Position numbers and translations under genes: made by a program
The notes under the pieces: model-generated
What the model was told of the DNA's origin: nothing
The model's input: only the letters and a program-made list of their open reading frames with translations
The model's database searches: none
Assembly: GCF_038632915.1 (NCBI RefSeq)
Contig: NZ_CP152050.1
Span: 3,255,001 to 3,319,000 of the forward strand
Source of the DNA: Paenisporosarcina sp. FSL H8-0542
Lineage (GTDB): Bacteria > Bacillota > Bacilli > Bacillales_A > Planococcaceae
DNA length: 64,000 nt
Direction of reading: 5' to 3'
In this document: positions 1 to 64,000 of the stretch, in pieces
Position numbering within the stretch: position 1 is the first letter of the stretch
How the letters are laid out: each line of letters starts with the position of its first letter

Positions 1-571
1 TTACTTCAATTAGTAGAGTAACAATCACTGTTCCTAAAAAAGTGATGAAAAAAAACTGAAGCCACATATTCACACTCACGATTACATTGAAAAATAGGGA
101 TACCACAATAAATGTGATGACCGTCGACAATAACACTAATGAACTGCTCGTCAATACCTTTTGCTCCAGCGTCATTTTCAGATAATAGCGGGAGACAAAA
201 CTGACGGTAACCGCCAAAAGAGTGAACGTAATAATGGTTATATAAAACCCATCATTTACTCCCAACATAAAATAACGCGCTACAATCACGAATATGAGCA
301 GTAAGAACCCATTTTTCGGCCCGCCATATAAAACACCTATAACGAATGGTATTCTCCTCAAATCCCAGATAAGACCATCCCCTACTGGAAAAGGAAATAA
401 CATGCAAAGAAAAATGGAGAACAGGGAGAGAACCGTAAAGAGATTTTCTTTCATTTTTTCAATTCGATAAACGAACTTTAACAAATAAAACATTTGCAGT
501 AATAATAATGGAAGAAGAATGAATAGAAAATTGATAAGTAAATCTTTCGTGATAATCTCCATTTATTCACC
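1..571 (-). CDS. KinB-like membrane sensor, 5TMR-LYT type N-terminal part (partial)
   Basis: The gene runs off the left edge, so only about 190 N-terminal residues are present. They form five or six hydrophobic helices with a DLRRIPFVIGVLYGGP segment typical of the 5TM-5TMR_LYT sensor region found in KinB-type sporulation kinases, LytS and some GGDEF proteins. The catalytic part would lie before position 1, so kinase versus cyclase cannot be decided. Start: the membrane frame is open back to a GTG at 571, with AGAAGG about 5 bases upstream. The nearby ATG at 563 is in another frame; it would join the membrane frame only if the T-run at 541-544 were one base shorter. That ATG would give a more family-like N-terminus (MEIITKDLL...), so either GTG is the start or there is a one-base shift. 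Sensor family fairly sure, output domain unknown. Confidence 0.75.
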
Positions 572-803
572 GATCCTTCTAATTATTTTGCTGCTATAAT
601 ATTTGAATATTCTAACTTAGATTATCTAAAATTCCCTTGCTTAGCAATATTAATAATGATTTTCTTTCAATTCGTTTATTCTTTTTGAAAAAGAAATTAA
701 ATCTTTTAGCAATACATTCCGACTCTCAAATGTTATAATATTCTAACTATTGTATTTTTTTAAATATAATTCAAATATTTTACATGAAAAGGGAATGAAC
801 TTA

Positions 804-1163
804 TTGTTTAAAATGGGGAACAAACTAAAAGAATTAAGAACGAAAAAATGTATCACATCTGAACAGTTAGCTGAAAATCTGGATGTTGCAAAAAGCATTA
901 TCTGGAGTTACGAACTAAATAAAAAAGAGCCAAGCAATAGTCATTTAATTAAAATTGCTGATTTTTTTGATGTCTCGGTGGATTATTTATTGGGTCGGGA
1001 ACAGAAGAACAATACGGTTAATTTTCAGTATCCTTTCGATGACATCATCGATAAATACACTTTCCTGATCGACAATCATCCGATAGGCAAAGAAGAATTG
1101 TTGGATTCAATTGCTTTTATTAAAGCCAAACGAATCATGATAGCTCAAAATCTAGTTAAATAG
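804..1163 (+). CDS. XRE-family helix-turn-helix transcriptional regulator
   Basis: Small DNA-binding regulator of about 120 residues. The N-terminal part (MGNKLKELRTKKCITSEQLA... to about residue 65) is a classic Cro/CI-type HTH ending in the DFFDVSVDYLLGR motif seen in many Bacillales XRE repressors. The C-terminal half is a short, uncharacterised, partly helical tail. The start is uncertain: AAGGGA at 788-793 is well spaced for a TTG at 804, whereas the ATG at 813 begins the conserved domain and an upstream TTG at 750 opens the frame. It stands alone between a divergent sensor gene and a co-directional hydrolase that starts 42 bases later, so the two may be co-transcribed. Target genes are unknown. 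Confidence 0.8.
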   Translation: MFKMGNKLKELRTKKCITSEQLAENLDVAKSIIWSYELNKKEPSNSHLIKIADFFDVSVDYLLGREQKNNTVNFQYPFDDIIDKYTFLIDNHPIGKEELLDSIAFIKAKRIMIAQNLVK

Positions 1164-1204
1164 ATAACACCAATACATGGAGAATTTAATGGAGGCTACA
1201 AGGC

Positions 1205-2038
1205 ATGTGGGACCAACAACACGTTGAAACAGCTAGGGGAACTTTTGAGATTTTCATAAAAGGAAATGGCGCACCCATCTGTGTGACTCATTTGTATAGC
1301 GCCTATAATGCAAACGGAAATACATTTGCAAATGCATTTACTGATTATTACACTGTTTATCTCGTTAACTTGCGTGGCGCAGGCAAATCAGCCAAATACA
1401 TACGTGATGAAGATTTAAGCATAAAAGAGTCCATCGGCGATTTGGAAGCCATTCGAGAGGCGCTTCATTTCGAAAAATGGGCATTTGCTGGCCATTCCAC
1501 GGGAGGTATGCTTGGGCTCGTGTATGCCATACAAACACCACGTTCATTAACGAAAATCGTCATTGGAGGAGCTTCAGCATCTAAAGAATATATGAATCAT
1601 CCAGGAAGTATTTACTGTAAAGACAATCCGAATAACAAACGTCTGCTTGAAATACTCAGTATACTAAACTCACCCACTAGCGCTAATGAAATAAAGAGGG
1701 CTGCAGGACGGGAGTGGACCGAAATGTCCATTTACCACCCGGAGAAATACGAGGAGTATTTCAACACCCCAAATAGTGGAAGTGTAGTACCTGCGCGACT
1801 CAATTATTATTCCTACTCTGAACTGCCTAACTATGACCTTGTGCCTCACTTAAAGACGATCACTGTACCGACAACAGTTTACTGTGGTTCGTATGATGCT
1901 CAGTGTCCTTATTTGTTTTCTGAACAAATCGCACATACCATCCCAAATGCAAACTTATTTACATTTAGAGAAAGCAACCATTTCCCTTTCACTGAAGAAC
2001 CCCAAAAATTCTTGGACATGATTGCGAGGACTATTTAA
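1205..2038 (+). CDS. alpha/beta-fold hydrolase
   Basis: Cytoplasmic alpha/beta hydrolase of 277 residues. The nucleophile elbow is GHSTGG (Ser98), preceded by NLRGAGKS, the oxyanion/HGxP-like region of proline-iminopeptidase and haloperoxidase relatives. Asp231 (in CGSYDAQCP) and His259 (in ESNHFPF) are well placed to complete the triad. No signal peptide is visible. A GGAGG box sits about 10 bases before the ATG. The substrate cannot be inferred; esterase, aminopeptidase or lactonase activity are all possible. It follows the XRE regulator by 42 bases and may be in the same transcript. Confidence 0.85.
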   Translation: MWDQQHVETARGTFEIFIKGNGAPICVTHLYSAYNANGNTFANAFTDYYTVYLVNLRGAGKSAKYIRDEDLSIKESIGDLEAIREALHFEKWAFAGHSTGGMLGLVYAIQTPRSLTKIVIGGASASKEYMNHPGSIYCKDNPNNKRLLEILSILNSPTSANEIKRAAGREWTEMSIYHPEKYEEYFNTPNSGSVVPARLNYYSYSELPNYDLVPHLKTITVPTTVYCGSYDAQCPYLFSEQIAHTIPNANLFTFRESNHFPFTEEPQKFLDMIARTI

Positions 2039-2091
2039 TTAAACGAATGCTAACAATTCTTGTGAATAGGTTAATATTCACGATTATTTGG

Positions 2092-2730
2092 CTATCTTTC
2101 CTTCAGATCATCCAGTTTAGTCATTTGTCTGTTGTGTAAACCGTTCAAAATAAGGATGGATAAAATGGCACCTAAAAAGGCACACGACATATCCCATTGC
2201 GCGTCCCACTGATCTCCTTGCATGCCTAAAAAGTCTTTGGCTACTTTTTTGGCATTTGGCAATTTTGTACTCAACCATTCAACGATTTCATACAAAGCTG
2301 CAAGGGCAAGTACCATACTGATGGATATGCCTGTCAGCCAGCTCCCTTTAAATAACGGGGTTTTCCTCACTAAAATTTCCCTAATAACAATAACTGATAG
2401 CCCTTTTAGAAAATGTCCAAATCGATCGTAATGATTGCGAGCTAAATGAAACTCTTCTTTTAGCCAATTAAATAGAGGAACCTCGGCATAGGTATAGTGA
2501 CCACCGATAAATGTAAGGATGGACAAGAGTGCGATAATGAAATAAGAAAGGTTTGTCAGGCGAAACTTATTGTATGTCGCCACTACTACAATTAATGCGA
2601 CCACCGCTGGCCCCACTTCTGCTACCCATGTCATAAAAACGGCCGGTTTGATAACAGACCACACTAAAACAGCTATAACCAATATAAATAGAAATATATG
2701 TACCTTTGTCTCCTTACTAAAACCCACCAT
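2092..2730 (-). CDS. YjdF-like (DUF2238) integral membrane protein
   Basis: Membrane protein of about 212 residues with five to six hydrophobic segments. Conserved features of the DUF2238/YjdF family are visible: GGHYTYAEVPLFNW, NHYDRFGHFLKG and a YEIVEW motif, plus GDQWDAQWDM near the C-terminus, with acidic and histidine residues at helix ends. The function is unknown in the family. Start: GGAAGG is only two bases before a GTG at 2736 but eight before the ATG at 2730, so the ATG is preferred. It is convergent with the hydrolase and divergent from bioY. Confidence 0.8.
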   Translation of the reverse strand: MVGFSKETKVHIFLFILVIAVLVWSVIKPAVFMTWVAEVGPAVVALIVVVATYNKFRLTNLSYFIIALLSILTFIGGHYTYAEVPLFNWLKEEFHLARNHYDRFGHFLKGLSVIVIREILVRKTPLFKGSWLTGISISMVLALAALYEIVEWLSTKLPNAKKVAKDFLGMQGDQWDAQWDMSCAFLGAILSILILNGLHNRQMTKLDDLKER

Positions 2731-2830
2731 TTTCACGTCCTTCCACTCAACAGTATGCGAAAAAACAGATTGGTATATACTAGTCGCCAGACCTATTGAA
2801 AGAAAGTAACGCTTAACTCTTCAGTTTATG

Positions 2831-2859
2831 TGTTAACCTGCATTAAAAATAGGTTGACT
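2831..2859 (+). promoter_or_regulatory. BirA (biotin repressor) operator upstream of bioY
   Basis: Inverted repeat TGTTAACCT (2831-2839), 11-base spacer, AGGTTGACT (2851-2859). The half-sites GTTAAC and GTTGAC are 15 bases apart, matching the Firmicute BirA operator pattern GTTAAC-N15-GTTAAC with one mismatch. It lies about 60 bases before the bioY start, where holo-BirA would repress transcription when biotin is plentiful. Confidence 0.8.
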
Positions 2860-2916
2860 AATAAACTCTATTTTTCTATACTGATGCTATATTGAGTTTT
2901 GGGAGGGTTACCAAAC

Positions 2917-3501
2917 ATGACAAGTAGCACAGCAACAAGAACAGTCAATCATTCACGCACTTTACAGTTGGTACAAACAGCGATGTTTGCCGCATTAATG
3001 ATGATTGGAGCCAACATATCTTCATTTCTAATAATCGGCGGTGTCCCAATCACTCTTCAAACGTTTTTCGCTATACTTGCTGGTCTCTTATTAGGAAAAC
3101 GCACTGGCGCTATCGCCATGCTTGTATATGCATTGATTGGTTTGGCAGGGTTACCTGTATTCGCAAACTTTTCCGGTGGATTTGACACAATTCTAAGCCC
3201 AACGTTTGGCTTTATTGTTTCCTTCATTTTTGTAGCATATTTCGCAGGTCTCATTGTTGAAAAGTTCCCAACGAAAGTTGGTTTTGTAATTGCTGCATTG
3301 GTCGGAACTGCAGTCAACTACCTATTAGGAACGAATTGGATGTACGCTGCATATAAACTTTGGTTTGCAGCACCAGAAGGCTTTTCATACCAAATGGCTT
3401 GGGCTTGGATGGCCGTACCATTGCCAAAAGATCTCCTGCTAGCGGTACTTGCCGGTTTGTTCGGCTATCGTTTAAAACCGATTATTCAAAAACAAAAATA
3501 A
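2917..3501 (+). CDS. bioY: biotin transporter BioY (ECF S-component)
   Basis: Substrate-specific membrane subunit for biotin uptake, working alone or with a shared EcfAA'T energising module, which is not encoded here. About 194 residues with six hydrophobic segments. BioY hallmarks are visible: FLIIGGVPITLQTFFAILAG, LLGKRTGAIAM, the ALIGLAGLPVFANFSGG loop and SPTFGFIVSF. The start is the ATG at 2917, ten bases after GGGAGGG; a longer frame from 2899 lacks a site. A BirA operator lies upstream and a strong terminator directly downstream, so this is a single-gene biotin-responsive unit. Confidence 0.93.
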   Translation: MTSSTATRTVNHSRTLQLVQTAMFAALMMIGANISSFLIIGGVPITLQTFFAILAGLLLGKRTGAIAMLVYALIGLAGLPVFANFSGGFDTILSPTFGFIVSFIFVAYFAGLIVEKFPTKVGFVIAALVGTAVNYLLGTNWMYAAYKLWFAAPEGFSYQMAWAWMAVPLPKDLLLAVLAGLFGYRLKPIIQKQK

Positions 3502-3513
3502 ATGTGGTCACAC

Positions 3514-3563
3514 AAACACCCACACCAATCAGGTTAATCTCCGATTGGTATGGGTGTTTTTCT
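3514..3563 (+). terminator. intrinsic terminator after bioY
   Basis: Long hairpin: AAACACCCACACCAATC (3514-3530) pairs with GATTGGTATGGGTGTTT (3543-3559), followed by T residues. The A-run at its left edge lets it act in both directions. Confidence 0.9.
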
Positions 3564-3645
3564 AAACAATAACAAAAGCCTTCTTGTGATGTTAATCATT
3601 TTATAAAATTGTCTTTGTTCTTCTGATAGTCGATTTAAAATCGAT

Positions 3646-3753
3646 TTAGTAATTTGAGATTGCATAAGATTTTTGTTGCGGCAATGTAAAAGATGTAAGA
3701 AAACTTGATGCTAATAATTTCGAAGTTTTTTCTTCTTTCGAAATTTCATCCAT
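3646..3753 (-). CDS. possible 35-residue small protein
   Basis: Short ORF with an excellent Shine-Dalgarno (AAGGAGAG, then TGTTG, then ATG) in the otherwise gene-free stretch 3564-4094. The product starts MDEISKEEKTSKLLASSFLT and ends LPQQKSYAISNY; it is charged then mildly hydrophobic, with no clear export signal. It is divergent from the RRNPP receptor at 4095. Translation is suggested only by the ribosome site; no homologue is recognised. It could be a regulatory peptide of the neighbouring receptor or chance. Confidence 0.35.
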   Translation of the reverse strand: MDEISKEEKTSKLLASSFLTSFTLPQQKSYAISNY

Positions 3754-4007
3754 CAACACTCTCCTTATAATAAAATAGCAAAATAACATTTACTGGTAGT
3801 AAAATGGTTGGATATTCCATAGTAGTTCCTTAGTACATTGCATTCCTCCCGAAAGAAGGATAGTGTAATATAAGAATGCAAATAATTTGAAAACTCCATT
3901 AATTTATATTATACTTAAGCATTTATGTAAGGAAATTGTTCATCAATTTGCTCATATTTCAAAGCAATGTATATTAAAATATTAAATTTTACAGAAAATA
4001 TCACCAT

Positions 4008-4073
4008 AACTTGGGGGGAATCTGGGTTTTCTATTACTCGAACACGTTAAATAATATTTGTTAAATAATATTT
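4008..4073 (+). promoter_or_regulatory. putative operator motif and 14-bp tandem duplication before the receptor gene
   Basis: AACTTGGGGGGAATCTGGG at 4008-4026 resembles two copies of (A)TTGGGGGAATATTG upstream of the neighbouring protease (10019-10033 and 10146-10162). It is followed by a perfect tandem copy of GTTAAATAATATTT (4046-4059 and 4060-4073) just before the ribosome site at 4080. The rest of 3754-4094 is AT-rich with no recognisable gene. The operator role is inference from recurrence. Confidence 0.4.
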
Positions 4074-4094
4074 TTCTAAAAGGAGAATTTCCTT

Positions 4095-5318
4095 ATGATT
4101 GAGGGGAAAATCATTAAATATTATCGCGAAAAAAACAAATTAACTCAAGAGCAATTAGGAAAAGGGATTTGTTCTGGTACACATCTTAGTAAAATTGAGC
4201 GTTTACACACTGAATATGCACCTGAAATTATTACTCTTTTATCAGAACGTCTAGGTATAAATATTGAATCCGAAATAACAAAACTAAATAATATAAAAAA
4301 CCTCTTAAATGATTGGCAAGATGTTATTATCATGCAATTGTTTGATGAAATGGATCTTATCAATCAAGAACTTGAGCAAGAAGACTTAATTCAAATCTCA
4401 GATTATAAAAATCTTTATAAATTACTTCGGGTTAGATATTTACTTATGCATAATTTAACTGAGGATGCATTATACATCATCTATGAAATACAAAAGAATG
4501 AAGATAAATTATCATCCTACGAAGCTAATCTATTAAAACACGTATTAGGTATTTACTATTTAGCCAAACATGAACATCTTAAAGCAATACAAGCGTTAAA
4601 ATCAATTAATGAAACAGATTATAATAACAAAGAGTATACATACCATTTAGCAGCCGCATATCATTCCATCGAATCACCAGTCATGGCTTATTTTTACGCA
4701 GATAAATCACGTGAATTTTTTAAAGAAATTAATAACTATCTCAGAGTAATTGATGCAGAAATGCTAATGCTGATTCAAGTAAAAGGTGATGGAGATTTTA
4801 ATGAATCCATTCAAAGGTTCGAAAAGTTAATCAAAAGCTGCGAACTTTGTAATTCACCTGTTCGGAAAGCAAGGTTATTACACAACTTAGCTTTTGAATA
4901 CTATAGAAGAAATAATTTTGAACTAGCAAGTAAGTACTATAAAGATTCAATGAGTATGAAAGATAATGAATCTAACCCTTATTTACTTTCTTTAGAGGGT
5001 TATATTCGAAGTTTATTAAATGGGAGCATACTTCCACGTGATAAATTATTGCAGATAGCAAAAGAGGGACTTGAAACTGCTATTAAGAAAAATGAAAAGA
5101 TATATATAAATTTATTTAACCTACTTTGTTATTTAATTCAAGATAAGGAACAAGAATACCATCAATTCTTACGTGATCATGCATTACCTACGTTTAAACA
5201 ATTTGGTATTGTCTATTGGATCAATCGCTCAAAAAAAGAATTGTTTAACTATTACATTAAAATAGAGCAAACTAATAAAGCTTTAAAAATGGCGGAATTA
5301 CTAATCAATCATGAATAA
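4095..5318 (+). CDS. RRNPP-type peptide-responsive regulator (HTH plus TPR)
   Basis: Protein of 407 residues. Residues 1-60 are an XRE-type HTH with the signature KLTQEQLGKGICSGTHLSKIE...YAPEIITLLSERL, very close in style to NprR/PlcR-family regulators. The rest is alpha-helical with tetratricopeptide-like repeats (for example ARLLHNLAFEYYRRNNFELASKYYKDSM). Such proteins bind a small re-imported peptide and switch DNA binding, and in NprR also Spo0F binding. AAAGGAG lies nine bases before the ATG. A terminator follows immediately, so no peptide gene is co-transcribed downstream, unlike the cassette at 62319-63735. The neighbouring giant secreted protease is a plausible target because NprR-type receptors control extracellular proteases; that link is inference. 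Confidence 0.85.
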   Translation: MIEGKIIKYYREKNKLTQEQLGKGICSGTHLSKIERLHTEYAPEIITLLSERLGINIESEITKLNNIKNLLNDWQDVIIMQLFDEMDLINQELEQEDLIQISDYKNLYKLLRVRYLLMHNLTEDALYIIYEIQKNEDKLSSYEANLLKHVLGIYYLAKHEHLKAIQALKSINETDYNNKEYTYHLAAAYHSIESPVMAYFYADKSREFFKEINNYLRVIDAEMLMLIQVKGDGDFNESIQRFEKLIKSCELCNSPVRKARLLHNLAFEYYRRNNFELASKYYKDSMSMKDNESNPYLLSLEGYIRSLLNGSILPRDKLLQIAKEGLETAIKKNEKIYINLFNLLCYLIQDKEQEYHQFLRDHALPTFKQFGIVYWINRSKKELFNYYIKIEQTNKALKMAELLINHE

Positions 5319-5356
5319 AAGGCGTGTCACTTATCATAAGTGATATGCCTTTTTTT
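5317..5356 (+). terminator. intrinsic terminator after the receptor gene
   Basis: Imperfect hairpin AAAGGCGTGTCACTTAT / ATAAGTGATATGCCTTT with a run of seven T, starting at the stop codon of the receptor gene. Confidence 0.85.
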
Positions 5357-5416
5357 ACCACCACAAATCAACCAACCAGCAAAAGCACCTAGAATAGCTA
5401 ATAGTAAACTCTTCAC
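5327..5416 (-). CDS. possible 29-residue hydrophobic peptide, convergent with the receptor gene
   Basis: GTG-initiated ORF with AGAGG ten bases upstream. The product is a short signal-like or membrane peptide (MKSLLLAILGAFAGWLICGG) with a basic tail KKRHITYDK. Its 3' end overlaps the bidirectional terminator. The shape resembles small exported peptides, and its position abuts an RRNPP receptor, but known cognate peptides are encoded downstream on the same strand. Low certainty. The remaining bases to 5565 show no feature. Confidence 0.25.
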   Translation of the reverse strand: MKSLLLAILGAFAGWLICGGKKRHITYDK

Positions 5417-5564
5417 AAATTCCCGGCCTCTACAAAATTCTATTTAGTTAAATAAAAAGTGCATTTCTCTTTCTGAAGAAAGCGCCCGATTGTTGAAGAC
5501 ATTTAAAATGTACCCTTATGGAACTGATGCTTTTGGAACGCAGAGAGATTGATTTCAAAAGTAA

Positions 5565-5604
5565 TTAAAAAACCTTAACCCAATAAAATACAGGGCTAAG
5601 GTTT
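5565..5604 (-). terminator. intrinsic terminator of the protease gene
   Basis: AAACCTTAACCC (5570-5581) pairs with GGGCTAAGGTTT (5593-5604); on the minus strand the hairpin is followed by a T-run. Confidence 0.85.
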
Positions 5605-5669
5605 CTTAAAATCCTATTTTATTACTGTCTATTCTGGTTCTTCATTTGATTATAGAAACTAGCTTAGGA

Positions 5670-8600
5670 TTATTTTAATCCTAACTGATTTAACACAGTA
5701 TCTAATGTAGAACCTTTATACTTAGTTTTCGCTTTAGGTGCATTCGGAACTGTACTATTTTGTAATCCATAGTTTTTAATAAGAAGATCCATATCCTTTT
5801 TATCAACAACTCCATCGAAGTTCAAATCTGCACCTGATTTATTTGTTCCCCAATTTGTTTGTAGATATAATGCATCCATTATATCGATTACATTATCTTT
5901 ATTTGCATCCCCAGCTTTTGCTCGAGCAAGTGCAGAACCATATCTATTTCCGATTGCTTCTCCTCGAACGTCATAAGATAGTACTAACGACTTATACATC
6001 GTAAAATGACCTGGTACATCTACTTTTAATGTAGAAGCATTTTTATCAGCTTTTATTCCATCTGCAATGTAGCTTCCATTTTTTATTGGAGCAGCCTCAA
6101 TAACAGTTTTACCATCATAAGACGTTACAGTCACTTTTGCACCAAGTTTGGTTTGATCTAACGCGAAATTCTGTTGGCCAGTTAAAGGATCAGTCGTTCC
6201 TTCTAAATTCAAGGTACCCTGTATCCTTGAATATGTGTTTTTCATTTTAACACTTTCCATACTAGTATATACATTATTTGTTACTACATTTGATTGATCA
6301 ACTGTAGTTCCAGTCATTTCCATGTCAAACCAGTCGACAGAGAAATTTGTATTTGGCGTATAATGTTTAACTGTATTTAAATCGAAATTAACTAATTGCA
6401 TATCTTCTGGTAATGCTTTATTTCCTAAATAGTTAAAAGTAATTGTATAAGTCGTCTCAATATCATCAGATGTTGATGTTACAGATACTTGTGCATCCCC
6501 ATATTGCTTAACTGCATCACTTACAACAACATTATTAATTGTAGCTAAGTCACCATTGTCTTTTGCTACTGGAATTGTAATCTTTGATGTTTTTAGGTTT
6601 TTAATATTATTCGAACTAATAGAATAATTTATAGTATCTCCGGTAGAAGCGGCTTGTTTATTTGCTTTTAAGTAATAGTAAGGGTAAGTATTAGAAACAA
6701 AAGCTACCCTTAGCATTGACGTAGCATCTGAAGTAAAGTTTCTTGCAGCATCATAAGCATAAAACTGAACCTTTAAAGGTTGCGTTCTTTTTTTAACTAA
6801 AATTTGATCATTGTAATTTCCCTTTTTATCAGTGTTAATTGGTAATGCTGAATATGCACTATCGTAAAATGAAACCACTGCATTGCTAGATTGATCAATT
6901 GGAATTCCAACACGATTAGCGTCAGCCACTTCAGGATCATTTACATTAATATTGAAATCATATAAATATTCTCCATTTGAATCAAATTGACTGTCTTTAT
7001 ATTCAATAACCTTTTGATCTAACGAATCAAAGCTTGAAGACATTGTTGGTGCGCCTTTTTCATAGATGAAATCAGCTGATTTTGAGAATGTTTTCCCTTG
7101 ATCATTTGTTCCAATCATTTTTAATTTATAGTTACCTGTTTTTGCATAAACATAATTACTGTTAATCGGATTTTTCGGATCACCAGTGAATGGGAAATAA
7201 CCCCCTGTAAATGCATATGGAATCCCGTAAACTGTGTTTTCATTTACTCCAAAACCATTGAAAGTTCCAAGGTATCCAATATCTTCACCAGTTGTTGCAT
7301 CTTGGACTACCACGTCAATAGTTTTCATGTGCGATCTTACTGAAAAACTAAATGACATGCCTGGAGCTGCTTGTTCTGGCCAACGTGTATCACCAGAATA
7401 CATTGGATTAGCAATGGTTAGTGTATCAAAACCTTCACTTACTACACGACTACCAAATGGAATTTGATACGTTTCAGTTGGATCTGCATTATTTGTAAAG
7501 ACGATATATCCCTCATATGTTCCTTTTTCGGCTGTTTTCGGAATGTTCAAGTCAAATTTAATTGATTTTTGATTAATTCCATTTACTTTAACTGAAGTTG
7601 GACCTGTTAAGGTCACTCCATTTTGAGCTGCATCTTTGGAACCTCTTAATCCTGTTTGGAAATTAACATTTACACTAAATGTTTTTGCTTGTTCACTTCT
7701 ATTTTTCACTGTAATCTTACGTGAATCATAAATATCTTGGTCATCAAATCCATATGAACCAAAACTGATTCCGCCCGTTAATTCTTTGATTAACTTTTGT
7801 TTTCCATTGATACTTGTAGGTGTTTCATCTACTACTTCCAATTCAACATTCGAATGAATTGCTTCATATGCATCAACACGACCACTTCCTACTTCAAACA
7901 CACTATAATCTTTTGCTAATGGATCAGCTGTATTCATTAAAATCGCTTTTACATCAGCTGGCTCAAGATCTTTATTCGATTGAAGTAATAATGCTGAAAC
8001 ACCTGCCACATAAGGTGTTGCCATCGATGTACCTGATAATCGTTGATAAGCATACTTGTAGTCTTCAGCTTTTGATCCATCAACAGTTTTATCATTTACA
8101 TAAAATGGAACGGTTGAAAGGATTGATACTCCAGGTGCGACAACCTCTGGTTTAATATCATAATTTACACGAGAAGGACCTCTTGAACTAAATGGTGCTA
8201 ACTCATCGGATGCTGTTTGTATCTTAGTAAAATCGCCAAATGTGAAATCAGTTTTACCAGTTTTTAATGCTTCCAAGATCGTTAATCCTTCTTCATTTGA
8301 AACAGAGAATGAAGGAATCGAATTAACTGATTCACCTAAAAAGGACTGAATTGCACCCTCTGCCTTGTTTGCATCATCATTATACATGATAACGCCAGCA
8401 GCACCTTGTTCCTTGGCATACGCAATTTTAGAGGCCAATGTATAAACTCCTCGGCTCATGAGTACAAATTTCCCTTTTACGTCTTTTCCTGTATAGTCAT
8501 CTCCGAGCCCCACATTAACAAGTTGGAGAGTTTTTCCTTTTAATGTAGATAAATCATCTTTATAGTTTTTTGCTAATTGTCTTAAATTGTAATTCTCCCC

Positions 8601-9854
8601 ATTATGTGCACCTGCATATTGATAAATATCAATTGCAACAGATGATGCACCAACAGTTAACGCTAAGGCTGCAGCACCTGGTGAACCTAGCGTATAATTT
8701 TTATCGCCACTATTCCCTGCTGCAACAACGGTTGTTACTCCACTTAATACTGCATTGTTTACAGCAATTGAAGTTGCATATAATGGATCATTAAGTGAAT
8801 TACCTAATGACATATTAATAACATCCATATCATCCTTCACAGCTCGATCGACAGCTGCAATTATGTCATCACTTTGTCCGCTGCCATATGGTCCAAGCAC
8901 TCGGTACGCATAAATATCTGCTTCTGGTGCTGCTCCAACTGTTGTATACTCAGTATCCTTCGCTACTCCACGGCTTCCAATAATCCCAGCAACATGTGTA
9001 CCATGATTAGTATAATAGGTCGACCCATTCATCTCTGGTTTACCTGATTTTTTCCAATCAGCATAGGTTGTTTCCATCGGATCACTATCGTCATCTACAA
9101 AATCATGTCCACCTTTATAAGCATCCTTTAAATCTGGATGGTTATAATCAATTCCAGTATCTAGAATACCGATTTTAATCCCTTTACCGGTATAGCCTTC
9201 TGCATGTAAACGATTTAATCCATCATAAGGTGTATAATTTGCGATATTGAATTCATCTGCTTTTAATGGATCATTTTCTTTTCCTTGAACAGGCGGATCA
9301 ATCGTAAACGTTTCGTTACTCCAAACTGATTTGACAACTTTTGATTTTAATAGATTCTGAATTTGATTTGCAGGTAAACTCATTGAAACACCATTTAATG
9401 CATTTTTATATGAGCGATTAATCTTATAATTTACTTTTTTACTTTTTTCATCAACTAATACTTGTCCTAAATCTTTTTGAAATATTTCATGATCTTGATC
9501 AACTAAATTTGATGCTTCAGAATATGATAGTTGTTGGCCTTCTGATGCCGCTTCAATCTTAGCAACTTTTGCTGGTTTATTTGCAAACTCGACAATTACA
9601 TGGGTTTGTTCCGTAGTCGTTAAATCTGTATCTGAAGAAATTTGAAGACCTGTTGATTCATTTGTAGTCATCTGGTTAAGTGCTGCTCTTTGTTCTGGTG
9701 TTAAATTAGCAAGTACATTTTCAGTATTCGAATAACTAACCGCTTTCGCATTAGTTGGTACTTGTACAATAGAACCTAAAATAAAACTAGATGATAGAGC
9801 AAATACAGCTAAGCTTTTTAAGACCTTACTTTTGTTGTTTGCTTTTTTTCCCAT
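5670..9854 (-). CDS. secreted multidomain subtilisin-family (S8) protease with dockerin-like C-terminus
   Basis: Extracellular serine protease of 1394 residues. Order: signal peptide (about 1-38, cleavage near NAKA); I9-type propeptide (about 80-185); Vpr-like S8 catalytic domain (about 205-660) with Asp232 in ILDTGID, His284 in NHGTHVAG, oxyanion Asn381 and Ser610 in LSGTSMATP; a PA-type insert at about 430-545; long beta-rich Fn3-like regions; and at about 1315-1366 two EF-hand-like calcium loops (GDANKDNVIDIMDAL and DLNFDGVVDKKDMDLL), a dockerin type I-like pair. It is far longer than Vpr (about 800). GGAGG precedes the ATG. It is convergent with the RRNPP receptor gene; two G-rich motif copies sit 165 and 290 bases upstream. 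The dockerin partner, if any, is not in this window. Confidence 0.92.
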   Translation of the reverse strand: MGKKANNKSKVLKSLAVFALSSSFILGSIVQVPTNAKAVSYSNTENVLANLTPEQRAALNQMTTNESTGLQISSDTDLTTTEQTHVIVEFANKPAKVAKIEAASEGQQLSYSEASNLVDQDHEIFQKDLGQVLVDEKSKKVNYKINRSYKNALNGVSMSLPANQIQNLLKSKVVKSVWSNETFTIDPPVQGKENDPLKADEFNIANYTPYDGLNRLHAEGYTGKGIKIGILDTGIDYNHPDLKDAYKGGHDFVDDDSDPMETTYADWKKSGKPEMNGSTYYTNHGTHVAGIIGSRGVAKDTEYTTVGAAPEADIYAYRVLGPYGSGQSDDIIAAVDRAVKDDMDVINMSLGNSLNDPLYATSIAVNNAVLSGVTTVVAAGNSGDKNYTLGSPGAAALALTVGASSVAIDIYQYAGAHNGENYNLRQLAKNYKDDLSTLKGKTLQLVNVGLGDDYTGKDVKGKFVLMSRGVYTLASKIAYAKEQGAAGVIMYNDDANKAEGAIQSFLGESVNSIPSFSVSNEEGLTILEALKTGKTDFTFGDFTKIQTASDELAPFSSRGPSRVNYDIKPEVVAPGVSILSTVPFYVNDKTVDGSKAEDYKYAYQRLSGTSMATPYVAGVSALLLQSNKDLEPADVKAILMNTADPLAKDYSVFEVGSGRVDAYEAIHSNVELEVVDETPTSINGKQKLIKELTGGISFGSYGFDDQDIYDSRKITVKNRSEQAKTFSVNVNFQTGLRGSKDAAQNGVTLTGPTSVKVNGINQKSIKFDLNIPKTAEKGTYEGYIVFTNNADPTETYQIPFGSRVVSEGFDTLTIANPMYSGDTRWPEQAAPGMSFSFSVRSHMKTIDVVVQDATTGEDIGYLGTFNGFGVNENTVYGIPYAFTGGYFPFTGDPKNPINSNYVYAKTGNYKLKMIGTNDQGKTFSKSADFIYEKGAPTMSSSFDSLDQKVIEYKDSQFDSNGEYLYDFNINVNDPEVADANRVGIPIDQSSNAVVSFYDSAYSALPINTDKKGNYNDQILVKKRTQPLKVQFYAYDAARNFTSDATSMLRVAFVSNTYPYYYLKANKQAASTGDTINYSISSNNIKNLKTSKITIPVAKDNGDLATINNVVVSDAVKQYGDAQVSVTSTSDDIETTYTITFNYLGNKALPEDMQLVNFDLNTVKHYTPNTNFSVDWFDMEMTGTTVDQSNVVTNNVYTSMESVKMKNTYSRIQGTLNLEGTTDPLTGQQNFALDQTKLGAKVTVTSYDGKTVIEAAPIKNGSYIADGIKADKNASTLKVDVPGHFTMYKSLVLSYDVRGEAIGNRYGSALARAKAGDANKDNVIDIMDALYLQTNWGTNKSGADLNFDGVVDKKDMDLLIKNYGLQNSTVPNAPKAKTKYKGSTLDTVLNQLGLK

Positions 9855-10018
9855 TTTCTTTCCTCCAAGTCTATGCCTTTTTATTACATATGTAGTGAAA
9901 TGATTTACGAAAAAATGATTCTAATAGGTTTTAAGTATTTATATAGAATTCATCTATTTTCATTGGGTTCATTACAATTACACACCTGTTATTATTAAGA
10001 ATATTTGGAGTTATGTAA

Positions 10019-10162
10019 ATTGGGGGAATATTGAATAAATAAATGATTCAATATACGTTTTTTTCATCAGTTTTTTAGTCATTAAGATGTAGTTATGCCC
10101 TATTATGTTATTTGTTTTGTCAAAACGATGAATGAAGGGACTCTAAACTTGGGGGAATATTG
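10019..10162 (+). promoter_or_regulatory. two copies of a TTGGGGGAATATTG motif upstream of the protease gene
   Basis: ATTGGGGGAATATTG at 10019-10033 and AACTTGGGGGAATATTG at 10146-10162, same orientation, 127 bases apart, within the 9855-10258 region that would carry the protease promoter. A related copy (AACTTGGGGGGAATCTGG) precedes the RRNPP receptor. Nothing else is seen in this AT-rich stretch. Confidence 0.4.
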
Positions 10163-10258
10163 TACAAAACTATTAAATACTGTTGATTTGGTATAAAATA
10201 TTTTTTCAATACGATCTAGATTCTTAAGAACAATTAAAAACTATTATAGAAATAACAA

Positions 10259-10297
10259 AAAACAGAGAAAACCTATCAAGTAGATTTTCTCTGTTTT
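10259..10297 (-). terminator. intrinsic terminator after the alarmone synthetase gene
   Basis: AAAACAGAGAAAA (10259-10271) pairs with TTTTCTCTGTTTT (10285-10297), just after the stop codon on the minus strand. Confidence 0.9.
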
Positions 10298-10303
10298 CAT
10301 TAT

Positions 10304-10963
10304 TTATCCATTTGAATCTGTTTCACTAGATAGTAGTTGAATTCTTAATTTAGACATCTCTTTGTCCAGTAACGAGGAAGCATTGGATAGCTCAATTAAT
10401 TGTTTTTGAGCTTCTTCCGGTATCGATTCACCTTGATATTTATAGTTAAGTTTATGTTCTGTTGATGCCCAAAAATCCATAGCGGATGTTCGGATTTGGA
10501 TTTCCGCGGGAACCCATATCACTTCATTAGATAAGATGACTTGCGTTTCTACAACAAGATGAAGGCTTTTGTAGCCACTCTTTTTAGGTTCTTTAATATA
10601 GTCTTTTACTCTAATCATACGAATATCTTCACGCTGCTCGATATGTTCCTTCAGCAAATATACATCCTCAATAAAGCTAGTGACAATTCGTACTCCAACA
10701 ATATCTCGAATTTCTTGTTTAATGGATTCTTGAGTCAGCGGTATTTCTTTATTTTCAATCTTCTCAACCAATGACATAATAGTTTTCATGCGTGTTTTCA
10801 TATGCTCAATGGGAGAGTATCCGTGTTTCGATTTCCATTCAAGATCAATAATATTGAAATCACTCTTCAACTCATATAATGCCATCTCATATGGGATGAA
10901 AAAGCCTTTCCAGTTTTTTATAACCGTTTGCACTAAATCGATCTTATGTATCTCTGGATACAT
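10304..10963 (-). CDS. small alarmone synthetase, RelP/YwaC-like GTP pyrophosphokinase
   Basis: Single-domain (p)ppGpp synthetase of about 219 residues without hydrolase or regulatory domains. Visible motifs: HGYSPIEHMKTRMKT, RDIVGVRIVTSF, KEPKKSGYKSLHLVVE and AEIQIRTSAMDFWASTEHKLNYK, which form the nucleotidyltransferase site. The VIKNWKGFFIPYEMALYEL start resembles B. subtilis YwaC (RelP) more than YjbM (RelQ). Start: AAGGGG is eight bases before the ATG at 10963; an upstream GTG at 10972 is too close to it. It stands alone with its own terminator. In this family expression is usually tied to envelope stress. Confidence 0.88.
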   Translation of the reverse strand: MYPEIHKIDLVQTVIKNWKGFFIPYEMALYELKSDFNIIDLEWKSKHGYSPIEHMKTRMKTIMSLVEKIENKEIPLTQESIKQEIRDIVGVRIVTSFIEDVYLLKEHIEQREDIRMIRVKDYIKEPKKSGYKSLHLVVETQVILSNEVIWVPAEIQIRTSAMDFWASTEHKLNYKYQGESIPEEAQKQLIELSNASSLLDKEMSKLRIQLLSSETDSNG

Positions 10964-11063
10964 ATTAAACACCCCTTGATTAAAATCACACTTTATTATT
11001 CTGTCATCATATCACAGGTGGTTTGAATCGGAAAGATATATGAGAATGACTCGCCAGGGGATG

Positions 11064-11155
11064 AAAAGGCGACACTCCTGCGGGAATAGCGTTAGCAGAA
11101 GACCCCGCAGCGAAGCGAGGCGGCTGAGGCAACGCCCGCGGAAAGGGAGCCTTTT
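11064..11155. repeat. GC-rich dispersed intergenic repeat (Bacillales REP-like)
   Basis: Bounded by AAAAGGC (11064-11070) and GCCTTTT (11149-11155), with the internal pieces CTCCTGCGGGAA, AGACCCCGCAGCGAAGCGAGG, split here at GACCCCGCAG and CGAAGCGAGG, and CCCGCGGAAAG. This is the common structured element seen between genes in many Bacillaceae and Planococcaceae; it folds on itself. It is GC-rich against AT-rich flanks and abuts a decayed gene. Confidence 0.75.
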
Positions 11156-11157
11156 CT

Positions 11158-11265
11158 ACGATTTTCTTATTTATTGGACAACCTCATCTGGCAATCGTCA
11201 ATAAAATCGCTGGATTACTGATGATTCTCTTGGGTCTACTGTCAATCGGAGAATTAGTGAGTTGA
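11158..11265 (+). pseudogene. remnant of a membrane protein C-terminus
   Basis: An open frame without start runs directly out of the repeat and encodes about 35 residues ending in a typical last transmembrane helix (NKIAGLLMILLGLLSIGELV, then Ser and a TGA at 11263-11265). The pattern resembles the end of LysE/CcdA-type transporters, but the family cannot be fixed. The rest of the gene is absent, apparently lost or replaced at the repeat boundary. Confidence 0.45.
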
Positions 11266-11281
11266 TTCAAAATATAGAAAA

Positions 11282-11311
11282 AGACGACTGAACAAAAAAC
11301 TTCAGTCGTCT
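11282..11311 (-). terminator. intrinsic terminator of the gluconate operon
   Basis: AGACGACTGAA (11282-11292) pairs with TTCAGTCGTCT (11301-11311) directly downstream of the gntZ stop codon. Confidence 0.85.
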
Positions 11312-11317
11312 CTTTAT

Positions 11318-12715
11318 TTATTTCCAATTCGTGTGAAAAGAGCCTTCCATATCCGTACGTTCATACGTATGTGCCCCGAAATAATCACGTTGTGCTTGTA
11401 ATAAATTGGCGCTGGATTGTCCCGTTCGGTAGCCATCATAGTAGGCGAGCGCTGCACCTAATGCTGGAAATGCCATGCCGGACATCGTGCTTTCAGCCAA
11501 AACTTTTCTCATACCTGTTTGATAGTCTTTCGTTTTTTCAACAAAGTATGGAGCAATCAATAAATTATCTGTCGTTGACTGTTCTTCATACGCTTCACTG
11601 ATTGTGTTTAAAAATTCAGCGCGAATAATGCAACCACCACGGAAAATAAGTGCGATATCTTTTAACGGCAAGTTCCATTCATTCAGTACTGAAGTCATTT
11701 TATATTGGGCGAACCCTTGTGCATAAGCACAAATTTTCCCCATATATAATGCTTGTCTTACGTATTCAATCCACAACTCACGATCTAAATCTTCATTCGC
11801 CAGTTTAGGTCCAGCCAATATGGTTGAAGCATGAACTCTTTCCGCTTTCTGGTGGGAAATGTAGCGGGCAAATAGCGATTCCGCAATGATGGTAACAGGA
11901 ATACCATGGTCGATAGCTTGCACGCTCGTCCATTTCCCTGTCCCTTTTTGTCCCGTTTTATCTAGAATCACATCCACAAGTGGCAAACCTGTTTTTTCAT
12001 CCACTTTTCTTAAAATATTCGACGTGATTTCAACCAGGTAGCTTTTTAATTCCCCATGGTTCCACGTTTCAAAGATATCCGCAATTTCGTCTAGAGGGAT
12101 ATGAAGTCTTTCTCTCAAGAAAGAATAAGCTTCCGCAATGAGCTGCATATCCGCATATTCAATACCGTTATGGACCATTTTCACAAAATGGCCAGCGCCT
12201 TTTGGACCCATATACGCACAACAAGGCGTTCCATCTACTTGCGCGGCAATTTTTGTCAGAACAGGTGCCACTTTTTCATACACTTCTTTATCTCCACCCG
12301 GCATGATAGAAGGACCTTTTAGTGCTCCTTCTTCACCACCAGAAACACCTATGCCTAAATAGTCGATTCCCTTGGACTTCAATTCATCAAATCGGCGTGA
12401 CGTGTCTTCGAAATGAGAATTCCCGCCGTCCATAATAATGTCTCCCGGTTCCAGATAAGGTACTAATGATTGAATGACAGAATCGACGATATCACCTGCA
12501 GTAACCATAAGAAACACTTTTCTTGGAGATTGCAGAGACTGAACAAATTCTTCTACACTATAATAGCCATTCACTTGTTCTGTTTCTTGCAAGAGTAAGT
12601 CTGTTAAATCTCTCGTATAGTTATAGACTGCTACCTTTTCACCTTTACTAGCCATGTTCAACGCGATGCTCTTACCCATTACACCCAGACCTAAAACACC
12701 AATCGTGTTGTTCAT
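11318..12715 (-). CDS. gntZ: 6-phosphogluconate dehydrogenase, decarboxylating (gnt operon copy)
   Basis: Cytoplasmic enzyme oxidising 6-phosphogluconate to ribulose 5-phosphate and CO2, 465 residues, full length. N-terminal Rossmann motif GVLGLGVMGKSIALNMAS, the family signature MDGGNSHFEDT, ILDKTGQKGTGKWTS and a C-terminal catalytic domain with GGCIIRAEFLNTI are all present. It is the last gene of gntRKPZ, 18 bases after gntP and followed by a terminator, so it processes the product of GntK. A separate gnd gene for the pentose phosphate pathway may exist elsewhere. Confidence 0.95.
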   Translation of the reverse strand: MNNTIGVLGLGVMGKSIALNMASKGEKVAVYNYTRDLTDLLLQETEQVNGYYSVEEFVQSLQSPRKVFLMVTAGDIVDSVIQSLVPYLEPGDIIMDGGNSHFEDTSRRFDELKSKGIDYLGIGVSGGEEGALKGPSIMPGGDKEVYEKVAPVLTKIAAQVDGTPCCAYMGPKGAGHFVKMVHNGIEYADMQLIAEAYSFLRERLHIPLDEIADIFETWNHGELKSYLVEITSNILRKVDEKTGLPLVDVILDKTGQKGTGKWTSVQAIDHGIPVTIIAESLFARYISHQKAERVHASTILAGPKLANEDLDRELWIEYVRQALYMGKICAYAQGFAQYKMTSVLNEWNLPLKDIALIFRGGCIIRAEFLNTISEAYEEQSTTDNLLIAPYFVEKTKDYQTGMRKVLAESTMSGMAFPALGAALAYYDGYRTGQSSANLLQAQRDYFGAHTYERTDMEGSFHTNWK

Positions 12716-12733
12716 ATCTAATCCAATCCCTTC

Positions 12734-14080
12734 TTATACGAATAAACTTAACAATAGAATGAATAGTAATCCCGATACCGAAATAATAGTCTCAAGCAAT
12801 GTCCATGTTGCAAACGTTTCTTTTAACGTTAAACCGAAGAATTCTTTAAACATCCAGAAGCCAGCATCATTTACATGCGATGCTATTAAACTACCTGCAC
12901 CAGTTGCTAGAACTACCAACGCTAAGTTGACGTCTGTTGCACCTAACATCGGAATAACCAAGCCTGCAGTAGTTAATGAAGCAACAGTTGCTGATCCTAA
13001 AGAAATACGCAAAATGGCAGCAATCACCCATGCAAGAATGATTGGAGAAAGTGTGCTGTCACTGAACAATTCAGCTACATAATCACCGACTCCACCATCA
13101 ATCAACACTTGTTTAAACGCACCACCGCCACCGATAATCAGTAGCATCATTCCGATACTTGCAATTGCACTAGAGCATGAATCCATGATGGATTTCATCG
13201 GGATTTTGCGTGCCAATCCCATTGTATATACTGCTAGCAATAATGATAGAAGCATCGCTGTTGAAGCATTCCCAACAAAACGAACAGTTGCAAATATAGC
13301 GTTATCTTCAATGCCATTTGTTTTTTGCACCATTGTGATGACTGTTGCAATGGCCATTAGGATAACCGGGAACATAGCTGTGAATACACTGATTCCGAAA
13401 CCAGGAGTTTCTTCAAGCTTAAATGTTTTTTGTTCACCAAGTGAGGCGATATCACCAGTTTTATTGAATGAGTTCGGTACGATTCGTCGGGCAATTTTCG
13501 TAAATATAGGTCCCGCAATAATTACAGTAGGGATCGCAATGATGAAGCCGTATAGCAATACTTCACCGATATTCGCTCCGTATTCACCGGCAATAACTGT
13601 CGGGCCCGGATGCGGCGGCAAGAATCCGTGAGTTACGGATAACGCAGCTACCATCGGAATTCCTAAATGTAAAATGGACACTTTCAATTGCTTAGAAATT
13701 GAAAATACGATTGGAATTAATAACACTAATCCTACTTCGAAGAACAAAGCGACACCGATAATAAATGAAGCCACTACCACTGCCCATTGGATTCTTTTCT
13801 CCCCGAATTTATCAATCAGGGTCATCGCGATGCGTTGTGCACCGCCTGCATCAGCAATCAATCTTCCCAACATGGCACCAAGTCCAAATATCAATGCCAA
13901 ATGACCAAGCGTACCACCCAGTCCACCTTCAATGGATGCAACAATGCTATCAAGCGGCATACCTAAAGCTAATGCAACTCCAAATGCAACAATGATCAAT
14001 GAAACGAATGTGTTCAATTTAAAGCCCATAATCAAAACAAGTAACGAGACAATCCCTATTGCAACAATAATTAACGGCAT
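12734..14080 (-). CDS. gntP: gluconate permease
   Basis: Inner-membrane gluconate:H+ symporter of the GntP family, 448 residues, about a dozen hydrophobic helices. Family features: the N-terminal PLIIVAIGIVSLLVLIMGFK, GGLGGTLGHLALIFGLGAMLGRL, the loop HGFLPPHPGPTVIAGEYGAN and the C-terminal GAGSLIASHVNDAGFWMFKE. GGAGGT lies seven bases before the ATG. It sits between gntK and gntZ in the gluconate operon and is expected to be induced by gluconate through GntR. Confidence 0.95.
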   Translation of the reverse strand: MPLIIVAIGIVSLLVLIMGFKLNTFVSLIIVAFGVALALGMPLDSIVASIEGGLGGTLGHLALIFGLGAMLGRLIADAGGAQRIAMTLIDKFGEKRIQWAVVVASFIIGVALFFEVGLVLLIPIVFSISKQLKVSILHLGIPMVAALSVTHGFLPPHPGPTVIAGEYGANIGEVLLYGFIIAIPTVIIAGPIFTKIARRIVPNSFNKTGDIASLGEQKTFKLEETPGFGISVFTAMFPVILMAIATVITMVQKTNGIEDNAIFATVRFVGNASTAMLLSLLLAVYTMGLARKIPMKSIMDSCSSAIASIGMMLLIIGGGGAFKQVLIDGGVGDYVAELFSDSTLSPIILAWVIAAILRISLGSATVASLTTAGLVIPMLGATDVNLALVVLATGAGSLIASHVNDAGFWMFKEFFGLTLKETFATWTLLETIISVSGLLFILLLSLFV

Positions 14081-14098
14081 GACAATACCTCCATTTTC

Positions 14099-15649
14099 TT
14101 AGTTATTATTTTTTATTAACCTTCTTTGATACTTAGCGATACTTGAATATTCTTTTTCCAAAACTCTAGATAAATTAATAAATATGGGCAGCAGCTCTCT
14201 ATATTCCTGTACATCGGATTCTATAGGAAAGTGCTCGAATGTACTGCCGATCATATCGGAAACTACATTAAATGAGTCAATTTTTCCTGTAGCATAAAGT
14301 CCTAAAATACATGCCCCAAGACAAGAACTTTCATAACTTTCCGGAACAACAACTTCAAGATCGAATATGTCTGCCATCATTTGGCGCCAAACATCTGATC
14401 TTGCGAAACCACCAGTTGCCTGAATTCGAACGACAGGTTCATCCATCACTTCAAGCAATGCCAAAAATACGGTGTAAAGATTATAAATTACACCTTCCAG
14501 GGCAGCCCGAATCATATGTTCTTTTTTATGGGACATCGTCAGTCCGAAAAACGAACCTCTAACGTCAGGATTCCATAACGGTGCACGTTCACCTGCCAAG
14601 TATGGATGGAACAGTAAACCATCTGCACCTGGTCTTACACGTTCTGCTATCTTGGTTAACACTTCATATGGATCAATGCCAAGTCTTTTCGCTGTCTCCA
14701 CTTCTGCAGAGGCAAATTCATCTCTGATCCATCGAAGCACCATACCTCCATTATTTACAGGCCCGCCAATGACCCAATGTTTTTCAGTCAATGCGTAGCA
14801 GAATATGCGTCCCTTTTCATCTGTTTGTGGATGGTCAATGACCGTACGGATGGCTCCACTGGTACCGATTGTAACGGCCACTTCCCCTTTACCAATCGCA
14901 TTCACACCTATGTTTGACAGCACTCCATCGCTTGCTCCAATGACAAATGATGTTTGAGGACTGATGCCAAGTTTTTTTGCCAGCTTCGGATTACAGTCAC
15001 TGAAAATCTCGGTTGTCGGCACAAGTTCAGATAACTGGTCTGATGTAACGCCAGCGATTTGCAATGCCTCTTCATCCCAAGCCAGGTTTTTGAGATTCAT
15101 CATCCCCATAGCCGAAGCCAATGAATGATCGACAACATATCGATTAAAGAACTTGTTGAAAACATATTCTTTGATGCCTATATATTTTTTCACTTTGGCC
15201 GCAAGCTCAGGATGATCATTCACAATCCAAGCAATCTTGCTCAATGGTGACATTGGGTGAATAGGCGTTCCTGTCCGTTTATAAACCTCATGGCCATTTA
15301 ATTCTTGCTTTATTTTACGTGCCCAAGCCTCGCTACGGTTGTCCGCCCATGTGATGCACTGCGTAAGTGGCTGATCATTTTCATCAATCGCAATGACACT
15401 GTGCATCGCGCTGCTGAACGAAATGAACAACAATTTATCCGGGGCAATCCGTGAAAGGCACATGACATTGGAGATTGATTTTACGACTGCTTGAAATATT
15501 TCTTCAGGATCTTGTTCCGCAGTTGAAATATCCGGTGTATACAATGGATAACCGATATTCTCTTGTTGAACGATTTCACCTGATTCAGTAAATAAAACCG
15601 CTTTCGTACTCGTTGTCCCTATGTCGACACCTAGCATATAGTTAGTCAT
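14099..15649 (-). CDS. gntK: gluconokinase
   Basis: FGGY-family kinase phosphorylating gluconate to 6-phosphogluconate, 516 residues from the ATG at 15649. Motifs: the N-terminal phosphate-binding LGVDIGTTSTKAVLF, GTPIHPMSPLSKIAW substrate loop, VTIGTSGAIR, and GGFARSDVWRQMMADI near the C-terminus. The ATG at 15649 overlaps the gntR stop by four bases (ATGA), which fixes the start; a longer frame to 15694 is inside gntR. Translation is probably coupled to gntR. Confidence 0.95.
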   Translation of the reverse strand: MTNYMLGVDIGTTSTKAVLFTESGEIVQQENIGYPLYTPDISTAEQDPEEIFQAVVKSISNVMCLSRIAPDKLLFISFSSAMHSVIAIDENDQPLTQCITWADNRSEAWARKIKQELNGHEVYKRTGTPIHPMSPLSKIAWIVNDHPELAAKVKKYIGIKEYVFNKFFNRYVVDHSLASAMGMMNLKNLAWDEEALQIAGVTSDQLSELVPTTEIFSDCNPKLAKKLGISPQTSFVIGASDGVLSNIGVNAIGKGEVAVTIGTSGAIRTVIDHPQTDEKGRIFCYALTEKHWVIGGPVNNGGMVLRWIRDEFASAEVETAKRLGIDPYEVLTKIAERVRPGADGLLFHPYLAGERAPLWNPDVRGSFFGLTMSHKKEHMIRAALEGVIYNLYTVFLALLEVMDEPVVRIQATGGFARSDVWRQMMADIFDLEVVVPESYESSCLGACILGLYATGKIDSFNVVSDMIGSTFEHFPIESDVQEYRELLPIFINLSRVLEKEYSSIAKYQRRLIKNNN

Positions 15650-16374
15650 ATATTTTGCTCCCTTTCTTTTGTGAGCATTTGTTGAGACATCCAAAGGTCT
15701 TCCACTTTCTCTTGAACATCCTCGAAGTTTTGATGCAACGCTTGAACCATGACATCCCGATCTTTAGTTTGAATCGCTTTTATATAAATATCGTGATTGT
15801 TTAAGACACGTGAATAGTCTTCAAACTTTTCTTCCATTCGCATGCGCATTGATAAAAGAATCAAACTTTCCATGACCGGTTTTGTATTGTTCCAAATCAA
15901 CAGGATATAGGAATGGTTGATGGATCGAACAATAGTTTCATGGAATAACACGTCCTGGTAAGAGAACTCATCCGCATCTTTATACTTAATGGCAACTTCC
16001 ATCATTTCACGTATTTTGCTAAGTTCCTTCACCAAAACAGTCGTATCTATTTTCAATATCCGTTCATATACAAATGTTTCAATCATCAGTCGAACGTCAT
16101 ATAGCTCTTTTATGTCCTTTTCTGCTAATCCAACGACAACAGCACCCATCCGTTCGAGACGAATGATATTTTCCGATGCCAATATTTTAAGAGCCTCTCG
16201 AATAGGCGAACGGCTCACATTAAATTCTGTAGCTAATTTGTTTTCCGAAAGTACGGTGGCAGGCTCAATAAGACCGGCAATTATTCTGATTCTTAGCTCA
16301 CACGCTAACCGCACACCCATGGAAGCGTTTGCATTCCACTTTTCAGGATAGATAAATTTTTGTTTTTCACTCAT
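15646..16374 (-). CDS. gntR: gluconate operon repressor GntR
   Basis: GntR/FadR-type repressor, 242 residues, matching B. subtilis GntR in length. N-terminal winged helix (about 20-85): LRIRIIAGLIEPATVLSENK and FNVSRSPIREALKILASENI; C-terminal FCD effector domain with the metal/ligand histidines (DVLFHETIVRSINHS). Gluconate binding would release it from the palindrome at 16402-16419, which overlaps the operon promoter. First gene of gntRKPZ, overlapping gntK by four bases. Confidence 0.95.
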   Translation of the reverse strand: MSEKQKFIYPEKWNANASMGVRLACELRIRIIAGLIEPATVLSENKLATEFNVSRSPIREALKILASENIIRLERMGAVVVGLAEKDIKELYDVRLMIETFVYERILKIDTTVLVKELSKIREMMEVAIKYKDADEFSYQDVLFHETIVRSINHSYILLIWNNTKPVMESLILLSMRMRMEEKFEDYSRVLNNHDIYIKAIQTKDRDVMVQALHQNFEDVQEKVEDLWMSQQMLTKEREQNI

Positions 16375-16401
16375 TCGTACCTTCCTACTTTCACAACCGA
16401 C

Positions 16402-16419
16402 ATACTTGTATACAAGTAT
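16402..16419 (-). promoter_or_regulatory. GntR operator
   Basis: Perfect palindrome ATACTTGTATACAAGTAT, the known form of the GntR operator of the Bacillus gnt operon. It overlaps the -10 element of the operon promoter, consistent with repression by steric block. Confidence 0.92.
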
Positions 16420-16455
16420 AGTAATGGACTTAAATGAAAATGTAAACGCTTTTAC
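16418..16455 (-). promoter_or_regulatory. gnt operon promoter with cre-like site
   Basis: On the minus strand: -35 TTTACA (16446-16441), 17-base spacer, -10 TACTAT (16423-16418). The -35 overlaps ATGTAAACGCTTTTAC (16440-16455 on the plus strand), which matches the CcpA cre consensus with one mismatch, so catabolite repression is likely. The start codon of gntR is 45 bases downstream. Confidence 0.75.
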
Positions 16456-16617
16456 CTCATGTACTTTCTTCCATCGATAAAGGCTCAGTTTAACTTTATG
16501 GTTGATTCTTTATAAAAATTAAAGGGAATCGGCTCCCGTTCCACGGACGTACCAGGCAAGCCTCCTCTGGCCAACAGGATGTTGGTCACGAAGGCGTTGC
16601 CACAAAATTGCATTTTG

Positions 16618-16752
16618 ACAAGTAACCGCAGGAGCGGCACTTTTGAAAAGTGAGACCCACAAGTATGTTGGTTTTCATACTTGTTGCCTCATGTGGAACG
16701 TGCGGCTAGCACATATGTACGATAAACAACCCTATCGTTTACCAGAGCCTAA
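16618..16752 (-). repeat. dispersed repeat, inverted relative to a copy at 55448-55535
   Basis: Read on the minus strand this begins AGGCTCTGGTAAACGA, continues with GTTTATCGTACA and later CAACAAGTATGAAAACCA. The same blocks in the same order occur on the plus strand at 55448-55535. The distal part, GTAACCGCAGGAGC on the plus strand (near 16622), recurs at about 58430. The adjoining 16500-16617 is GC-richer than its surroundings but shows no gene. Confidence 0.55.
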
Positions 16753-16754
16753 AT

Positions 16755-16784
16755 AAAAAAAGAGCTAGGGATTCACCCCAGCTC
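16755..16784 (-). terminator. intrinsic terminator of the iron-transport operon
   Basis: GAGCTAGGG (16762-16770) pairs with CCCCAGCTC (16776-16784, one bulge); on the minus strand it is followed by six T. Confidence 0.8.
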
Positions 16785-16830
16785 GACTTGTTCATTATGA
16801 ATTTAAGGTTACTCTTAATTCACTTGGAAA

Positions 16831-17838
16831 TCACTTTTTAGTTAGTAGGTAAATAAAATATGGTGCACCGATCAGTGCCACCATGACGCCTGCCGGAAGT
16901 CCATTCGGTTCAACAATATTGCGGCCGATTGTATCCGCAATGAGCAGGAGCCAGCCACCAATGAGTACGCATAGCGGTAGAAACAGCTGGTGTCTGGGAC
17001 CAATAAGCGTACGTGCAATATGTGGTGCCATCAACCCGATGAACGAAATCCCTCCTGTTACAGAAACAGCTGATGCTGCAAGTGCCACAGCTGCAAGTGT
17101 TAGGACAATACGCTCTTTCTGAACGGACAGACCTACGCCAATTGCTACTGGTTCACCCAGCCCAAGGATGTTCAACCGGTTCGCTTTAATGATAGCAAAC
17201 GGGATTAGTACGACCAACCATGGCAAAATTGCCAATACAAACGGCCAGTCCGTCCCCCAAATACCCCCGGCAAGCCAACGAGCAATGAAATCGACTTTAA
17301 TTCGGTCAGCAGAAGAAATCAATACAATCATGGCACCTGACAATGCCATGGACATACCGACCCCTACCAATACTAGACGCACTGGTTGCATACCAGTCGT
17401 ACGGCTGTAAGAAAACGCATAAATAATTCCAGCTGTCAGCAAAGCACCGATGAAAGCAACGAAAGGCAATACATAAATAAATGCCCCCACCTCCACTGGG
17501 AAGTACAAAAAGAAAATAGCAACGGCAACCCCTGCTCCAGAATTGATGCCGATAATACCGGGATCCGCCAATTCATTGCGGGTAATCCCCTGCAACAACG
17601 CACCTGATAAGGCTAGCGCCATTCCCGCCAAAAGCGTAATGACTATCCGAGGCAGACGGACCGAGAAAAGAACGAATTCTTCTTTAAAATCCCCTTGTCC
17701 AAGAATTGTCGGAATGATTCGGTCGTAGGAAACGGACGAATAGCCGAGACCAAGACTGATGACCGCAGTGGTCACAATCAATATTGAAAAGACAATCAGC
17801 AATAACCGTTGTTTTCGAATAATGGATTTTTCGATCAT
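16831..17838 (-). CDS. FecCD-family iron-siderophore ABC permease (second subunit)
   Basis: Membrane permease of 335 residues with about ten helices. Family motifs are clear: VRLPRIVITLLAGMALALSGALLQG, ITRNELADPGIIGINSGAG, and the C-terminal GGISFIGLMAPHIARTLIGPRH followed by LPAGVMVALIGAPYFIYLL. The order of subunits and the sequences resemble the YfiZ/YfhA permeases of the B. subtilis schizokinen/arthrobactin system. The ATG overlaps the upstream permease stop by four bases. Last gene of the operon; a terminator follows. Confidence 0.92.
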   Translation of the reverse strand: MIEKSIIRKQRLLLIVFSILIVTTAVISLGLGYSSVSYDRIIPTILGQGDFKEEFVLFSVRLPRIVITLLAGMALALSGALLQGITRNELADPGIIGINSGAGVAVAIFFLYFPVEVGAFIYVLPFVAFIGALLTAGIIYAFSYSRTTGMQPVRLVLVGVGMSMALSGAMIVLISSADRIKVDFIARWLAGGIWGTDWPFVLAILPWLVVLIPFAIIKANRLNILGLGEPVAIGVGLSVQKERIVLTLAAVALAASAVSVTGGISFIGLMAPHIARTLIGPRHQLFLPLCVLIGGWLLLIADTIGRNIVEPNGLPAGVMVALIGAPYFIYLLTKK

Positions 17839-18845
17839 GAGAAACTTTGCCCTCCTTTACGTACAATGTACAAGAAGAATGGCAAGCCCATAATGGCAAC
17901 AACAGCCGCCACGGGAGTTTCATACGGAGCGTTAATTGTACGAGCGACGGTATCCGCGAGCAACATGAAAGCCGCTCCAAGTATGGCTGACATCGGAAGC
18001 ACAAAGCGATAATCCGTACCGACTATTGCCCGCACAATATGAGGCACCATCAGCCCGAAGAATGCCAAATTGCCGACAAGTGCCACAGACGCGCCTGTTA
18101 AAATGATGACGAGTACAAACAAAATCGACTTGATCAATCGGACACGTTGCCCGAGCCCAAGTGCCATTTCTTCACTCAATGAAAGAATGGTTAATTGGCG
18201 TGAACACATCAAAGAAATGATAATCCCGACCAAAACAATTGGCGCAATTAACAACACTTGATTCCAAGTCGTCCCGACCATGCCACCTGCAGTCCACATG
18301 GAAACCTGTTGCGATATTTTAAAATATAAACCGACACCTTCAGCAATAGCATAGAGAAAAGCTGAAATGGTTGCTCCTGCAAGCACGATCCGTAAAGTTG
18401 TAAAGCCTTCTGGATGAAACGAGCTGAACCCGAATACGAGAATCGCTCCGACTGCCGCTCCCGCGAAACATGCGAGCATTACACCAAAATAATTAACAGT
18501 TGGCCAAAATGCCAATGTTATAGCAAGCGCTGCATTGGCACCGGCAGTCAATCCGAGTAAGCCTGGATCGGCAAGTGGGTTACGAGTCATCCCCTGAATA
18601 ATAGCACCTGAAACGGCAAGAGCCGCGCCTATTAGGGCAGCGGCTACTTCTCGCGGAAAACGTATCTCCCGCAACATTATGGCTTGGTCATTCGGAGCAC
18701 TTGAAAGTAAGGCAGATAAAACATCTTTCACGCTTGTATCTGCCGCCCCGAAAACTAATGCCATGCCGAAAAGTACGATCATCAGAATCAAACTCATCCC
18801 CAGTTTAATAGAATAAGGAATGCGTTGAAGCCGAAAATTGAACAT
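17835..18845 (-). CDS. FecCD-family iron-siderophore ABC permease (first subunit)
   Basis: Membrane permease of 336 residues, about ten helices, forming a heterodimer with the next gene product. Motifs: IRFPREVAAALIGAALAVSGAI, MTRNPLADPGLLGLTAGAN, and LAFFGLMVPHIVRAIVGTDYR with PYETPVAAVVAIMGLPFFLY. It starts three bases after the binding-protein stop codon and overlaps the following permease by four bases, so the two are probably translationally coupled. Confidence 0.92.
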   Translation of the reverse strand: MFNFRLQRIPYSIKLGMSLILMIVLFGMALVFGAADTSVKDVLSALLSSAPNDQAIMLREIRFPREVAAALIGAALAVSGAIIQGMTRNPLADPGLLGLTAGANAALAITLAFWPTVNYFGVMLACFAGAAVGAILVFGFSSFHPEGFTTLRIVLAGATISAFLYAIAEGVGLYFKISQQVSMWTAGGMVGTTWNQVLLIAPIVLVGIIISLMCSRQLTILSLSEEMALGLGQRVRLIKSILFVLVIILTGASVALVGNLAFFGLMVPHIVRAIVGTDYRFVLPMSAILGAAFMLLADTVARTINAPYETPVAAVVAIMGLPFFLYIVRKGGQSFS

Positions 18846-18848
18846 GAT

Positions 18849-19778
18849 TTAGTTCCCCAAGAACGATTCTTTGAAGAATTCCAATTGATAATCCAGTGTC
18901 AAAGGATCGTTGAAGTAAAACTCCATTGCATCCACAGTATACATCTGGTTGTTTTTTACTGCCGGGATATTCTTGAATGTTTCTGTACCTTCAAATGAGT
19001 TGTCTGCATCTTTATTTTTGCTGAAGATTAAATAGTCTCCAACATACTCAGGTAAAACTTCAGCAGATAATGCATAGTAACCATCTTTCAATGCCATTTC
19101 TTTTACTTTCTCAGGCATTCCCAGACCCATTTCCTGATAAAGGATTTCTGTACCGCGGCCCCAGTTGTCGCCGAATACATACAATTCTTTGTCAAAGCTT
19201 TCAATTACAGTGACAGTCGCATCTTCACCAATTTTCGCTTTGATTTCATCGCCTGCTTCTTGCGTACGTTTTTTGAAATCGTCTACCCAAGCTTGTGCTT
19301 CTTCTTCTTTATTAAGTAGTTTCCCTATTTCTACGTGCTGCGTTAAATAGTCAACCGCTCCATACGTAAAGGTAACAGTTGGTGCAATTTCATTCAGTTT
19401 GTCCACATTTTTGATATTAGAAAGACCGATAATTAAATCCGGTTCCATTTCAATGATTTTCTCCAGGTTTTCATCCGTTACTTCCTCAACGCCTTCAAGT
19501 TTTTCTTCAAAGCGTGGATTCATTTTCGACCAAGAGTCAACACCAACTAAAGGAACATCTAATGCCATGACATTACCTGCAAATGATGATAAAACTACGA
19601 CACGTTGTGGGTCAGCAGGCACTTCAACAGGTCCGTTTTCGGATTCATACGTGATTGTTGATGGCTCTGAAGAGTCACCTTCTTTGGAAGATGATTTTCC
19701 TTCTTCTTTATTGCCGCCGCATGCAGCTAATACAAACATCACAAGTAGCGCTATGAATAGGTATGAGTATTTTTTCAT
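18849..19778 (-). CDS. siderophore-binding lipoprotein of the ABC transporter
   Basis: Extracytoplasmic substrate-binding protein, 309 residues, anchored by a lipobox (FVLAACGGNKEE, Cys about residue 20) followed by a Ser/Glu/Lys-rich linker. The remainder is a FepB/FhuD-type two-lobe fold: GPVEVPADPQRVVVLSSFAG, EKIIEMEPDLIIGLSN and the long central helix. Closest in style to YfiY. It would deliver ferric hydroxamate or carboxylate siderophores to the permeases; the exact siderophore cannot be told from sequence alone. Confidence 0.92.
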   Translation of the reverse strand: MKKYSYLFIALLVMFVLAACGGNKEEGKSSSKEGDSSEPSTITYESENGPVEVPADPQRVVVLSSFAGNVMALDVPLVGVDSWSKMNPRFEEKLEGVEEVTDENLEKIIEMEPDLIIGLSNIKNVDKLNEIAPTVTFTYGAVDYLTQHVEIGKLLNKEEEAQAWVDDFKKRTQEAGDEIKAKIGEDATVTVIESFDKELYVFGDNWGRGTEILYQEMGLGMPEKVKEMALKDGYYALSAEVLPEYVGDYLIFSKNKDADNSFEGTETFKNIPAVKNNQMYTVDAMEFYFNDPLTLDYQLEFFKESFLGN

Positions 19779-19784
19779 TTTATG

Positions 19785-20576
19785 TCATTCTCCTCTTACT
19801 AAATTATAGGTAATACAAATCGGTTTTCCTGTACGTGGATCTTCGCCAATTTCAGCATCGATTTGAAACAGTTCGCGTAATACAGGTTTCGTGATAATTT
19901 CTTCACTGGGGCCAGACTTCACGATTTTCCCAAACTTCATCCCGATAATGTAATCCGCAAAACGGGCAGCATGATTCAAATCATGCAACACCATCACAAT
20001 GGTGCGTTTTTCCGTAACGTTCAACTGCTGCAACAATTCAAGAATCTCCAGTTGATGCGCCATATCCAGATAGGTTGTTGGTTCATCCAAAAAAATCATA
20101 TCGGTTTCCTGAGCAAGGGCCAGGGCAATCCACACACGTTGACGCTGTCCACCCGAGAGTGAATCAACGGGATGTGACTTGAAGAATTTAGTTCCTGTAA
20201 CTTCAAGTGCCCAGTCAATCATCTCCAAATCCTTTTTGGTCAAGCGGCCGAATCGATTCTGATGCGGAAATCGTCCATATGAAACCAATTCTCCAACAGT
20301 CAGTGCACCTGCACTTTCTGGAGTCTGAGGCAGTACTGCAATTTTCTGTGCAAGCCTTTTTGTGGGTTCTTTGACAATGCTTTCGCCGTCAAGAACAACG
20401 GAGCCTTTTTGATGAGGAATGATACGAGTCATTGCTTTTAATAAGGTGGATTTCCCACAGCCATTCGGACCGATAATGACAGTGATTTTTTCATCTGGTA
20501 TGGAAACAGATAAGTTCTCAACAATTGTTCGATCACCATATCGGATTTGCAGTTCTTTTGCTTTTAGCCGAACCAT
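19785..20576 (-). CDS. iron-siderophore ABC transporter ATP-binding protein
   Basis: Cytoplasmic ATPase of about 263 residues, YusV/FecE type. Walker A GPNGCGKSTLLKAM, Q-loop VLPQTPESA, signature LSGGQRQRVWIALAL, Walker B MIFLDEPTTYLD and the switch His in VLHDLNHA. Start: AAAGGAGG is well spaced for the ATG at 20576; a TTG six bases earlier is too close. First gene of the four-gene operon. In B. subtilis the matching ATPase is encoded apart from its permeases, whereas here it is inside the operon. A Fur box lies 38 bases upstream. Confidence 0.93.
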   Translation of the reverse strand: MVRLKAKELQIRYGDRTIVENLSVSIPDEKITVIIGPNGCGKSTLLKAMTRIIPHQKGSVVLDGESIVKEPTKRLAQKIAVLPQTPESAGALTVGELVSYGRFPHQNRFGRLTKKDLEMIDWALEVTGTKFFKSHPVDSLSGGQRQRVWIALALAQETDMIFLDEPTTYLDMAHQLEILELLQQLNVTEKRTIVMVLHDLNHAARFADYIIGMKFGKIVKSGPSEEIITKPVLRELFQIDAEIGEDPRTGKPICITYNLVRGE

Positions 20577-20613
20577 TTTCAACCTCCTTTCACCAAATTA
20601 TTTATATTTACTG

Positions 20614-20632
20614 ATAACGATTATCAATATCA
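20614..20632. promoter_or_regulatory. Fur box shared by divergent iron genes
   Basis: GATAACGATTATCAATATC differs from the 19-bp Fur consensus GATAATGATTATCATTATC at two positions. It lies between the siderophore ABC operon (minus) and the NADP reductase gene (plus), so iron starvation probably derepresses both. Confidence 0.88.
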
Positions 20633-20737
20633 TTTACAAACTAACTATAATAGGGTAAGCTAAGCCTGTCAATAGCACTATACTATATATAAAATTCGAA
20701 ATCACACGATTTTACCTGTTGAGGAAGGATTGAAAAA

Positions 20738-21802
20738 ATGAAGCATTTAGAAGAGTATGATGTAACCATCATTGGTGGAGGACCTGCAGGTTTATATGCC
20801 AGTTTTTACAGTGGACTTCGCGGACTAAAAACGAAAATTATTGAATTCCAACCTCAACTTGGCGGCAAAATTCATGTGTATCCTGAAAAGATGATTTGGG
20901 ATGTCGGAGGACACCCTCCACTGCCAGGAGCCATGCTTATCGATAAACTGGTTGAGCAAGGATTGACGTTTCAGCCAACCGTCGTGCTGAACACAAAAAT
21001 CGGGGCCATCCATCAGAGGGCAGATCAATTATTCGAACTGATTACCGATAAGAATGAACAGCATTTATCCAAAACAATCATCGTCGCAACTGGAAGCGGT
21101 ATCCTTACTCCACAAAAGCTTCAAATTGAAGGTGCTGACCGATTTGAAGTAAGTAACTTGAATTATACCATTAAGTCCTTGATGCACTTTAAAGATAAAA
21201 AGGTAATCATTTCAGGTGGAGGGAATTCAGCCATTGACTGGGCCAATGAACTCGCAGCGATTGCCAAACAAGTCATCGTGGTCTGCAGAAAAGACGATTT
21301 CACGGGACATGAAGCACAGGTCACCAAGCTTTTGGAAAGTAATGCAATTTGCATATTCCAAACGTCCATATCTAAATTGATTGCTTCTACGGATAATTCT
21401 CGCATTGAAACGGTCGAATTAACAGATGCCATGACTGGTGAAAAACAATACTTGTCAGTGGATGAAATCGTTATTAACCATGGATTCGAACAAGATATCG
21501 CGTTGCTAGAAAATAGTTCTGTAAAAATGGAACTGGCAGATGGCTACTTTATCGCAGGAAGCGTGAACAGTGAATCCTCAATTCCAGGTATTTTTGCAGC
21601 TGGCGATATTTTGAAGCATGAAGGAAAACTTAACCTGATTGCAGGAACTTTCCACGATGCTGCGAATGCAGTAAATAAAGCAAAGAAATATATTGAACCT
21701 GAAGCGGATCAAATAGCCATGGTCTCTTCACACAATGATGTCTTTAAAGCACGCAATAAGGAACTTGTGAAAGAACTGCTTAAAGAAAGTGTTCATTCAT
21801 AA
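20738..21802 (+). CDS. ferredoxin/flavodoxin-NADP reductase, type 2 (YcgT/YumC-like)
   Basis: Thioredoxin-reductase-like flavoprotein of 354 residues that passes electrons between NADPH and ferredoxin or flavodoxin. FAD-binding GGGPAGLYASFYSGLRG (about 14-30), NADPH-binding GGGNSAIDWANELA, and the C-terminal IPGIFAAGDILKH...GTFHDAANAVNKA are present; the CxxC of true thioredoxin reductases is absent. The promoter region contains a Fur box, and the neighbour is a siderophore importer, so a role in reductive iron release or iron-limited electron flow is likely; B. subtilis YcgT is also iron-regulated. Confidence 0.9.
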   Translation: MKHLEEYDVTIIGGGPAGLYASFYSGLRGLKTKIIEFQPQLGGKIHVYPEKMIWDVGGHPPLPGAMLIDKLVEQGLTFQPTVVLNTKIGAIHQRADQLFELITDKNEQHLSKTIIVATGSGILTPQKLQIEGADRFEVSNLNYTIKSLMHFKDKKVIISGGGNSAIDWANELAAIAKQVIVVCRKDDFTGHEAQVTKLLESNAICIFQTSISKLIASTDNSRIETVELTDAMTGEKQYLSVDEIVINHGFEQDIALLENSSVKMELADGYFIAGSVNSESSIPGIFAAGDILKHEGKLNLIAGTFHDAANAVNKAKKYIEPEADQIAMVSSHNDVFKARNKELVKELLKESVHS

Positions 21803-21811
21803 GTAGATGCT

Positions 21812-21852
21812 GAAAAAGGGGACTGAATAATATTTATTCAGTCCCCTTTTTC
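21812..21852. terminator. bidirectional intrinsic terminator between convergent genes
   Basis: A 19-bp perfect stem (GAAAAAGGGGACTGAATAA, 21812-21830, with its complement at 21834-21852) and a three-base loop between the reductase and PBP genes. Confidence 0.92.
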
Positions 21853-21861
21853 CATGCTTTT

Positions 21862-23889
21862 CTATTGATTTTCTCCCGTAGGTGCAAAGACTCTCGATAC
21901 AAGCTCAGCTACATAAGCACTGCCTCCGTTATCTTCCACCCCTTCAATCATCATCGCCAAAATGAAATCTGGATTCTCTGAGTTGTAAGTAACAAAAAAC
22001 CCATTTTCCCTACCATTATCTTCCGAAGCCGCTTTGAGTTCTGCCGTTCCCGTTTTTCCTGCAAGCGGAACCGACGGCAAATTGGCAGCTTGTGCAAAGC
22101 CATCCACCACAACGTTTCGTAGACTGGTTCTAATAATTGACGCATTTTTTGCACTCACAAGTCCTTCCTTCCAAACTTGAGCGTCTTCTTCCTCCAAAAA
22201 CAAGGTAGGTTTATACATAAGACCTTCTGTCAGAAAGACTTCATACATCGATGCAAGATGAAGGATATTGGTCAACATTTGGCCTTGGCCGAATGACGTA
22301 TCCGCAAGCTGACCTTGTGACCCAATTGTCCCCTCATTTGAAATTTGGGAAGGCTTCATCCCATAAGTGAACGGAATTTCTTCATCGAAACCGAAACGCT
22401 TCAGTCCTTCCACAAATGTCTTACTCCCCATATCAAGTGCTTGCTGCGCAAAGTAAATATTGTCCGAATAGACGAGAGCTTTATTCAAATCAATCGGATT
22501 GGGTGCTTCAGCGTGGACACGCGTGACCTTGTAATCGCCCCAAGATGCATCTTTTTGCCATGTCTTTCCGTTAATCGTCAGCCCTTCAGTTGGATTAAGT
22601 GTACCCGCCTCCAACCCGATTGCTGCCGTGATCGGTTTTAATGTCGATCCCGGAGCGTAAGCGGCTGTAAAACGATTGAACAACGGTTTCAGCGGGTTCG
22701 TCTCAAGTGCTTTGTAGCGCTCGCCACTGATTCCCAGCATAAACTCAGTCGGATTGAACCCTGGGGAACTGACAAGAGTTAGTGTCTCACCAGTTTTGGG
22801 ATTTACGGCCGCACTCGTACCCGCTTCGCCACGCATGGCTTGATACGTTTGTTTTTGTAACTGGGCATCAATCGTCAATGAAACCGTTTCCCCGTCTACT
22901 GCCGGCCTTTCTGCAACTGTTACCGCTTCGGCACCTTCTTCTGCTTTATCGATGTAGATAAGAATCCCGTTTTCTCCCCGCAGTCGATCTTCGAGTAATC
23001 GTTCCAAGCCTTGTCTGCCAATGAGGTCGCTTTCTGTATACCCTTCATCTTTACGCTTTTCCAACTGTTCCGCTGTAATCACACCAATAAAGCCAGATAA
23101 ATGGGAAAGTGCTTCTCCATACGGATATTCACGCATCGGTGTTTCCTTCCGTGTGACGCCTGGAATTTCAGCAAGCTTTTCCAGTAATGGAATGTCATTG
23201 TTCGAAACTTTTGCAATCGGCACAAAATAATCAGGCTTGACCCAACTCTGGTTCAACTGACTGTCAATGTATTTTGCTGTAGTACCGAGGAGCTCGATTA
23301 ACTCCGCTTTTTTCTCGTCATCTGTGAACTTCCCTGGCACAATTCCGATTTCATAACCAGTTCCATTCACAGCAATCGGGAGTCCGTTGCGGTCAAGAAT
23401 TTCACCACGTGCAAAAGTCGTTGTTGAAATCCTTATCGTATCTTTTTCTCCTAGCTCAGGAAAAATGAATGATGAATCCCAATCCACAAACCAATCCTCT
23501 ATCTCATCGTGTGTTTCGTGGACCAAAGTCATTGTTTTCTCGAATTCAACCGGTCCAGCAACTGTTTCCATTTTTACTTGTATTGGAAAATTTGCCGGTT
23601 TCTCGCTGTCCCACTCAATATCTTTAGCTGGCTTCGTATACGTTACTTCCACATTTTCGATACCTAAATCTTTTTGCAGCTTTTCCTGCCTTTCCACAAA
23701 ACCTTTCTTTCCATATATGTCTTTCGTTTCTTCATTCAGATAGTTGCTATACATATCAGCGAATTCCCCATTGTTCCAATGCCCCAAATATTCCGCCAAT
23801 CGTTCCTCCGGTGTCACTTTATCCCGACAACCTGAGAGGAAGATGACGATCAAAAAAAATGCAGCGAATACTGCCCATCCCTTTTTCAT
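21862..23889 (-). CDS. pbpC: penicillin-binding transpeptidase, PBP3/MecA-like lipoprotein
   Basis: Class B PBP of 675 residues that cross-links peptidoglycan outside the membrane. Lipobox IFLSGC (Cys21); MecA N-terminal NTF2-like domain (about 25-145); dimerisation domain (about 155-320); transpeptidase with active Ser415 in APGSTLKP, SxN motif YSDN and KTG box AGKTGTAEL. Length and layout match B. subtilis PbpC (PBP3) and staphylococcal PBP2a, which tolerate many beta-lactams. GGAGGG precedes the ATG. Single gene with a shared terminator. Confidence 0.9.
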   Translation of the reverse strand: MKKGWAVFAAFFLIVIFLSGCRDKVTPEERLAEYLGHWNNGEFADMYSNYLNEETKDIYGKKGFVERQEKLQKDLGIENVEVTYTKPAKDIEWDSEKPANFPIQVKMETVAGPVEFEKTMTLVHETHDEIEDWFVDWDSSFIFPELGEKDTIRISTTTFARGEILDRNGLPIAVNGTGYEIGIVPGKFTDDEKKAELIELLGTTAKYIDSQLNQSWVKPDYFVPIAKVSNNDIPLLEKLAEIPGVTRKETPMREYPYGEALSHLSGFIGVITAEQLEKRKDEGYTESDLIGRQGLERLLEDRLRGENGILIYIDKAEEGAEAVTVAERPAVDGETVSLTIDAQLQKQTYQAMRGEAGTSAAVNPKTGETLTLVSSPGFNPTEFMLGISGERYKALETNPLKPLFNRFTAAYAPGSTLKPITAAIGLEAGTLNPTEGLTINGKTWQKDASWGDYKVTRVHAEAPNPIDLNKALVYSDNIYFAQQALDMGSKTFVEGLKRFGFDEEIPFTYGMKPSQISNEGTIGSQGQLADTSFGQGQMLTNILHLASMYEVFLTEGLMYKPTLFLEEEDAQVWKEGLVSAKNASIIRTSLRNVVVDGFAQAANLPSVPLAGKTGTAELKAASEDNGRENGFFVTYNSENPDFILAMMIEGVEDNGGSAYVAELVSRVFAPTGENQ

Positions 23890-24230
23890 TTTTTACCCTC
23901 CTTCTTGAAATACATTGAATTTTGAGCGTTTCTAACGGCCAGTGATATTTGTATATTAATGGTAACACACTATGGTTGAACTTGATAAAATCTCCCTATT
24001 TCCTAATTTCAAATAAGATTGAGGTGGGAAAAATTGATCAAATATTACTTTTTATTGCTATGAACTTTAAAAATAACAGCCAAATAGTAATTTATAGTAA
24101 AATATTGTTATAAATTACCTATTATTTTCTTCCAATTAATGCTACCTTTGAATCTATTTTACTTTTCAGAAAATTGATACTATTAATATACATCCAGATT
24201 TCGCTTACTAATAATTTGAGGAGGGGGAAC
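23890..24230. other. gene-free stretch before the intracellular protease gene
   Basis: AT-rich sequence that should hold the promoters of the divergent PBP and protease genes. No confident operator, hairpin or small ORF was found beyond the ribosome sites. Confidence 0.5.
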
Positions 24231-25193
24231 ATGGAAAAATTAGTACAATTAATACCGTACAGCGTAGTAGAGCAACTGGACATGGTGAACGAAATTCCAA
24301 AAGGGGTCGAAATCATTCAAGCCCCTGAAATGTGGAAAGAAACAAAAGGAAAAGGCATTACCGTCGCAATTTTGGATACAGGCTGTGATACGAACCATCC
24401 TGATTTAAAGGAACGTATCATAGGGGGGCGCAATTTTACGAATGATTACAAAAAAGACCCTGAGAATTTCGAGGATAATAATGGTCATGGAACCCATGTG
24501 TGCGGTACGATTGCGGCAACTCTCAATAACCAAGGTGTCGTAGGTGTTGCTCCGGAAGCAAGCCTCTTGATATTGAAGGTTCTTGGAAGAAATGGTTCTG
24601 GTCAATATGATTGGATCATCAATGCCATCCATTATGCAATTGAACAAAAAGTGGATATTATCTCGATGTCTTTAGGTGGGCCATCAGATGTGAAAGAACT
24701 TCACGAAGCTATTATCGAAGCGGTCAATCAAAAGATTTTGGTAGTGTGTGCTGCGGGTAATGCAGGCGACGGCCAAGATTCAACGGATGAACTTGGATAT
24801 CCTGCCTGTTACAACGAGGTAATTAGTGTTGGGGCTGTTAATATGGAGCGCGAGTCCTCTGAATTTACCAATTCCAATAACGAAGTTGATTTGGTCGCAC
24901 CCGGTGAAAAAGTGACGTCCACATATTTAAACGGAACGTATGCCACTTTAAGCGGCACTTCAATGGCGACCCCTCACGTAACGGGTGCCTTGGCATTAAT
25001 TAAAATAATGGCGAATTCATCGTTTAAAAGAGAGCTGACCGTTCCCGAATTGTATGCCCAACTAATCAAACGGACGGTACCGCTTGGAAACTCTCCCAAT
25101 ATTGAAGGAAATGGCTTAATTTATTTGACACTTCCAGATTATATTAAAACAGTTTTCGATCAAAAAATAGTAGAATCACTTGTTTCAATATAA
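24231..25193 (+). CDS. isp: intracellular subtilisin-like serine protease
   Basis: Protease of 320 residues without signal peptide. It starts with the short inhibitory propeptide typical of intracellular subtilisins (MEKLVQLIPYSVVEQ, with the LIPY motif). Triad: Asp49 (ILDTG), His86 (HGTHVCG), Ser244 (LSGTSMATPHV), with oxyanion Asn177. Length and features match B. subtilis IspA (319). GGAGGGGG lies directly before the ATG at 24231; a longer frame from 24174 has no site. It would degrade cytoplasmic protein in stationary phase. A hairpin follows the stop. Confidence 0.93.
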   Translation: MEKLVQLIPYSVVEQLDMVNEIPKGVEIIQAPEMWKETKGKGITVAILDTGCDTNHPDLKERIIGGRNFTNDYKKDPENFEDNNGHGTHVCGTIAATLNNQGVVGVAPEASLLILKVLGRNGSGQYDWIINAIHYAIEQKVDIISMSLGGPSDVKELHEAIIEAVNQKILVVCAAGNAGDGQDSTDELGYPACYNEVISVGAVNMERESSEFTNSNNEVDLVAPGEKVTSTYLNGTYATLSGTSMATPHVTGALALIKIMANSSFKRELTVPELYAQLIKRTVPLGNSPNIEGNGLIYLTLPDYIKTVFDQKIVESLVSI

Positions 25194-25200
25194 TAAATAG

Positions 25201-25227
25201 CAGGTGCCTTTGATTAAAAGGCATCTG
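25201..25227 (+). terminator. intrinsic terminator after isp
   Basis: CAGGTGCCTTT pairs with AAAAGGCATCTG (one mismatch), followed by a short T-rich stretch. Confidence 0.65.
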
Positions 25228-25309
25228 TATTTGCGATTGTTTCGTTGCTTACCTAGTTCTATGCATAAATATCAAATTTTTTCAATAAACTTTTTCAAGG
25301 AGTTGTGAA

Positions 25310-25339
25310 ATGGTCGCATCTATCTTCTTTATCAAATAA
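25310..25339 (+). CDS. nine-codon leader ORF upstream of yvrJ-sigO-rsoA
   Basis: AAGGAG (25297-25302), seven-base spacer, then ATG and the codons for MVASIFFIK and TAA. The codons ATC TTC TTT ATC lie inside the left arm of the hairpin at 25324-25354 that covers the yvrJ ribosome site. The strong Shine-Dalgarno and placement suggest a real leader peptide, but its size makes chance possible. Confidence 0.4.
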   Translation: MVASIFFIK

Positions 25340-25354
25340 ATACTAATAAAGAAG
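25324..25354 (+). promoter_or_regulatory. hairpin sequestering the yvrJ ribosome binding site
   Basis: CTTCTTTAT (25324-25332) and ATAAAGAAG (25346-25354) form a perfect 9-bp stem with a 13-base loop. The right arm contains the GAAG of the Shine-Dalgarno GAAGGCGGGG, seven bases before the yvrJ ATG. A ribosome on the leader ORF would cover the left arm and free the site. Confidence 0.5.
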
Positions 25355-25367
25355 GCGGGGATATTTC

Positions 25368-25526
25368 ATGAGTACAGTAGATGTTCCATTATGGACGACA
25401 GTAATAGGTAATTTTGGATTTCCGATTGCCATCACTATTTATCTTTTCTATCGATTTGAGAAGAAAATTGAAAAATTGGAAGATGTCATTTTTCAGTTGA
25501 ATGAAGACATCAAAGATTATTTATAA
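25368..25526 (+). CDS. yvrJ: YvrJ-family small membrane protein
   Basis: Protein of 52 residues: short polar start, one transmembrane helix (NFGFPIAITIYLFYRF) and a charged coiled tail (EKKIEKLEDVIFQLNEDIKDYL). The GFP(I/V)xxTxYLxxR pattern is the signature of YvrJ proteins. In B. subtilis yvrJ lies beside the genes of the split sigma factor SigO-RsoA and is under its control; here it opens the same operon, 73 bases before sigO. Its job is unknown. Confidence 0.8.
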   Translation: MSTVDVPLWTTVIGNFGFPIAITIYLFYRFEKKIEKLEDVIFQLNEDIKDYL

Positions 25527-25599
25527 CAACGAAATTGAAGTTTCTTTAAATTTTTTTAACCGCTTAACCGAACTAGCGTTCTTTGCGGGGGGTATAAAG

Positions 25600-26217
25600 A
25601 TGAAAGAGTTATTCGATCATCATAATCAAAGTGTTGAGACTTACTGGGATAAACTGGAGAAACACCGTCAAAATCCTATCATCAAATCGTTTTTGGAAAT
25701 TCCAGAACATATTGCATTGTTGATAGAAGTCAGGAATCAACCCACTGCCGAATTAAAGAAGAAATTAGATGATACGTTCAGGGAATTTTACTTCAACATC
25801 AGATTTACCACTTATTTATCACAAACCATTTATTTTAATGCAATCAATTACGATAAGAAAATTAAACTGATCTCCGAACGGTACCAGTTAGTTTTGGACA
25901 GACCTTTAAAAGAAGATGGTGAATTAACATTCCTTGATTTACTGAGTTCTTCGGAAAACATGGAAAATACGGATATTTTCATTGCTTCATCCACTATTGG
26001 GGACCATTTGACAAGCTATGAGATTTTTCATGCGATTCAATCACTCACAGAAAATCAGCAGCAAGTACTGAGTTTGGCTTACATTTATGGGTTGAACGAT
26101 TCCGAAATCGCATGCAGCCTGAATAAATCCCAGCAAGCCGTTTCCAAAAGTCATACAAAAGCATTAAGAAAGATTAGAGAGATAATAGAAACCGAACTGA
26201 GAAGGAAGGGGCAGTAA
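25600..26217 (+). CDS. sigO: SigO-like sigma factor subunit (region 4)
   Basis: Protein of 205 residues. The C-terminal part (about 140-198) is a sigma-70 region 4 with ALTx-type start and HTH: HAIQSLTENQQQVLSLAYI and LNDSEIACSLNKSQQAVSKS. The N-terminal part lacks a recognisable region 2 -10-binding motif. This matches B. subtilis SigO (YvrI), which works only with RsoA as the region 2-like partner. Start: ATG at 25600 after a G-rich site; the longer frame from 25501 overlaps yvrJ. Its stop overlaps the rsoA start (TAATG), implying a 1:1 coupled pair. Confidence 0.82.
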   Translation: MKELFDHHNQSVETYWDKLEKHRQNPIIKSFLEIPEHIALLIEVRNQPTAELKKKLDDTFREFYFNIRFTTYLSQTIYFNAINYDKKIKLISERYQLVLDRPLKEDGELTFLDLLSSSENMENTDIFIASSTIGDHLTSYEIFHAIQSLTENQQQVLSLAYIYGLNDSEIACSLNKSQQAVSKSHTKALRKIREIIETELRRKGQ

Positions 26218-26477
26218 TGAGTGAAAGTTTATTTACTTTAGTAAAGCAGTCAAGAACGGATAACGATTCACTGGCCATCGTCATTGATTTGTTTGCTCCG
26301 AAAATTGATCGCTCTTTACATCAGACAAAATGGCAACACAGGGAAGACTTGTCCCAAGAACTGAAAATCAAATTGCTTGAATGCATCCGAAATTATGAAG
26401 TCGATAACATTCCCGGCTATTTTCAAATGCTCGACCTCTTGGAAGGACAAGATGCTCAATACTATGAGCAAAAATAA
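26217..26477 (+). CDS. rsoA: RsoA-like sigma co-factor (region 2-like)
   Basis: Protein of 86 residues, resembling sigma region 2 (WQHREDLSQELKIKLLECIRNYEV), matching the small B. subtilis RsoA (YvrHa) that pairs with SigO to form a two-subunit sigma factor. The ATG shares one base with the sigO stop codon; GGAAGGGG inside sigO is the ribosome site. In B. subtilis the target is oxalate decarboxylase; no oxdC is in this window. Confidence 0.78.
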   Translation: MSESLFTLVKQSRTDNDSLAIVIDLFAPKIDRSLHQTKWQHREDLSQELKIKLLECIRNYEVDNIPGYFQMLDLLEGQDAQYYEQK

Positions 26478-26582
26478 TTGGCTTGTTTTTGGCGACACCG
26501 ACAAAGCATAGCCATTTCCTAAAACTCCTCCTTTCTAAGTTGATCGGAGGTCTTTTGCTGAAGTTGGTGAATTTTTGTACTG

Positions 26583-26725
26583 GGATTATCCAAAGATGGT
26601 GTGTTTTCGTCCATTCGGGATATATTTCCGTCCACTCAGTTTGTTTCTTTGTCCGCTGGCGATAGGTTTTCGTCCACTCGCAGAGTGTTTCTGACCATTA
26701 GTGATGATTTTCCGTCCACTCATCA
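26583..26725 (+). repeat. degenerate 21-bp tandem array (consensus TTTTCGTCCACTCG plus 7)
   Basis: Anchors GTCC at 26609, 26630, 26651, 26672, 26693 (GACC) and 26714 are exactly 21 bases apart; an ATCC at 26588 may be a seventh unit. Each unit is T-rich, then CGTCCACTC, then a variable AG-rich part. The array ends at the stop codon of the minus-strand gene at 26726. No coding frame or terminator explains it. Confidence 0.75.
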
Positions 26726-27370
26726 CTAATTGACTATAGCCTCCCTCTGACTCTTCTCCAATAGATGACTAGTGCCACCACTTACATGATATTCCGATAT
26801 TTCCTTAAACCGTGCTCTCACTTCTGCTCTCTTATTCATGATCAAATGTTCGGTGTAGCCCCATTTGTTCTTGATCAGGAAATCTACGCCTTTGTCATAG
26901 TAATCAAACGGGTTGGTGTATTGGAAATAAAGTTTAAGCATAAGAATTTCATCAAGAGCATCTGCTTCTACCAAATCTTCTTCATTCATTTTCATTGAAT
27001 AATAAAGCATGAATTGACCTGCATACTCTCCTCTTAATATTTCCACAACGCCAAGGCTAAATGTAATAGCTGCACTCAAATCGATTCTCACTTTCGGTAA
27101 ATAGAATGTGGCATTACGGATATACTGAGTCGGGGTGATTCCCATCCCCACATTCCCAGACCTGCTCCCTTTCCATAATTCCAGAAAAGCTTGATAGTGA
27201 TTCTTCTTCAATCGTTCCGTTTCGAAATAGGCTAGGCTATCCATGTTATACCATTCATCTACAGAATAAGTTTCAAAGTCTTCGTCAAGAACGATTATCG
27301 AGACAATTGCATAATCGAATCCGTGAATTAATTGTTCTGCATCTACTATTTTCTCAATGAAATCAATCAT
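26726..27370 (-). CDS. conserved-looking hypothetical protein, 214 residues
   Basis: No family recognised. Soluble, acidic protein with mixed alpha/beta composition (MIDFIEKIVDAEQLIHGFDY..., YYDKGVDFLIKNKWGYTEHL), no signal peptide or membrane helix. It overlaps the upstream 48-residue gene by four bases (ATGA), so the two are probably a functional pair. The stop codon lies inside the last unit of the 21-bp array. Could be an immunity-type or stress protein; nothing supports a specific role. Confidence 0.75.
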   Translation of the reverse strand: MIDFIEKIVDAEQLIHGFDYAIVSIIVLDEDFETYSVDEWYNMDSLAYFETERLKKNHYQAFLELWKGSRSGNVGMGITPTQYIRNATFYLPKVRIDLSAAITFSLGVVEILRGEYAGQFMLYYSMKMNEEDLVEADALDEILMLKLYFQYTNPFDYYDKGVDFLIKNKWGYTEHLIMNKRAEVRARFKEISEYHVSGGTSHLLEKSQREAIVN

Positions 27371-27513
27371 CCGTTCATTACTCCCATCTTCTTTGCTTTA
27401 TAAACATCTTCCACTTCATACTCCCCGATAATTCCAACGAGCTGGTATCGGTCCTTTCCATGCTCAATTACAGTGTACGTTCCACCGATATGCTCTATTT
27501 TCAAGTTTTTCAT
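27367..27513 (-). CDS. small hypothetical protein, 48 residues
   Basis: ORF starting MKNLKIEHIGGTYTVIEHGK, beta-rich, ending YKAKKMGVMNG. AAGGAG lies eight bases before the ATG at 27513 (an ATG at 27519 is too close). Its TGA overlaps the ATG of the 214-residue gene, so it is very likely translated. No family recognised. Confidence 0.7.
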   Translation of the reverse strand: MKNLKIEHIGGTYTVIEHGKDRYQLVGIIGEYEVEDVYKAKKMGVMNG

Positions 27514-27608
27514 ATTCATCTCTCCTTCTACTTATATAAGGTACTTTTATTTTCTAAATTCCCACGGGTAGAAGAAAAAAATTGATTATGAGCTGTAAGT
27601 AAATAGAA

Positions 27609-27641
27609 GAAACGAGCTGCGACTAAGTCTCAACTCGTTTC
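27609..27641. terminator. weak hairpin between dnaN paralogue and upstream-strand genes
   Basis: GAAACGAG (27609-27616) pairs with CTCGTTTC (27634-27641); inner bases pair partly. It lies just downstream of the dnaN stop on the minus strand. Confidence 0.5.
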
Positions 27642-27655
27642 TTAATTTTTGTCAT

Positions 27656-28792
27656 TTAATACGTTCGAACAGGTACTATTAATTGCAGAACCGCGTCATC
27701 GTGAACAGAATTCAAGATAAATGGTCGCATGGTTCCTGTAAATTGAACTTTTATATCGTGGCCACCAAAAGATTTTAACGCATCCATCATATATTTCGCA
27801 CTGAAGGAAATTTTCAGCTCTTCTCCTTCAATAGATGTTGCCTGAATTTCTTCTTCTACTTGTCCCACTTCGGGTGAACTGGAGGATATTTCAATGAGGT
27901 TTCCACCCAATGAAGTTAATCGCACAATATTATTACGTTCTTCACGTGCGAGTAACGAAGCACGATCAATTGCTTGAAGTAAAGCCTTTCCATCAAGCGA
28001 GATTGTCGTATTATATTCGTTTGGAATCAACCGGGATGTGTCTGGATAATTCCCTTCTAGCAAACGCGAATAGAATAATACACCTTCTGTTTTAAACAAC
28101 ACTTGCTGTTGTGTCATCATAATATGTACAGGCTGGGAAGAATCAGCAATGACTTTATTTAATTCACTTAAGCTTTTACCAGGGATTACTACACTGAACT
28201 CTTCCTCGGGCAATTGCTTTAAGTTCATTTTCCGCCTTGCCAAACGGTGACTATCCGTCGCTACACACTGAAGAACTCCGCTTTTCAATTGCCAGTGAAC
28301 ACCGGTTAATACTGGACGGGTTTCTGATGTAGAGACTGCAAATACTGTTTCACGAATAGTGGATTTTAGTAAATCTGCTGGAATGCTAAACTGTCGATTA
28401 TCTTGAATTTCAGGAAGTAAGGGATATTCAGAAGCATCCAATCCGATTAAATGAAATTCTGACTTACCTGAACGAATATGCGTCCGATTTTGCTCATTGA
28501 CTTCAATTTCAACAGCATTTGTTGGCAGTTTTCGTACAATCTCATTAAACATTCTGGCTTGTACCACAATAGTTCCGTTTTCAAAAATATTGATAACCTG
28601 TTCGCCATTTTCTTCGGCTTTTATAAAAGTTTGAATCGTGATATCGGAATCACTACCCGTAATATGTAAACCTGCTTCTGTAAGTTCTAATTTAATCCCG
28701 GTTAAAATTGGAATCGTTGTCTTAGAACTTACTGCTTTCATTACATCATTTAACCCATCTAATAATCGTTCACGTTTGATTTCAAATTTCAT
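27656..28792 (-). CDS. dnaN: DNA polymerase III beta subunit (sliding clamp), second copy
   Basis: Full-length clamp of 378 residues with the three repeated domains; visible pieces include SSKTTIPILTGIKLELTE, SEYPLLPEIQ, ATDSHRLARRKM and the C-terminal peptide-pocket end LQLIVPVRTY. The genome's main dnaN should lie between dnaA and recF at the origin; here neither neighbour nor DnaA boxes are present and the gene stands alone with its own ribosome site (GAGGT). It is therefore most likely a paralogue, as known in the B. cereus group. It could substitute in repair or stress replication. Confidence 0.88.
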   Translation of the reverse strand: MKFEIKRERLLDGLNDVMKAVSSKTTIPILTGIKLELTEAGLHITGSDSDITIQTFIKAEENGEQVINIFENGTIVVQARMFNEIVRKLPTNAVEIEVNEQNRTHIRSGKSEFHLIGLDASEYPLLPEIQDNRQFSIPADLLKSTIRETVFAVSTSETRPVLTGVHWQLKSGVLQCVATDSHRLARRKMNLKQLPEEEFSVVIPGKSLSELNKVIADSSQPVHIMMTQQQVLFKTEGVLFYSRLLEGNYPDTSRLIPNEYNTTISLDGKALLQAIDRASLLAREERNNIVRLTSLGGNLIEISSSSPEVGQVEEEIQATSIEGEELKISFSAKYMMDALKSFGGHDIKVQFTGTMRPFILNSVHDDAVLQLIVPVRTY

Positions 28793-28976
28793 TATGATAC
28801 CTCACTTGTATGTATTTTTTAAAATTGAACATTAAAAAGTAATACGATGACGATTAATACTGACTGGATTGAAACGGGTAACTTAATACTTCTTCAATTT
28901 GATCTGTCTTTTCATATTGTAAAGGCTATCCACTCATCTTTTTGTCGCTTCATGTCGAACCACGACAAATATTTAA

Positions 28977-29006
28977 AGACCACTGAAGATTAAAATTCAG
29001 CGGTCT
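28977..29006 (-). terminator. intrinsic terminator after the HIT gene
   Basis: AGACCACTGAA (28977-28987) pairs with TTCAGCGGTCT (28996-29006, one mismatch), 24 bases after the stop codon. Confidence 0.75.
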
Positions 29007-29029
29007 GATAATAATTAGTATGCTTATGG

Positions 29030-29482
29030 TTAGTATAACTCACTAATCACCTTTGCTAATTCATTGCGTGTTCTAGGCAGTTTTTCTTTAAGGTCTTCAT
29101 TGTCCCAAGGTTCTTCTGTATAGAAACTTGCGAATGATTGATTTTCATATCTTGGCACAATGTGCATGTGGTAATGTGATAATTCATCGATTGTGCCACC
29201 GTTTTGACAAACCGTTATTCCATTGGGATTAAATATATTTTTTAAGGCTTTTGAAAGTAGTTGAGATGCTTTCATTACAGCAATTGCAGTTTCTGAATCA
29301 AATTCATCAACATAGCGAAAATGCTGCTTAGGTAAGATTAAAGTATGTCCTTCGTTAAATGGATCATGGTCTAAAATGCAACAAACGAACTCATCTTCAT
29401 AAACCACGTGAACAGATAAATCTTTTTTTGCCAACGCGCAGCCCATACATTCCATACCACCAAGCTTATGATTAACTGTCAT
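29030..29482 (-). CDS. HIT-family nucleotide hydrolase
   Basis: Protein of 150 residues. The catalytic triad motif is HYHMHIVPRY (HxHxHxxP); an N-terminal CMGCALAKK pair with a downstream His may bind zinc as in Hit-like Ap4A hydrolases; DHDPFNEGHTLILPKQHF is also typical. Likely hydrolyses dinucleoside polyphosphates or AMP conjugates. Single gene with terminator. Other HIT members handle adenylated lysine or nucleotidyl groups, so substrate is open. Confidence 0.88.
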   Translation of the reverse strand: MTVNHKLGGMECMGCALAKKDLSVHVVYEDEFVCCILDHDPFNEGHTLILPKQHFRYVDEFDSETAIAVMKASQLLSKALKNIFNPNGITVCQNGGTIDELSHYHMHIVPRYENQSFASFYTEEPWDNEDLKEKLPRTRNELAKVISELY

Positions 29483-29544
29483 TTAGCTCACCTCATTTAA
29501 ATTAGAACTACGTTAAATGTTGATGTTAATATTTCGCAAAACAG

Positions 29545-29660
29545 CTACGCTTTTCTAGGGCGAGCGCCAAGACTCCTCGGCGCTTGGAAAACCGGTGTTT
29601 CTGTTTCGGCATCGCTACGCTAGCTTCGAAACATGAAAGTGCGTTGGAACTGAGATCAAC
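29545..29660. repeat. GC-richer structured intergenic element
   Basis: Contains GCGAGCGCCAAGACTCC and CGGCGCTTGG, which form an imperfect hairpin, plus CTACGCTTTTCTAGGG, a sequence type often seen in Planococcaceae intergenic repeats. No ORF. A second copy was not found in this window. Confidence 0.4.
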
Positions 29661-29689
29661 AATATAGTTTATCAGAGCTTATATAAAAG

Positions 29690-30478
29690 TTATGATGTCG
29701 GTTGATCAAAGTAGTGTTTTCTTAGACGGCTTGCTTCCTTCTGATTAAGTTCCGTTTCAAATTTCACATCGAATTGGCCCGTCCACGTATTCCAGACACG
29801 TATAAAAACAGTATCTTCAGTTGTGTCATGCATGTGGAATTCGAAGCAAGCTACTCGTAATGTGTCTTGCAGTTCAATTGTGCAAATCTCTTCAATCTGT
29901 TTCTGACCGTTCTCCACTATAAATTCGAAGCCCGAGTCCTCGATGATTTGTATTATTTGTGAGTCTTTCAGTTCGTTCACATTTAATTGATTGTTGTCTT
30001 CACCAAAACGATAATCAGGAAGTTGATCGTCTGCCTCTACTGACGTTTGATTGGTATCTCGAATGAGAGCATCGTTATGATAGGGACTAAATGCAACTTC
30101 GACCTCTTCCTCTAAGGAATCATGCACGAACGTACCTACTTTCAGTTGTTCAATCCCAAGGTCGGTCAGCCGATAGAAACCTTCATTTAACTCAACCATC
30201 TGATTTTGTATCATCAGCTTCAGCATATGATCCACAAAAATGTTTTCCACCGCCAGCAATTCGCTGATTTCTTCAGTGTGTTTGACGTCCAGTTTCCCCA
30301 AAATCTTCAAGATCATTTTCATCAGGACATCCATTTGACTTCGGATACCCGTTGTCATCTGAATGTTCGCAAGTTGAAGCGGAAACCCCCAACTCTCACT
30401 TCCAAGCAAGCGCAGATGGCGTTGTTCCAGCAACACGGTCGATACTTTCGACATTTCTGTATCAAGTTGTTTGCTCAT
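29690..30478 (-). CDS. hypothetical winged-helix-like partner of the helicase
   Basis: Protein of 262 residues, no known family recognised. The first half is helical with a winged-helix-like stretch (IRSQMDVLMKMILKILGKLD... FYRLTDLGIEQLKVGTF); the middle is acidic and low complexity; the C-terminal part looks beta-rich (TLRVACFEFHMHD, VWNTWTGQFDVKFE). It starts four bases after the helicase stop, with the ribosome site inside the helicase gene, so the two are co-expressed and probably act together. DNA binding is inference. Confidence 0.75.
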   Translation of the reverse strand: MSKQLDTEMSKVSTVLLEQRHLRLLGSESWGFPLQLANIQMTTGIRSQMDVLMKMILKILGKLDVKHTEEISELLAVENIFVDHMLKLMIQNQMVELNEGFYRLTDLGIEQLKVGTFVHDSLEEEVEVAFSPYHNDALIRDTNQTSVEADDQLPDYRFGEDNNQLNVNELKDSQIIQIIEDSGFEFIVENGQKQIEEICTIELQDTLRVACFEFHMHDTTEDTVFIRVWNTWTGQFDVKFETELNQKEASRLRKHYFDQPTS

Positions 30479-30482
30479 AAAA

Positions 30483-33400
30483 TCACTTCCTGCCTGCGTT
30501 AGTTTCCAATTGTTTCAATCCCTCGTATTTCTCTACGACATTCAATACGTGTTGGAACATGATCTTTTGGGATTCGCCGTGGGCTTTTTTCGTGAACATG
30601 TCCGCACTGCCGACAATCATAAGAAGTTCACGTGCTCGAGAAAGTGCCACGTTTAATCGTCGGTAATCCTTTAAGAACCCAATGTTCCCATCCTTCTGGT
30701 GATGATTACGCACGAAGCTCAGAATGATAACATCCATTTCCATCCCTTGGAATTTATCGACTGTTCCTGTTCGGCAATGAAGGTGAGGCAGGTCGAGTTC
30801 TTGGCTGAGAAGACGATCCACTTTTTTCACTTGTTCCCCGTAAAAACTTATGACGCCTACTTTCTTCTTCACGTTGGCATTCAGACGGCCATCCTTTTTC
30901 GCGTGAGCCGTCGCCTGATCCAAATCCAGTAATAATTCACGGATTTGTTTCAGCTCAGCTGCATTGTAATAGCTACGGCTATGCTGCTCCCGCTCCTCAA
31001 GAAATCCTTGCTCATTCGGCATATCGTACCAAATGATATGCTGCCCACGTTTGAACAGCTTGCCATCCAGCAAGTGATCACGATCTTTGTTCGAATCAGC
31101 CAGTCCGCATTCCAATCCGTAATTGTTTTCACGGTAGAATGGGTTGATTGTTTCCATTATGTGCTCATGCATTCGGTATTGAATGCGAAGCGTTGCCTTG
31201 CTGTCTTCAGGCAAATCATTGAACAATCGTTCAAAAATAGATTCTTTCAAAATCGATGTCAAATCAGCTTTCTCTTGTGCATCAGTCATATCTTCGAGCA
31301 CTTCGTCCATCGTGTCCTGTCCGACCAACGGAGGCAGTTGATGATGATCGCCAACCAAAATGATTTTCTTCCCTTTTAACATCGGCAGAAGTAATTCAGG
31401 TGGTGTTGCTTTTGATACTTCATCAATAATGACCACATCAAAATCGGGATACTGTGTCACAAAATCCTTACTTGCCGAAATCGAACACGTTACACCAATC
31501 ACATTCGCATACTGAATATACAATTTCTTGATTTCATCCATATCATAAGCAGTTGATTGTCCCAGCATATCCTGCCACTCGAGACGAATGTCGTTGGAAA
31601 CGTTCAGGAAAGTTTCTTTTCGTTTTAATTCGATTAATTGTGCTGACGTTTTCTCGAAGTTCGTTTTCACTTCGTTCAATAAAGCATCTACATCGATACT
31701 GATAATTACTTCAAGGTCGGTCACTTCTTTATTGATCGTCGATTGCTTGAACTGTTCGTCAGTCAATTTTTGTGCTAAATCTGCCATCGTATCTTGGATT
31801 AGGTTCATTTCGTTTTCACGTTTTTGCATAACCTCTTGTTGCACGGAAGTTGCTTGTACCAAACCTTCTACGTAGCTCTCTTCTGTTCCCATCCGCTCAA
31901 GCTCTGCCTCTTTTTCCACAAGAGCCTTTTTGATTTCGACCATTGGAACAAGTACTTCTTGATTGGGTATCGTTTCACGCATACCGGAAAGATTCTTTTC
32001 AATAGAATCAATTTCTTCAACCAGTGCAGAAAGTTTTGGAGTCAATAAAGTGGTCTCTGAAGCTAACTCCTGCAGACGTGTTACAAGAGTTTGTCCAACG
32101 ACTTCTTTCAGCTGTTCAAATGAAGTCAAAATTTCATTCTTTATTTGCGCGTTTCCTTGTGCACCATTACGTGTTAATCCAACATTTCTGGATGCTTTCA
32201 GGACCATCATATGTTCATAAATTGCCGACAATTTTTGTCGGTCCGTTTGATTTAACGGCTCCCGGAATGCGTTCATTTGTTTGGCATAATCCCGAAATGC
32301 GTCTACCACTTTTTTTACATACCGATCTTCAAGCTTCACTCCAACAACATGAGGCATCATCGATATCTTTTTTGCGAGCATCTTCATATTGTATTGATGC
32401 GCGTTTAGTTGCTGTTCTGCATAAATAATGGCTTTATTCAACGTGTCATCCACTTCGGAATGATTCCCAGTTTGAATCGAAGCTTGATAGTTCATACGCA
32501 ACTGTTCCATATGATGAAGAATCGAGTTGATTTCAGAAGAACGAGCCCATGATTCCTGCCCCATCAACTTTTGTAATTCAGGGATTTTCTTAACATTTGG
32601 GATTTGCTTCGCTATATGTTCTAAAGTCGCTAGCTGAGCAGAGGCCATCTTCAATTGGTCCACATGATCCTGATGCTCATTTCTTCTCTGTTGAAGAGAT
32701 GTTGCCGTTTGTAAATATGCTAACTGTTTTTGAAGTACTTGAACTTCATCATTGAGTTTAATGTGAAGTTTAGCAAATTCATCTGTGCCCGAAAAAAGAG
32801 ATACTTGGTCATTCAACCGTTCATATCGGCTTTTTGCATCCTCAAAAATGTCCTGACTCATAATCAATTGAAAATCAAATTGATCTTTTTTTCGCTTCAA
32901 CTCTTGAACGTATGACTGACTTGACTTCAGTTCGTGCTGAAGTCTGTTCAAATTTTCTTTGGCTTGATTCTTTTCCGTTTTCTTCGTTTCAAGAGTCTCT
33001 ATTTCACCCTTCAGACGGTCGATTGTTGCTTCAGTTTCTTTAATAGAAGTAAGAAGAACCTGTCCCTCTTTTTCAAACTGATTTACATGCGTCTGGATCG
33101 ACAAAAGCGTCTGTTGCTTCCAGTAAAGAGCAACTTGTTCTTCAACAAAACGCTGCCCTTCTTCCTCGATGCTTTCACTTCGACCGATTCGTAAAATTCG
33201 TATGTCCTGATCCGTCAGTAATTTACCCAGTGCATTATCAACCGCCAAATTCGATTGTGATGCTACTAGCGTTTTCAAACCCATTTTCGCATGCTGATAA
33301 CAAATTTCAGAAATAACCGTGGTCTTTCCTGTTCCGGGTGGCCCTTGTATGACATACATATCCTGTGCGGCAATCGCGCCTTCTACTGCCTGTCGTTGAA

Positions 33401-34304
33401 ATTCATTCAGATTTTGCTTGAAGGTTAAGTCTTCCGGAACCTTCCCTTTTCTCACAGTCGGACGTTTCTCGAATAACAGCTTTTCCAGGTTCGGATTAAC
33501 TGCCCAGCCATTTTCCAGACGCTTGAACCCATCTTTCAAACGATTAATTTGTGCCATTTCCGCTACATTATCGAATGCAAGCTTTCCGTTTGCCGGCACT
33601 CGCCATTTTCCCGTTCGTGCTTTTTCCTGAAGATCCTTGGCAAGTTCTACATCAATGGTTCGTTTGCCCATTTGCACCTGCACAACATTCCCAAGACTTT
33701 GGTTCGTCGCTACTAACTTAACAGCCGACTTTTTGTAATACTTATCAAACCCATTCGGCAGCTTATGAAGCTCAAATGTGACTTTACGGAAATCCATACT
33801 TAATCGGGCATTACGGATTCCAATTTCAAGTCTTTCGACATCTGCATTACGCTCCATTACCCGTAAATAAGATTCCCAGCTCGAAATCCGTTTTTTTACG
33901 TACTCCGATCGGTCGGAAGCAATAGGTAGAGACTGAATAATCCTATAAAGAGCGAGCGTCATTTCCGTAGACACCAAACCTTTACGGTCAAATGCCATCC
34001 TCATCTGCAAATGGCGGTTATTTCCTAATTGAATACGCTTTTTAGTTATATAGAAATGAACGACCTCAAGTCCGTTACCAATCCATTCGCACTCCATGAC
34101 TGGCGTACCTTCAATGGCTTCTGACTCTATATATAAAGACACGCGTTTTTGATTCGTCTGTCCATCTGAAAGGCGTTCCATATGAACATCCACAACTGGA
34201 GACACATTCAACAAGTTCGTCATCTCTTCAGCCATTTTCGGTTTATTTTTCTTAAACCGGCTGCTCACGGCTAAGTTACACCGTGTTATTTCACTTACTA
34301 TCAC
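30483..34304 (-). CDS. UPF1-like SF1 helicase with long coiled-coil insertion
   Basis: About 1273 residues. N-terminal domain of unknown type (about 1-290), then helicase core: Walker A QGPPGTGKTTVISE (about 321), motif Ia VASQSNLAVDNAL, then roughly 550 residues largely predicted coiled coil (Glu/Lys/Gln/Leu heptads), then Walker B VVIIDEVSKATPP, motif III VGDHHQLPPLV, motif IV IQYRMHEHI, motif V TVDKFQGMEMDVIILSFVRN and motif VI RRLNVALSRARELL. The arrangement is DNA2/NAM7-like SF1B. The insertion between Walker A and B is far longer than in UPF1. Start uncertain: GTG at 34304 follows AGAGG; the frame opens at a TTG at 34373 without a site. Co-transcribed with the 262-residue partner. A repair, RNA-processing or defence role is possible; no evidence decides. 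Confidence 0.88.
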   Translation of the reverse strand: MIVSEITRCNLAVSSRFKKNKPKMAEEMTNLLNVSPVVDVHMERLSDGQTNQKRVSLYIESEAIEGTPVMECEWIGNGLEVVHFYITKKRIQLGNNRHLQMRMAFDRKGLVSTEMTLALYRIIQSLPIASDRSEYVKKRISSWESYLRVMERNADVERLEIGIRNARLSMDFRKVTFELHKLPNGFDKYYKKSAVKLVATNQSLGNVVQVQMGKRTIDVELAKDLQEKARTGKWRVPANGKLAFDNVAEMAQINRLKDGFKRLENGWAVNPNLEKLLFEKRPTVRKGKVPEDLTFKQNLNEFQRQAVEGAIAAQDMYVIQGPPGTGKTTVISEICYQHAKMGLKTLVASQSNLAVDNALGKLLTDQDIRILRIGRSESIEEEGQRFVEEQVALYWKQQTLLSIQTHVNQFEKEGQVLLTSIKETEATIDRLKGEIETLETKKTEKNQAKENLNRLQHELKSSQSYVQELKRKKDQFDFQLIMSQDIFEDAKSRYERLNDQVSLFSGTDEFAKLHIKLNDEVQVLQKQLAYLQTATSLQQRRNEHQDHVDQLKMASAQLATLEHIAKQIPNVKKIPELQKLMGQESWARSSEINSILHHMEQLRMNYQASIQTGNHSEVDDTLNKAIIYAEQQLNAHQYNMKMLAKKISMMPHVVGVKLEDRYVKKVVDAFRDYAKQMNAFREPLNQTDRQKLSAIYEHMMVLKASRNVGLTRNGAQGNAQIKNEILTSFEQLKEVVGQTLVTRLQELASETTLLTPKLSALVEEIDSIEKNLSGMRETIPNQEVLVPMVEIKKALVEKEAELERMGTEESYVEGLVQATSVQQEVMQKRENEMNLIQDTMADLAQKLTDEQFKQSTINKEVTDLEVIISIDVDALLNEVKTNFEKTSAQLIELKRKETFLNVSNDIRLEWQDMLGQSTAYDMDEIKKLYIQYANVIGVTCSISASKDFVTQYPDFDVVIIDEVSKATPPELLLPMLKGKKIILVGDHHQLPPLVGQDTMDEVLEDMTDAQEKADLTSILKESIFERLFNDLPEDSKATLRIQYRMHEHIMETINPFYRENNYGLECGLADSNKDRDHLLDGKLFKRGQHIIWYDMPNEQGFLEEREQHSRSYYNAAELKQIRELLLDLDQATAHAKKDGRLNANVKKKVGVISFYGEQVKKVDRLLSQELDLPHLHCRTGTVDKFQGMEMDVIILSFVRNHHQKDGNIGFLKDYRRLNVALSRARELLMIVGSADMFTKKAHGESQKIMFQHVLNVVEKYEGLKQLETNAGRK

Positions 34305-34428
34305 ACTCACCTCTGAAACACTCCTAACCCGTCCAAACCATATCTTCCTATTGTAAAGGATAGTTGTCCTCAAATCGACCGCTCATGAAGAATCCTTTTT
34401 GCCCTTTTTTTGGAACTCATTATCACAG

Positions 34429-34462
34429 AAAAAAGCGACTGAAGTTGTATTTCAGCCGCTTT
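34429..34462 (-). terminator. intrinsic terminator downstream of the small membrane gene
   Basis: AAAGCGACTGAA (34432-34443) pairs with TTCAGCCGCTTT (34451-34462, one mismatch), with an A-run on the left that gives the T-run on the minus strand. Confidence 0.8.
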
Positions 34463-34596
34463 CGAATTTCTTTATGAAATTCCAACAATATTTCAATGAT
34501 CTTATTTTAAGGAATTATAAGGTCCCTTTTATACAACCCCTTTAGTTCAATAAGTAAAAATAGCCGCGTATGCAATCCAACCAAAGCATCCTTAAC

Positions 34597-34818
34597 TTAA
34601 GTAAGGTTATTAATTTCTTTCTTCTGTTTCCTCCTGTAAAGAAAACGCCATAAATAAAAGGTAATCACTGCTATTACTAACATTGAAAATTGAACATATT
34701 GATATTTGTGTTTACCATAAAGCAGAATTAAGCCTCCTACAATTACAGTTGGGCCCATCAAATAGAACCACATTCTTACTTCCTTATTTTTAAAACTTAA
34801 TTCAAATCGTTCACTCAT
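34597..34818 (-). CDS. small two-helix membrane protein
   Basis: About 73 residues with two hydrophobic helices (WFYLMGPTVIVGGLILLYG and FSMLVIAVITFYLWRFLY) and a basic C-terminus. No family recognised. GGTGGAG precedes the ATG at 34818; a GTG at 34827 is inside that site. The gene is flanked by two copies of CCCCTTTAGTT (about 34537 and 34939). Confidence 0.65.
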   Translation of the reverse strand: MSERFELSFKNKEVRMWFYLMGPTVIVGGLILLYGKHKYQYVQFSMLVIAVITFYLWRFLYRRKQKKEINNLT

Positions 34819-34827
34819 ATACTCCAC

Positions 34828-35212
34828 CCCATTTATATGTTTCTTTAACTAACCCGTGTTATTTTTTCAACTCATAGTAAAATTTTGTATAAGTCCTTTA
34901 TTTCTACTACTGTTTCGTATTGCTTGTACTTCAAATAAACCCCTTTAGTTGAAGTACACACACTTTAAAAAGTTAACCCGTATATTGGTAGTTGGGAATA
35001 TTTGTAGAATGATAAAAAATAAGTTGCTCTTATGCAAGATCAGGGAAGCATAAGTGAGTCTTAAATTAAGATAAAACGTATATGTATTAATAGTTAAATG
35101 GTGAGTGGGAAATTTATTATTCATTAGTATAGTGATATTAATTCCGTTATACGGATTATGCATTTGGAGTCTTTATGAACCAGAGGAAAGTGAATAACTA
35201 TTTCTCTAACTC
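34828..35212. other. AT-rich gene-free stretch with an inverted repeat
   Basis: Contains the perfect inverted repeat GTACTTCAA (34926-34934) / TTGAAGTAC (34949-34957). A 72-codon reading frame at 34945-35163 has no ribosome site and odd composition and is not believed. No other feature seen. Confidence 0.4.
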
Positions 35213-35257
35213 AAAGAATAAGCATATTCGAGAGAAATTTGAATATGCTTATTCTTT
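35213..35257. terminator. bidirectional intrinsic terminator
   Basis: AAAGAATAAGCATATTC (35213-35229) pairs perfectly with GAATATGCTTATTCTTT (35241-35257), followed by T residues; it lies downstream of the GyrI-like gene. Confidence 0.9.
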
Positions 35258-35292
35258 TTGAGAAAATTAACAATAAATTAAACAGAGCCTAT

Positions 35293-35736
35293 TTAATAAA
35301 TTGGTAAGTAAATCTCAACATCTTCCTCATCGTTATCACTTGGATGATAGGTCTCGATAATATAAGATTCCATGTTCCTTTCAAAACCTTGCTGTTCCGC
35401 CCATTTCGATAATTGTAAATGTAACTCCCCTACATCGCTTATTTTCCCTCTTGTGGTCGCGTAATTGTGAGATGCTTTAATATAATCCATGCCAGAAGGA
35501 ACTTCATTTACATGATTATCCACAATTAACCCTACAAAATAGTGTCCTTCCAGATGATCTTCATCTCTTTTGTGTTCATAAAGTGCAATTTCCGTGTCAG
35601 AGCGATTTTGAATTTCGTGTGAGCGCTCTAAAAATCGACCCGCAGACTGAGGGACTAAAGTTCCAAAATCGGCAAACACTCCACTGTTTTTCATACCTAC
35701 CATATTAAAGTCTTTATAAACCTTTCTGCATTCCAT
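35293..35736 (-). CDS. GyrI-like effector-binding domain protein
   Basis: About 147 residues with the shape of a stand-alone AraC effector-binding/GyrI-like small-molecule domain: the opening VGMKNSGVFADFGTLVPQ, the middle GHYFVGLIVDNHVNEVPSGMDYI with the conserved P-G-turn, and the C-terminal ESYIIETYHP. No DNA-binding domain. GAGGGGG is best spaced for the third ATG of ATGATGATG. Such proteins bind cationic or drug-like ligands; the ligand here is unknown. Single gene with terminator. Confidence 0.75.
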   Translation of the reverse strand: MECRKVYKDFNMVGMKNSGVFADFGTLVPQSAGRFLERSHEIQNRSDTEIALYEHKRDEDHLEGHYFVGLIVDNHVNEVPSGMDYIKASHNYATTRGKISDVGELHLQLSKWAEQQGFERNMESYIIETYHPSDNDEEDVEIYLPIY

Positions 35737-35876
35737 CATCATTCCCCCTCAAAATGAATCTTCCTATGCTTAATTCTCTAAAGTAGGATGATTCCCTTCA
35801 CAGAATAGGTAAATTTTTCTTTTAAAATACCAAAAATAGTCAACCCAACATGAGTGGGCTGACTATCCTCTATCAC

Positions 35877-37037
35877 CTATTTAGATTCATTCGCTTTATG
35901 CAGGTACATCGAGCGTTGCGCACCTTCCCCATTCACAACTAATGTGCCGTCCTTCGTGAATCTGGGTTTCACGAGTCGTTCGTTTAGTTGTTCGAAAGTC
36001 GAAAGTGCTACAACACCATCTTTCTTGAATTGAAACAATTTCACTGTATTTGTATCTTTTACTGGAACACTCAGGGCTACATAATCACCATACACGGCGT
36101 AAGCTTCAAATGTTGGTACGTCTACTTCATAAAATTTACCGTCCTTAAAATCGATATAGCCTAGGACTACTTCTTCATCCTCGTTTTGGAGCTGAGCAAA
36201 TATTTTATCGTTGGTCAGCGTAACATTTACTGCCATTTCATAAGGTACCGTGTATTCCCTCACTTCTGAGGATCCTTGCAAATCGTGTACATAGAATGTC
36301 ACCATGCCATCTTCACCGAATTGCTGTCTTTCAGGAATTACAATCAAGCCATCATTAATAGCCGCTTTACTATTTGATCCGTTCACCAGTTCCTGTATCT
36401 CTTTTGTTTCTCCAGTCGGTAAATCCATCGCGACATAACCTGTATAACTGTGATCTTCATTTCCCATAAACATATATGTCAATGTATCTCCTTCTATTTG
36501 CAGATCACTGAGACCCATATTTGGAAATTCTTTGATTTCCGAACTCGTCCGATTTAATACATATAATTTCAATGAGCTAATTTCTTCCCATACGAGCCAT
36601 TCATCATTGACGGCCAGGTTAAAAATACGAGCGTCTTCTTTTGGTTCAATTAATACCTCTTTCGTCTTTGTCGCAATTGAATAAGAATAAATGGCTTCAT
36701 GATCGGTGTATATCATTTCATTTGTTTCATCCACATAGTGAGCGTTGATTAACGAATCATACTCAACACCTGGAATGGTGACTTCTGTTAACAAATCATG
36801 TTCAGATGAATGCAACGCTTTTTCCTCAGACCATTCTTGTATATACGGGAATGCAAGAAAACAGGACAAGCCAATAATTGCCACGCCAACGAGGGGTTTC
36901 AAAAGCCGCTGATTGAAAATGTTCGGTCGAGACATTCGTTGGTTCGCTTCCATCAAAATTTTACGTTTGTGCTCTTCGGATAACGTAAGTTGTTCTGGTA
37001 TAGTAGCGTCCAATTGACGTTTAATGTTCTCTTGCAT
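35877..37037 (-). CDS. membrane-anchored anti-sigma-like protein with extracellular propeller-like domain
   Basis: About 386 residues: short cytoplasmic N-terminus (about 1-45), one transmembrane helix (LLKPLVGVAIIGLSCFLAFPYI), then a long extracellular region of repeated beta segments (DEWLVWEEISSLKLYVLNR, GYVAMDLPTGETKEIQEL) suggesting a beta-propeller. It overlaps the ECF sigma gene by 17 bases, the usual arrangement of sigma and anti-sigma, so it probably holds that sigma factor at the membrane. GGAGGAG fixes the ATG at 37037. The sensed signal is unknown. Confidence 0.75.
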   Translation of the reverse strand: MQENIKRQLDATIPEQLTLSEEHKRKILMEANQRMSRPNIFNQRLLKPLVGVAIIGLSCFLAFPYIQEWSEEKALHSSEHDLLTEVTIPGVEYDSLINAHYVDETNEMIYTDHEAIYSYSIATKTKEVLIEPKEDARIFNLAVNDEWLVWEEISSLKLYVLNRTSSEIKEFPNMGLSDLQIEGDTLTYMFMGNEDHSYTGYVAMDLPTGETKEIQELVNGSNSKAAINDGLIVIPERQQFGEDGMVTFYVHDLQGSSEVREYTVPYEMAVNVTLTNDKIFAQLQNEDEEVVLGYIDFKDGKFYEVDVPTFEAYAVYGDYVALSVPVKDTNTVKLFQFKKDGVVALSTFEQLNERLVKPRFTKDGTLVVNGEGAQRSMYLHKANESK

Positions 37038-37554
37038 GTTCAATCTCCTCCTCGCTCATCGTTAATCTCGCTTTTTCCCGGCCTCGGGCCAATCTAGTTT
37101 TCACTGTGTTTGCGGAACACTTCAACACTTCTGCGATTTCTTTGACCGAAAGTTCGGCATAGTAATGAAGCCACAATACTTCTTTATTTTTAAGGGGAAG
37201 TTTTTCAATCAATTGTGCTACATAATGGATGCTTTCATTCTTTAACAACGTGTCTTCCGGAGTTTGTTTATTTACAAGCAAAGCTCCCGCCAGATTGGTC
37301 AGTTCTGTCTTTCGGTAAGTCCAGCTTTTAAAGTAGTTATGACATTCGTTGACTGTTATGCTATATAAATATGTTTTGACACTGGAGCGTCCCTCAAAGT
37401 CTTCAAGGTGTATGTAATAGCGGATAAATACTTCTTGGACAATATCTTCTGCTTTTGTCTGATCTTTTACAAAGGCATAGGCGAGGCGGATTAAATAATG
37501 TCCATATTCATTCATTGCTGCGGTCAGTAATCTGTCTCTTTCTTGCTTATCCAA
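37021..37554 (-). CDS. ECF-type RNA polymerase sigma factor
   Basis: Protein of 177 residues with sigma regions 2 and 4 only. Region 2: LIRLAYAFVKDQTKAEDIVQEVFIRYY; region 4: IEKLPLKNKEVLWLHYYAEL and SVKEIAEVLKCSANTVKTRL. TTG start at 37554, eight bases after AAAGGAGGGG. First gene of a two-gene sigma/anti-sigma operon. An ECF-like promoter upstream (37591-37620) suggests autoregulation. Which B. subtilis ECF factor it corresponds to cannot be told. Confidence 0.9.
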   Translation of the reverse strand: MDKQERDRLLTAAMNEYGHYLIRLAYAFVKDQTKAEDIVQEVFIRYYIHLEDFEGRSSVKTYLYSITVNECHNYFKSWTYRKTELTNLAGALLVNKQTPEDTLLKNESIHYVAQLIEKLPLKNKEVLWLHYYAELSVKEIAEVLKCSANTVKTRLARGREKARLTMSEEEIEHAREH

Positions 37555-37590
37555 ATCCTTCCCCTCCTTTCTTTCTTTCTTTCTTACCTG

Positions 37591-37620
37591 TTAGACAAAG
37601 CAAAACGAATGTCGGTTTCA
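37591..37620 (-). promoter_or_regulatory. putative ECF promoter of the sigma/anti-sigma operon
   Basis: On the minus strand TGAAACC (37620-37614) as -35 and TGTCTAA (37597-37591) as -10, about 17 bases apart, an ECF-type arrangement. The leader behind it holds a tetranucleotide run (CTTT)4-CTT at 37567-37585 on the plus strand, directly against the ribosome site. Confidence 0.5.
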
Positions 37621-37701
37621 TTTTTTTGAAAATTCTTTTGCATTTTGGATGGATATACGATCCAAGAAGTTTTTCTTCTGGATACCATCCATGTTATTAA
37701 A

Positions 37702-37747
37702 GAAAGCACCCCTAATCGGATTGACAGTCGATTGGAGGTGCTTCTTT
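37702..37747. terminator. bidirectional hairpin terminator
   Basis: GAAAGCACCCCTAATCG pairs with CGATTGGAGGTGCTTC (one bulge, one mismatch), followed by T-run on the plus strand; it lies downstream of the TetR gene. Confidence 0.75.
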
Positions 37748-37758
37748 TTCAGTTCAAT

Positions 37759-38364
37759 TCACAAAAATATAGAACTATTTAATGGATGAAGAAGTAGGAG
37801 ATTAACGTGTTTAACAATAATAGGAACGATACGCTCTCTCGTCAGGCGCACAGGTGCAAACAGGCAATGGATGGCGAGTCCATCCACCAACGCATACAGT
37901 GTTTCGATTTCTTCCTGAAGTTCAATTCCTGGTTTCAATCTTCCGTGTGCTTCCAGTAGAGAAAGGAGTTGCTCTAGCGCCTGCAAAATCCCATCATCTC
38001 CCTCGAATTTATGACGGAATTGGACGTTGGCCATGAAGTGGAACCAAACTGTCATTTCGAGACGGGACTGGTCATCCAAAGGAATAATTTCCAAAGAGAA
38101 ATGAACAAGCAACTCATCCATTGGTATGTCCTGTGCAAACTTTTTCTCAATCCGTTCCGTCACTCTTTCTTTCACCAACTCCATCGAATAGCTCAACAGC
38201 TCTTCTTGAGAAGAAAAATAATGGCGCAAAGCACCTAATGATAGATTTGCTTCATCGGCAATCGCACGGACAGTTGTTCCTTCAATCCCTTTCTTCATAA
38301 TCATTTCCCACGTGGCTTCTGCAATAATTTGTCTTCGCTCTTCGTGATTCACTTGTTTTGGCAT
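37759..38364 (-). CDS. TetR-family regulator (PksA-like)
   Basis: Protein of 201 residues. N-terminal HTH: ATWEMIMKKGIEGTTVRAIA and EANLSLGALRHYFSSQEELL; C-terminal ligand domain with MTVWFHFMANVQF. It is divergent from a YmcC-like membrane gene, just as pksA and ymcC are neighbours in B. subtilis, so it probably controls that gene. No good ribosome site is seen before the ATG. A palindrome at 38447-38464 is a candidate operator. Confidence 0.85.
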   Translation of the reverse strand: MPKQVNHEERRQIIAEATWEMIMKKGIEGTTVRAIADEANLSLGALRHYFSSQEELLSYSMELVKERVTERIEKKFAQDIPMDELLVHFSLEIIPLDDQSRLEMTVWFHFMANVQFRHKFEGDDGILQALEQLLSLLEAHGRLKPGIELQEEIETLYALVDGLAIHCLFAPVRLTRERIVPIIVKHVNLLLLHPLNSSIFL

Positions 38365-38413
38365 AGGTTTATTATAGCTACTAATGTACAGTCAGACAAT
38401 CTTTATAGAACAC

Positions 38414-38464
38414 TTGTATTAAATAAAACCTGATGGTATATTTTAATTAATACGAACGTACTAA
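38414..38464 (+). promoter_or_regulatory. promoter and candidate TetR operator of the ymcC-like gene
   Basis: -35 TTGTAT (38414-38419), 17-base spacer, -10 TATATT (38437-38442), followed by the near-palindrome TTAATACGAACGTACTAA (38447-38464, core TACG-AA-CGTA), which would sit at the transcription start. Confidence 0.6.
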
Positions 38465-38485
38465 ATAAAACATGGAGGTGTGCAC

Positions 38486-39031
38486 ATGAATGGAATTGCT
38501 TGGGCCATTGTCATTTGTGAAATTTTATTTTGGTTATTTATCGTCAGTGGGCTTATTGTTCGCTATATAGGAAAAAGAGAAAAACTTGGGTTTATACTTT
38601 TAGCAATGACACCTTTGGTGGATTTGGCTTTGCTTGTATTAACGGGATTCGACTTGTACAGAGGTTCGACTGCCACGATGGCACACGGAATTGCTGCTAT
38701 CTACATCGGGGTTTCCGTGGCTTACGGTAAATCGATGATTCGCTGGGCTGATGATCAGTTTTGTTTTTATATCCTAAAAAGCAGGAAAAAGCCCGCAAAA
38801 AAAACGGGAATGGCTTTTGCTAAACAAGATTTCCTCAATTGGATTAGGCATCTCTTCGCCTTTTTAATCGGTGCTGGGTTATTACTCGGTTTGACAATAT
38901 GGGTGGGCAATGCCGACAGAACGGAAGCTTTTCAACAAATTCTTTGCGTATGGGCGATTGTACTCGGCATTGATTTACTCATCACCTTGAGTTACTTTAT
39001 CTGGCCACGCCCAGCGAGGCATTCAGCCTAA
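38486..39031 (+). CDS. ymcC: YmcC-like integral membrane protein
   Basis: About 181 residues with five hydrophobic segments, for example AWAIVICEILFWLFIVSGLI and a C-terminal pair around LLGLTIWVGN and LGIDLLITLSYFIWP. The MAHGIAAIYIGVSVAYGKSMIRWAD stretch and overall length match B. subtilis YmcC. GGAGG is seven bases before the ATG at 38486; the GTG at 38480 is too close. Function unknown; expression likely under the divergent TetR regulator. Confidence 0.75.
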   Translation: MNGIAWAIVICEILFWLFIVSGLIVRYIGKREKLGFILLAMTPLVDLALLVLTGFDLYRGSTATMAHGIAAIYIGVSVAYGKSMIRWADDQFCFYILKSRKKPAKKTGMAFAKQDFLNWIRHLFAFLIGAGLLLGLTIWVGNADRTEAFQQILCVWAIVLGIDLLITLSYFIWPRPARHSA

Positions 39032-39086
39032 CTCTGCAAGTATTGATAAAAACAAGGAACAGCTTTACAAGTGAAATTCAGCCATA

Positions 39087-39124
39087 ATTAAAAGAGACTC
39101 TATAAATTGAAAGTCTCTTTTAAT
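39087..39124. terminator. intrinsic terminator after the ymcC-like gene
   Basis: ATTAAAAGAGACT pairs with AGTCTCTTTTAAT across a 12-base loop; T-rich ends on both strands. Confidence 0.85.
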
Positions 39125-39264
39125 TTGCTTGATATTGGATATAAGAAATGAATTTTAACGCCTGCATATGTTATAGTTTCTCATTTTTTTTAACACCAAG
39201 CGGACGCTTTTCGTTACGCATGTTATGGCCAATTAAGTTATGTTCAACCTAATAAAAGCCAAGC

Positions 39265-40278
39265 TTATTGTTTAAGTGGACCCAGTAGTGAAATTTTTGC
39301 TTTTCGGTATCCCTCAAAAATATCAATGGCCGCAAACACTACACACACGATGATGATGCTTTGATATGCCCAATCATACAGGTTGGAATCAATCTTCAGT
39401 TGTTGCAAATAGACAACGAACTGCTCACTCAAAATCGAATCGTTTCCAATGATTGTCGCTAAAACCACCAAAGTAATGAGGTGTGTAATGGTATTCAGAC
39501 TTGCAACTTTTATCGTCCATTGTCCGACAAAACCCTTATACAATGCCAGAGCTACCTCCAATACAATTACAAGGACTACTAGCAGCCAGTAAGAATTCAG
39601 TATTTCCTGATTAAAAATGGGGAATTGAAATTTGATTCCGTTCGCTCCATCTTCATAGATTCCTACCAATTTAGCAGCGTTGAAGTAAATAGCTACCCAG
39701 GTGGCCGTCCATATTAGACTGCCTAAAATCATACATTTTTGAATGGCTTTTTTCTTTGGAATTGGATTTACGTCCTTTAAATCTTCCGGAGTCCATTTCT
39801 TCATACTCATCGTGAGTGGTGCCTGGTCTCTGGATTTGTCCGTCCATTCAATAACAGCAAAGACCAAAGTTAACCAAAACGCTGTTTGCATGGCAGTGCT
39901 CAACAATTTCCAAATGGCTATTCCGAAAATGTTGAGAATGACGGTTATGATTTCTTCCTCCCCTTTAACCGAAACAAGTGCATCCGCCACCGAGGCAATC
40001 AGAGTGATTGTCAATGCGATTGGTAGGATAAGTTTCAACAGATTGATATATATATCGAAATACTTCGGTCCGATTAGATGCATGGGCCGATCCAAATAAT
40101 TGTGTGCCATCACCGACGGATTTCCAAGCTCGGCGAGCACTGCCTTCACTTGAGCTTCGGTCGGTTCATCGGGAAGCATGTCTTCTATGGTAGAACGCAA
40201 TTCTAAAGCAATGTCTTCCCTTGTGTTTTCAGGCAACCTTCTTGTAACTTCATGGACGTACAAATCAATCCACTTCAT
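39265..40278 (-). CDS. HAAS-type membrane protein paired with PadR regulator
   Basis: 337 residues. The N-terminal 60 residues (IDLYVHEVTRRLPENTREDI, LAELGNPSVMAHNY) form the HAAS/DUF1700-like signalling domain typically encoded next to PadR regulators. Six or so transmembrane helices follow in two groups separated by a basic cytoplasmic loop (about 155-180). The ATG lies inside the end of the PadR gene (14-base overlap), so translation is coupled. Function is not known in the family; membrane-stress sensing is one suggestion. Confidence 0.78.
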   Translation of the reverse strand: MKWIDLYVHEVTRRLPENTREDIALELRSTIEDMLPDEPTEAQVKAVLAELGNPSVMAHNYLDRPMHLIGPKYFDIYINLLKLILPIALTITLIASVADALVSVKGEEEIITVILNIFGIAIWKLLSTAMQTAFWLTLVFAVIEWTDKSRDQAPLTMSMKKWTPEDLKDVNPIPKKKAIQKCMILGSLIWTATWVAIYFNAAKLVGIYEDGANGIKFQFPIFNQEILNSYWLLVVLVIVLEVALALYKGFVGQWTIKVASLNTITHLITLVVLATIIGNDSILSEQFVVYLQQLKIDSNLYDWAYQSIIIVCVVFAAIDIFEGYRKAKISLLGPLKQ

Positions 40279-40612
40279 CTTGTTCGTCTCCTTTCAATAA
40301 TCCGTACAGTTCTTGTGATGTTTTTTCCCACTCTTCTTTTAGCTGTTCAAAAATTTTCACACCGAATGCACTCAATACGTAGTATCGGCGCGGTCTGCTC
40401 TCTGTTGTCTCCCATGTACTGGTCACGAGCTCTTGTTTTTCTAAACGCCTCAATAATGGATAAAGTGTACTTTGATCAATTTTGATGCCGTTCTTTTCCA
40501 ATCTTTGGACGAGTGAATAGCCGTATTGTGGAGTTCTCAATTGACTCAATACCGCCAAAGTTAATGTCCCCCTGCGCAATTCAGTCGTCAAAGAACCCAA
40601 TAGTTGATTCAT
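40265..40612 (-). CDS. PadR-family transcriptional regulator
   Basis: 115 residues, a winged-helix PadR protein: LRRGTLTLAVLSQLRTPQYG, IDQSTLYPLLRRLEKQELV and ESRPRRYYVLSAFG are the recognition helix and wing. AGAGGTGAAATA precedes the ATG at 40612; the longer frame to 40666 is not supported. It probably represses its own operon through the repeats at 40630-40670. Confidence 0.88.
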   Translation of the reverse strand: MNQLLGSLTTELRRGTLTLAVLSQLRTPQYGYSLVQRLEKNGIKIDQSTLYPLLRRLEKQELVTSTWETTESRPRRYYVLSAFGVKIFEQLKEEWEKTSQELYGLLKGDEQDEVD

Positions 40613-40629
40613 TATTTCACCTCTTTCTC

Positions 40630-40670
40630 TATACTGTATGTCGCACACCTTCATACTGTACATCATACAT
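40630..40670 (-). promoter_or_regulatory. candidate PadR operator region
   Basis: Contains ATACTGTATG and CATACTGTACAT, giving the inverted pair GTATG/CATAC and a repeated ATACTGTA. It lies 20-60 bases before the PadR start. Operator role is inferred from position and symmetry. Confidence 0.4.
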
Positions 40671-40715
40671 TATTGTATTCTGAATAGTAAATTAAAATGA
40701 AGGCTTATGAAAAAG

Positions 40716-40758
40716 AAAAAGAGACTTTCAATTAATTATTAATTGAAAGTCTCTTTTT
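40716..40758. terminator. strong bidirectional terminator
   Basis: Perfect 19-bp stem (AAAAAGAGACTTTCAATTA and complement) between the ABC exporter operon and the PadR promoter region. Confidence 0.92.
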
Positions 40759-40811
40759 GTAGCTGAAAGAAAAAATGAATCACAGGAACTTAATCTTTAT
40801 CGCCAGATTTC

Positions 40812-41549
40812 TTACACCGCTTGCTGTTTTTTACGAATATACAGGGACAGACACATGAACAATACTAGATAAAATGCCAAAATGGCTATGTTTTTCACTT
40901 CAGGTACATTTCCACGAATGATTTCCCATGCCCCGTTGCCGTAATTGTATGCGGGCAACCAAGACCCCAATGTTTGGATTGTTTTCGGCAAGACTTCCAT
41001 TGGCATCCACATACCACCTGTGATCGCCAGAAGCATATAAACCATGTTACTGACCCCACTTGCTGTTTCTACCTTCTTCATTGTCCCAACCAGGACACCA
41101 ATACCAAGGAAAGGAATAGAACCTAATAAAATCCACAATCCACACATTATCCAGTCCATCGCAGGCAAGGATACCCCATTAATCAAAACCCCTGCAACGA
41201 AAAGCACAACAATTGACAATACATGAATCATCGTTTGCCCCAACATTTTCGACAGGAAATAGACCATTCCAGAGAGCGGCGTCACTTTCATGAATGTTGT
41301 CCAGCCCTGTGATTGTTCCTGTACCATCCGTATGCCCAACGTCATGATGGCACTTCCCATTACACTGAACGTCGTAATGGACATCAGGAAGTGAGCATTC
41401 CATAGTTCTCTGTCAGGAACATCCGTATTCATGATTTTTGTAAAGATCACATAAAACACAATTGGCATAAAAAGTGACCAGAAAAGATAATATGGGTTAC
41501 GGAAAATCCGTAAACCTTCAATTTTGCATTGATTTAGGAACATATTCAT
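40812..41549 (-). CDS. ABC-2 type exporter permease
   Basis: 245 residues with six hydrophobic helices (NPYYLFWSLFMPIVFYVIF, VMGSAIMTLGIRMVQEQSQG, LLGSIPFLGIGVLVG, LAITGGMWMPMEVLP), the ABC-2 membrane fold. It begins at the base after the ATPase stop codon, with GGAGG inside the ATPase gene. Partner of the next ATP-binding gene; substrate unknown, lipid, peptide or drug export are possible. Confidence 0.88.
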   Translation of the reverse strand: MNMFLNQCKIEGLRIFRNPYYLFWSLFMPIVFYVIFTKIMNTDVPDRELWNAHFLMSITTFSVMGSAIMTLGIRMVQEQSQGWTTFMKVTPLSGMVYFLSKMLGQTMIHVLSIVVLFVAGVLINGVSLPAMDWIMCGLWILLGSIPFLGIGVLVGTMKKVETASGVSNMVYMLLAITGGMWMPMEVLPKTIQTLGSWLPAYNYGNGAWEIIRGNVPEVKNIAILAFYLVLFMCLSLYIRKKQQAV

Positions 41550-42473
41550 TTAGATGACCTCCTGCGGTTCAATTGTCAATTGTTCAAATGCTTCCTCAAG
41601 ACGTCCTTTTTCAACCGCAATATCACTTACTTCAAATTTAGATTCAAAAATTTTATGTAAGACCGCATCTGTGTTACTGGTGAACACATGAATCCGTCCG
41701 TTCTTTTCAAGGACTTTTGACACGTAGGGCTCTTGAAGGAAAAGCATTTCAGATTCCACTTTTGAGGCAATGAATGAAATAGACTGAGTCAAAAGATTGC
41801 CTTTGATTTTTTCAGGGCTTCCGTCCGCAACTATTTTTCCTTTATGGAATAAAATGATTCGGTCAGCTATATCATCCGCTTCTTGCAAGTAATGCGTGGA
41901 AAATAGAATCGTCTTTCCTTGGTCGGCCAGTGTTCTCACGGTATCCCAAAAAACTTTACGTGCTGCTATATCCATTCCGACCGTCGGCTCATCAAAAAAC
42001 AAAAGATCCGGATTACCCGCAAGTGCTAAAGCAAATCCGACTCTACGTTTTTGGCCACCCGATAGCTTTTCAGTTCGTTTGTTCAATTCTTCTTCGTTTA
42101 ATCCCGTTAAGCCGATTAGCTGATCGAGCGACAGCGGTTCTGGATAGTAACTTCTAAACAGACGGATGATTTCCTTCACCTTTAGACCATCCATCAGACT
42201 GACTTCCTGCAGCATCACGCCTATTCTTTCACGAACCTTTACTTCTTTCGCATTTGATTGGAACAACTTGGATTCGCCACTTGTCGGATGCAATAGGCCA
42301 AGCATCATGAGGATGGTCGTGCTCTTGCCAGCCCCATTAGGACCTAGAATCGCAACGACTTCTCCTTTCTCAACCGAAAACGAAACATCGTCCACCGCTT
42401 TATTGTCTTTAAATGTTTTTGTAAGTCCTATAATTTCAACAACTTTTCCCAATCCTTCAGCCCCCATTAGCAT
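41550..42473 (-). CDS. ABC exporter ATP-binding protein
   Basis: 307 residues. Walker A LGPNGAGKSTTILMML, Q-loop MLQEVSLMD, signature LSGGQKRRVGFALALAG, Walker B LLFFDEPTVGMD, H-loop FSTHYLQEAD, then an extra C-terminal domain of about 90 residues common in DrrA/NatA-like exporters. First gene of a two-gene operon. The exact start (ATG 42473 or 42467) is unclear because no strong ribosome site is seen. Confidence 0.9.
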   Translation of the reverse strand: MLMGAEGLGKVVEIIGLTKTFKDNKAVDDVSFSVEKGEVVAILGPNGAGKSTTILMMLGLLHPTSGESKLFQSNAKEVKVRERIGVMLQEVSLMDGLKVKEIIRLFRSYYPEPLSLDQLIGLTGLNEEELNKRTEKLSGGQKRRVGFALALAGNPDLLFFDEPTVGMDIAARKVFWDTVRTLADQGKTILFSTHYLQEADDIADRIILFHKGKIVADGSPEKIKGNLLTQSISFIASKVESEMLFLQEPYVSKVLEKNGRIHVFTSNTDAVLHKIFESKFEVSDIAVEKGRLEEAFEQLTIEPQEVI

Positions 42474-42806
42474 TATGCTTTTTCTCTTTGAAATTTACGT
42501 TCATATCCAGTCGATTATGTCTTGAGATACACGCATTTGGCTCTCCCCTTTGTTACATCCCTTCCATCTCGATGGCAAAATGAATCCCACTAGTTGAATG
42601 TCCATTATCAATGACTTGTTATAAATTCCTTCATGCATGTAAACAATTGCGCAAGTGTACATTTTTGTTTTCGTTAAGAGTTACAGAAATCCCTCTTTTT
42701 TACAATAACTAATATAAAGTTTCGCTAAGTTATCCCGCGCCACGCCTTCTCTATTAACTAATGTGTAGTCCATGTTGGCTCTGGTTGGACGAGTTGGTCC
42801 TTTACA
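42474..42806. other. gene-free stretch upstream of the ABC exporter
   Basis: Should hold the exporter promoter. Short direct and inverted words occur, but no ORF, operator or repeat is convincing. Confidence 0.4.
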
Positions 42807-42842
42807 CAAAAAAATGGCCAATCCACATTGGACTGACCATGA
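42807..42842 (-). terminator. imperfect hairpin terminator
   Basis: On the minus strand ATGGTCAGTCCAATGTGG and ATTGGCCAT fold with mismatches, followed by seven T; just after the stop of the 137-residue gene. Confidence 0.65.
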
Positions 42843-42846
42843 TCAA

Positions 42847-43260
42847 TTACTTCTTATAGATTTCTTTATAAGCAATGACTTGCAACGCCAACATTTCTTC
42901 TTCCGTTAAGTCCTCGTTGAGGGCCTGCAATACTTCTTCTTTAGATGCAGATCCACTTTTCACTTTTGCTTGTAAATCTTGAAGCTTAGTGACGCCAACC
43001 TTTTTGACCAGGACGCGTGTGGCTTCTCCTTTAGTAGTAAAAGGCAATGTACTTTCATCTGCCGACTCGGCTTCCTTCATCATTTCCATCAGTTCAGGGT
43101 CATTTTCTATATAAGATTTCACTTCATTTATTTGCCCACTAGCCTCGAGTTCCGTTGAAACGGAATCAACCACTTTTTCCGAAGCGACATTGGTTCCGAA
43201 ATAATAAAGTCCATAGCCTGCTAGTCCTAAAATCAGGATTACAACTAACAATTTCTTCAT
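42847..43260 (-). CDS. hypothetical membrane-anchored or secreted protein, 137 residues
   Basis: N-terminal hydrophobic helix (KLLVVILILGLAGYGLYYFG) that can be an anchor or signal, then a charged, helical domain (EVKSYIENDPELMEMMKEAE ... TKLQDLQAKVKSGSASKEEV). GGAGTGAG precedes the ATG. No family name can be given; similar proteins seem common in Bacillales. Single gene with its own terminator. Confidence 0.75.
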   Translation of the reverse strand: MKKLLVVILILGLAGYGLYYFGTNVASEKVVDSVSTELEASGQINEVKSYIENDPELMEMMKEAESADESTLPFTTKGEATRVLVKKVGVTKLQDLQAKVKSGSASKEEVLQALNEDLTEEEMLALQVIAYKEIYKK

Positions 43261-43486
43261 CTTCTCACTCCTTTTTTACGGTGCATTCTATAACAGACGT
43301 CTGGGAACACAAAAAGTAACGGCTTTCATCTGTTCAATTTTTACCAATTATTTTTTTATTTTTTGTATCATTTGATTATTTATGGCATATACATATTGAA
43401 TGTGGTCAAAATTGAAACCATGTTTTCATTAGAATGACATGTAATGAAATGATCATACGCAAAAACTAAAAAGAGAAGGTGAGTAC

Positions 43487-43675
43487 ATGATTAATCATTA
43501 TGAATTGCAACAAATGATGGAAGCGAAAAGAATGGAGATAGATCGTCAAATTGAAATGCAGTCTTATTTCTTACAGGGAGAGCAGACAAAAGAAAGTTTG
43601 AGTCTGTTGGAACTGTTCAAGAAAACGTTCAGCAATCGAAGAAATAGCAAGGACGATTATTGTGAAAATTGCTAG
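43487..43675 (+). CDS. small hypothetical protein, 62 residues
   Basis: Starts MINHYELQQMMEAKRMEID and ends RNSKDDYCENC; helical and charged. AGAAGGTGAG precedes the ATG with good spacing, so it is likely translated. No family recognised. The C-terminal CxxC could bind metal. It stands alone before guaC. Confidence 0.6.
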   Translation: MINHYELQQMMEAKRMEIDRQIEMQSYFLQGEQTKESLSLLELFKKTFSNRRNSKDDYCENC

Positions 43676-43731
43676 AAGCTTAGATAAGCATGAGGGAATT
43701 ACGTTACTTCTTTCATTATCTTGATAAAAAC

Positions 43732-43765
43732 TTTGACATACAAGTTAATTTGTTATAAGTTACCC
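43732..43765 (+). promoter_or_regulatory. putative SigA promoter of guaC
   Basis: TTGACA at about 43734 followed at 15-17 bases by TTATAAG/TAAGTT. No purine riboswitch core or PurR box was recognised in the leader. Confidence 0.45.
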
Positions 43766-43823
43766 TATGGACGAACAATTACAATTAACTTAGCTTTAAT
43801 ATTCGTGTTTAGGGGTGCTTATT

Positions 43824-44807
43824 ATGGAAAATGTGTTTGATTATGAAGATATTCAATTGATTCCGGCAAAATGTATAGTTAATAGTCGGTCAGAATGTGA
43901 TACAACAGTCGCTTTGGGCGAACATACTTTCAAGTTGCCTGTGGTGCCAGCAAATATGCAGACGATTATTGACGAAAAGATTGCGATTTACTTAGCTGAA
44001 AATGGTTACTTCTATGTAATGCATCGTTTTCAACCTGAGAAGCGAGTAGACTTTATCAAAGATATGCATTCCCGTGAATTAATCGCATCAATTAGTGTTG
44101 GAGTCAAAGAAGAAGAATATCATTTCATCCAACAATTGGCTGATGAGCAACTTATACCGGAATACATCACGATTGATATTGCTCACGGGCATTCTAACGC
44201 TGTGATTGAGATGATTCAGCATATCAAGAAGCACTTGCCTAAAAGTTTTGTTATTGCCGGAAATGTCGGAACTCCGGAAGCAGTTAGAGAATTAGAGAAT
44301 GCAGGTGCGGATGCGACTAAAGTGGGCATTGGACCAGGGAAAGTCTGTATCACAAAGATTAAGACCGGATTTGGAACGGGTGGTTGGCAATTGGCTGCAC
44401 TTCGTTGGTGTGCCAAAGCTGCAAGCAAGCCGATTATTGCTGATGGTGGTATTCGTACACATGGCGATATTGCGAAATCAGTCCGATTTGGTGCTTCCAT
44501 GGTTATGATTGGTTCATTATTTGCCGGTCATGATGAATCTCCAGGAGAAACAGTTGAAAAAGATGGCAAGCTATTTAAAGAATATTTTGGTTCCGCTTCG
44601 GAATTCCAAAAAGGCGAAAAGAAGAATGTTGAAGGCAAGAAAATGTTTGTTGAGCATAAAGGTTCTTTGGAAGATACGTTGATGGAAATGGAACAAGATC
44701 TTCAATCCGCTATCTCCTATTCGGGTGGAAACAAGTTAGAAGCCATCCGCAACGTGGATTATGTAATCGTCAAAAATTCTATTTTTAACGGTGACAAAGT
44801 GTATTAA
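43824..44807 (+). CDS. guaC: GMP reductase
   Basis: Cytoplasmic enzyme reducing GMP to IMP with NADPH, 327 residues, a TIM barrel related to IMP dehydrogenase but without CBS domains. Key pieces: [28 protein letters not shown], the catalytic loop [20 protein letters not shown] with its Cys, [19 protein letters not shown] and the mobile flap region. The ATG at 43824 follows AGGGG; a GTG nine bases upstream lies on the site. A very strong terminator follows, so it is a single-gene unit in purine salvage. Confidence 0.95.
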
Positions 44808-44860
44808 GATTACGCTGAATTTCTTATGAATTTCCAGTAAAATGATTGGCATATTCATAT

Positions 44861-44900
44861 AAAACGGGCGGCTGAAGATTGTACTTCAGCCGCCCGTTTT
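44861..44900. terminator. strong terminator after guaC
   Basis: Perfect 17-bp stem AAAACGGGCGGCTGAAG / CTTCAGCCGCCCGTTTT with a six-base loop; works in both directions. Confidence 0.95.
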
Positions 44901-45000
44901 CTCTAAAAAATTCAAGTAAATAAGACCGTTATCGAATGTTTTCCTACTTACCGCCATATCCTTTAGGACTCTTTTATTTTTTGTGCGGAGGTTGGAATCC

Positions 45001-45885
45001 ATGAAAAAAATGTTGCTCCTTATTGTCATGCTTTTCATATATGGATGCACGCAACCACCTAGTGAACCTCCAACTGAGCGTACGACTCTTCCCAAGAATG
45101 ATTTTCTGATCATTGCCCATCGCGGTGCATCTGCCTATGCTGCAGAGCACACACTTTCTTCATACGAGATGGCCATCCAGATGGGTGCTGACTACATTGA
45201 AATTGATCTTCAAATGACGAAAGACGGAAAATTAGTAGCGATGCATGATACTGTCGTCACTTTTCACAACGCTCAACAAGCGGTAACGGATGTCACGTTT
45301 GATGAAATCCAGCTTCATTCTCCTGAAAAAGCGTTCGATAAAAACCATCTTGAGTACACCCTACCGCATTATGATGATTTGCGAATTGTTGATTTGGAGG
45401 AGATTCTCCTTCATTTCGGTGATACCGTCAATTATTACATTGAAATAAAATCACCCAAAACGTATCCAGGAATCGAAGAGGAGCTGTTGAAACAATTACG
45501 TGAACATAACCTCCTAAATAGGGGTGACATCATTCCAAAAGTAATCATTCAGTCCTTTGACGCAAAAAGCTTAAAAAACATATTCGCTATGGAGCCTTCC
45601 ATTCCCTTGATCAAACTTTATACATTCGAGGAAGAAGCGCATATTCCCAAGAAACAACTGAAAGAACTCTCACAGTATGCTTCGGGAGTTGGTGTAAATT
45701 CAGTTGCCGTGACTAAGAAGTTCATCGATTTGATGCACAGCAAAAACTTGATTGTTCATCCTTACACGGTCAATGATGCAGAAACGATGCGTTTCCTAAT
45801 TGATTTAGGGGTAAACGGATTTTTCACTGACAGACCCGATGTGGCAAATTGGGTTAGAAGTGAGACGAACAAGATTGGAGAATAA
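45001..45885 (+). CDS. glycerophosphodiester phosphodiesterase lipoprotein
   Basis: 294 residues. Lipobox MLFIYGC near residue 17 anchors it outside the membrane. GDPD motifs: IIAHRGASAYAAEHTLSSYE, GADYIEIDLQMTKDGKLV, AMHD, and the metal ligand in YYIEIKSP; C-terminal VNGFFTDRPDVANW. It hydrolyses glycerophosphodiesters to glycerol 3-phosphate, like GlpQ. GGAGG is nine bases before the ATG at 45001. Its 3' end is duplicated in decayed form at 48085-48162. GlpQ versus UgpQ-type naming cannot be settled. Confidence 0.9.
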   Translation: MKKMLLLIVMLFIYGCTQPPSEPPTERTTLPKNDFLIIAHRGASAYAAEHTLSSYEMAIQMGADYIEIDLQMTKDGKLVAMHDTVVTFHNAQQAVTDVTFDEIQLHSPEKAFDKNHLEYTLPHYDDLRIVDLEEILLHFGDTVNYYIEIKSPKTYPGIEEELLKQLREHNLLNRGDIIPKVIIQSFDAKSLKNIFAMEPSIPLIKLYTFEEEAHIPKKQLKELSQYASGVGVNSVAVTKKFIDLMHSKNLIVHPYTVNDAETMRFLIDLGVNGFFTDRPDVANWVRSETNKIGE

Positions 45886-45992
45886 ATAGAACAATACCGC
45901 CAAGCTGATGCTTAATGGTTAAAGCTTATTTTTCACTCATTTCGTATATCCCTTCGTAAACTAAAATACTGCGTTTGTTAAGAATGAATCCT

Positions 45993-46808
45993 CTAATTAG
46001 CGTATCCTTCTTTAATAACCGAAGTCACCATGTGTAACGAATCCCATTCCCCCATTGAGAAGCGTACAATGGGATATTTCTTGGGGAAGAGGATTTTATT
46101 GATTTGTTTGGGTGGTAGGCCTTTGTTGTGGAGCACAATGATTTTGCTTTGAAGCTCCAGTAGGTATTCGAGTTTGCGATTAAGATTGTCTCTGCCGTTC
46201 TTTAAGTACCCTGCATGATTGCAGTATACTTCATTGAAATCGTAAGTAAGGGCTCGTTGCAGGGAATTGATTAGGGTCGGAATGCTTTCGTCTCGAAGAA
46301 CTACTTTTGTCCGTTCCTGACAATATAGGTCTCCGGTGAATAGTTGGCCCGTTTCTTTATTCAGAAAGGACATATGATCCTGCGCATGACCAGGGGTGTG
46401 AATAGTCTCCCATGTTGCCCCTCTGCTTGAGAAAGTGCTCTTTATCGGCTCGGCATTGAATGGTCCTCGTTTCCCCCAGAACAACTTCCTATATAAAGGA
46501 TAGTTCGCTTTTGACTGACAGTCTTCTATATATCGTTCATGCATATAAATTGGTTTTCCTAACTGTTGTAGATAAGCTGCCCCACCTGTGTGATCTTCAT
46601 GATGGTGGGTAATCATGACTTGATTGATTTCGTGTTGGTCAAAAAATAGTTGAAATTCTTTTTCGAGTGACTTTGCACCAGTATCTATTAATACGCCGTC
46701 CGACACAAAACAGTACACATTTAGGTTTACGCCTTGAAATGCCACATTGCCATTGACCATTTGAACTCCACTTACTTCGGACAGCTCCACCTTTTTCTTG
46801 AAAATCAT
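45993..46808 (-). CDS. metallo-beta-lactamase fold hydrolase
   Basis: 271 residues. The metal-binding motif THHHEDHTGGA, plus HTPGHAQDHMSF and TGDLYCQE, and a C-terminal His (NHAGYLK), make a two-metal MBL hydrolase of the glyoxalase II-like subgroup. No signal peptide. GAGGAG precedes the ATG. Substrate unknown; thioesters or phosphoesters are common in the group. Convergent with the GDPD gene. Confidence 0.88.
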   Translation of the reverse strand: MIFKKKVELSEVSGVQMVNGNVAFQGVNLNVYCFVSDGVLIDTGAKSLEKEFQLFFDQHEINQVMITHHHEDHTGGAAYLQQLGKPIYMHERYIEDCQSKANYPLYRKLFWGKRGPFNAEPIKSTFSSRGATWETIHTPGHAQDHMSFLNKETGQLFTGDLYCQERTKVVLRDESIPTLINSLQRALTYDFNEVYCNHAGYLKNGRDNLNRKLEYLLELQSKIIVLHNKGLPPKQINKILFPKKYPIVRFSMGEWDSLHMVTSVIKEGYAN

Positions 46809-47006
46809 TCATCCCACTCCTCTTGAAAAACCTCTCTGTTTAGATGACTTTAGCATAAAATGAATGACTATTCACTTCAATTTCTCCTGTTATGATGAAT
46901 GAATTCTCTTCACATTCCATAAATGTTATTGAAGTGACAGATTTTTCACCTCATTTCAGTTACACTGTATTAAGTGCCTAAATATTGTAATTATTGGAGG
47001 AATTGG

Positions 47007-47864
47007 ATGTATAAGAATATATTAAATCCCTTATTTTTATTGTTAATTCTTTTTTTCGTTGCTGCTTGTTCCGAGGTAAACGATACATCTTCGCAACAAA
47101 GTAGCGAAGATGATGTTCAAGAAGTTGTTCCTGAGGATTCAGATTCACAATCTGAGAAGGATGATGGCGAGACAGCTCCTGTTGTGAACGAAGAGCCAGA
47201 AGTGTTAAGTGATGCTGAAATAAGAGTGGTCATGGATAAGTTTCAAAAGATAGAAGACATTGTTAAAGAGACGAATAGCAAGATGACATTTTCTGATGAA
47301 GAAAGTACCCAATCAGAAGTGATGGCAGCTAAACTTCAAGAAAACTTACCGGAAAGTATAAAGGAATTGGTATCAAGCGAAATGCTTAACAAGGAATTGC
47401 CGGAAGAGCTTCAGTATTGGTATTATTCAAGTGGAGAAGATGGGTTCTTCCCTGAAGTTTCTTTGGATGCACGGATGGAAGTTATTGAAAATACTCCACA
47501 ATTCATTAAGGTGAAAACCTTTCAATTGAATGAATTTTTTCAATGGCATGGAAATGTCTATATAACAGCAGTGAACGAAAATGGGCAGTGGTTAATTGAT
47601 GGCGGTTACGAATGGGTAGATGTAGACAAAGAACCTCTAGACTTGTCAAAAGAGGAATTACTTATCCATGAAGAAACGATTAATGATTCCGAAATCGAGT
47701 TTATCGCAGAAGAAACCATAACGAGCACCCTGGCTGATGGCACTTCAAAAACGGCAAATGCGATTATTGTTAAGATTGTTAAAGATAACATGCTAAAGGG
47801 ACGGTTTACGGATACAGGGGAAGTCGTGAATGAGCTACCTGAAAAATTCAAGTCGGCCGAATGA
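47007..47864 (+). CDS. hypothetical lipoprotein
   Basis: 285 residues. Signal with lipobox LLLILFFVAACSE, then an acidic Ser/Glu/Asp-rich linker (to about residue 65) and a globular domain with aromatic pairs (ELQYWYYSSGEDGFFPEV, VYITAVNENGQWLIDGGYEW) reminiscent of NTF2-like or DUF lipoproteins of Bacillales, not further assigned. TTGGAGG fixes the ATG at 47007; the longer frame from 46974 is not supported. Single gene. Confidence 0.8.
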   Translation: MYKNILNPLFLLLILFFVAACSEVNDTSSQQSSEDDVQEVVPEDSDSQSEKDDGETAPVVNEEPEVLSDAEIRVVMDKFQKIEDIVKETNSKMTFSDEESTQSEVMAAKLQENLPESIKELVSSEMLNKELPEELQYWYYSSGEDGFFPEVSLDARMEVIENTPQFIKVKTFQLNEFFQWHGNVYITAVNENGQWLIDGGYEWVDVDKEPLDLSKEELLIHEETINDSEIEFIAEETITSTLADGTSKTANAIIVKIVKDNMLKGRFTDTGEVVNELPEKFKSAE

Positions 47865-48007
47865 GATTAGTACAGAAATATCTGTAAGAAATAAAAGAAT
47901 GATGAGGTTTTTCAACTAACTTACTGCGTAAGTTAAAGTGAAAACATTCACACCCATCCTTCATATTCTTTAAGAATTAATAAACCTTTGACTTTAATAA
48001 ACCCATT

Positions 48008-48047
48008 AAAAAGGAGCGGCTGAAGATAGATTCAGCCACTCCTTTTT
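48008..48047. terminator. intrinsic terminator after the lipoprotein gene
   Basis: AAAAAGGAGCGGCTGAA pairs with TTCAGCCACTCCTTTTT (one mismatch), strong T-run. Confidence 0.88.
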
Positions 48048-48084
48048 TCACTTGCTATTAAGTTTTTCGGTAAATAATTGATCC

Positions 48085-48162
48085 ATAAACGGATTTTTTA
48101 CGGACAGACCCAATGTGGCAAATTGGGTTAGAAGTGAGACTAACCGACTGGATAGTGAATAG
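48085..48162 (+). pseudogene. decayed copy of the 3' end of the glycerophosphodiesterase gene
   Basis: Encodes INGFFTDRPNVANWVRSETN then RLDSE and TAG, against VNGFFTDRPDVANWVRSETN and KIGE at the end of the gene at 45001-45885. DNA identity is high across about 55 bases (for example GTGGCAAATTGGGTTAGAAG in both) and fades upstream of 48085, where the frame closes with TGA. No start or catalytic part remains. Confidence 0.8.
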
Positions 48163-48244
48163 AATTCATTTTTCCCAACAAGAGTTCAGCTTGGGATAGG
48201 CAGAAGATGTAGACTGGTTTAACATTTGGATTTCGGTAGAAATA

Positions 48245-49237
48245 CTATTCGTCACCGACTTCAGAACTTATTTCAAGATGGTTTTTAAGTAAGTTTTTCG
48301 TGTCTGTCAACGATTCATCATCTAATAGCCAATACCACGTTCCAGTTGAGTTATCGTCATGGCCATCAAGGGATAGGGTTTCTACTTGTGGCATACCTTC
48401 TTTTATGTAAGTTAGAAAAGATTTCATCTCGTCAAATGTCATATCCGTTTTCATATTGTCACCAACGGCTGAAATCACATCATCGTACTTCGTGAAGGAA
48501 GAGGCAGAAGAAGCTTTTTTTACAATGGATGATAGGATTTCCTGTTGACGTTTACCACGTTCGATGTCATTATCCAATTTCCTTGTACGGGCTAAAGCAA
48601 GCACTTGTCGACCATTGAGTTTTTGATAACCCTTTGTTAATTGAATGGTGTAATTATCTTTTTCATCTTTTTCTAATCGATCATATGGAACATTTGCGTA
48701 AATACCATCCAAAGCGTCTACTACATCAATAAAAGCATTGAAATTCATTCGTACGTAATAGTCCACTGGTACTTCCAATAAATTCTCAACCGTCTCTATT
48801 GTCGCTTTTGTTCCACCTTTAAAAAGGGCGTGATTGATTTTATCTTTGTACCCTATTTCAGGTATATACACGTAAGAATCTCTTGGAATACTGACTAATT
48901 TCACGTCTTTTTGTTTATTGTTGAGAGTTGCAAGCATTAAAGCATCGGATCGACTATTATTCGTTCCTTGATTACGTACGTCACTATCATCTACTCCAAT
49001 AAATAATATGGATACATTATCATTAATCGGTTCAACTGGTTTCTCTCGAAGAATAGAACCTTCACGGTTATTAATCGCTTCATATGATTTTTCCGCGGCT
49101 ACCTCAGCTTTTTTCACTAAATAGAACCCGTACGCTGTACCAGTAATCAGAAGACCCGTTACCAAGAGTGCCGAGATTTTTATAAACAATTTCTTTTTGG
49201 ATTTCTTTTTTTGGTTTTTATATTCTTTTCGAATCAT
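48245..49237 (-). CDS. LytR-CpsA-Psr (LCP) family cell-wall polymer ligase
   Basis: 330 residues: basic cytoplasmic start (IRKEYKNQKKKSKKKL), one transmembrane helix (ISALLVTGLLITGTAYGFYL), then the extracellular LCP domain. Motifs: SILFIGVDDSD, NSRSDALMLATLNNK, SIPRDSYVYIPEIGYKDKIN, and LARTRKLDNDIERGKRQQE with the conserved arginines. It transfers teichoic acid or other polymers from a lipid carrier to peptidoglycan. AAGGAGAT precedes the ATG. Single gene. Confidence 0.92.
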   Translation of the reverse strand: MIRKEYKNQKKKSKKKLFIKISALLVTGLLITGTAYGFYLVKKAEVAAEKSYEAINNREGSILREKPVEPINDNVSILFIGVDDSDVRNQGTNNSRSDALMLATLNNKQKDVKLVSIPRDSYVYIPEIGYKDKINHALFKGGTKATIETVENLLEVPVDYYVRMNFNAFIDVVDALDGIYANVPYDRLEKDEKDNYTIQLTKGYQKLNGRQVLALARTRKLDNDIERGKRQQEILSSIVKKASSASSFTKYDDVISAVGDNMKTDMTFDEMKSFLTYIKEGMPQVETLSLDGHDDNSTGTWYWLLDDESLTDTKNLLKNHLEISSEVGDE

Positions 49238-49374
49238 GCGAAATCTCCTTCTTATTAAACCGAATTAGCCTCCTTTATAGAATGGCTATTCTTCTCCTCG
49301 TAAGGATCTGGAATCATTAAATCTGATATCTATCATTATTTCCAGGGCAATAAAAACGTCAATAATTAATTTTT

Positions 49375-49890
49375 CTAATCCGAAAAAAATGTCGGCAATC
49401 CTACTTCCCGTAATAAGTCATTGAATGAAGACCGTCTCACATTCTTTTCACCTGAAAATAATAAGGTTCTCATTTGACTGAAAATTTTCTGGTCCATTTC
49501 CGGGAAAACGTGTTCAAATGCTCTTTTTTTATCCAATTCGGACAAATAATAAACAATGTAGCTATACATAATCGGGAAGTCATGTTCTATCTGTGAAACA
49601 TGTTCTAAAAATGCCGATAAATAGTCATCAAAGGAGTAAAATGATGTTGGCGGTGAGTAAATGGCATGTGGACTTGTATAAAAAACATCTGCCGGGCCAT
49701 GATACCAATTGCCAACCATTGAAGTGAAAGCCAACAAAGACAATGATCGAAGCTCTGGATCCGGGTCGTCAAAGTATTTGTAGTAATAGTCATTGGTTTC
49801 CTCACCCCAATTTTTTGACGTATCAAAATACCCAATCTCGATTCCCGCTAATAGTTTTGCCAATTTCTGTTTGGTCAGATTTTTATCCAT
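49375..49890 (-). CDS. hypothetical protein, 171 residues
   Basis: Soluble, aromatic- and Asp-rich protein (DYYYKYFDDPDPELRSLSLL, SFYSFDDYLSAFLEHVSQIE) with no signal peptide. It overlaps the end of the acyl-CoA synthetase gene by 16 bases, so it is the third gene of that operon. No family recognised; the DPxPxxR segment resembles HEAT-like or SMI1/KNR4-style helical proteins but this is weak. Confidence 0.7.
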   Translation of the reverse strand: MDKNLTKQKLAKLLAGIEIGYFDTSKNWGEETNDYYYKYFDDPDPELRSLSLLAFTSMVGNWYHGPADVFYTSPHAIYSPPTSFYSFDDYLSAFLEHVSQIEHDFPIMYSYIVYYLSELDKKRAFEHVFPEMDQKIFSQMRTLLFSGEKNVRRSSFNDLLREVGLPTFFSD

Positions 49891-51440
49891 TCTTTCCGCA
49901 CCTCCGTCTTCAGTTGTTTCTTATCCAGTTTCCCCAAAGGCGTGTAAGGCATCTGATCAACGAAGACGATTTCCTTTGGCACTTGAAACCTCGCCACTCG
50001 AGGGCGTATCCATTCTAAAAGTGCAGCTTGGGTCAAGTCTTCATTTTTCCTTGTCAATACGAATGCTTTCAATCTCTGACCAAAATCTTCATCTTCTATC
50101 CCTACCACGGCCACTTCCTCTATCTGCGGGTGTTTTATCAATACGTGCTCGACTTCAATCGGGTACACATTCACTCCAGCAGAAACCACCAGTTCATCAG
50201 TTCTTCCACATAAAAAGTAATATCCATTCTTATCTTGAAAACCCAAATCACCAGCTTCTATCCAGGTACTCGTTCTGTTTCTCATGGACCATTTATTATT
50301 GATGCAAAATTGACCGACTGTGCCAACTGCAACCTTCTGCTTATCATGATCCATAATATTCAACCGTACACCTTTAATTTTTTTTCCGATGGTAGCAGCC
50401 GAATATTTCAAGTCCTGTGGGGTTGCGATTATATTCAGCCCCGCTTCTGAAGTGCCGTACAGATTGTACAAGACATCGCCAAGTTTACTGAAGACTTCAT
50501 CCACCAGTTTCGGATTGAGCTTGGCCCCTCCTGAAGCAATACAAACAAGGGAACGCAAATCTTCCACATTGTGGTTTAACATCTTTTGTATCATCAACGG
50601 GACGACTGTAACCACTTCAATACGGTGTTTACTTATCAGATGACATGCTTTTTTGGCATCAAATCCTTTACTGATGACCACTTTTTTACCTAATGCAAGG
50701 TAGGAAAACAATATCGCAATTCCATAGCCATGGTATATTGGCGTGGCAATATAGGCTGTTTTGGTATTCAACAGCTTCAGCCTGGTTAGTACAGCCAGGA
50801 AAGGATTCAAGAAATGGAAGAGGGAAGGTTTATAGGCAACTTCCTTCGACTTTCCTGTGGTACCACCTGTAAGCAACATTATTTTGCTTGTTGAAGATCT
50901 CGGGAGTTTGAAGTTCCCCTCAACCTCCGTTTGAAGCAAGGTATTTACTGCGGGCAAATAATCATGCTTACTCAGAAGTCTCTCTTTCCGATAAAGTGAT
51001 TTTTCAATCAAAGAACTCGATTCAACGTCGTAAACAAGAAAGTCAAAATCTTGGTCTTTAACTAATTGATCGAACTGAATCTGGCTCATGTCAGAATTGA
51101 GCAGATAGATATCCGGTCCAAGCTGGGCAGCAGCAAAAATCGATTTAACCAACGATCCATGGTTTTTACACAAAAACGCAACCTTCTGCCCTCTCTGAAG
51201 TTTGTATCTTTCCTTGAAAATGAAAGATAGCTTTTCTGATTGGGACAATAATTGTCTGTAAGTAATGGTTTCTTCATCCTCCACTAAGGCAGGCTTATCG
51301 CCATTTGTCTTTTCAGCCATGCGTAGCAAAAGCATGATATTTATTCCGTATTTACAGATGAAAACAATTAATCCGCACAATCCCAATAGGGAAAGGAATT
51401 TCATTTTATATAGAACGTTTATCAGGTTGACGATCGTCAA
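49875..51440 (-). CDS. AMP-binding acyl-CoA synthetase/ligase
   Basis: 521 residues of the ANL superfamily with an unusual hydrophobic N-terminus (FLSLLGLCGLIVFICKYGI) that may anchor it to the membrane. Motifs: P-loop MLLTGGTTGKSKEVAYK, YNLYGTSEAGLN, WIEAGDLGFQDKNGYYFLCG RTDE split here for length, and the C-terminal lysine in TPLGKLDKKQL. It would activate a fatty or aryl acid as AMP ester and pass it to CoA. TTG start overlapping the SDR stop (TTGA). Partner SDR suggests a lipid-modifying pathway. Confidence 0.85.
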   Translation of the reverse strand: MTIVNLINVLYKMKFLSLLGLCGLIVFICKYGINIMLLLRMAEKTNGDKPALVEDEETITYRQLLSQSEKLSFIFKERYKLQRGQKVAFLCKNHGSLVKSIFAAAQLGPDIYLLNSDMSQIQFDQLVKDQDFDFLVYDVESSSLIEKSLYRKERLLSKHDYLPAVNTLLQTEVEGNFKLPRSSTSKIMLLTGGTTGKSKEVAYKPSLFHFLNPFLAVLTRLKLLNTKTAYIATPIYHGYGIAILFSYLALGKKVVISKGFDAKKACHLISKHRIEVVTVVPLMIQKMLNHNVEDLRSLVCIASGGAKLNPKLVDEVFSKLGDVLYNLYGTSEAGLNIIATPQDLKYSAATIGKKIKGVRLNIMDHDKQKVAVGTVGQFCINNKWSMRNRTSTWIEAGDLGFQDKNGYYFLCGRTDELVVSAGVNVYPIEVEHVLIKHPQIEEVAVVGIEDEDFGQRLKAFVLTRKNEDLTQAALLEWIRPRVARFQVPKEIVFVDQMPYTPLGKLDKKQLKTEVRKEWIKI

Positions 51441-52287
51441 TTTCCTTCTCCCCGTTTTCTTAAAATCTTGGGCATGGATAATTCCCAGAGGCCTCTAAAA
51501 AGAGTGGAGCCCAACTGCCCGAAAATCAGCCACCAAGGCGTATATGTTTTTCTTTTTGTATACATCGACCTGCAAATGATTTTAGCCACATGGTTCGGGC
51601 ACATTGCAGGCATTTTTTCGTAAGACACAGTCGGCACAATCATGGGGGTTTTCACCAACGGCAAATAGATGGATGTTGTCGAGATTCCCATGGCATTCAA
51701 CTCGGCAGCAGCCGAGCGGAACCAAATATAAAAACTGACTTGGATGCCTGATAGGCCGCCCAATGGGGAATGGGCAGTAGCAAGGCATTAACTGTCGATA
51801 CATTGATTACCTGTCCTTTATTCTTTTCCAGTAAAGGAATGACTGACAGCAGTATTTGAACCGGCGCAAAATAATTGATGGCCATCGTTCGTGTGAAATC
51901 GTGATAGCGATCCAATGAATGGGATATGGAGCGATTGATAGAAAGACCCGCATTGCTGACGACCACATCCACTCCACCCGGTAATTGATGTAGAAAAGTC
52001 AGTAACTCCTTCATCTCTTGCTCATTTCTCAAATCTGCCCGAAAAACACTTACACGGGACCCATTCTTTTCGATGTTCTTTTTTATAGTCAAAAGTTTTT
52101 CTTCTCTTCTGGCGACCAAGATTAAATGTGCATCTATTTCACCCAATAGGTAAGCTACTTGCTCCCCAATCCCCGAACTGGCTCCTGTAAGTAGAATTGT
52201 TTTTCCTTTCATCTCATTTCCAAGTTTCATCTTGTTCAAAGATGTAGAAGCAAATAAAAGTCGCTCCGTAAGGTTATATGTATGCAT
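51437..52287 (-). pseudogene. short-chain dehydrogenase/reductase, frameshifted
   Basis: N-terminal frame (52287 to about 51732): NAD-binding LTGASSGIGEQVA, NAG motif VVVSNAGLSI, and the catalytic YxxxK as AAYQASKS. Directly after it the frame goes wrong; the expected continuation (FYIWFRSAAAELNAMGISTT...) is in the next frame, ending at 51437. One missing base in the A-run at 51730-51734 (plus strand) explains it. So the active site is intact but the C-terminal substrate region is split off. Either a recent mutation, slippage-controlled expression or a sequence error. It is first in an operon with the acyl-CoA synthetase. Confidence 0.85.
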
Positions 52288-52437
52288 AGGAACTTTCCTT
52301 TTCTTTTAAATTCTTTCAATAGTTATATCGATAATTCCATCATACCAAATATATCCATCTACCTGTTGTGGAATTCGAATTTTCTAAAAACATACGATGT
52401 GACATGTCATTTGAACACAGTGCTGTACATACAAAAA

Positions 52438-52463
52438 AAGCGGCTGAAGCAATCAGCCGCTTT
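52438..52463. terminator. hairpin terminator between convergent-side genes
   Basis: AAAGCGGCTGA (52438-52448) pairs perfectly with TCAGCCGCTTT (52453-52463), four-base loop, A-run on the left; serves the minus-strand yhjCB transcript or isolates the SDR operon. Confidence 0.85.
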
Positions 52464-52511
52464 AATGAACGTATTTTACGCGAAGTCTCTTTTATTCATT
52501 ACTGAATCTGG

Positions 52512-53978
52512 TTATTTCGTAAAAAGTTGATCCATGATTGGATTAGTTTTGTCTTTTGCCTTTTTAACGAATAAAGGATTAAGAACGATCAATGCGATGA
52601 CGTTAGCCGACAGTCCCCAGAACCCTTCATAAATCCCGAATGTCTTTCCTGTAGAATACACAGCAAAAGTTACACCAAGCCCTACAAGTAAACCGATGAT
52701 TGTTGCTTCTCTTGTCTGGTTTCTCCAGAATAAACTAAAGACGATGGCTGGGAAGATTTGAACCATCCCAGATACCCCTAGAAGTTGAAGTGACACAAGT
52801 GCTGTCGGGAAAAGCATACCGAAAATTAATGCTAGTCCTATAACCACAAATACCATCGAACGAGTAATCATCGTCAATTTTTCCGGTTTGACGTTTGGAT
52901 TAATAAAATCACGGTAAATATTATTCGCAAATAAATTCGAAGCTCCGATTGCCATGATTGAACATGGAATCAATGACGCTAGTGCGATTGTTGAATAAGC
53001 AAGTCCTTGTACTACCCCACCGTAAGACACTTGAATTAAATTCAACAATGCAAAACGCGGATCGCTTCCTTCTGGCAATACAAGGTAAGCTGCAAAGCCA
53101 AGGAAAACAACAAGAATTAAGACGATATTATAAAACGGTAAATAGATGGCATTTTTACGAAGTACATCTGCATTTTTCGCTGTGAATACACCTGTTACCG
53201 CGTGCGCCCACATGAATAGTGCCAAGCCTGAAACCAATGAAGCAGTCAAGAACCACGGAATCCCCTTTGGTCCTGTTGTCGGTATGGTTAACAACTCTGG
53301 GGAGTCTGTGACGATTTTGTCAATCATCGAGCCCCAACTTCCAAAGTGAATGATTGGAATTGACACAACCAGGAATAACATAATGACCCATACTAAAATG
53401 TCTTTAATGACCGCGGTATAAGCTGGTCCTTTTATTCCGCTGAAGAATGTATACAGTGCCACTAACAGGAATGAAATAATAACAACAACTTTTATATTAA
53501 TATAACCTGTACCCGCAACTGTTAAAGTATCTTGAATACCAGCTAATTGTAAATCAATGTACGGAACCAGCATTAATACACCGACAATTGCGATTAGCAA
53601 CGATAAGAATTTACTATCAAATCGTCCTTTTGCATAATCTGCAAGTGTCGTTAATTTATGCTTCTTAGAAACTTCCCATAACTTTGGAAGATAGAAATAA
53701 GAAACGAAGAACGCAATTATCGTATATGGAATCGCGAAGAACGCAATACTACCAGCTGCGAATGCAGTACTCGTCAATCCTAAGAATGTGTACGCTGTAT
53801 ATAAGTCTGCTCCGACTAAGAGCCATACGAGCAATGGACCGAAACGTCTTCCACCAACAGACCACTCTTCTACCGAACTCCGGCTTGATTTATTTCGTCC
53901 AGCGATAAATCCAATTAAAACCACCGATAAAACTATGAAACTAGTAATTAATAACGCTGTTAAATTCCCCTGCATCAT
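52512..53978 (-). CDS. yhjB: sodium:solute symporter family permease (YhjB-like)
   Basis: 488 residues, about 13 transmembrane helices, SSS family. Features: the start LIGFIAGRNKSSRSSVEEWS VGGR split here, LLVGADLYTAYTFLG, and HAVTGVFTAKNADVLRKNAI. Length and pairing with a DUF3311 protein match YhjB/YhjC of B. subtilis and the MctP-type monocarboxylate permeases. It overlaps yhjC by four bases. Substrate probably a small organic acid (inference). Confidence 0.88.
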   Translation of the reverse strand: MMQGNLTALLITSFIVLSVVLIGFIAGRNKSSRSSVEEWSVGGRRFGPLLVWLLVGADLYTAYTFLGLTSTAFAAGSIAFFAIPYTIIAFFVSYFYLPKLWEVSKKHKLTTLADYAKGRFDSKFLSLLIAIVGVLMLVPYIDLQLAGIQDTLTVAGTGYINIKVVVIISFLLVALYTFFSGIKGPAYTAVIKDILVWVIMLFLVVSIPIIHFGSWGSMIDKIVTDSPELLTIPTTGPKGIPWFLTASLVSGLALFMWAHAVTGVFTAKNADVLRKNAIYLPFYNIVLILVVFLGFAAYLVLPEGSDPRFALLNLIQVSYGGVVQGLAYSTIALASLIPCSIMAIGASNLFANNIYRDFINPNVKPEKLTMITRSMVFVVIGLALIFGMLFPTALVSLQLLGVSGMVQIFPAIVFSLFWRNQTREATIIGLLVGLGVTFAVYSTGKTFGIYEGFWGLSANVIALIVLNPLFVKKAKDKTNPIMDQLFTK

Positions 53979-54178
53979 TCAATACTCCCCTCTGACTTCT
54001 GTATGCGATAAATGACATACGTACATAATGGAGTAAGAATCATCCCTAAAAATAACCAAAAATGAAGAAATGGTAATCCAAAAATAATCGGTTCAATTCG
54101 ATTAACAAATGGAATTGCGCCAAGCATAAGAACAAACGGTAAAATAGTTAGAATTACAATAATCAATTTTTTGCTCAT
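53975..54178 (-). CDS. yhjC: DUF3311 small membrane protein (YhjC-like)
   Basis: 67 residues with two helices (IIVILTILPFVLMLGAIPFV and GLPFLHFWLFLGMILTPLC), the DUF3311 pattern found directly upstream of SSS permeases. GGAGG lies before the ATG at 54178; the longer frame to 54238 is unsupported. Its stop overlaps the permease start (ATGA), so it is likely an accessory subunit or assembly factor. Confidence 0.85.
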   Translation of the reverse strand: MSKKLIIVILTILPFVLMLGAIPFVNRIEPIIFGLPFLHFWLFLGMILTPLCTYVIYRIQKSEGSIE

Positions 54179-54364
54179 CTGTATCCTCCTAGGTGTAAAT
54201 TTAGATAATATATTGGAATAGTTATAATTATCAATCATTAATATTATCAGATAGAAATTTTAATACAAGGGAATATCGTGAAAACGGTTACAAAGTTCCA
54301 ATTAAACTAGATGAAATAACGTTTCAAGATTTTTCCCACTAACTACCCCTGCACCATTACCTAT

Positions 54365-54403
54365 AAAAAAAAGACAAACAAAGTGAAATCACTTTGCTCG
54401 TCT
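54365..54403 (-). terminator. hairpin with A-run, second terminator downstream of the yitT-like gene
   Basis: AAAGTGA (54380-54386) pairs with TCACTTT (54389-54395), extended by AGAC/GTCT; eight A on the left give a T-run on the minus strand. The stretch 54179-54550 shows nothing else clear. Confidence 0.65.
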
Positions 54404-54551
54404 CAGTTGTAATTACTATTTGAGGAAATCTTTTTCTTCTTCCAAGGTTTAAATACGGATATATAAGAATTGTTACGCATGAGGTATTATTTATATTTAT
54501 GTAACCACATGTTTACATAATGCATATACGTCTACTTTCATTAAACAAAAA

Positions 54552-54576
54552 AAGGACTGTCAGATTAACAGTCCTT
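54552..54576 (-). terminator. intrinsic terminator after the yitT-like gene
   Basis: AAGGACTGT pairs with ACAGTCCTT, seven-base loop, A-run on the left for the minus strand. Confidence 0.85.
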
Positions 54577-54610
54577 CTGGATCTCATTCTTTCACTGATG
54601 TTAGTCCCCA

Positions 54611-55423
54611 CTAATTCTTTGCAAAATTACCATCAACCTCAACAGTCTCAAATATATTAATAAAGGCATGTTCATCATATTTCCGGACAATTTTTTTGAT
54701 TTGCAATGTTTCATAACGTGTAACAACCATCATTAATATTTGTTTCTTTTCTTGTGTGTAGCCTCCGTAACCTTCAGTAATCGTCATACCTCGATAAATG
54801 GACTCCAGTAGATCATTGCGTATTAAGTCGCCTTTTGAAGTGACTATCTGCATCGTCAATTTGACATGATTGGTGAAGATCGTATCAATCATTTTACCGG
54901 TCAAAAATATGGATAATAGAGTGTATAATGCGATATCCCAGCCGAAAACAAATCCAGAAATCAGAACAATTACACCGTTCATAGCTGTGAGAAGTAGTCC
55001 AATACTGACATTACTGATTCGGGAAACCATAATCGCTATAATATCCAAACCGCCTGAAGTTCCAGAGTATTTCAAAATAAGACCGATACCCAGGCCACCC
55101 AAGCCTCCACCAAAAACAGCGGAAAGCAAGATATTGTCGGTAACTTGAACTACCGGCAATATATATAAGAAGACTGACAGTGAAATGACACAAACCATAG
55201 TATTGATCGTAATGGTTTTTCCGAGTTTGAAATAACCCAACACAACTAAAGGTAAATTAAATAGTAGATTCAATAAGCCAGTATTAAATGGTGTGATCAA
55301 CCCAACCAATATAGCTATTCCACTAATTCCGCTGCTTAATATACCATAAGGAACCAAAAAGAAATTAAAAGCGAATGCCACAATTAGTGAGCCTGTGATG
55401 ACAATGGTATTTTTTAAAAACAT
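54611..55423 (-). CDS. YitT-family membrane protein (DUF161 plus DUF2179)
   Basis: 270 residues: five to six transmembrane helices (VPYGILSSGISGIAILVGLI, LLNLLFNLPLVVLGYFKLG, SGTSGGLDIIAIMVS) and a C-terminal soluble DUF2179 domain (MTITEGYGGYTQEKKQILMM VVTR split here). This is the standard YitT layout; several paralogues exist in most Bacillales and the function is unknown. GGAGGA is spaced for the second ATG (55423). Single gene with terminator. Confidence 0.88.
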   Translation of the reverse strand: MFLKNTIVITGSLIVAFAFNFFLVPYGILSSGISGIAILVGLITPFNTGLLNLLFNLPLVVLGYFKLGKTITINTMVCVISLSVFLYILPVVQVTDNILLSAVFGGGLGGLGIGLILKYSGTSGGLDIIAIMVSRISNVSIGLLLTAMNGVIVLISGFVFGWDIALYTLLSIFLTGKMIDTIFTNHVKLTMQIVTSKGDLIRNDLLESIYRGMTITEGYGGYTQEKKQILMMVVTRYETLQIKKIVRKYDEHAFINIFETVEVDGNFAKN

Positions 55424-55447
55424 AAACATTCCTCCAACTTCTTTGAA

Positions 55448-55535
55448 TAAGGCTCTGTTAAACGAAACGGTCGTTTATCGTACAGTTGCGCATAGGCCAA
55501 CAAATATGAAAACCACATAATGGGCTTCACGCTCT
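55448..55535 (+). repeat. dispersed repeat, second copy of the 16618-16752 element
   Basis: AGGCTCTGTTAAACGA, then GTTTATCGTACA, GGCCAACAAATATG and AAAACCACAT, in the same order as the minus strand at 16752-16660. Divergent but clearly related; no ORF. Confidence 0.55.
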
Positions 55536-55599
55536 TACAGCATTTATTTTGCAAATGTACTCTATAAAAAAGCAACAGCTTGCAAGACCGTCAGTAATG

Positions 55600-55730
55600 C
55601 GCGAGCCAATTTATACTATTACTAAACCTGCGATTTTTCCAACTAACCATCAATTATTTCCAACTAAACTTGCATTTTCTCCAACTAAACTTAATTTTCT
55701 CAAACTAATCGTCACTTTTATCAAACTTGA
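55600..55730 (+). repeat. degenerate 21-bp tandem array (consensus TTTTCTCCAACTAAACTTGCA)
   Basis: Anchor ACT at 55621, 55642, 55663, 55684, 55704 and 55725: spacings 21, 21, 21, 20, 21. Units are T-rich, then CCAACTAAACTTG. Same period and general shape as the array at 26583-26725 but a different core. A reading frame through it (55549-55776) is a by-product of the period being a multiple of three. Confidence 0.75.
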
Positions 55731-55797
55731 GCCTAAAACTTGCTCAACATTCTTGATATTGACCTATTTTACATGAAAAAGCGTCAAACTTTAAAAA

Positions 55798-55840
55798 AAC
55801 TGCCAATTCCCCATAGAACATTAGGCAGTTCTATCTTTTT
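55798..55840. terminator. hairpin of uncertain owner
   Basis: AACTGCC and GGCAGTT flank a 19-base loop, followed by a T-rich stretch on the plus strand. No plus-strand gene precedes it. Confidence 0.4.
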
Positions 55841-55937
55841 ATGGTAACAATTAATCCCTAAACTGAGTGAAAAGGCTTGCAAGTTCGATCGCGGAAAGAG
55901 CAAATTCACTATAATCAACAGTCAGAGCCGTGCATTA

Positions 55938-55970
55938 AAAAACTCGCCCCTACTGGAGGGACAAGTTTTT
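55938..55970. terminator. hairpin with AAAAACT/AGTTTTT ends
   Basis: AAAAACTCGCCCC and GGGACAAGTTTTT pair with mismatches. The surrounding 55841-56053 has no gene; it may mark a lost transcription unit. Confidence 0.4.
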
Positions 55971-56053
55971 GCTCGCAAACTATCGGTTTCCCACACTTCC
56001 GTCTCTGTAAAATTGTTCTCTGCTGGCTAGAATTTTATTCATTCTAATCATTT

Positions 56054-56087
56054 AAAAAGGCTGAACCACAATGGGCTCAGCCTTTTT
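56054..56087 (-). terminator. intrinsic terminator after the MFS gene
   Basis: AAAAAGGCTGA (56054-56064) pairs perfectly with TCAGCCTTTTT (56077-56087), directly after the stop codon on the minus strand. Confidence 0.9.
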
Positions 56088-56091
56088 CTTA

Positions 56092-57564
56092 TTATTCCTC
56101 AACGGGTTTTTGTTTATAAACTTGTTCCTTCTCTTCCTCAGTAACCTGTCTGTTCGGCTTTTTGATAAAGAATGTCAACACTAACCCTACAACTGCAATA
56201 AATGTAGAGACGTAGAATGTATAAGTGATTCCTTCCATCATGGAGTTCTTCATGATGTTCATAGGGTCACTTCCGCTTTTCGCCAAGTTTTCCGCTGTCG
56301 AAGTCGTGCGAGTATTCATGACGGTGATTAGTAACGCAGAACCGATGGCACCTGATACTTGTTGAAAAGTGTTGTTCATCGCTGTACCGTGTGGGTAAGC
56401 TTTCATTGGCAACGTATTCAAACCGTTCGTCATTACCGGCATCATTACCATTGAAATCCCGAACATGCGGATTGTATATAGGAACATTATTTCAAGGTAC
56501 GTTGTATCCAAACTTAATTTACTAAAGTAATACGTTGAAATAACAACAATCGACATCCCTGTAATTGCAAGCACTTTGGCACCGTATTTATCGAACAATT
56601 TACCGGTAACTGGTGACATGAAGCCCATCACCAAAGCACCTGGAAGCATGAGCAAGCCAGAATCGAAAGGTGAAATCCCTTTGATTGTCTGAACATAAAT
56701 CGGCATAAGGATCATGGCCGAGAACATGGAAATGGATAGAACGATTGAAATCGCTGACGATAATGCAAACATTGGATGTTTGTAGATCCTAAATTCGAGC
56801 AATGGTTCACTCAATTTAAGTTGGCGGAGAATAAATGTAACAAGTGATACTACACCGACGGTAATGGTTCCTAAAACTATCGGGTCGTCCCAACCATTTT
56901 GACCAGCAGAACTAAATCCGTAGAGGATTCCGCCAAAGCCAAGACTTGAAAAGACTAAAGACATTTTATCCAAACTTAATTCTCGGTTTTGGAACGTTAA
57001 ATTCTTTAATTTGAAAATTCCTAAAGCTAACGGGATTAAAGCAACAGGCAGGACAATGAAAAACAATACTCGCCATGAATAGTGTTCAACAATGTAACCG
57101 GAAAGTGTTGGACCGATTGCCGGTGCAACGATCATTACTAGACCGAAAACACCCATCGCCGCTCCTCGTCGTTCAACAGGAAACGCAGCAAGCATCACGT
57201 TCATCAGTAATGGCATCATCAGTGCGGCACCAGCAGCTTGAATCATTCGAGCTGCAAGAAGCACACCAAAAGTAGGGGCTAAGCCCGCAAATAATGTCCC
57301 TAGCGCAAATATGGACATGGCCAGGATGAAAATGGATCTATTGGAATAACGTTGTATAAAATAGGCACTCGCGGGAATTAAAATCCCATTGACCAACATA
57401 TAGCCTGTTACGAGCCATTGTACTGTAGATGCATCCTTAATATTTAAATCCGTCATAATGGAAGGCAATGCGATATTCAATAACGTCTGGGTGAAGATCG
57501 CCACAAATGCCCCCATAAATAATATGGCGATATTGCCATATGGTGGTTTTTTCTGTTCTGTCAT
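56092..57564 (-). CDS. MFS multidrug efflux transporter, DHA2 (EmrB/QacA) type
   Basis: 490 residues with 14 predicted helices. Family motifs: LNIALPSIMTDLNI, WLVTGYMLVNGILIPASAYF, the motif A-like loop RYSNRSIFILAMS, motif C region VAPAIGPTLSGYIVEHYSWR. It exports drugs or toxic compounds using the proton gradient. It is transcribed with the upstream TetR gene (60-base gap, own GGAGG), whose operators probably control both. Confidence 0.92.
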   Translation of the reverse strand: MTEQKKPPYGNIAILFMGAFVAIFTQTLLNIALPSIMTDLNIKDASTVQWLVTGYMLVNGILIPASAYFIQRYSNRSIFILAMSIFALGTLFAGLAPTFGVLLAARMIQAAGAALMMPLLMNVMLAAFPVERRGAAMGVFGLVMIVAPAIGPTLSGYIVEHYSWRVLFFIVLPVALIPLALGIFKLKNLTFQNRELSLDKMSLVFSSLGFGGILYGFSSAGQNGWDDPIVLGTITVGVVSLVTFILRQLKLSEPLLEFRIYKHPMFALSSAISIVLSISMFSAMILMPIYVQTIKGISPFDSGLLMLPGALVMGFMSPVTGKLFDKYGAKVLAITGMSIVVISTYYFSKLSLDTTYLEIMFLYTIRMFGISMVMMPVMTNGLNTLPMKAYPHGTAMNNTFQQVSGAIGSALLITVMNTRTTSTAENLAKSGSDPMNIMKNSMMEGITYTFYVSTFIAVVGLVLTFFIKKPNRQVTEEEKEQVYKQKPVEE

Positions 57565-57623
57565 CCTTTTTTTCCTCCGTATAGTTTAGTCGTCTATTAC
57601 TCGCTTCATGAAATTTCGTGGGT

Positions 57624-58235
57624 TTACTTACATAATCCTTTTTTCATTAAATTCACTTCAGCTGTATAGTTTTGCATAGATTGTTCTATGGACAAGTCTT
57701 TTGCGAATACTTGAATCAGATTTTGGAATGTTACTGCCTTCATGATTTTGAAAATATGAATCAATTCCATTTCATCTGAGATATTCAATTTATCTGTATC
57801 AACCAAGCCCATAACCTCTTTTAAACGAGTATTCATTTGCTCTTCATTTACTTCAGGTGTTAATGTATTTTCTGCTTTATAATTCATGTTCAAGAATGCA
57901 TTTCTGAAAAATTGACGAAATTCCAAGCTTTGCAAGCTGATCAACATCCTCCGGAAGGATTCGATAAATGACTCTATTAGATCGCCATTTTGATCTTTCA
58001 ATACTGAAATGAATCTGCTATTCAGTCTCTGAGAGTTTTCATCTAACAAGAAATAGTAGAGATCCTCTTTATCTTCAAAATATTGATAAAAGCTACCCCT
58101 TGGGATACCAGCATCTTTTACGATATTAGAAATGGAAGCTCCAGATAACGGGACTCTTGAAAATTCCTTCATAGCTGCTTTTATTAATGTTTCTTTTTTT
58201 TCATTGGGTAAATTGATGAAGGTTTGTTTAGGCAA
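57624..58235 (-). CDS. TetR-family regulator of the efflux pump
   Basis: 203 residues. N-terminal HTH: FINLPNEKKETLIKAAMKEF, ASISNIVKDAGIPRGSFYQYF; C-terminal ligand-binding helical domain. TTG start at 58235, eight bases after GGAGG. Three TGACACNNTGTCA-type palindromes directly upstream are the likely operators, so it should repress its own operon with the MFS pump until a ligand binds. Confidence 0.9.
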   Translation of the reverse strand: MPKQTFINLPNEKKETLIKAAMKEFSRVPLSGASISNIVKDAGIPRGSFYQYFEDKEDLYYFLLDENSQRLNSRFISVLKDQNGDLIESFIESFRRMLISLQSLEFRQFFRNAFLNMNYKAENTLTPEVNEEQMNTRLKEVMGLVDTDKLNISDEMELIHIFKIMKAVTFQNLIQVFAKDLSIEQSMQNYTAEVNLMKKGLCK

Positions 58236-58262
58236 CCTTATAACCTCCTATCTGAATTTAAA

Positions 58263-58342
58263 GTGACACGATGTCACAACCGAACTTGATTCATTATATA
58301 TGACACGATGTCACAATTCAACTAAAACATGACACCTTGTCA
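58263..58342 (-). promoter_or_regulatory. three palindromic TetR operators
   Basis: GTGACACGATGTCAC (58263-58277), TGACACGATGTCA (58301-58313) and TGACACCTTGTCA (58330-58342), centres 37 and 29 bases apart, between the regulator start and its promoter region. Confidence 0.8.
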
Positions 58343-58409
58343 CATCACGAACTATTTGGACAATTGAAAAAGTCTATCAGTCTGTCTTATTGATTTTTTA
58401 TTTAAAAGA

Positions 58410-58470
58410 GAGAATCGGCATCTTTGCGACGAGTAACCGCAGGAGCAGATTTTCTTGTCGCAGATTCTCT
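58410..58470. repeat. partial copy of an intergenic repeat (GTAACCGCAGGAGC core)
   Basis: GAGTAACCGCAGGAGCAGA matches AAGTAACCGCAGGAGCGG near 16622. It is framed by the inverted words AGAGAATC and GATTCTCT, so it may be a short structured element. Confidence 0.45.
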
Positions 58471-58497
58471 TACTATGAACACATTGTTTTAACAAAA

Positions 58498-58537
58498 TAA
58501 AAAGAGAAAAGTCATTTTTGACTTTCCTCTTTTTATA
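58498..58537 (-). terminator. intrinsic terminator after the TraB-family gene
   Basis: AAAAAGAGAAAAGTCA pairs with TGACTTTCCTCTTTTT (bulge), downstream of the minus-strand stop. Confidence 0.85.
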
Positions 58538-58546
58538 TATGCCGTA

Positions 58547-59713
58547 TTACAAGTTATTGAAGAACACTCTAATCACATCTGCCCCGCCGATAAAGGTTCC
58601 CAATGAACCTCCTAAGTTGGTCAGGACAACCACCAACAACACGCGGGTGACCTTGTTATCCCAAAATCCTTTTATGGAAAACACATCCTCCGAAAGTGTT
58701 TCGAAGTCTCCGATATTCGGTCGGCGAATATACGCTTGTACAATTCCAGAAACCCAACCAGCAGCAATCAACGGATGCAAGGCAGTAAATGGAGCAGCAA
58801 CAAAGGCTGACAGTACGGCTAGCGGATGCCCAAAAGCAACGGCAGCTCCTACAGCAGCAAGAGATCCAGTCCACAGAAACCAGCTTATCGCTTGATCAAA
58901 ACCTGCAGAAGGATTAGCGATAAAAGTATAGGCAATGATTGCTATAATCAGCAGAGGAATCGCCCAACCAATAATTTTAGGTACGATTGATTTAGGTGGC
59001 GTTTGTGACAAAGCCATTAAATCATGCTCTTTATGAATTTCTTTTGTAATGCCCTGTACATGTGCCGCACCCAATACCGCAACAATTTTATTTCCTGGAG
59101 CATCCTTAATTTTTTGGGCTAAATATTGATCCCTCTCATCAATTAAAGGCGTCTTTAACTTCGGAAAAGCTTCCGTGAATTCAGCAAGAGCAGCGTTTAG
59201 CGTATCTTGTGATTTCATTTTTTCAAGTTCATCTTCCGAGATGGTCTCTTTACTGAAAATACTAAAGAATATTGCATTGAGAAGTTGTGCCTTCCCTGAC
59301 AGGCCGAGATTGCCCCAAATTCTGCTAAAGGTGATTTGTATATTGCGATCAGCCAAGACCAGATTTGCACCTATCTCTTTTGCTGATTCAATACCCTGAA
59401 TCATTTCCTGTCCAGGCTTGATATCAAACTGTTTTGCTAAACGATTTTGAAAAGAAGAAATCGCCAAATTCATCAATAGAAACGTGGCTTTCTTGTCTTT
59501 AATCACTTTGAAAATATCAGTCTCTTTATACTTGTTGCTGTCCATAACTGACTGGTATCTTTGTTCATCCAACTCGATACATACTGAATCGGGTCTTTCT
59601 CTTTCGATAACCTCTTTTACTTGTTCAGCACTCTGTCTCGATACATGGGCAGTTCCGATTAAAATTAGTTCTTTGCCATCTAGGCTGATTCGCGTAATAT
59701 TTTCTTCCGGCAT
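58547..59713 (-). CDS. TraB/PrgY-family membrane protein
   Basis: 388 residues. The N-terminal two thirds is the TraB/TIKI-like domain with ILIGTAHVSRQSAEQV and RPDSVCIELDEQRY near the start and the matching VAVLGAAHVQGITKEI later; these His/Glu residues suggest a metal-dependent hydrolase fold. The C-terminal third holds four or more membrane helices. The plasmid relatives shut down pheromone activity in enterococci. Chromosomal members have unknown roles. The presence of peptide-signalling genes nearby makes it notable but not linked. ATG after GGAAG. Confidence 0.85.
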   Translation of the reverse strand: MPEENITRISLDGKELILIGTAHVSRQSAEQVKEVIERERPDSVCIELDEQRYQSVMDSNKYKETDIFKVIKDKKATFLLMNLAISSFQNRLAKQFDIKPGQEMIQGIESAKEIGANLVLADRNIQITFSRIWGNLGLSGKAQLLNAIFFSIFSKETISEDELEKMKSQDTLNAALAEFTEAFPKLKTPLIDERDQYLAQKIKDAPGNKIVAVLGAAHVQGITKEIHKEHDLMALSQTPPKSIVPKIIGWAIPLLIIAIIAYTFIANPSAGFDQAISWFLWTGSLAAVGAAVAFGHPLAVLSAFVAAPFTALHPLIAAGWVSGIVQAYIRRPNIGDFETLSEDVFSIKGFWDNKVTRVLLVVVLTNLGGSLGTFIGGADVIRVFFNNL

Positions 59714-59992
59714 AAGCTACTTCCTTCATAGAATGTATTTCTCTACGCAATTCCTGTATCTATTAATTACGAAAAGACTGTCTACTGTTAATAATGAATT
59801 AGATTATAAGAAATTTCAAATTTGTTTTGTTTATTATAGTAGAAAGATTTTTACATATGTCTGGAGTGCTTTAAAAGCATCATAATCCCTCAGCAAACAT
59901 CGATTTTTTGGGGGAGATTGCTTTAGAAAATAGTATTTTGCAACCGGCAGTGCACTTCTTAATAAATGATGGCAAGCTAGCGACATCTCGAG
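59714..59992. other. gene-free stretch
   Basis: AT-rich DNA before the TraB gene on the minus strand and after the propeller gene; no terminator, operator or repeat was identified. Confidence 0.4.
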
Positions 59993-61291
59993 TCAAGATG
60001 TCTTTGTTATTTTCCAAATAACGCCTGTTCCAGGTACTGCTGACTCTTCTGTAAATAAGCCAAAGTCAGAGACATACAGTGCGCCATCAGGACCGAAAAC
60101 GGCATCAATGGGCCGTTCTAATCCGCCTCCATTTGTATCGGATGCAGCCAGACCTGTTCGATTTATTGCAAAAATATGAATCTGCCCTGTTTGCATGTCG
60201 ATACGGGAAACGCGATGGCCCACATAGGGAAGCGGTATCCCTCCTGTTGTCTCTGGGTCTTCAGCTCCAAACTCCGCGATAAAAACATCCCCTACTGGTC
60301 CAAATTCAGGATTCTCATTAAAACTGAACCCCATTGTTGCGGAGTGAGAAGGGAATGAAGCCACAGGCATTGGTGGTTGCATAGGATGTTCTGCTAATAA
60401 GAAAGCAGGTTGAGGTTTTCCTTCCGGTTTAAATTGTGGCATTGTAACCGGCAATCCTCCGGTAAAATCCGGAAATCCATACCAGAATCCAGGACGAATC
60501 CACTGAAATTCATCCGGGGAGTTGGCCACTGGACGACTTCCGCGAACATCCATCCCATGATTGGACGCAAACAATCGATTGAATCGATCGAATCGCAATC
60601 TGAAAGGATTTCTTAGACCCCATGCCACCAACTCAAGCTCAGAGCCATCTGGATTGGCACGTAATATACTTCCGCTAGCACGAATGATTCCATCCACTGT
60701 GTTCCCGGGATAGGTTTCAACCCCAAAAGGAACAAATGCGCCAGTTGTCACAACACGGTCTGGAAATGCCTCTAAAAATCCTGATGTTTGAAAGTTAGAG
60801 CCATTTAAAGTCACCCTTGAACCGGGGTAATCATGAAAGAATGGATGTTCTTTTACCCAGGAGTTGTCCTTTCCTACAACCCCACTATTGGTCGCAGTTC
60901 CTTGCCCAAAATACATTTTTCCATCAGGGCCAAATACCACTCGATTATTATGATGATCACCAATACTGGGGAGCCCTTCAATAATATCCACCTTCGTCCC
61001 ATCAGGCTGAATAATCGTTACGTAACCTCGATGCGCAACATAAATGTTGCCTTGGTATTCAGTAATCCCAGTTAGAGGAGGATTAAATCCATCACCTATA
61101 ACAATAAAACCTTGTTGCGTTAGTTTTAACACCTTTCCGTTCCCATCCGTGATACCGGAATCGGCAACCAGCAATTCCCCTTTGCTTGTAAAGGTTATAT
61201 TTATGGGAGTTGTTAAACCATCCGCGAATACTTCAATGTCATAACCGGGTGGCAACAGGATGTCACTCGGATCTAGTTTTCGTTCAGGCAT
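59993..61291 (-). CDS. glucose/sorbosone dehydrogenase-like beta-propeller protein
   Basis: 432 residues, six-bladed propeller style of PQQ-type sugar dehydrogenases: LPPGYDIEVFADGLTTPINI, DHHNNRVVFGPDGKMYFGQG, WGLRNPFRLRFDRFNRLFAS NHG split here, and ERPIDAVFGPDGALYVSDFG. The HHNN and NPFR motifs are those that form the cofactor/sugar pocket. No signal peptide is visible, unusual because most relatives are periplasmic or secreted. AAAGG is five bases before the ATG at 61291. Enzyme activity is not certain. Confidence 0.82.
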   Translation of the reverse strand: MPERKLDPSDILLPPGYDIEVFADGLTTPINITFTSKGELLVADSGITDGNGKVLKLTQQGFIVIGDGFNPPLTGITEYQGNIYVAHRGYVTIIQPDGTKVDIIEGLPSIGDHHNNRVVFGPDGKMYFGQGTATNSGVVGKDNSWVKEHPFFHDYPGSRVTLNGSNFQTSGFLEAFPDRVVTTGAFVPFGVETYPGNTVDGIIRASGSILRANPDGSELELVAWGLRNPFRLRFDRFNRLFASNHGMDVRGSRPVANSPDEFQWIRPGFWYGFPDFTGGLPVTMPQFKPEGKPQPAFLLAEHPMQPPMPVASFPSHSATMGFSFNENPEFGPVGDVFIAEFGAEDPETTGGIPLPYVGHRVSRIDMQTGQIHIFAINRTGLAASDTNGGGLERPIDAVFGPDGALYVSDFGLFTEESAVPGTGVIWKITKTS

Positions 61292-61426
61292 TGACACCTT
61301 TCCCCTCTCTTCATTTTCTCTATCAATTTATTCAACCATTGGGCATTCTGGCACTCATTTCATTCTTTTTTATAGTATATAAAAAGACTTTGTGAAATAA
61401 GGAAATTAACAGAGGGATGGAATTCG

Positions 61427-62023
61427 GTGAAATTTAGAACTATAAGGAGAGAGACAGTGTATTTTAATAAGCCTATCCCGTCGCATCCAAAGGACATTCA
61501 CCAGGTTTTCGAGAGTTGGTCACTTACAAAAAAATTAATGTTTTCAGCATTGATGGCAGCACTTGCAGCCATTTTGCAATCTGCAGGGGGGCTGTTTCCA
61601 GGTATCGGCTATGCTTTCAGCCCTCTTGCTACAGCACCGATTTTTTTAGGTGCACTGATCTCATTCCGTTCAAGCATGTTGATTTACTTTTCAACAATTT
61701 GTTTATTATTAATAATTCAACCAAGCGAATTAGTGATTTTCCCCTTTACTACGGGGTTACTCGGAATTGGCCTCGGATGGACGTTCCTCGCTTTAAATCG
61801 GCGTCTAGGAATAATATTCTTGAATGGTTTACTATTGTTTATTGGCATTTGCATTCCATTGTACGGGTTCGGCTTCCCTGTTTTCGGTCCCACTGTTTCT
61901 TCTTCATTTAATATGACGACTTTAATGATTATTTTTGGATTTTCACTTTTCTACAGCTGGTTATGGTTAGCTATTGGTTTATTTTTGCTTCGAAAAATTA
62001 GGATGATTATAGCTTTGGAATAA
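61427..62023 (+). CDS. ECF S-component-like integral membrane protein
   Basis: 198 residues: basic cytoplasmic tail (about 1-35), then five to six helices beginning TKKLMFSALMAALAAILQSA, with GIGYAFSPLATAPIFLGALI in the place where ECF substrate-binding subunits carry their conserved loop. It could be a vitamin or metal uptake S-component, but no specific family motif is recognised. Divergent from the dehydrogenase-like gene. A weak G-rich site (AGAGGGATGG) precedes the GTG/ATG region, so the exact start is open. Confidence 0.65.
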   Translation: MKFRTIRRETVYFNKPIPSHPKDIHQVFESWSLTKKLMFSALMAALAAILQSAGGLFPGIGYAFSPLATAPIFLGALISFRSSMLIYFSTICLLLIIQPSELVIFPFTTGLLGIGLGWTFLALNRRLGIIFLNGLLLFIGICIPLYGFGFPVFGPTVSSSFNMTTLMIIFGFSLFYSWLWLAIGLFLLRKIRMIIALE

Positions 62024-62069
62024 GAGGCGTTCTTTTCTTAGCTAGCTTTAACAAAACATATAAAAGAGA

Positions 62070-62113
62070 GAAAAGGCCTTTCATAAGTTCAATGAACTCA
62101 CGAAAGGCTTCTT
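62070..62113 (+). terminator. long hairpin terminator
   Basis: GAAAAGGCCTTTCATAAGTTC and GAACTCACGAAAGGCTTCTT pair with small bulges around an AAT loop, followed by T-rich sequence; it ends the S-component-like transcript. Confidence 0.75.
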
Positions 62114-62273
62114 AATTTACAATCGGTTATATCAGTGACATTTCCATCTACATAAAATAAATCATCTCCTGCATAGCTAAAAGCTGTGCTAGGGATGGGC
62201 TTATTCTAGTCGCCGAATTGTCACTAATAAACGGTGTATCTTATTTCATTTAATATTTTGTTCTTTATAAAAA

Positions 62274-62313
62274 AATAAAGGCTGAAACTCAATATAGAGT
62301 TTCAACCTTTATT
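62274..62313 (-). terminator. intrinsic terminator of the receptor/pro-peptide operon
   Basis: AATAAAGGCTGAAACTC (62274-62290) pairs with GAGTTTCAACCTTTATT (62297-62313, one mismatch); the minus-strand product ends in a T-run. It begins five bases after the pro-peptide stop. Confidence 0.9.
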
Positions 62314-62318
62314 AAATA

Positions 62319-62447
62319 TCATTTTAATTCAATTACCGGCCTAGGAATTTCTTCTTCTCCAGAAATTGAGATTACGTCAGAGTTACCTTTATTAATTCCC
62401 AAAAATAATATACTTATAATTGCAAAAAGCATTAATTTCTTTTTCAT
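62319..62447 (-). CDS. exported signalling pro-peptide (Phr/NprX/PapR-like), 42 residues
   Basis: Lys-rich start and hydrophobic core (MKKKLMLFAIISILFLGINK) form an export signal; a short polar part follows (GNSDVISISGEEE) and the C-terminus is IPRPVIELK. The ATG is one base after the stop codon of the RRNPP receptor gene, and GGGAGG inside the receptor gene is its ribosome site. Size, layout and position are those of RRNPP cognate pro-peptides, in which a C-terminal 5-8 residue piece is cut out after export and re-imported by an oligopeptide permease. The mature peptide is predicted to come from IPRPVIELK (inference). A terminator follows. Confidence 0.82.
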   Translation of the reverse strand: MKKKLMLFAIISILFLGINKGNSDVISISGEEEIPRPVIELK

Positions 62448-62448
62448 C

Positions 62449-63735
62449 TCACAAATCCTCCCATTTTAAAAACTTATTTTTTAATAGTAATGCCTCACTT
62501 GCAAGTTGATAATAAACTCCTGAATTCTTCAATTTTTTATTCAAATAATAATATTTTGCAAGTAGAACTGCATATTTATAAACATGACGATAGTCTTTTT
62601 TCAATTCAAAGTATTTTATAGCTTTAATTAATATATTTGTAAATTCAGTACCACCAACCTGCTCTGCTTCAAAGATCTTGAAATGATAATAATAAGAAAG
62701 ATTCTTTTCCTTTGCTTTAGAATACATTTCAAGTCCTTTTTCACACCACATCAAAATGTTTTCAGGACTTTTTAGTTTTGAATATTCTTGAATAATGGAT
62801 AAAATCGTTACGTAATAACCTTCAGTAGTCTTCTTGCAATCCATACTAGACAAAAAGTATTCGATGGCTTTATTTGACTCACCTTGTATTGTGAATAATG
62901 TCCCTAAATTCTGTGTAATAATTCCCTCAAAATCAAATAATCCACGATCTTTTAGTAATCTATAAGCTGCTTGAAAGCTTTCTTCGGACTCTTTGTATTT
63001 ATAATTTCTTTTATAACTAATTCCAATGGAAATATAACAATCAATGGCCCTGTTAAATAATAAAAGGTCACGGTATATATTTAGCGCCTTTCGAGCAAAC
63101 TCGATTGTACTATAATTATAATTATTTACTAGGTAACAAATCGCCATGACATTGTACAGATCCGCTAATTCCCAATTTTCTAATACTATTGTTTTTTGAT
63201 CTTCTAACGCCTGCTCAATGTATTCTACTGATTGAAGATATTCATCCGTGTAGAATGATTTTAGTGATTTATTGATATTGAAAACGCACTTTTGATAGTT
63301 TGTTAAATTCTCTTCATGATGTTCTATAAACTCAAACAAAGATTCTACACAAGACATTTCTTTACCACTTATTAAATACAATCTAGACAGAAAGAGTACG
63401 GAATTGATAGAGTATACCTGGTTTTTAAAAATAGTTCTCTTCTCTTCAATTTTGACGATTTCATTTGAAATAGACTTATGATTTCTATAGATTATTGCTG
63501 TTTTATAGAGCTCTTTAATTGAATTAAAAGTTGAAATTTCTTCTTCATCACTAACTTCAGTGATAGTTATAGAAAGTCTATTTAATAAGTTAACTAGGAT
63601 TTCATCGCTTGGGACAAGTTGATTATTTTCAACTTTACTTAAATAAGATATCGAACATATGCCTTTTGCTAAATTCAATTGCTTAATCCCTTGATCAACT
63701 CTTGCTTGTTTAATAATCAATCCTATATTCTTCAT
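62449..63735 (-). CDS. RRNPP-type peptide-responsive regulator (HTH plus TPR), second copy
   Basis: 428 residues. Residues 1-60: HTH with QLNLAKGICSISYLSKVENNQ and VPSDEILVNLLNRL, the NprR/PlcR style. Residues about 80-428: helical TPR-like repeats (ELADLYNVMAICYLVNNYNY, SEESFQAAYRLLKDRGLFDF, NLGTLFTIQGESNKAIEYFL). AAAGGAG lies five bases before the ATG. The stop codon is followed after one base by a pro-peptide gene, so receptor and signal form one operon. It has the same architecture as the protein at 4095-5318 but diverges strongly. Targets unknown. Confidence 0.88.
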   Translation of the reverse strand: MKNIGLIIKQARVDQGIKQLNLAKGICSISYLSKVENNQLVPSDEILVNLLNRLSITITEVSDEEEISTFNSIKELYKTAIIYRNHKSISNEIVKIEEKRTIFKNQVYSINSVLFLSRLYLISGKEMSCVESLFEFIEHHEENLTNYQKCVFNINKSLKSFYTDEYLQSVEYIEQALEDQKTIVLENWELADLYNVMAICYLVNNYNYSTIEFARKALNIYRDLLLFNRAIDCYISIGISYKRNYKYKESEESFQAAYRLLKDRGLFDFEGIITQNLGTLFTIQGESNKAIEYFLSSMDCKKTTEGYYVTILSIIQEYSKLKSPENILMWCEKGLEMYSKAKEKNLSYYYHFKIFEAEQVGGTEFTNILIKAIKYFELKKDYRHVYKYAVLLAKYYYLNKKLKNSGVYYQLASEALLLKNKFLKWEDL

Positions 63736-63900
63736 CTATGCTCCTTTGCGAAATTGTAAATTGTAAGTGAAATACACGAAAATTGAGAACTATTAAACAA
63801 TTATAATTATACCAATAAATAGAACTTTGGTAAATGTTTGTATTAATTTAAGTGAATTTTTACTATAAAAGGGATTAAAGTATATAAATTTACAATAAAA

Positions 63901-63935
63901 AAACGAACCATCCGCAGAATGGTTTGTTTTTTTTT
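63901..63935. terminator. intrinsic terminator near the right edge
   Basis: AAACGAACCAT pairs with ATGGTTTGTTT (one mismatch), followed by a long T-run; probably belongs to a gene beyond the window or to the right. A second small hairpin AACCAGT/ACTGGTT lies at 63966-63983. Confidence 0.7.
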
Positions 63936-64000
63936 TGATATATTAAATCCAATAAAAATAAGGTCAACCAGTAAAAACTGGTTAAACTTATAATACGAAG

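Follow-up and report, generated by a model that had tools for sequence, protein, structure and literature searches.

Does a regulator gene that stops one base short of a 42-codon open reading frame form with it a complete peptide quorum-sensing system, and if so, to which of the known kinds does it belong? The question is raised by a locus near the right end of the window, the 64,000-nucleotide stretch of the 3.63 Mb genome of Paenisporosarcina sp. FSL H8-0542 analysed here (G000:C1:3255001-3319000). An initial annotation had read the locus as an RRNPP receptor gene coupled to the gene for its own signal. We arrive at the same reading and give it a probability of roughly 0.9: the cassette would be an RRNPP-type pair for cytoplasmic peptide quorum sensing and, to judge by sequence similarity, is a member of that known family in an NprR-like branch of the Planococcaceae.

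Organization of the cassette

The receptor gene (62449..63735, minus strand), defined from its open reading frame, Pfam and profile matches, encodes a 428-residue HTH-TPR regulator of the RRNPP (NprR-like) type. The HTH DNA-binding domain spans residues 8-60 (63556..63714, minus strand) and matches Pfam HTH_3 at E 3.5e-7, above the curated cut-off; the TPR-type sensor region, approximately residues 76-421 (62473..63510, minus strand), is delimited by profile alignment to NprR (4gpk), its Pfam TPR matches lying below their respective cut-offs. A single base (62448) separates the receptor stop codon from the ATG of the propeptide gene (62319..62447, minus strand). The GGAGG ribosome site of the peptide gene (62461-62457, minus strand) lies 9 nt before that ATG, within the receptor codons TGG GAG GAT that specify the W-E-D of its C-terminal WEDL, and the sequence thus indicates a gene translationally coupled to the receptor. 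Both the one-base spacing and the ribosome site inside the receptor had been proposed initially and are confirmed by the coordinates.

The 42-residue propeptide, MKKKLMLFAIISILFLGINKGNSDVISISGEEEIPRPVIELK, falls into three parts. Residues 1-23 (62379..62447, minus strand) form the signal-like N-terminus that the initial annotation had pointed out, with KKK followed by a hydrophobic stretch whose hydropathy maximum is 3.04; this export signal is judged from hydropathy and the basic start, not from SignalP. Residues 24-30 (62358..62378, minus strand) are a linker that varies between two strains, and residues 31-42 (62322..62357, minus strand) are the putative signal core, EEEIPRPVIELK, recognized by the strain comparison and by a motif common with relatives. 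The terminator said to follow the cassette is also present: an intrinsic terminator with a 17-pair stem (62313-62274, minus strand; MFE -23.4 kcal/mol, z -7.15) just beyond the 62319-63735 span.

The best promoter-like site upstream, found by a promoter-pattern scan, is TTTACC-17-TATAAT with TG before the -10 (63806..63834, minus strand), and an inverted repeat read from the sequence, TACCAA-N11-TTGGTA (63811-63833), overlaps it. This site is weak evidence, because promoter-like sites are equally frequent in shuffled DNA (12 seen, 11.6 expected). A polysaccharide deacetylase gene lies upstream of the cassette on the same strand; its counterpart in another genome, G007, is 92% identical, and no receptor relative was found on the G007 contig that carries it. 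Just past the terminator, on the opposite strand, is a gene for a hydrophobic 198-residue protein (61427-62023) that has no Pfam match.

By analogy with NprR and PlcR, such a cassette could work as follows. The receptor and propeptide genes would be transcribed together, and the propeptide translated via its coupling to the receptor's end. The N-terminal signal would direct export of the propeptide, and extracellular processing would then release a short peptide that includes EIPRPVI(ELK). An oligopeptide permease may re-import this peptide, whose binding in the TPR groove of the receptor would then alter DNA binding by the HTH domain, making the receptor a transcription factor. SBP_bac_5, the domain of peptide-binding permease proteins, occurs at six loci of the genome.

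The receptor is NprR-like in build

With the receptor as single query, a PDB search finds NprR at E 2e-6. With a profile of 45 relatives NprR becomes the best natural match (E 3.8e-30, residues 76-421), outscored by an engineered repeat protein and followed by several Rap proteins, and PlcR matches at 5.3e-12 over residues 2-277 only. The search against RRNPP proteins that had been suggested for the receptor therefore agrees with its assignment: the TPR peptide-binding region is homologous to those of NprR, several Rap proteins and PlcR, and a small propeptide gene with a predicted export signal adjoins. One of 12 columns invariant among the 45 relatives is N276, in a QNLG stretch, which aligns with NprR N275. 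The nearest named record is from Paenisporosarcina sp. HGH0030 (L005), with a receptor 96% identical. Structure prediction of the receptor from two sequences gave a mean pLDDT of 36.

NprR-NprX of the Bacillus cereus group (PDB 4gpk, 5dbk) is the closest of the known systems. NprR proper combines an N-terminal HTH with a Rap-like domain of nine TPRs; here HTH_3 is present and the NprR alignment covers residues 76-421. In both systems the peptide gene is downstream; the receptors have 428 residues here and 423 in NprR, the propeptides 42 and 43 (excerpted text of PMC5641580). We mapped functional NprR residues by hand from the profile alignment, with roles as given in the accessible portion of PMC4970707. 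The NprX contacts H201, N306 and D309 are not kept and correspond to V203, G306 and V309, which counts against the pair reading; W167 corresponds to Y166. The core is likewise unlike the NprX signal, EIPRPVI in the window against SKPDIVG, and EEEIPRPVIELK fails a test for SKPDIVG-like signals, bearing out the earlier remark that the tail does not resemble that peptide. On the features tested, all of them read from sequence, the receptor is NprR-like in build yet not NprR proper.

The same mapping bears on whether the receptor could be bifunctional, binding Spo0F and delaying sporulation when free of peptide and being switched to transcription by the peptide, as in an NprR/Rap-like protein. Its length class and TPR match are those of NprR, Rap proteins are the next best matches, and the aromatic dimer residue Y410 is retained as Y409 and F225 as F227 in the hand-read alignment. 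However, D107, Y118 and Y223, which NprR needs for Spo0F contact according to that portion of PMC4970707, align with N105, L116 and L225; E188 is offset by a single column from E189, which is nearly invariant and may be its equivalent. Because most Spo0F-contacting residues are not kept, a Rap-like Spo0F function is unlikely and the receptor appears to be a transcription factor only; of the alternatives to a simple receptor-signal pair this one survives best, and we still regard it as improbable.

The remaining known systems differ more. PlcR-PapR and PlcRa-PapRa likewise have an HTH-TPR regulator, but PlcR is shorter, with ~290 residues (293 in the PDB chain) and five TPRs, and covers only residues 2-277 of the 428 here. 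Their peptides ADLPFEF and CSIPYEY contain a hydrophobic-proline step (excerpt of PMC3519770), to be compared with EIPRPVI in the window, and papRa is upstream of plcRa (same excerpt), whereas the peptide gene is downstream of the receptor here. The TPR region of the receptor aligns with RapH, RapF, RapI, Rap3T and others, but the solved Rap chains match from about residue 67 on, that is, without the HTH, and the HTH_3 match above cut-off sets the receptor apart from Rap proteins, which have no DNA-binding domain.

Receptors ~27-28% identical to that of the window are found on plasmids of Priestia koreensis, Mesobacillus foraminis, Cytobacillus firmus and Cytobacillus spongiae, and a small peptide gene lies behind the receptor in all four examined of the 11 plasmid records with a match; these four systems are plasmid-borne, unlike the window cassette. 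The Priestia koreensis receptor is 27.5% identical and its peptide core is EEEFPEPTV; the Cytobacillus firmus propeptide has the core DDEILPPLIV and a lipobox-like cysteine. On the Mesobacillus foraminis plasmid a propeptide-like ORF annotated as 'hypothetical protein' (L147:3260-3673) contains six EE[LF]PPPLAP units and adjoins thioesterase and phosphopantetheinyl transferase genes. On the Cytobacillus spongiae plasmid an unannotated 38-residue ORF (L149:3271-3387) follows the receptor gene after 11 bases and ends EEEFPPFSSKL.

Propeptide genes beside relatives of the receptor

A search of 261 genomes of the family found receptor relatives (E <= 1e-20) in 78 genomes and 11 of 19 genera, at no fewer than 117 places, a lower bound because at most six candidates were scored per genome. 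With a second profile, at E <= 1e-25, relatives are present in at least 167 of the same 261 genomes. A peptide gene can be read at the receptor's end in 90 of the 117 listed relatives; 27 have no readable peptide gene, which counts against the pair reading.

Ninety-six of these places were assessed by a mechanical rule and the other 21 by inspection. The rule calls for a same-strand small ORF starting -40 to +60 from the receptor stop with a hydrophobic N-terminus and, in its strict form only, a strong ribosome site. Under the strict rule 71 of 96 receptors have such a gene and none of 167 control genes does, the controls being other genes in the DNA of the same loci and in the window; when the ribosome site is not required the numbers are 75/96 and 13/167. 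One further pair, at L103, was missed by the rule owing to the length of its propeptide. Start codons are tightly placed: 73 of the 75 lie at -4 to +3 relative to the receptor stop. Among the inspected loci 14 of 21 have a peptide gene. L174, with neither ribosome site nor core, was dropped from the pair count; at L177 the receptor ahead of the peptide gene contains an internal stop, and at L182 the peptide gene lacks a ribosome site. The 27 unpaired places include three with broken genes (L098, L171 and L173).

Strict orthologues of the window receptor are sporadic, occurring in two of nine genomes of the genus and in one species only. Both have the small ORF, and its absence beside orthologous receptors, which would have spoken against the initial annotation, is therefore not what we see. 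Taken with the conserved core and the profile matches to NprR, Rap and PlcR, the frequency of peptide genes supports the receptor-propeptide pairing that had been proposed.

This genome has another receptor-peptide pair (L057:6067-7530, from G000:C1:2484087 on), whose peptide ends DDMPGPKSVDIELIVKQSISNP and which has no counterpart among the matches in a second strain, G006. More distant receptors, 23-26% identical, are present at L021, L026, L027 and L031; their peptide genes end in I/V-[RH]-P-P-V and represent a second class of signal within the genus.

A synonymous codon separates paired from unpaired receptors

The C-terminal W-E-[DE] that contains the ribosome site is kept in most receptors, paired and unpaired. 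Of the paired receptors that have it, 71 of 71 encode its Glu by GAG, the codon that creates the ribosome site; 12 of 15 unpaired ones use the synonymous GAA, which abolishes the site (Fisher p 3e-12, ignoring relatedness). Elsewhere in these genes GAG makes up 735 of 2823 Glu codons in paired receptors and 134 of 692 in unpaired ones. The three unpaired receptors with GAG are that of L103, which is really paired, that of L098, whose peptide gene is broken by an early stop, and a tandem orphan in the present genome; in another six unpaired receptors Gln takes the place of the Glu or the W-E-[DE] motif is missing. Along the receptor tree there are seven switches between the paired and orphan labels, of which well-supported branches force at least four, although the tree carries a warning of joined long branches.

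These observations bear on a second alternative, that the receptor reads some other ligand and its neighbour's small exported peptide has a separate function. The 27 unpaired relatives could be cited in its favour, as they include a tandem receptor conserved without a peptide gene beside a paired receptor in seven genomes of the genus. Such orphans are nevertheless a minority, most have lost the ribosome site through GAA, and most relatives have both the coupling and a common core; we consider another ligand slightly less probable still than a bifunctional receptor.

The signal core

Aligned on a proline, 75 peptides show the common core [AS]-E-[DE]-[EQ]-x-P-[RK]-[IPVL]-T-S, in which the columns next to the proline are inflated by choosing the best-fitting proline in each peptide. 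The 28 peptides with a single possible proline have D/E/N at -3 in 28, E/Q/D at -2 in 23, R/K at +1 in 20 and T at +3 in 10. The initial annotation had pointed to the tail IPRPVIELK. That tail does lie within the conserved core, but the signal appears best described by the proline-anchored core EIPRPVI..., and its mature end is uncertain because relatives have 7-20 residues after the anchoring proline.

Some relatives have DKP[DEK]ITS cores, and the DKPEITS-like and DKP[DE]ITS forms resemble NprX SKPDIVG (excerpted text of PMC5641580). The TTG-start propeptide at L103 (G132:C1, behind 3716609-3717889, minus strand) has five copies of IQDKP[DE]ITS and an NprR-like receptor. The repeated units in this and the six-copy propeptide probably correspond to the segment released by cleavage. 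An undescribed signal specificity for the window pair, as first suggested, is plausible.

Strain comparison and probable exchange of sensor domains

We compared the cassette with that of G006, labelled as the same species. The last 12 codons of the propeptide do not differ (0/12), but 11 of the first 30 do (signal 6/23, linker 5/7), and all five changed linker codons are non-synonymous. Conservation of the C-terminal residues with a varying linker, the pattern for which an alignment had been recommended, is thus present in these two strains. The receptor is divided in the same way, with no difference among the 62 HTH codons and 25 among the 366 others; zero change has p 0.013 in the core and p 0.018 in the HTH. 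Across the cassette as a whole we count 40 substitutions, where the remainder of the 18 kb would predict 5.9; dN/dS is 0.51 for the TPR part and 0.86 for the first 30 propeptide codons, and both frames are intact in both strains. Positive selection was rejected as the sole cause, since synonymous changes are raised too and the contrast of synonymous and non-synonymous changes with neighbouring genes has p 0.052. The raised synonymous divergence makes it likelier that the strains differ through exchange of a divergent allele.

The least probable alternative is a decaying or unused remnant, its small ORF persisting by chance and drifting, for the sporadic orthologues, excess substitutions and dN/dS values that it could explain are outweighed by intact frames, an unchanged core and HTH, a raised dS that fits exchange of a divergent allele, and recurrence of the arrangement across the family.

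A tandem paralogous locus (L056:5900-9300; G000:C1 ~905900-909300) was compared with its equivalent in G006 (L162). Nucleotide divergence between the orphan receptors is 2% for the HTH, 0% for codons 63-100 and 38% for codons 101-400 (47% of residues); for the partner receptors the same intervals give 1%, 8% and 23%, and the flanks are mostly ~0-3% different. The nearest relative of this genome's orphan sensor is in G004 (15% different) and those of the G006 sensor are in G001, G005 and G003 (27-29%), such that the two sensor types are each common with different other species. From these alignments it looks as if the sensor domain at the tandem locus was replaced and the HTH kept. L064/L072 resembles this pattern (HTH 6/62 codons, rest 137/369), but L045/L046 (4/62, 36/374) and L074/L076 (11/62, 86/369) do not; the comparison covers 34 listed of 107 close pairs, several of which lack sensor-only divergence. 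We offer only tentatively the suggestion that in a Planococcaceae-own RRNPP branch the sensing module, meaning the TPR region and, where present, the propeptide, recombines between strains and species and the DNA-binding module stays; this is possible, but we would not bet on it.

Upstream elements and phage

No operator or regulon was found, either among palindromes upstream of 96 receptors or with a 14-base pattern in seven genomes, and this too counts against the pair reading. Gapped palindromes upstream of the 96 receptors (61 clusters) are mostly AT-rich words and only slightly more frequent than in shuffles. Clade alignments upstream of receptors reveal a GTTGGGA(A/C)A element in two clades, which is absent upstream of the window's own receptor. 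In the form GTTGGGACATTT or GTTGGGAAACTT it precedes receptors in 18 aligned loci of genus code g17 and seven of g1 (L008-L011, L013, L014 and L056) and is followed, some 30-45 bases later, by an opposed TTTC[TC]CA arm. The 14-base pattern has nine exact matches, in five of the seven genomes (a reversed control pattern has four); four are upstream of receptors and five inside long ORFs. Because matches away from receptors are only inside long ORFs and the control has four, we infer no regulon; the near uniqueness of the element in the genomes scanned perhaps indicates autoregulation. A stretch like TGTCGAACGATT is conserved upstream of receptors in most of a set made up of L012 and 17 aligned loci of genus code g13, and we take it to look like a Spo0A box.

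A link to phage was considered and rejected, there being no match in 50,697 phage records and, in a scan of viral contigs, three loci matching the HTH part only.

Relation to published surveys and significance

The Planococcaceae names that we searched for are absent from the main texts of RRNPP_detector (PMC10075063), the mBio 2022 survey (PMC9765709) and a 2025 structural phylogeny (PMC12700828), whose supplements may hold members. NprR is recorded for 21 genera in the mBio survey, and members of the Planococcaceae branch may therefore already be counted there. Among the best 15 of 577 literature matches for RRNPP together with such genera there is no RRNPP paper, a weak test in which papers richer in genus names rank first. 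For recombination of receptor domains, the matches listed include Rap-Phr transfer (PMC5199041, in excerpt) and ComR specificity and none that corresponds to the present case.

If sensing modules do recombine as tentatively suggested, one regulon could fall under different signals, with sensor types common across species, and companion receptors that have lost the signal gene, in most cases along with the GAG codon, would read signals made elsewhere. The sensing domain has apparently been swapped as a block, and strain comparisons make the diversification of peptide-signal specificity directly testable. The synonymous GAG/GAA switch is an easily read mark in the sequence by which paired receptors can be told from orphans. 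The 90 receptor-propeptide pairs within one family have signals that can be aligned on a proline-anchored core, and these cores give testable peptide sequences for bacteria in which peptide signalling is not described in the literature searched.
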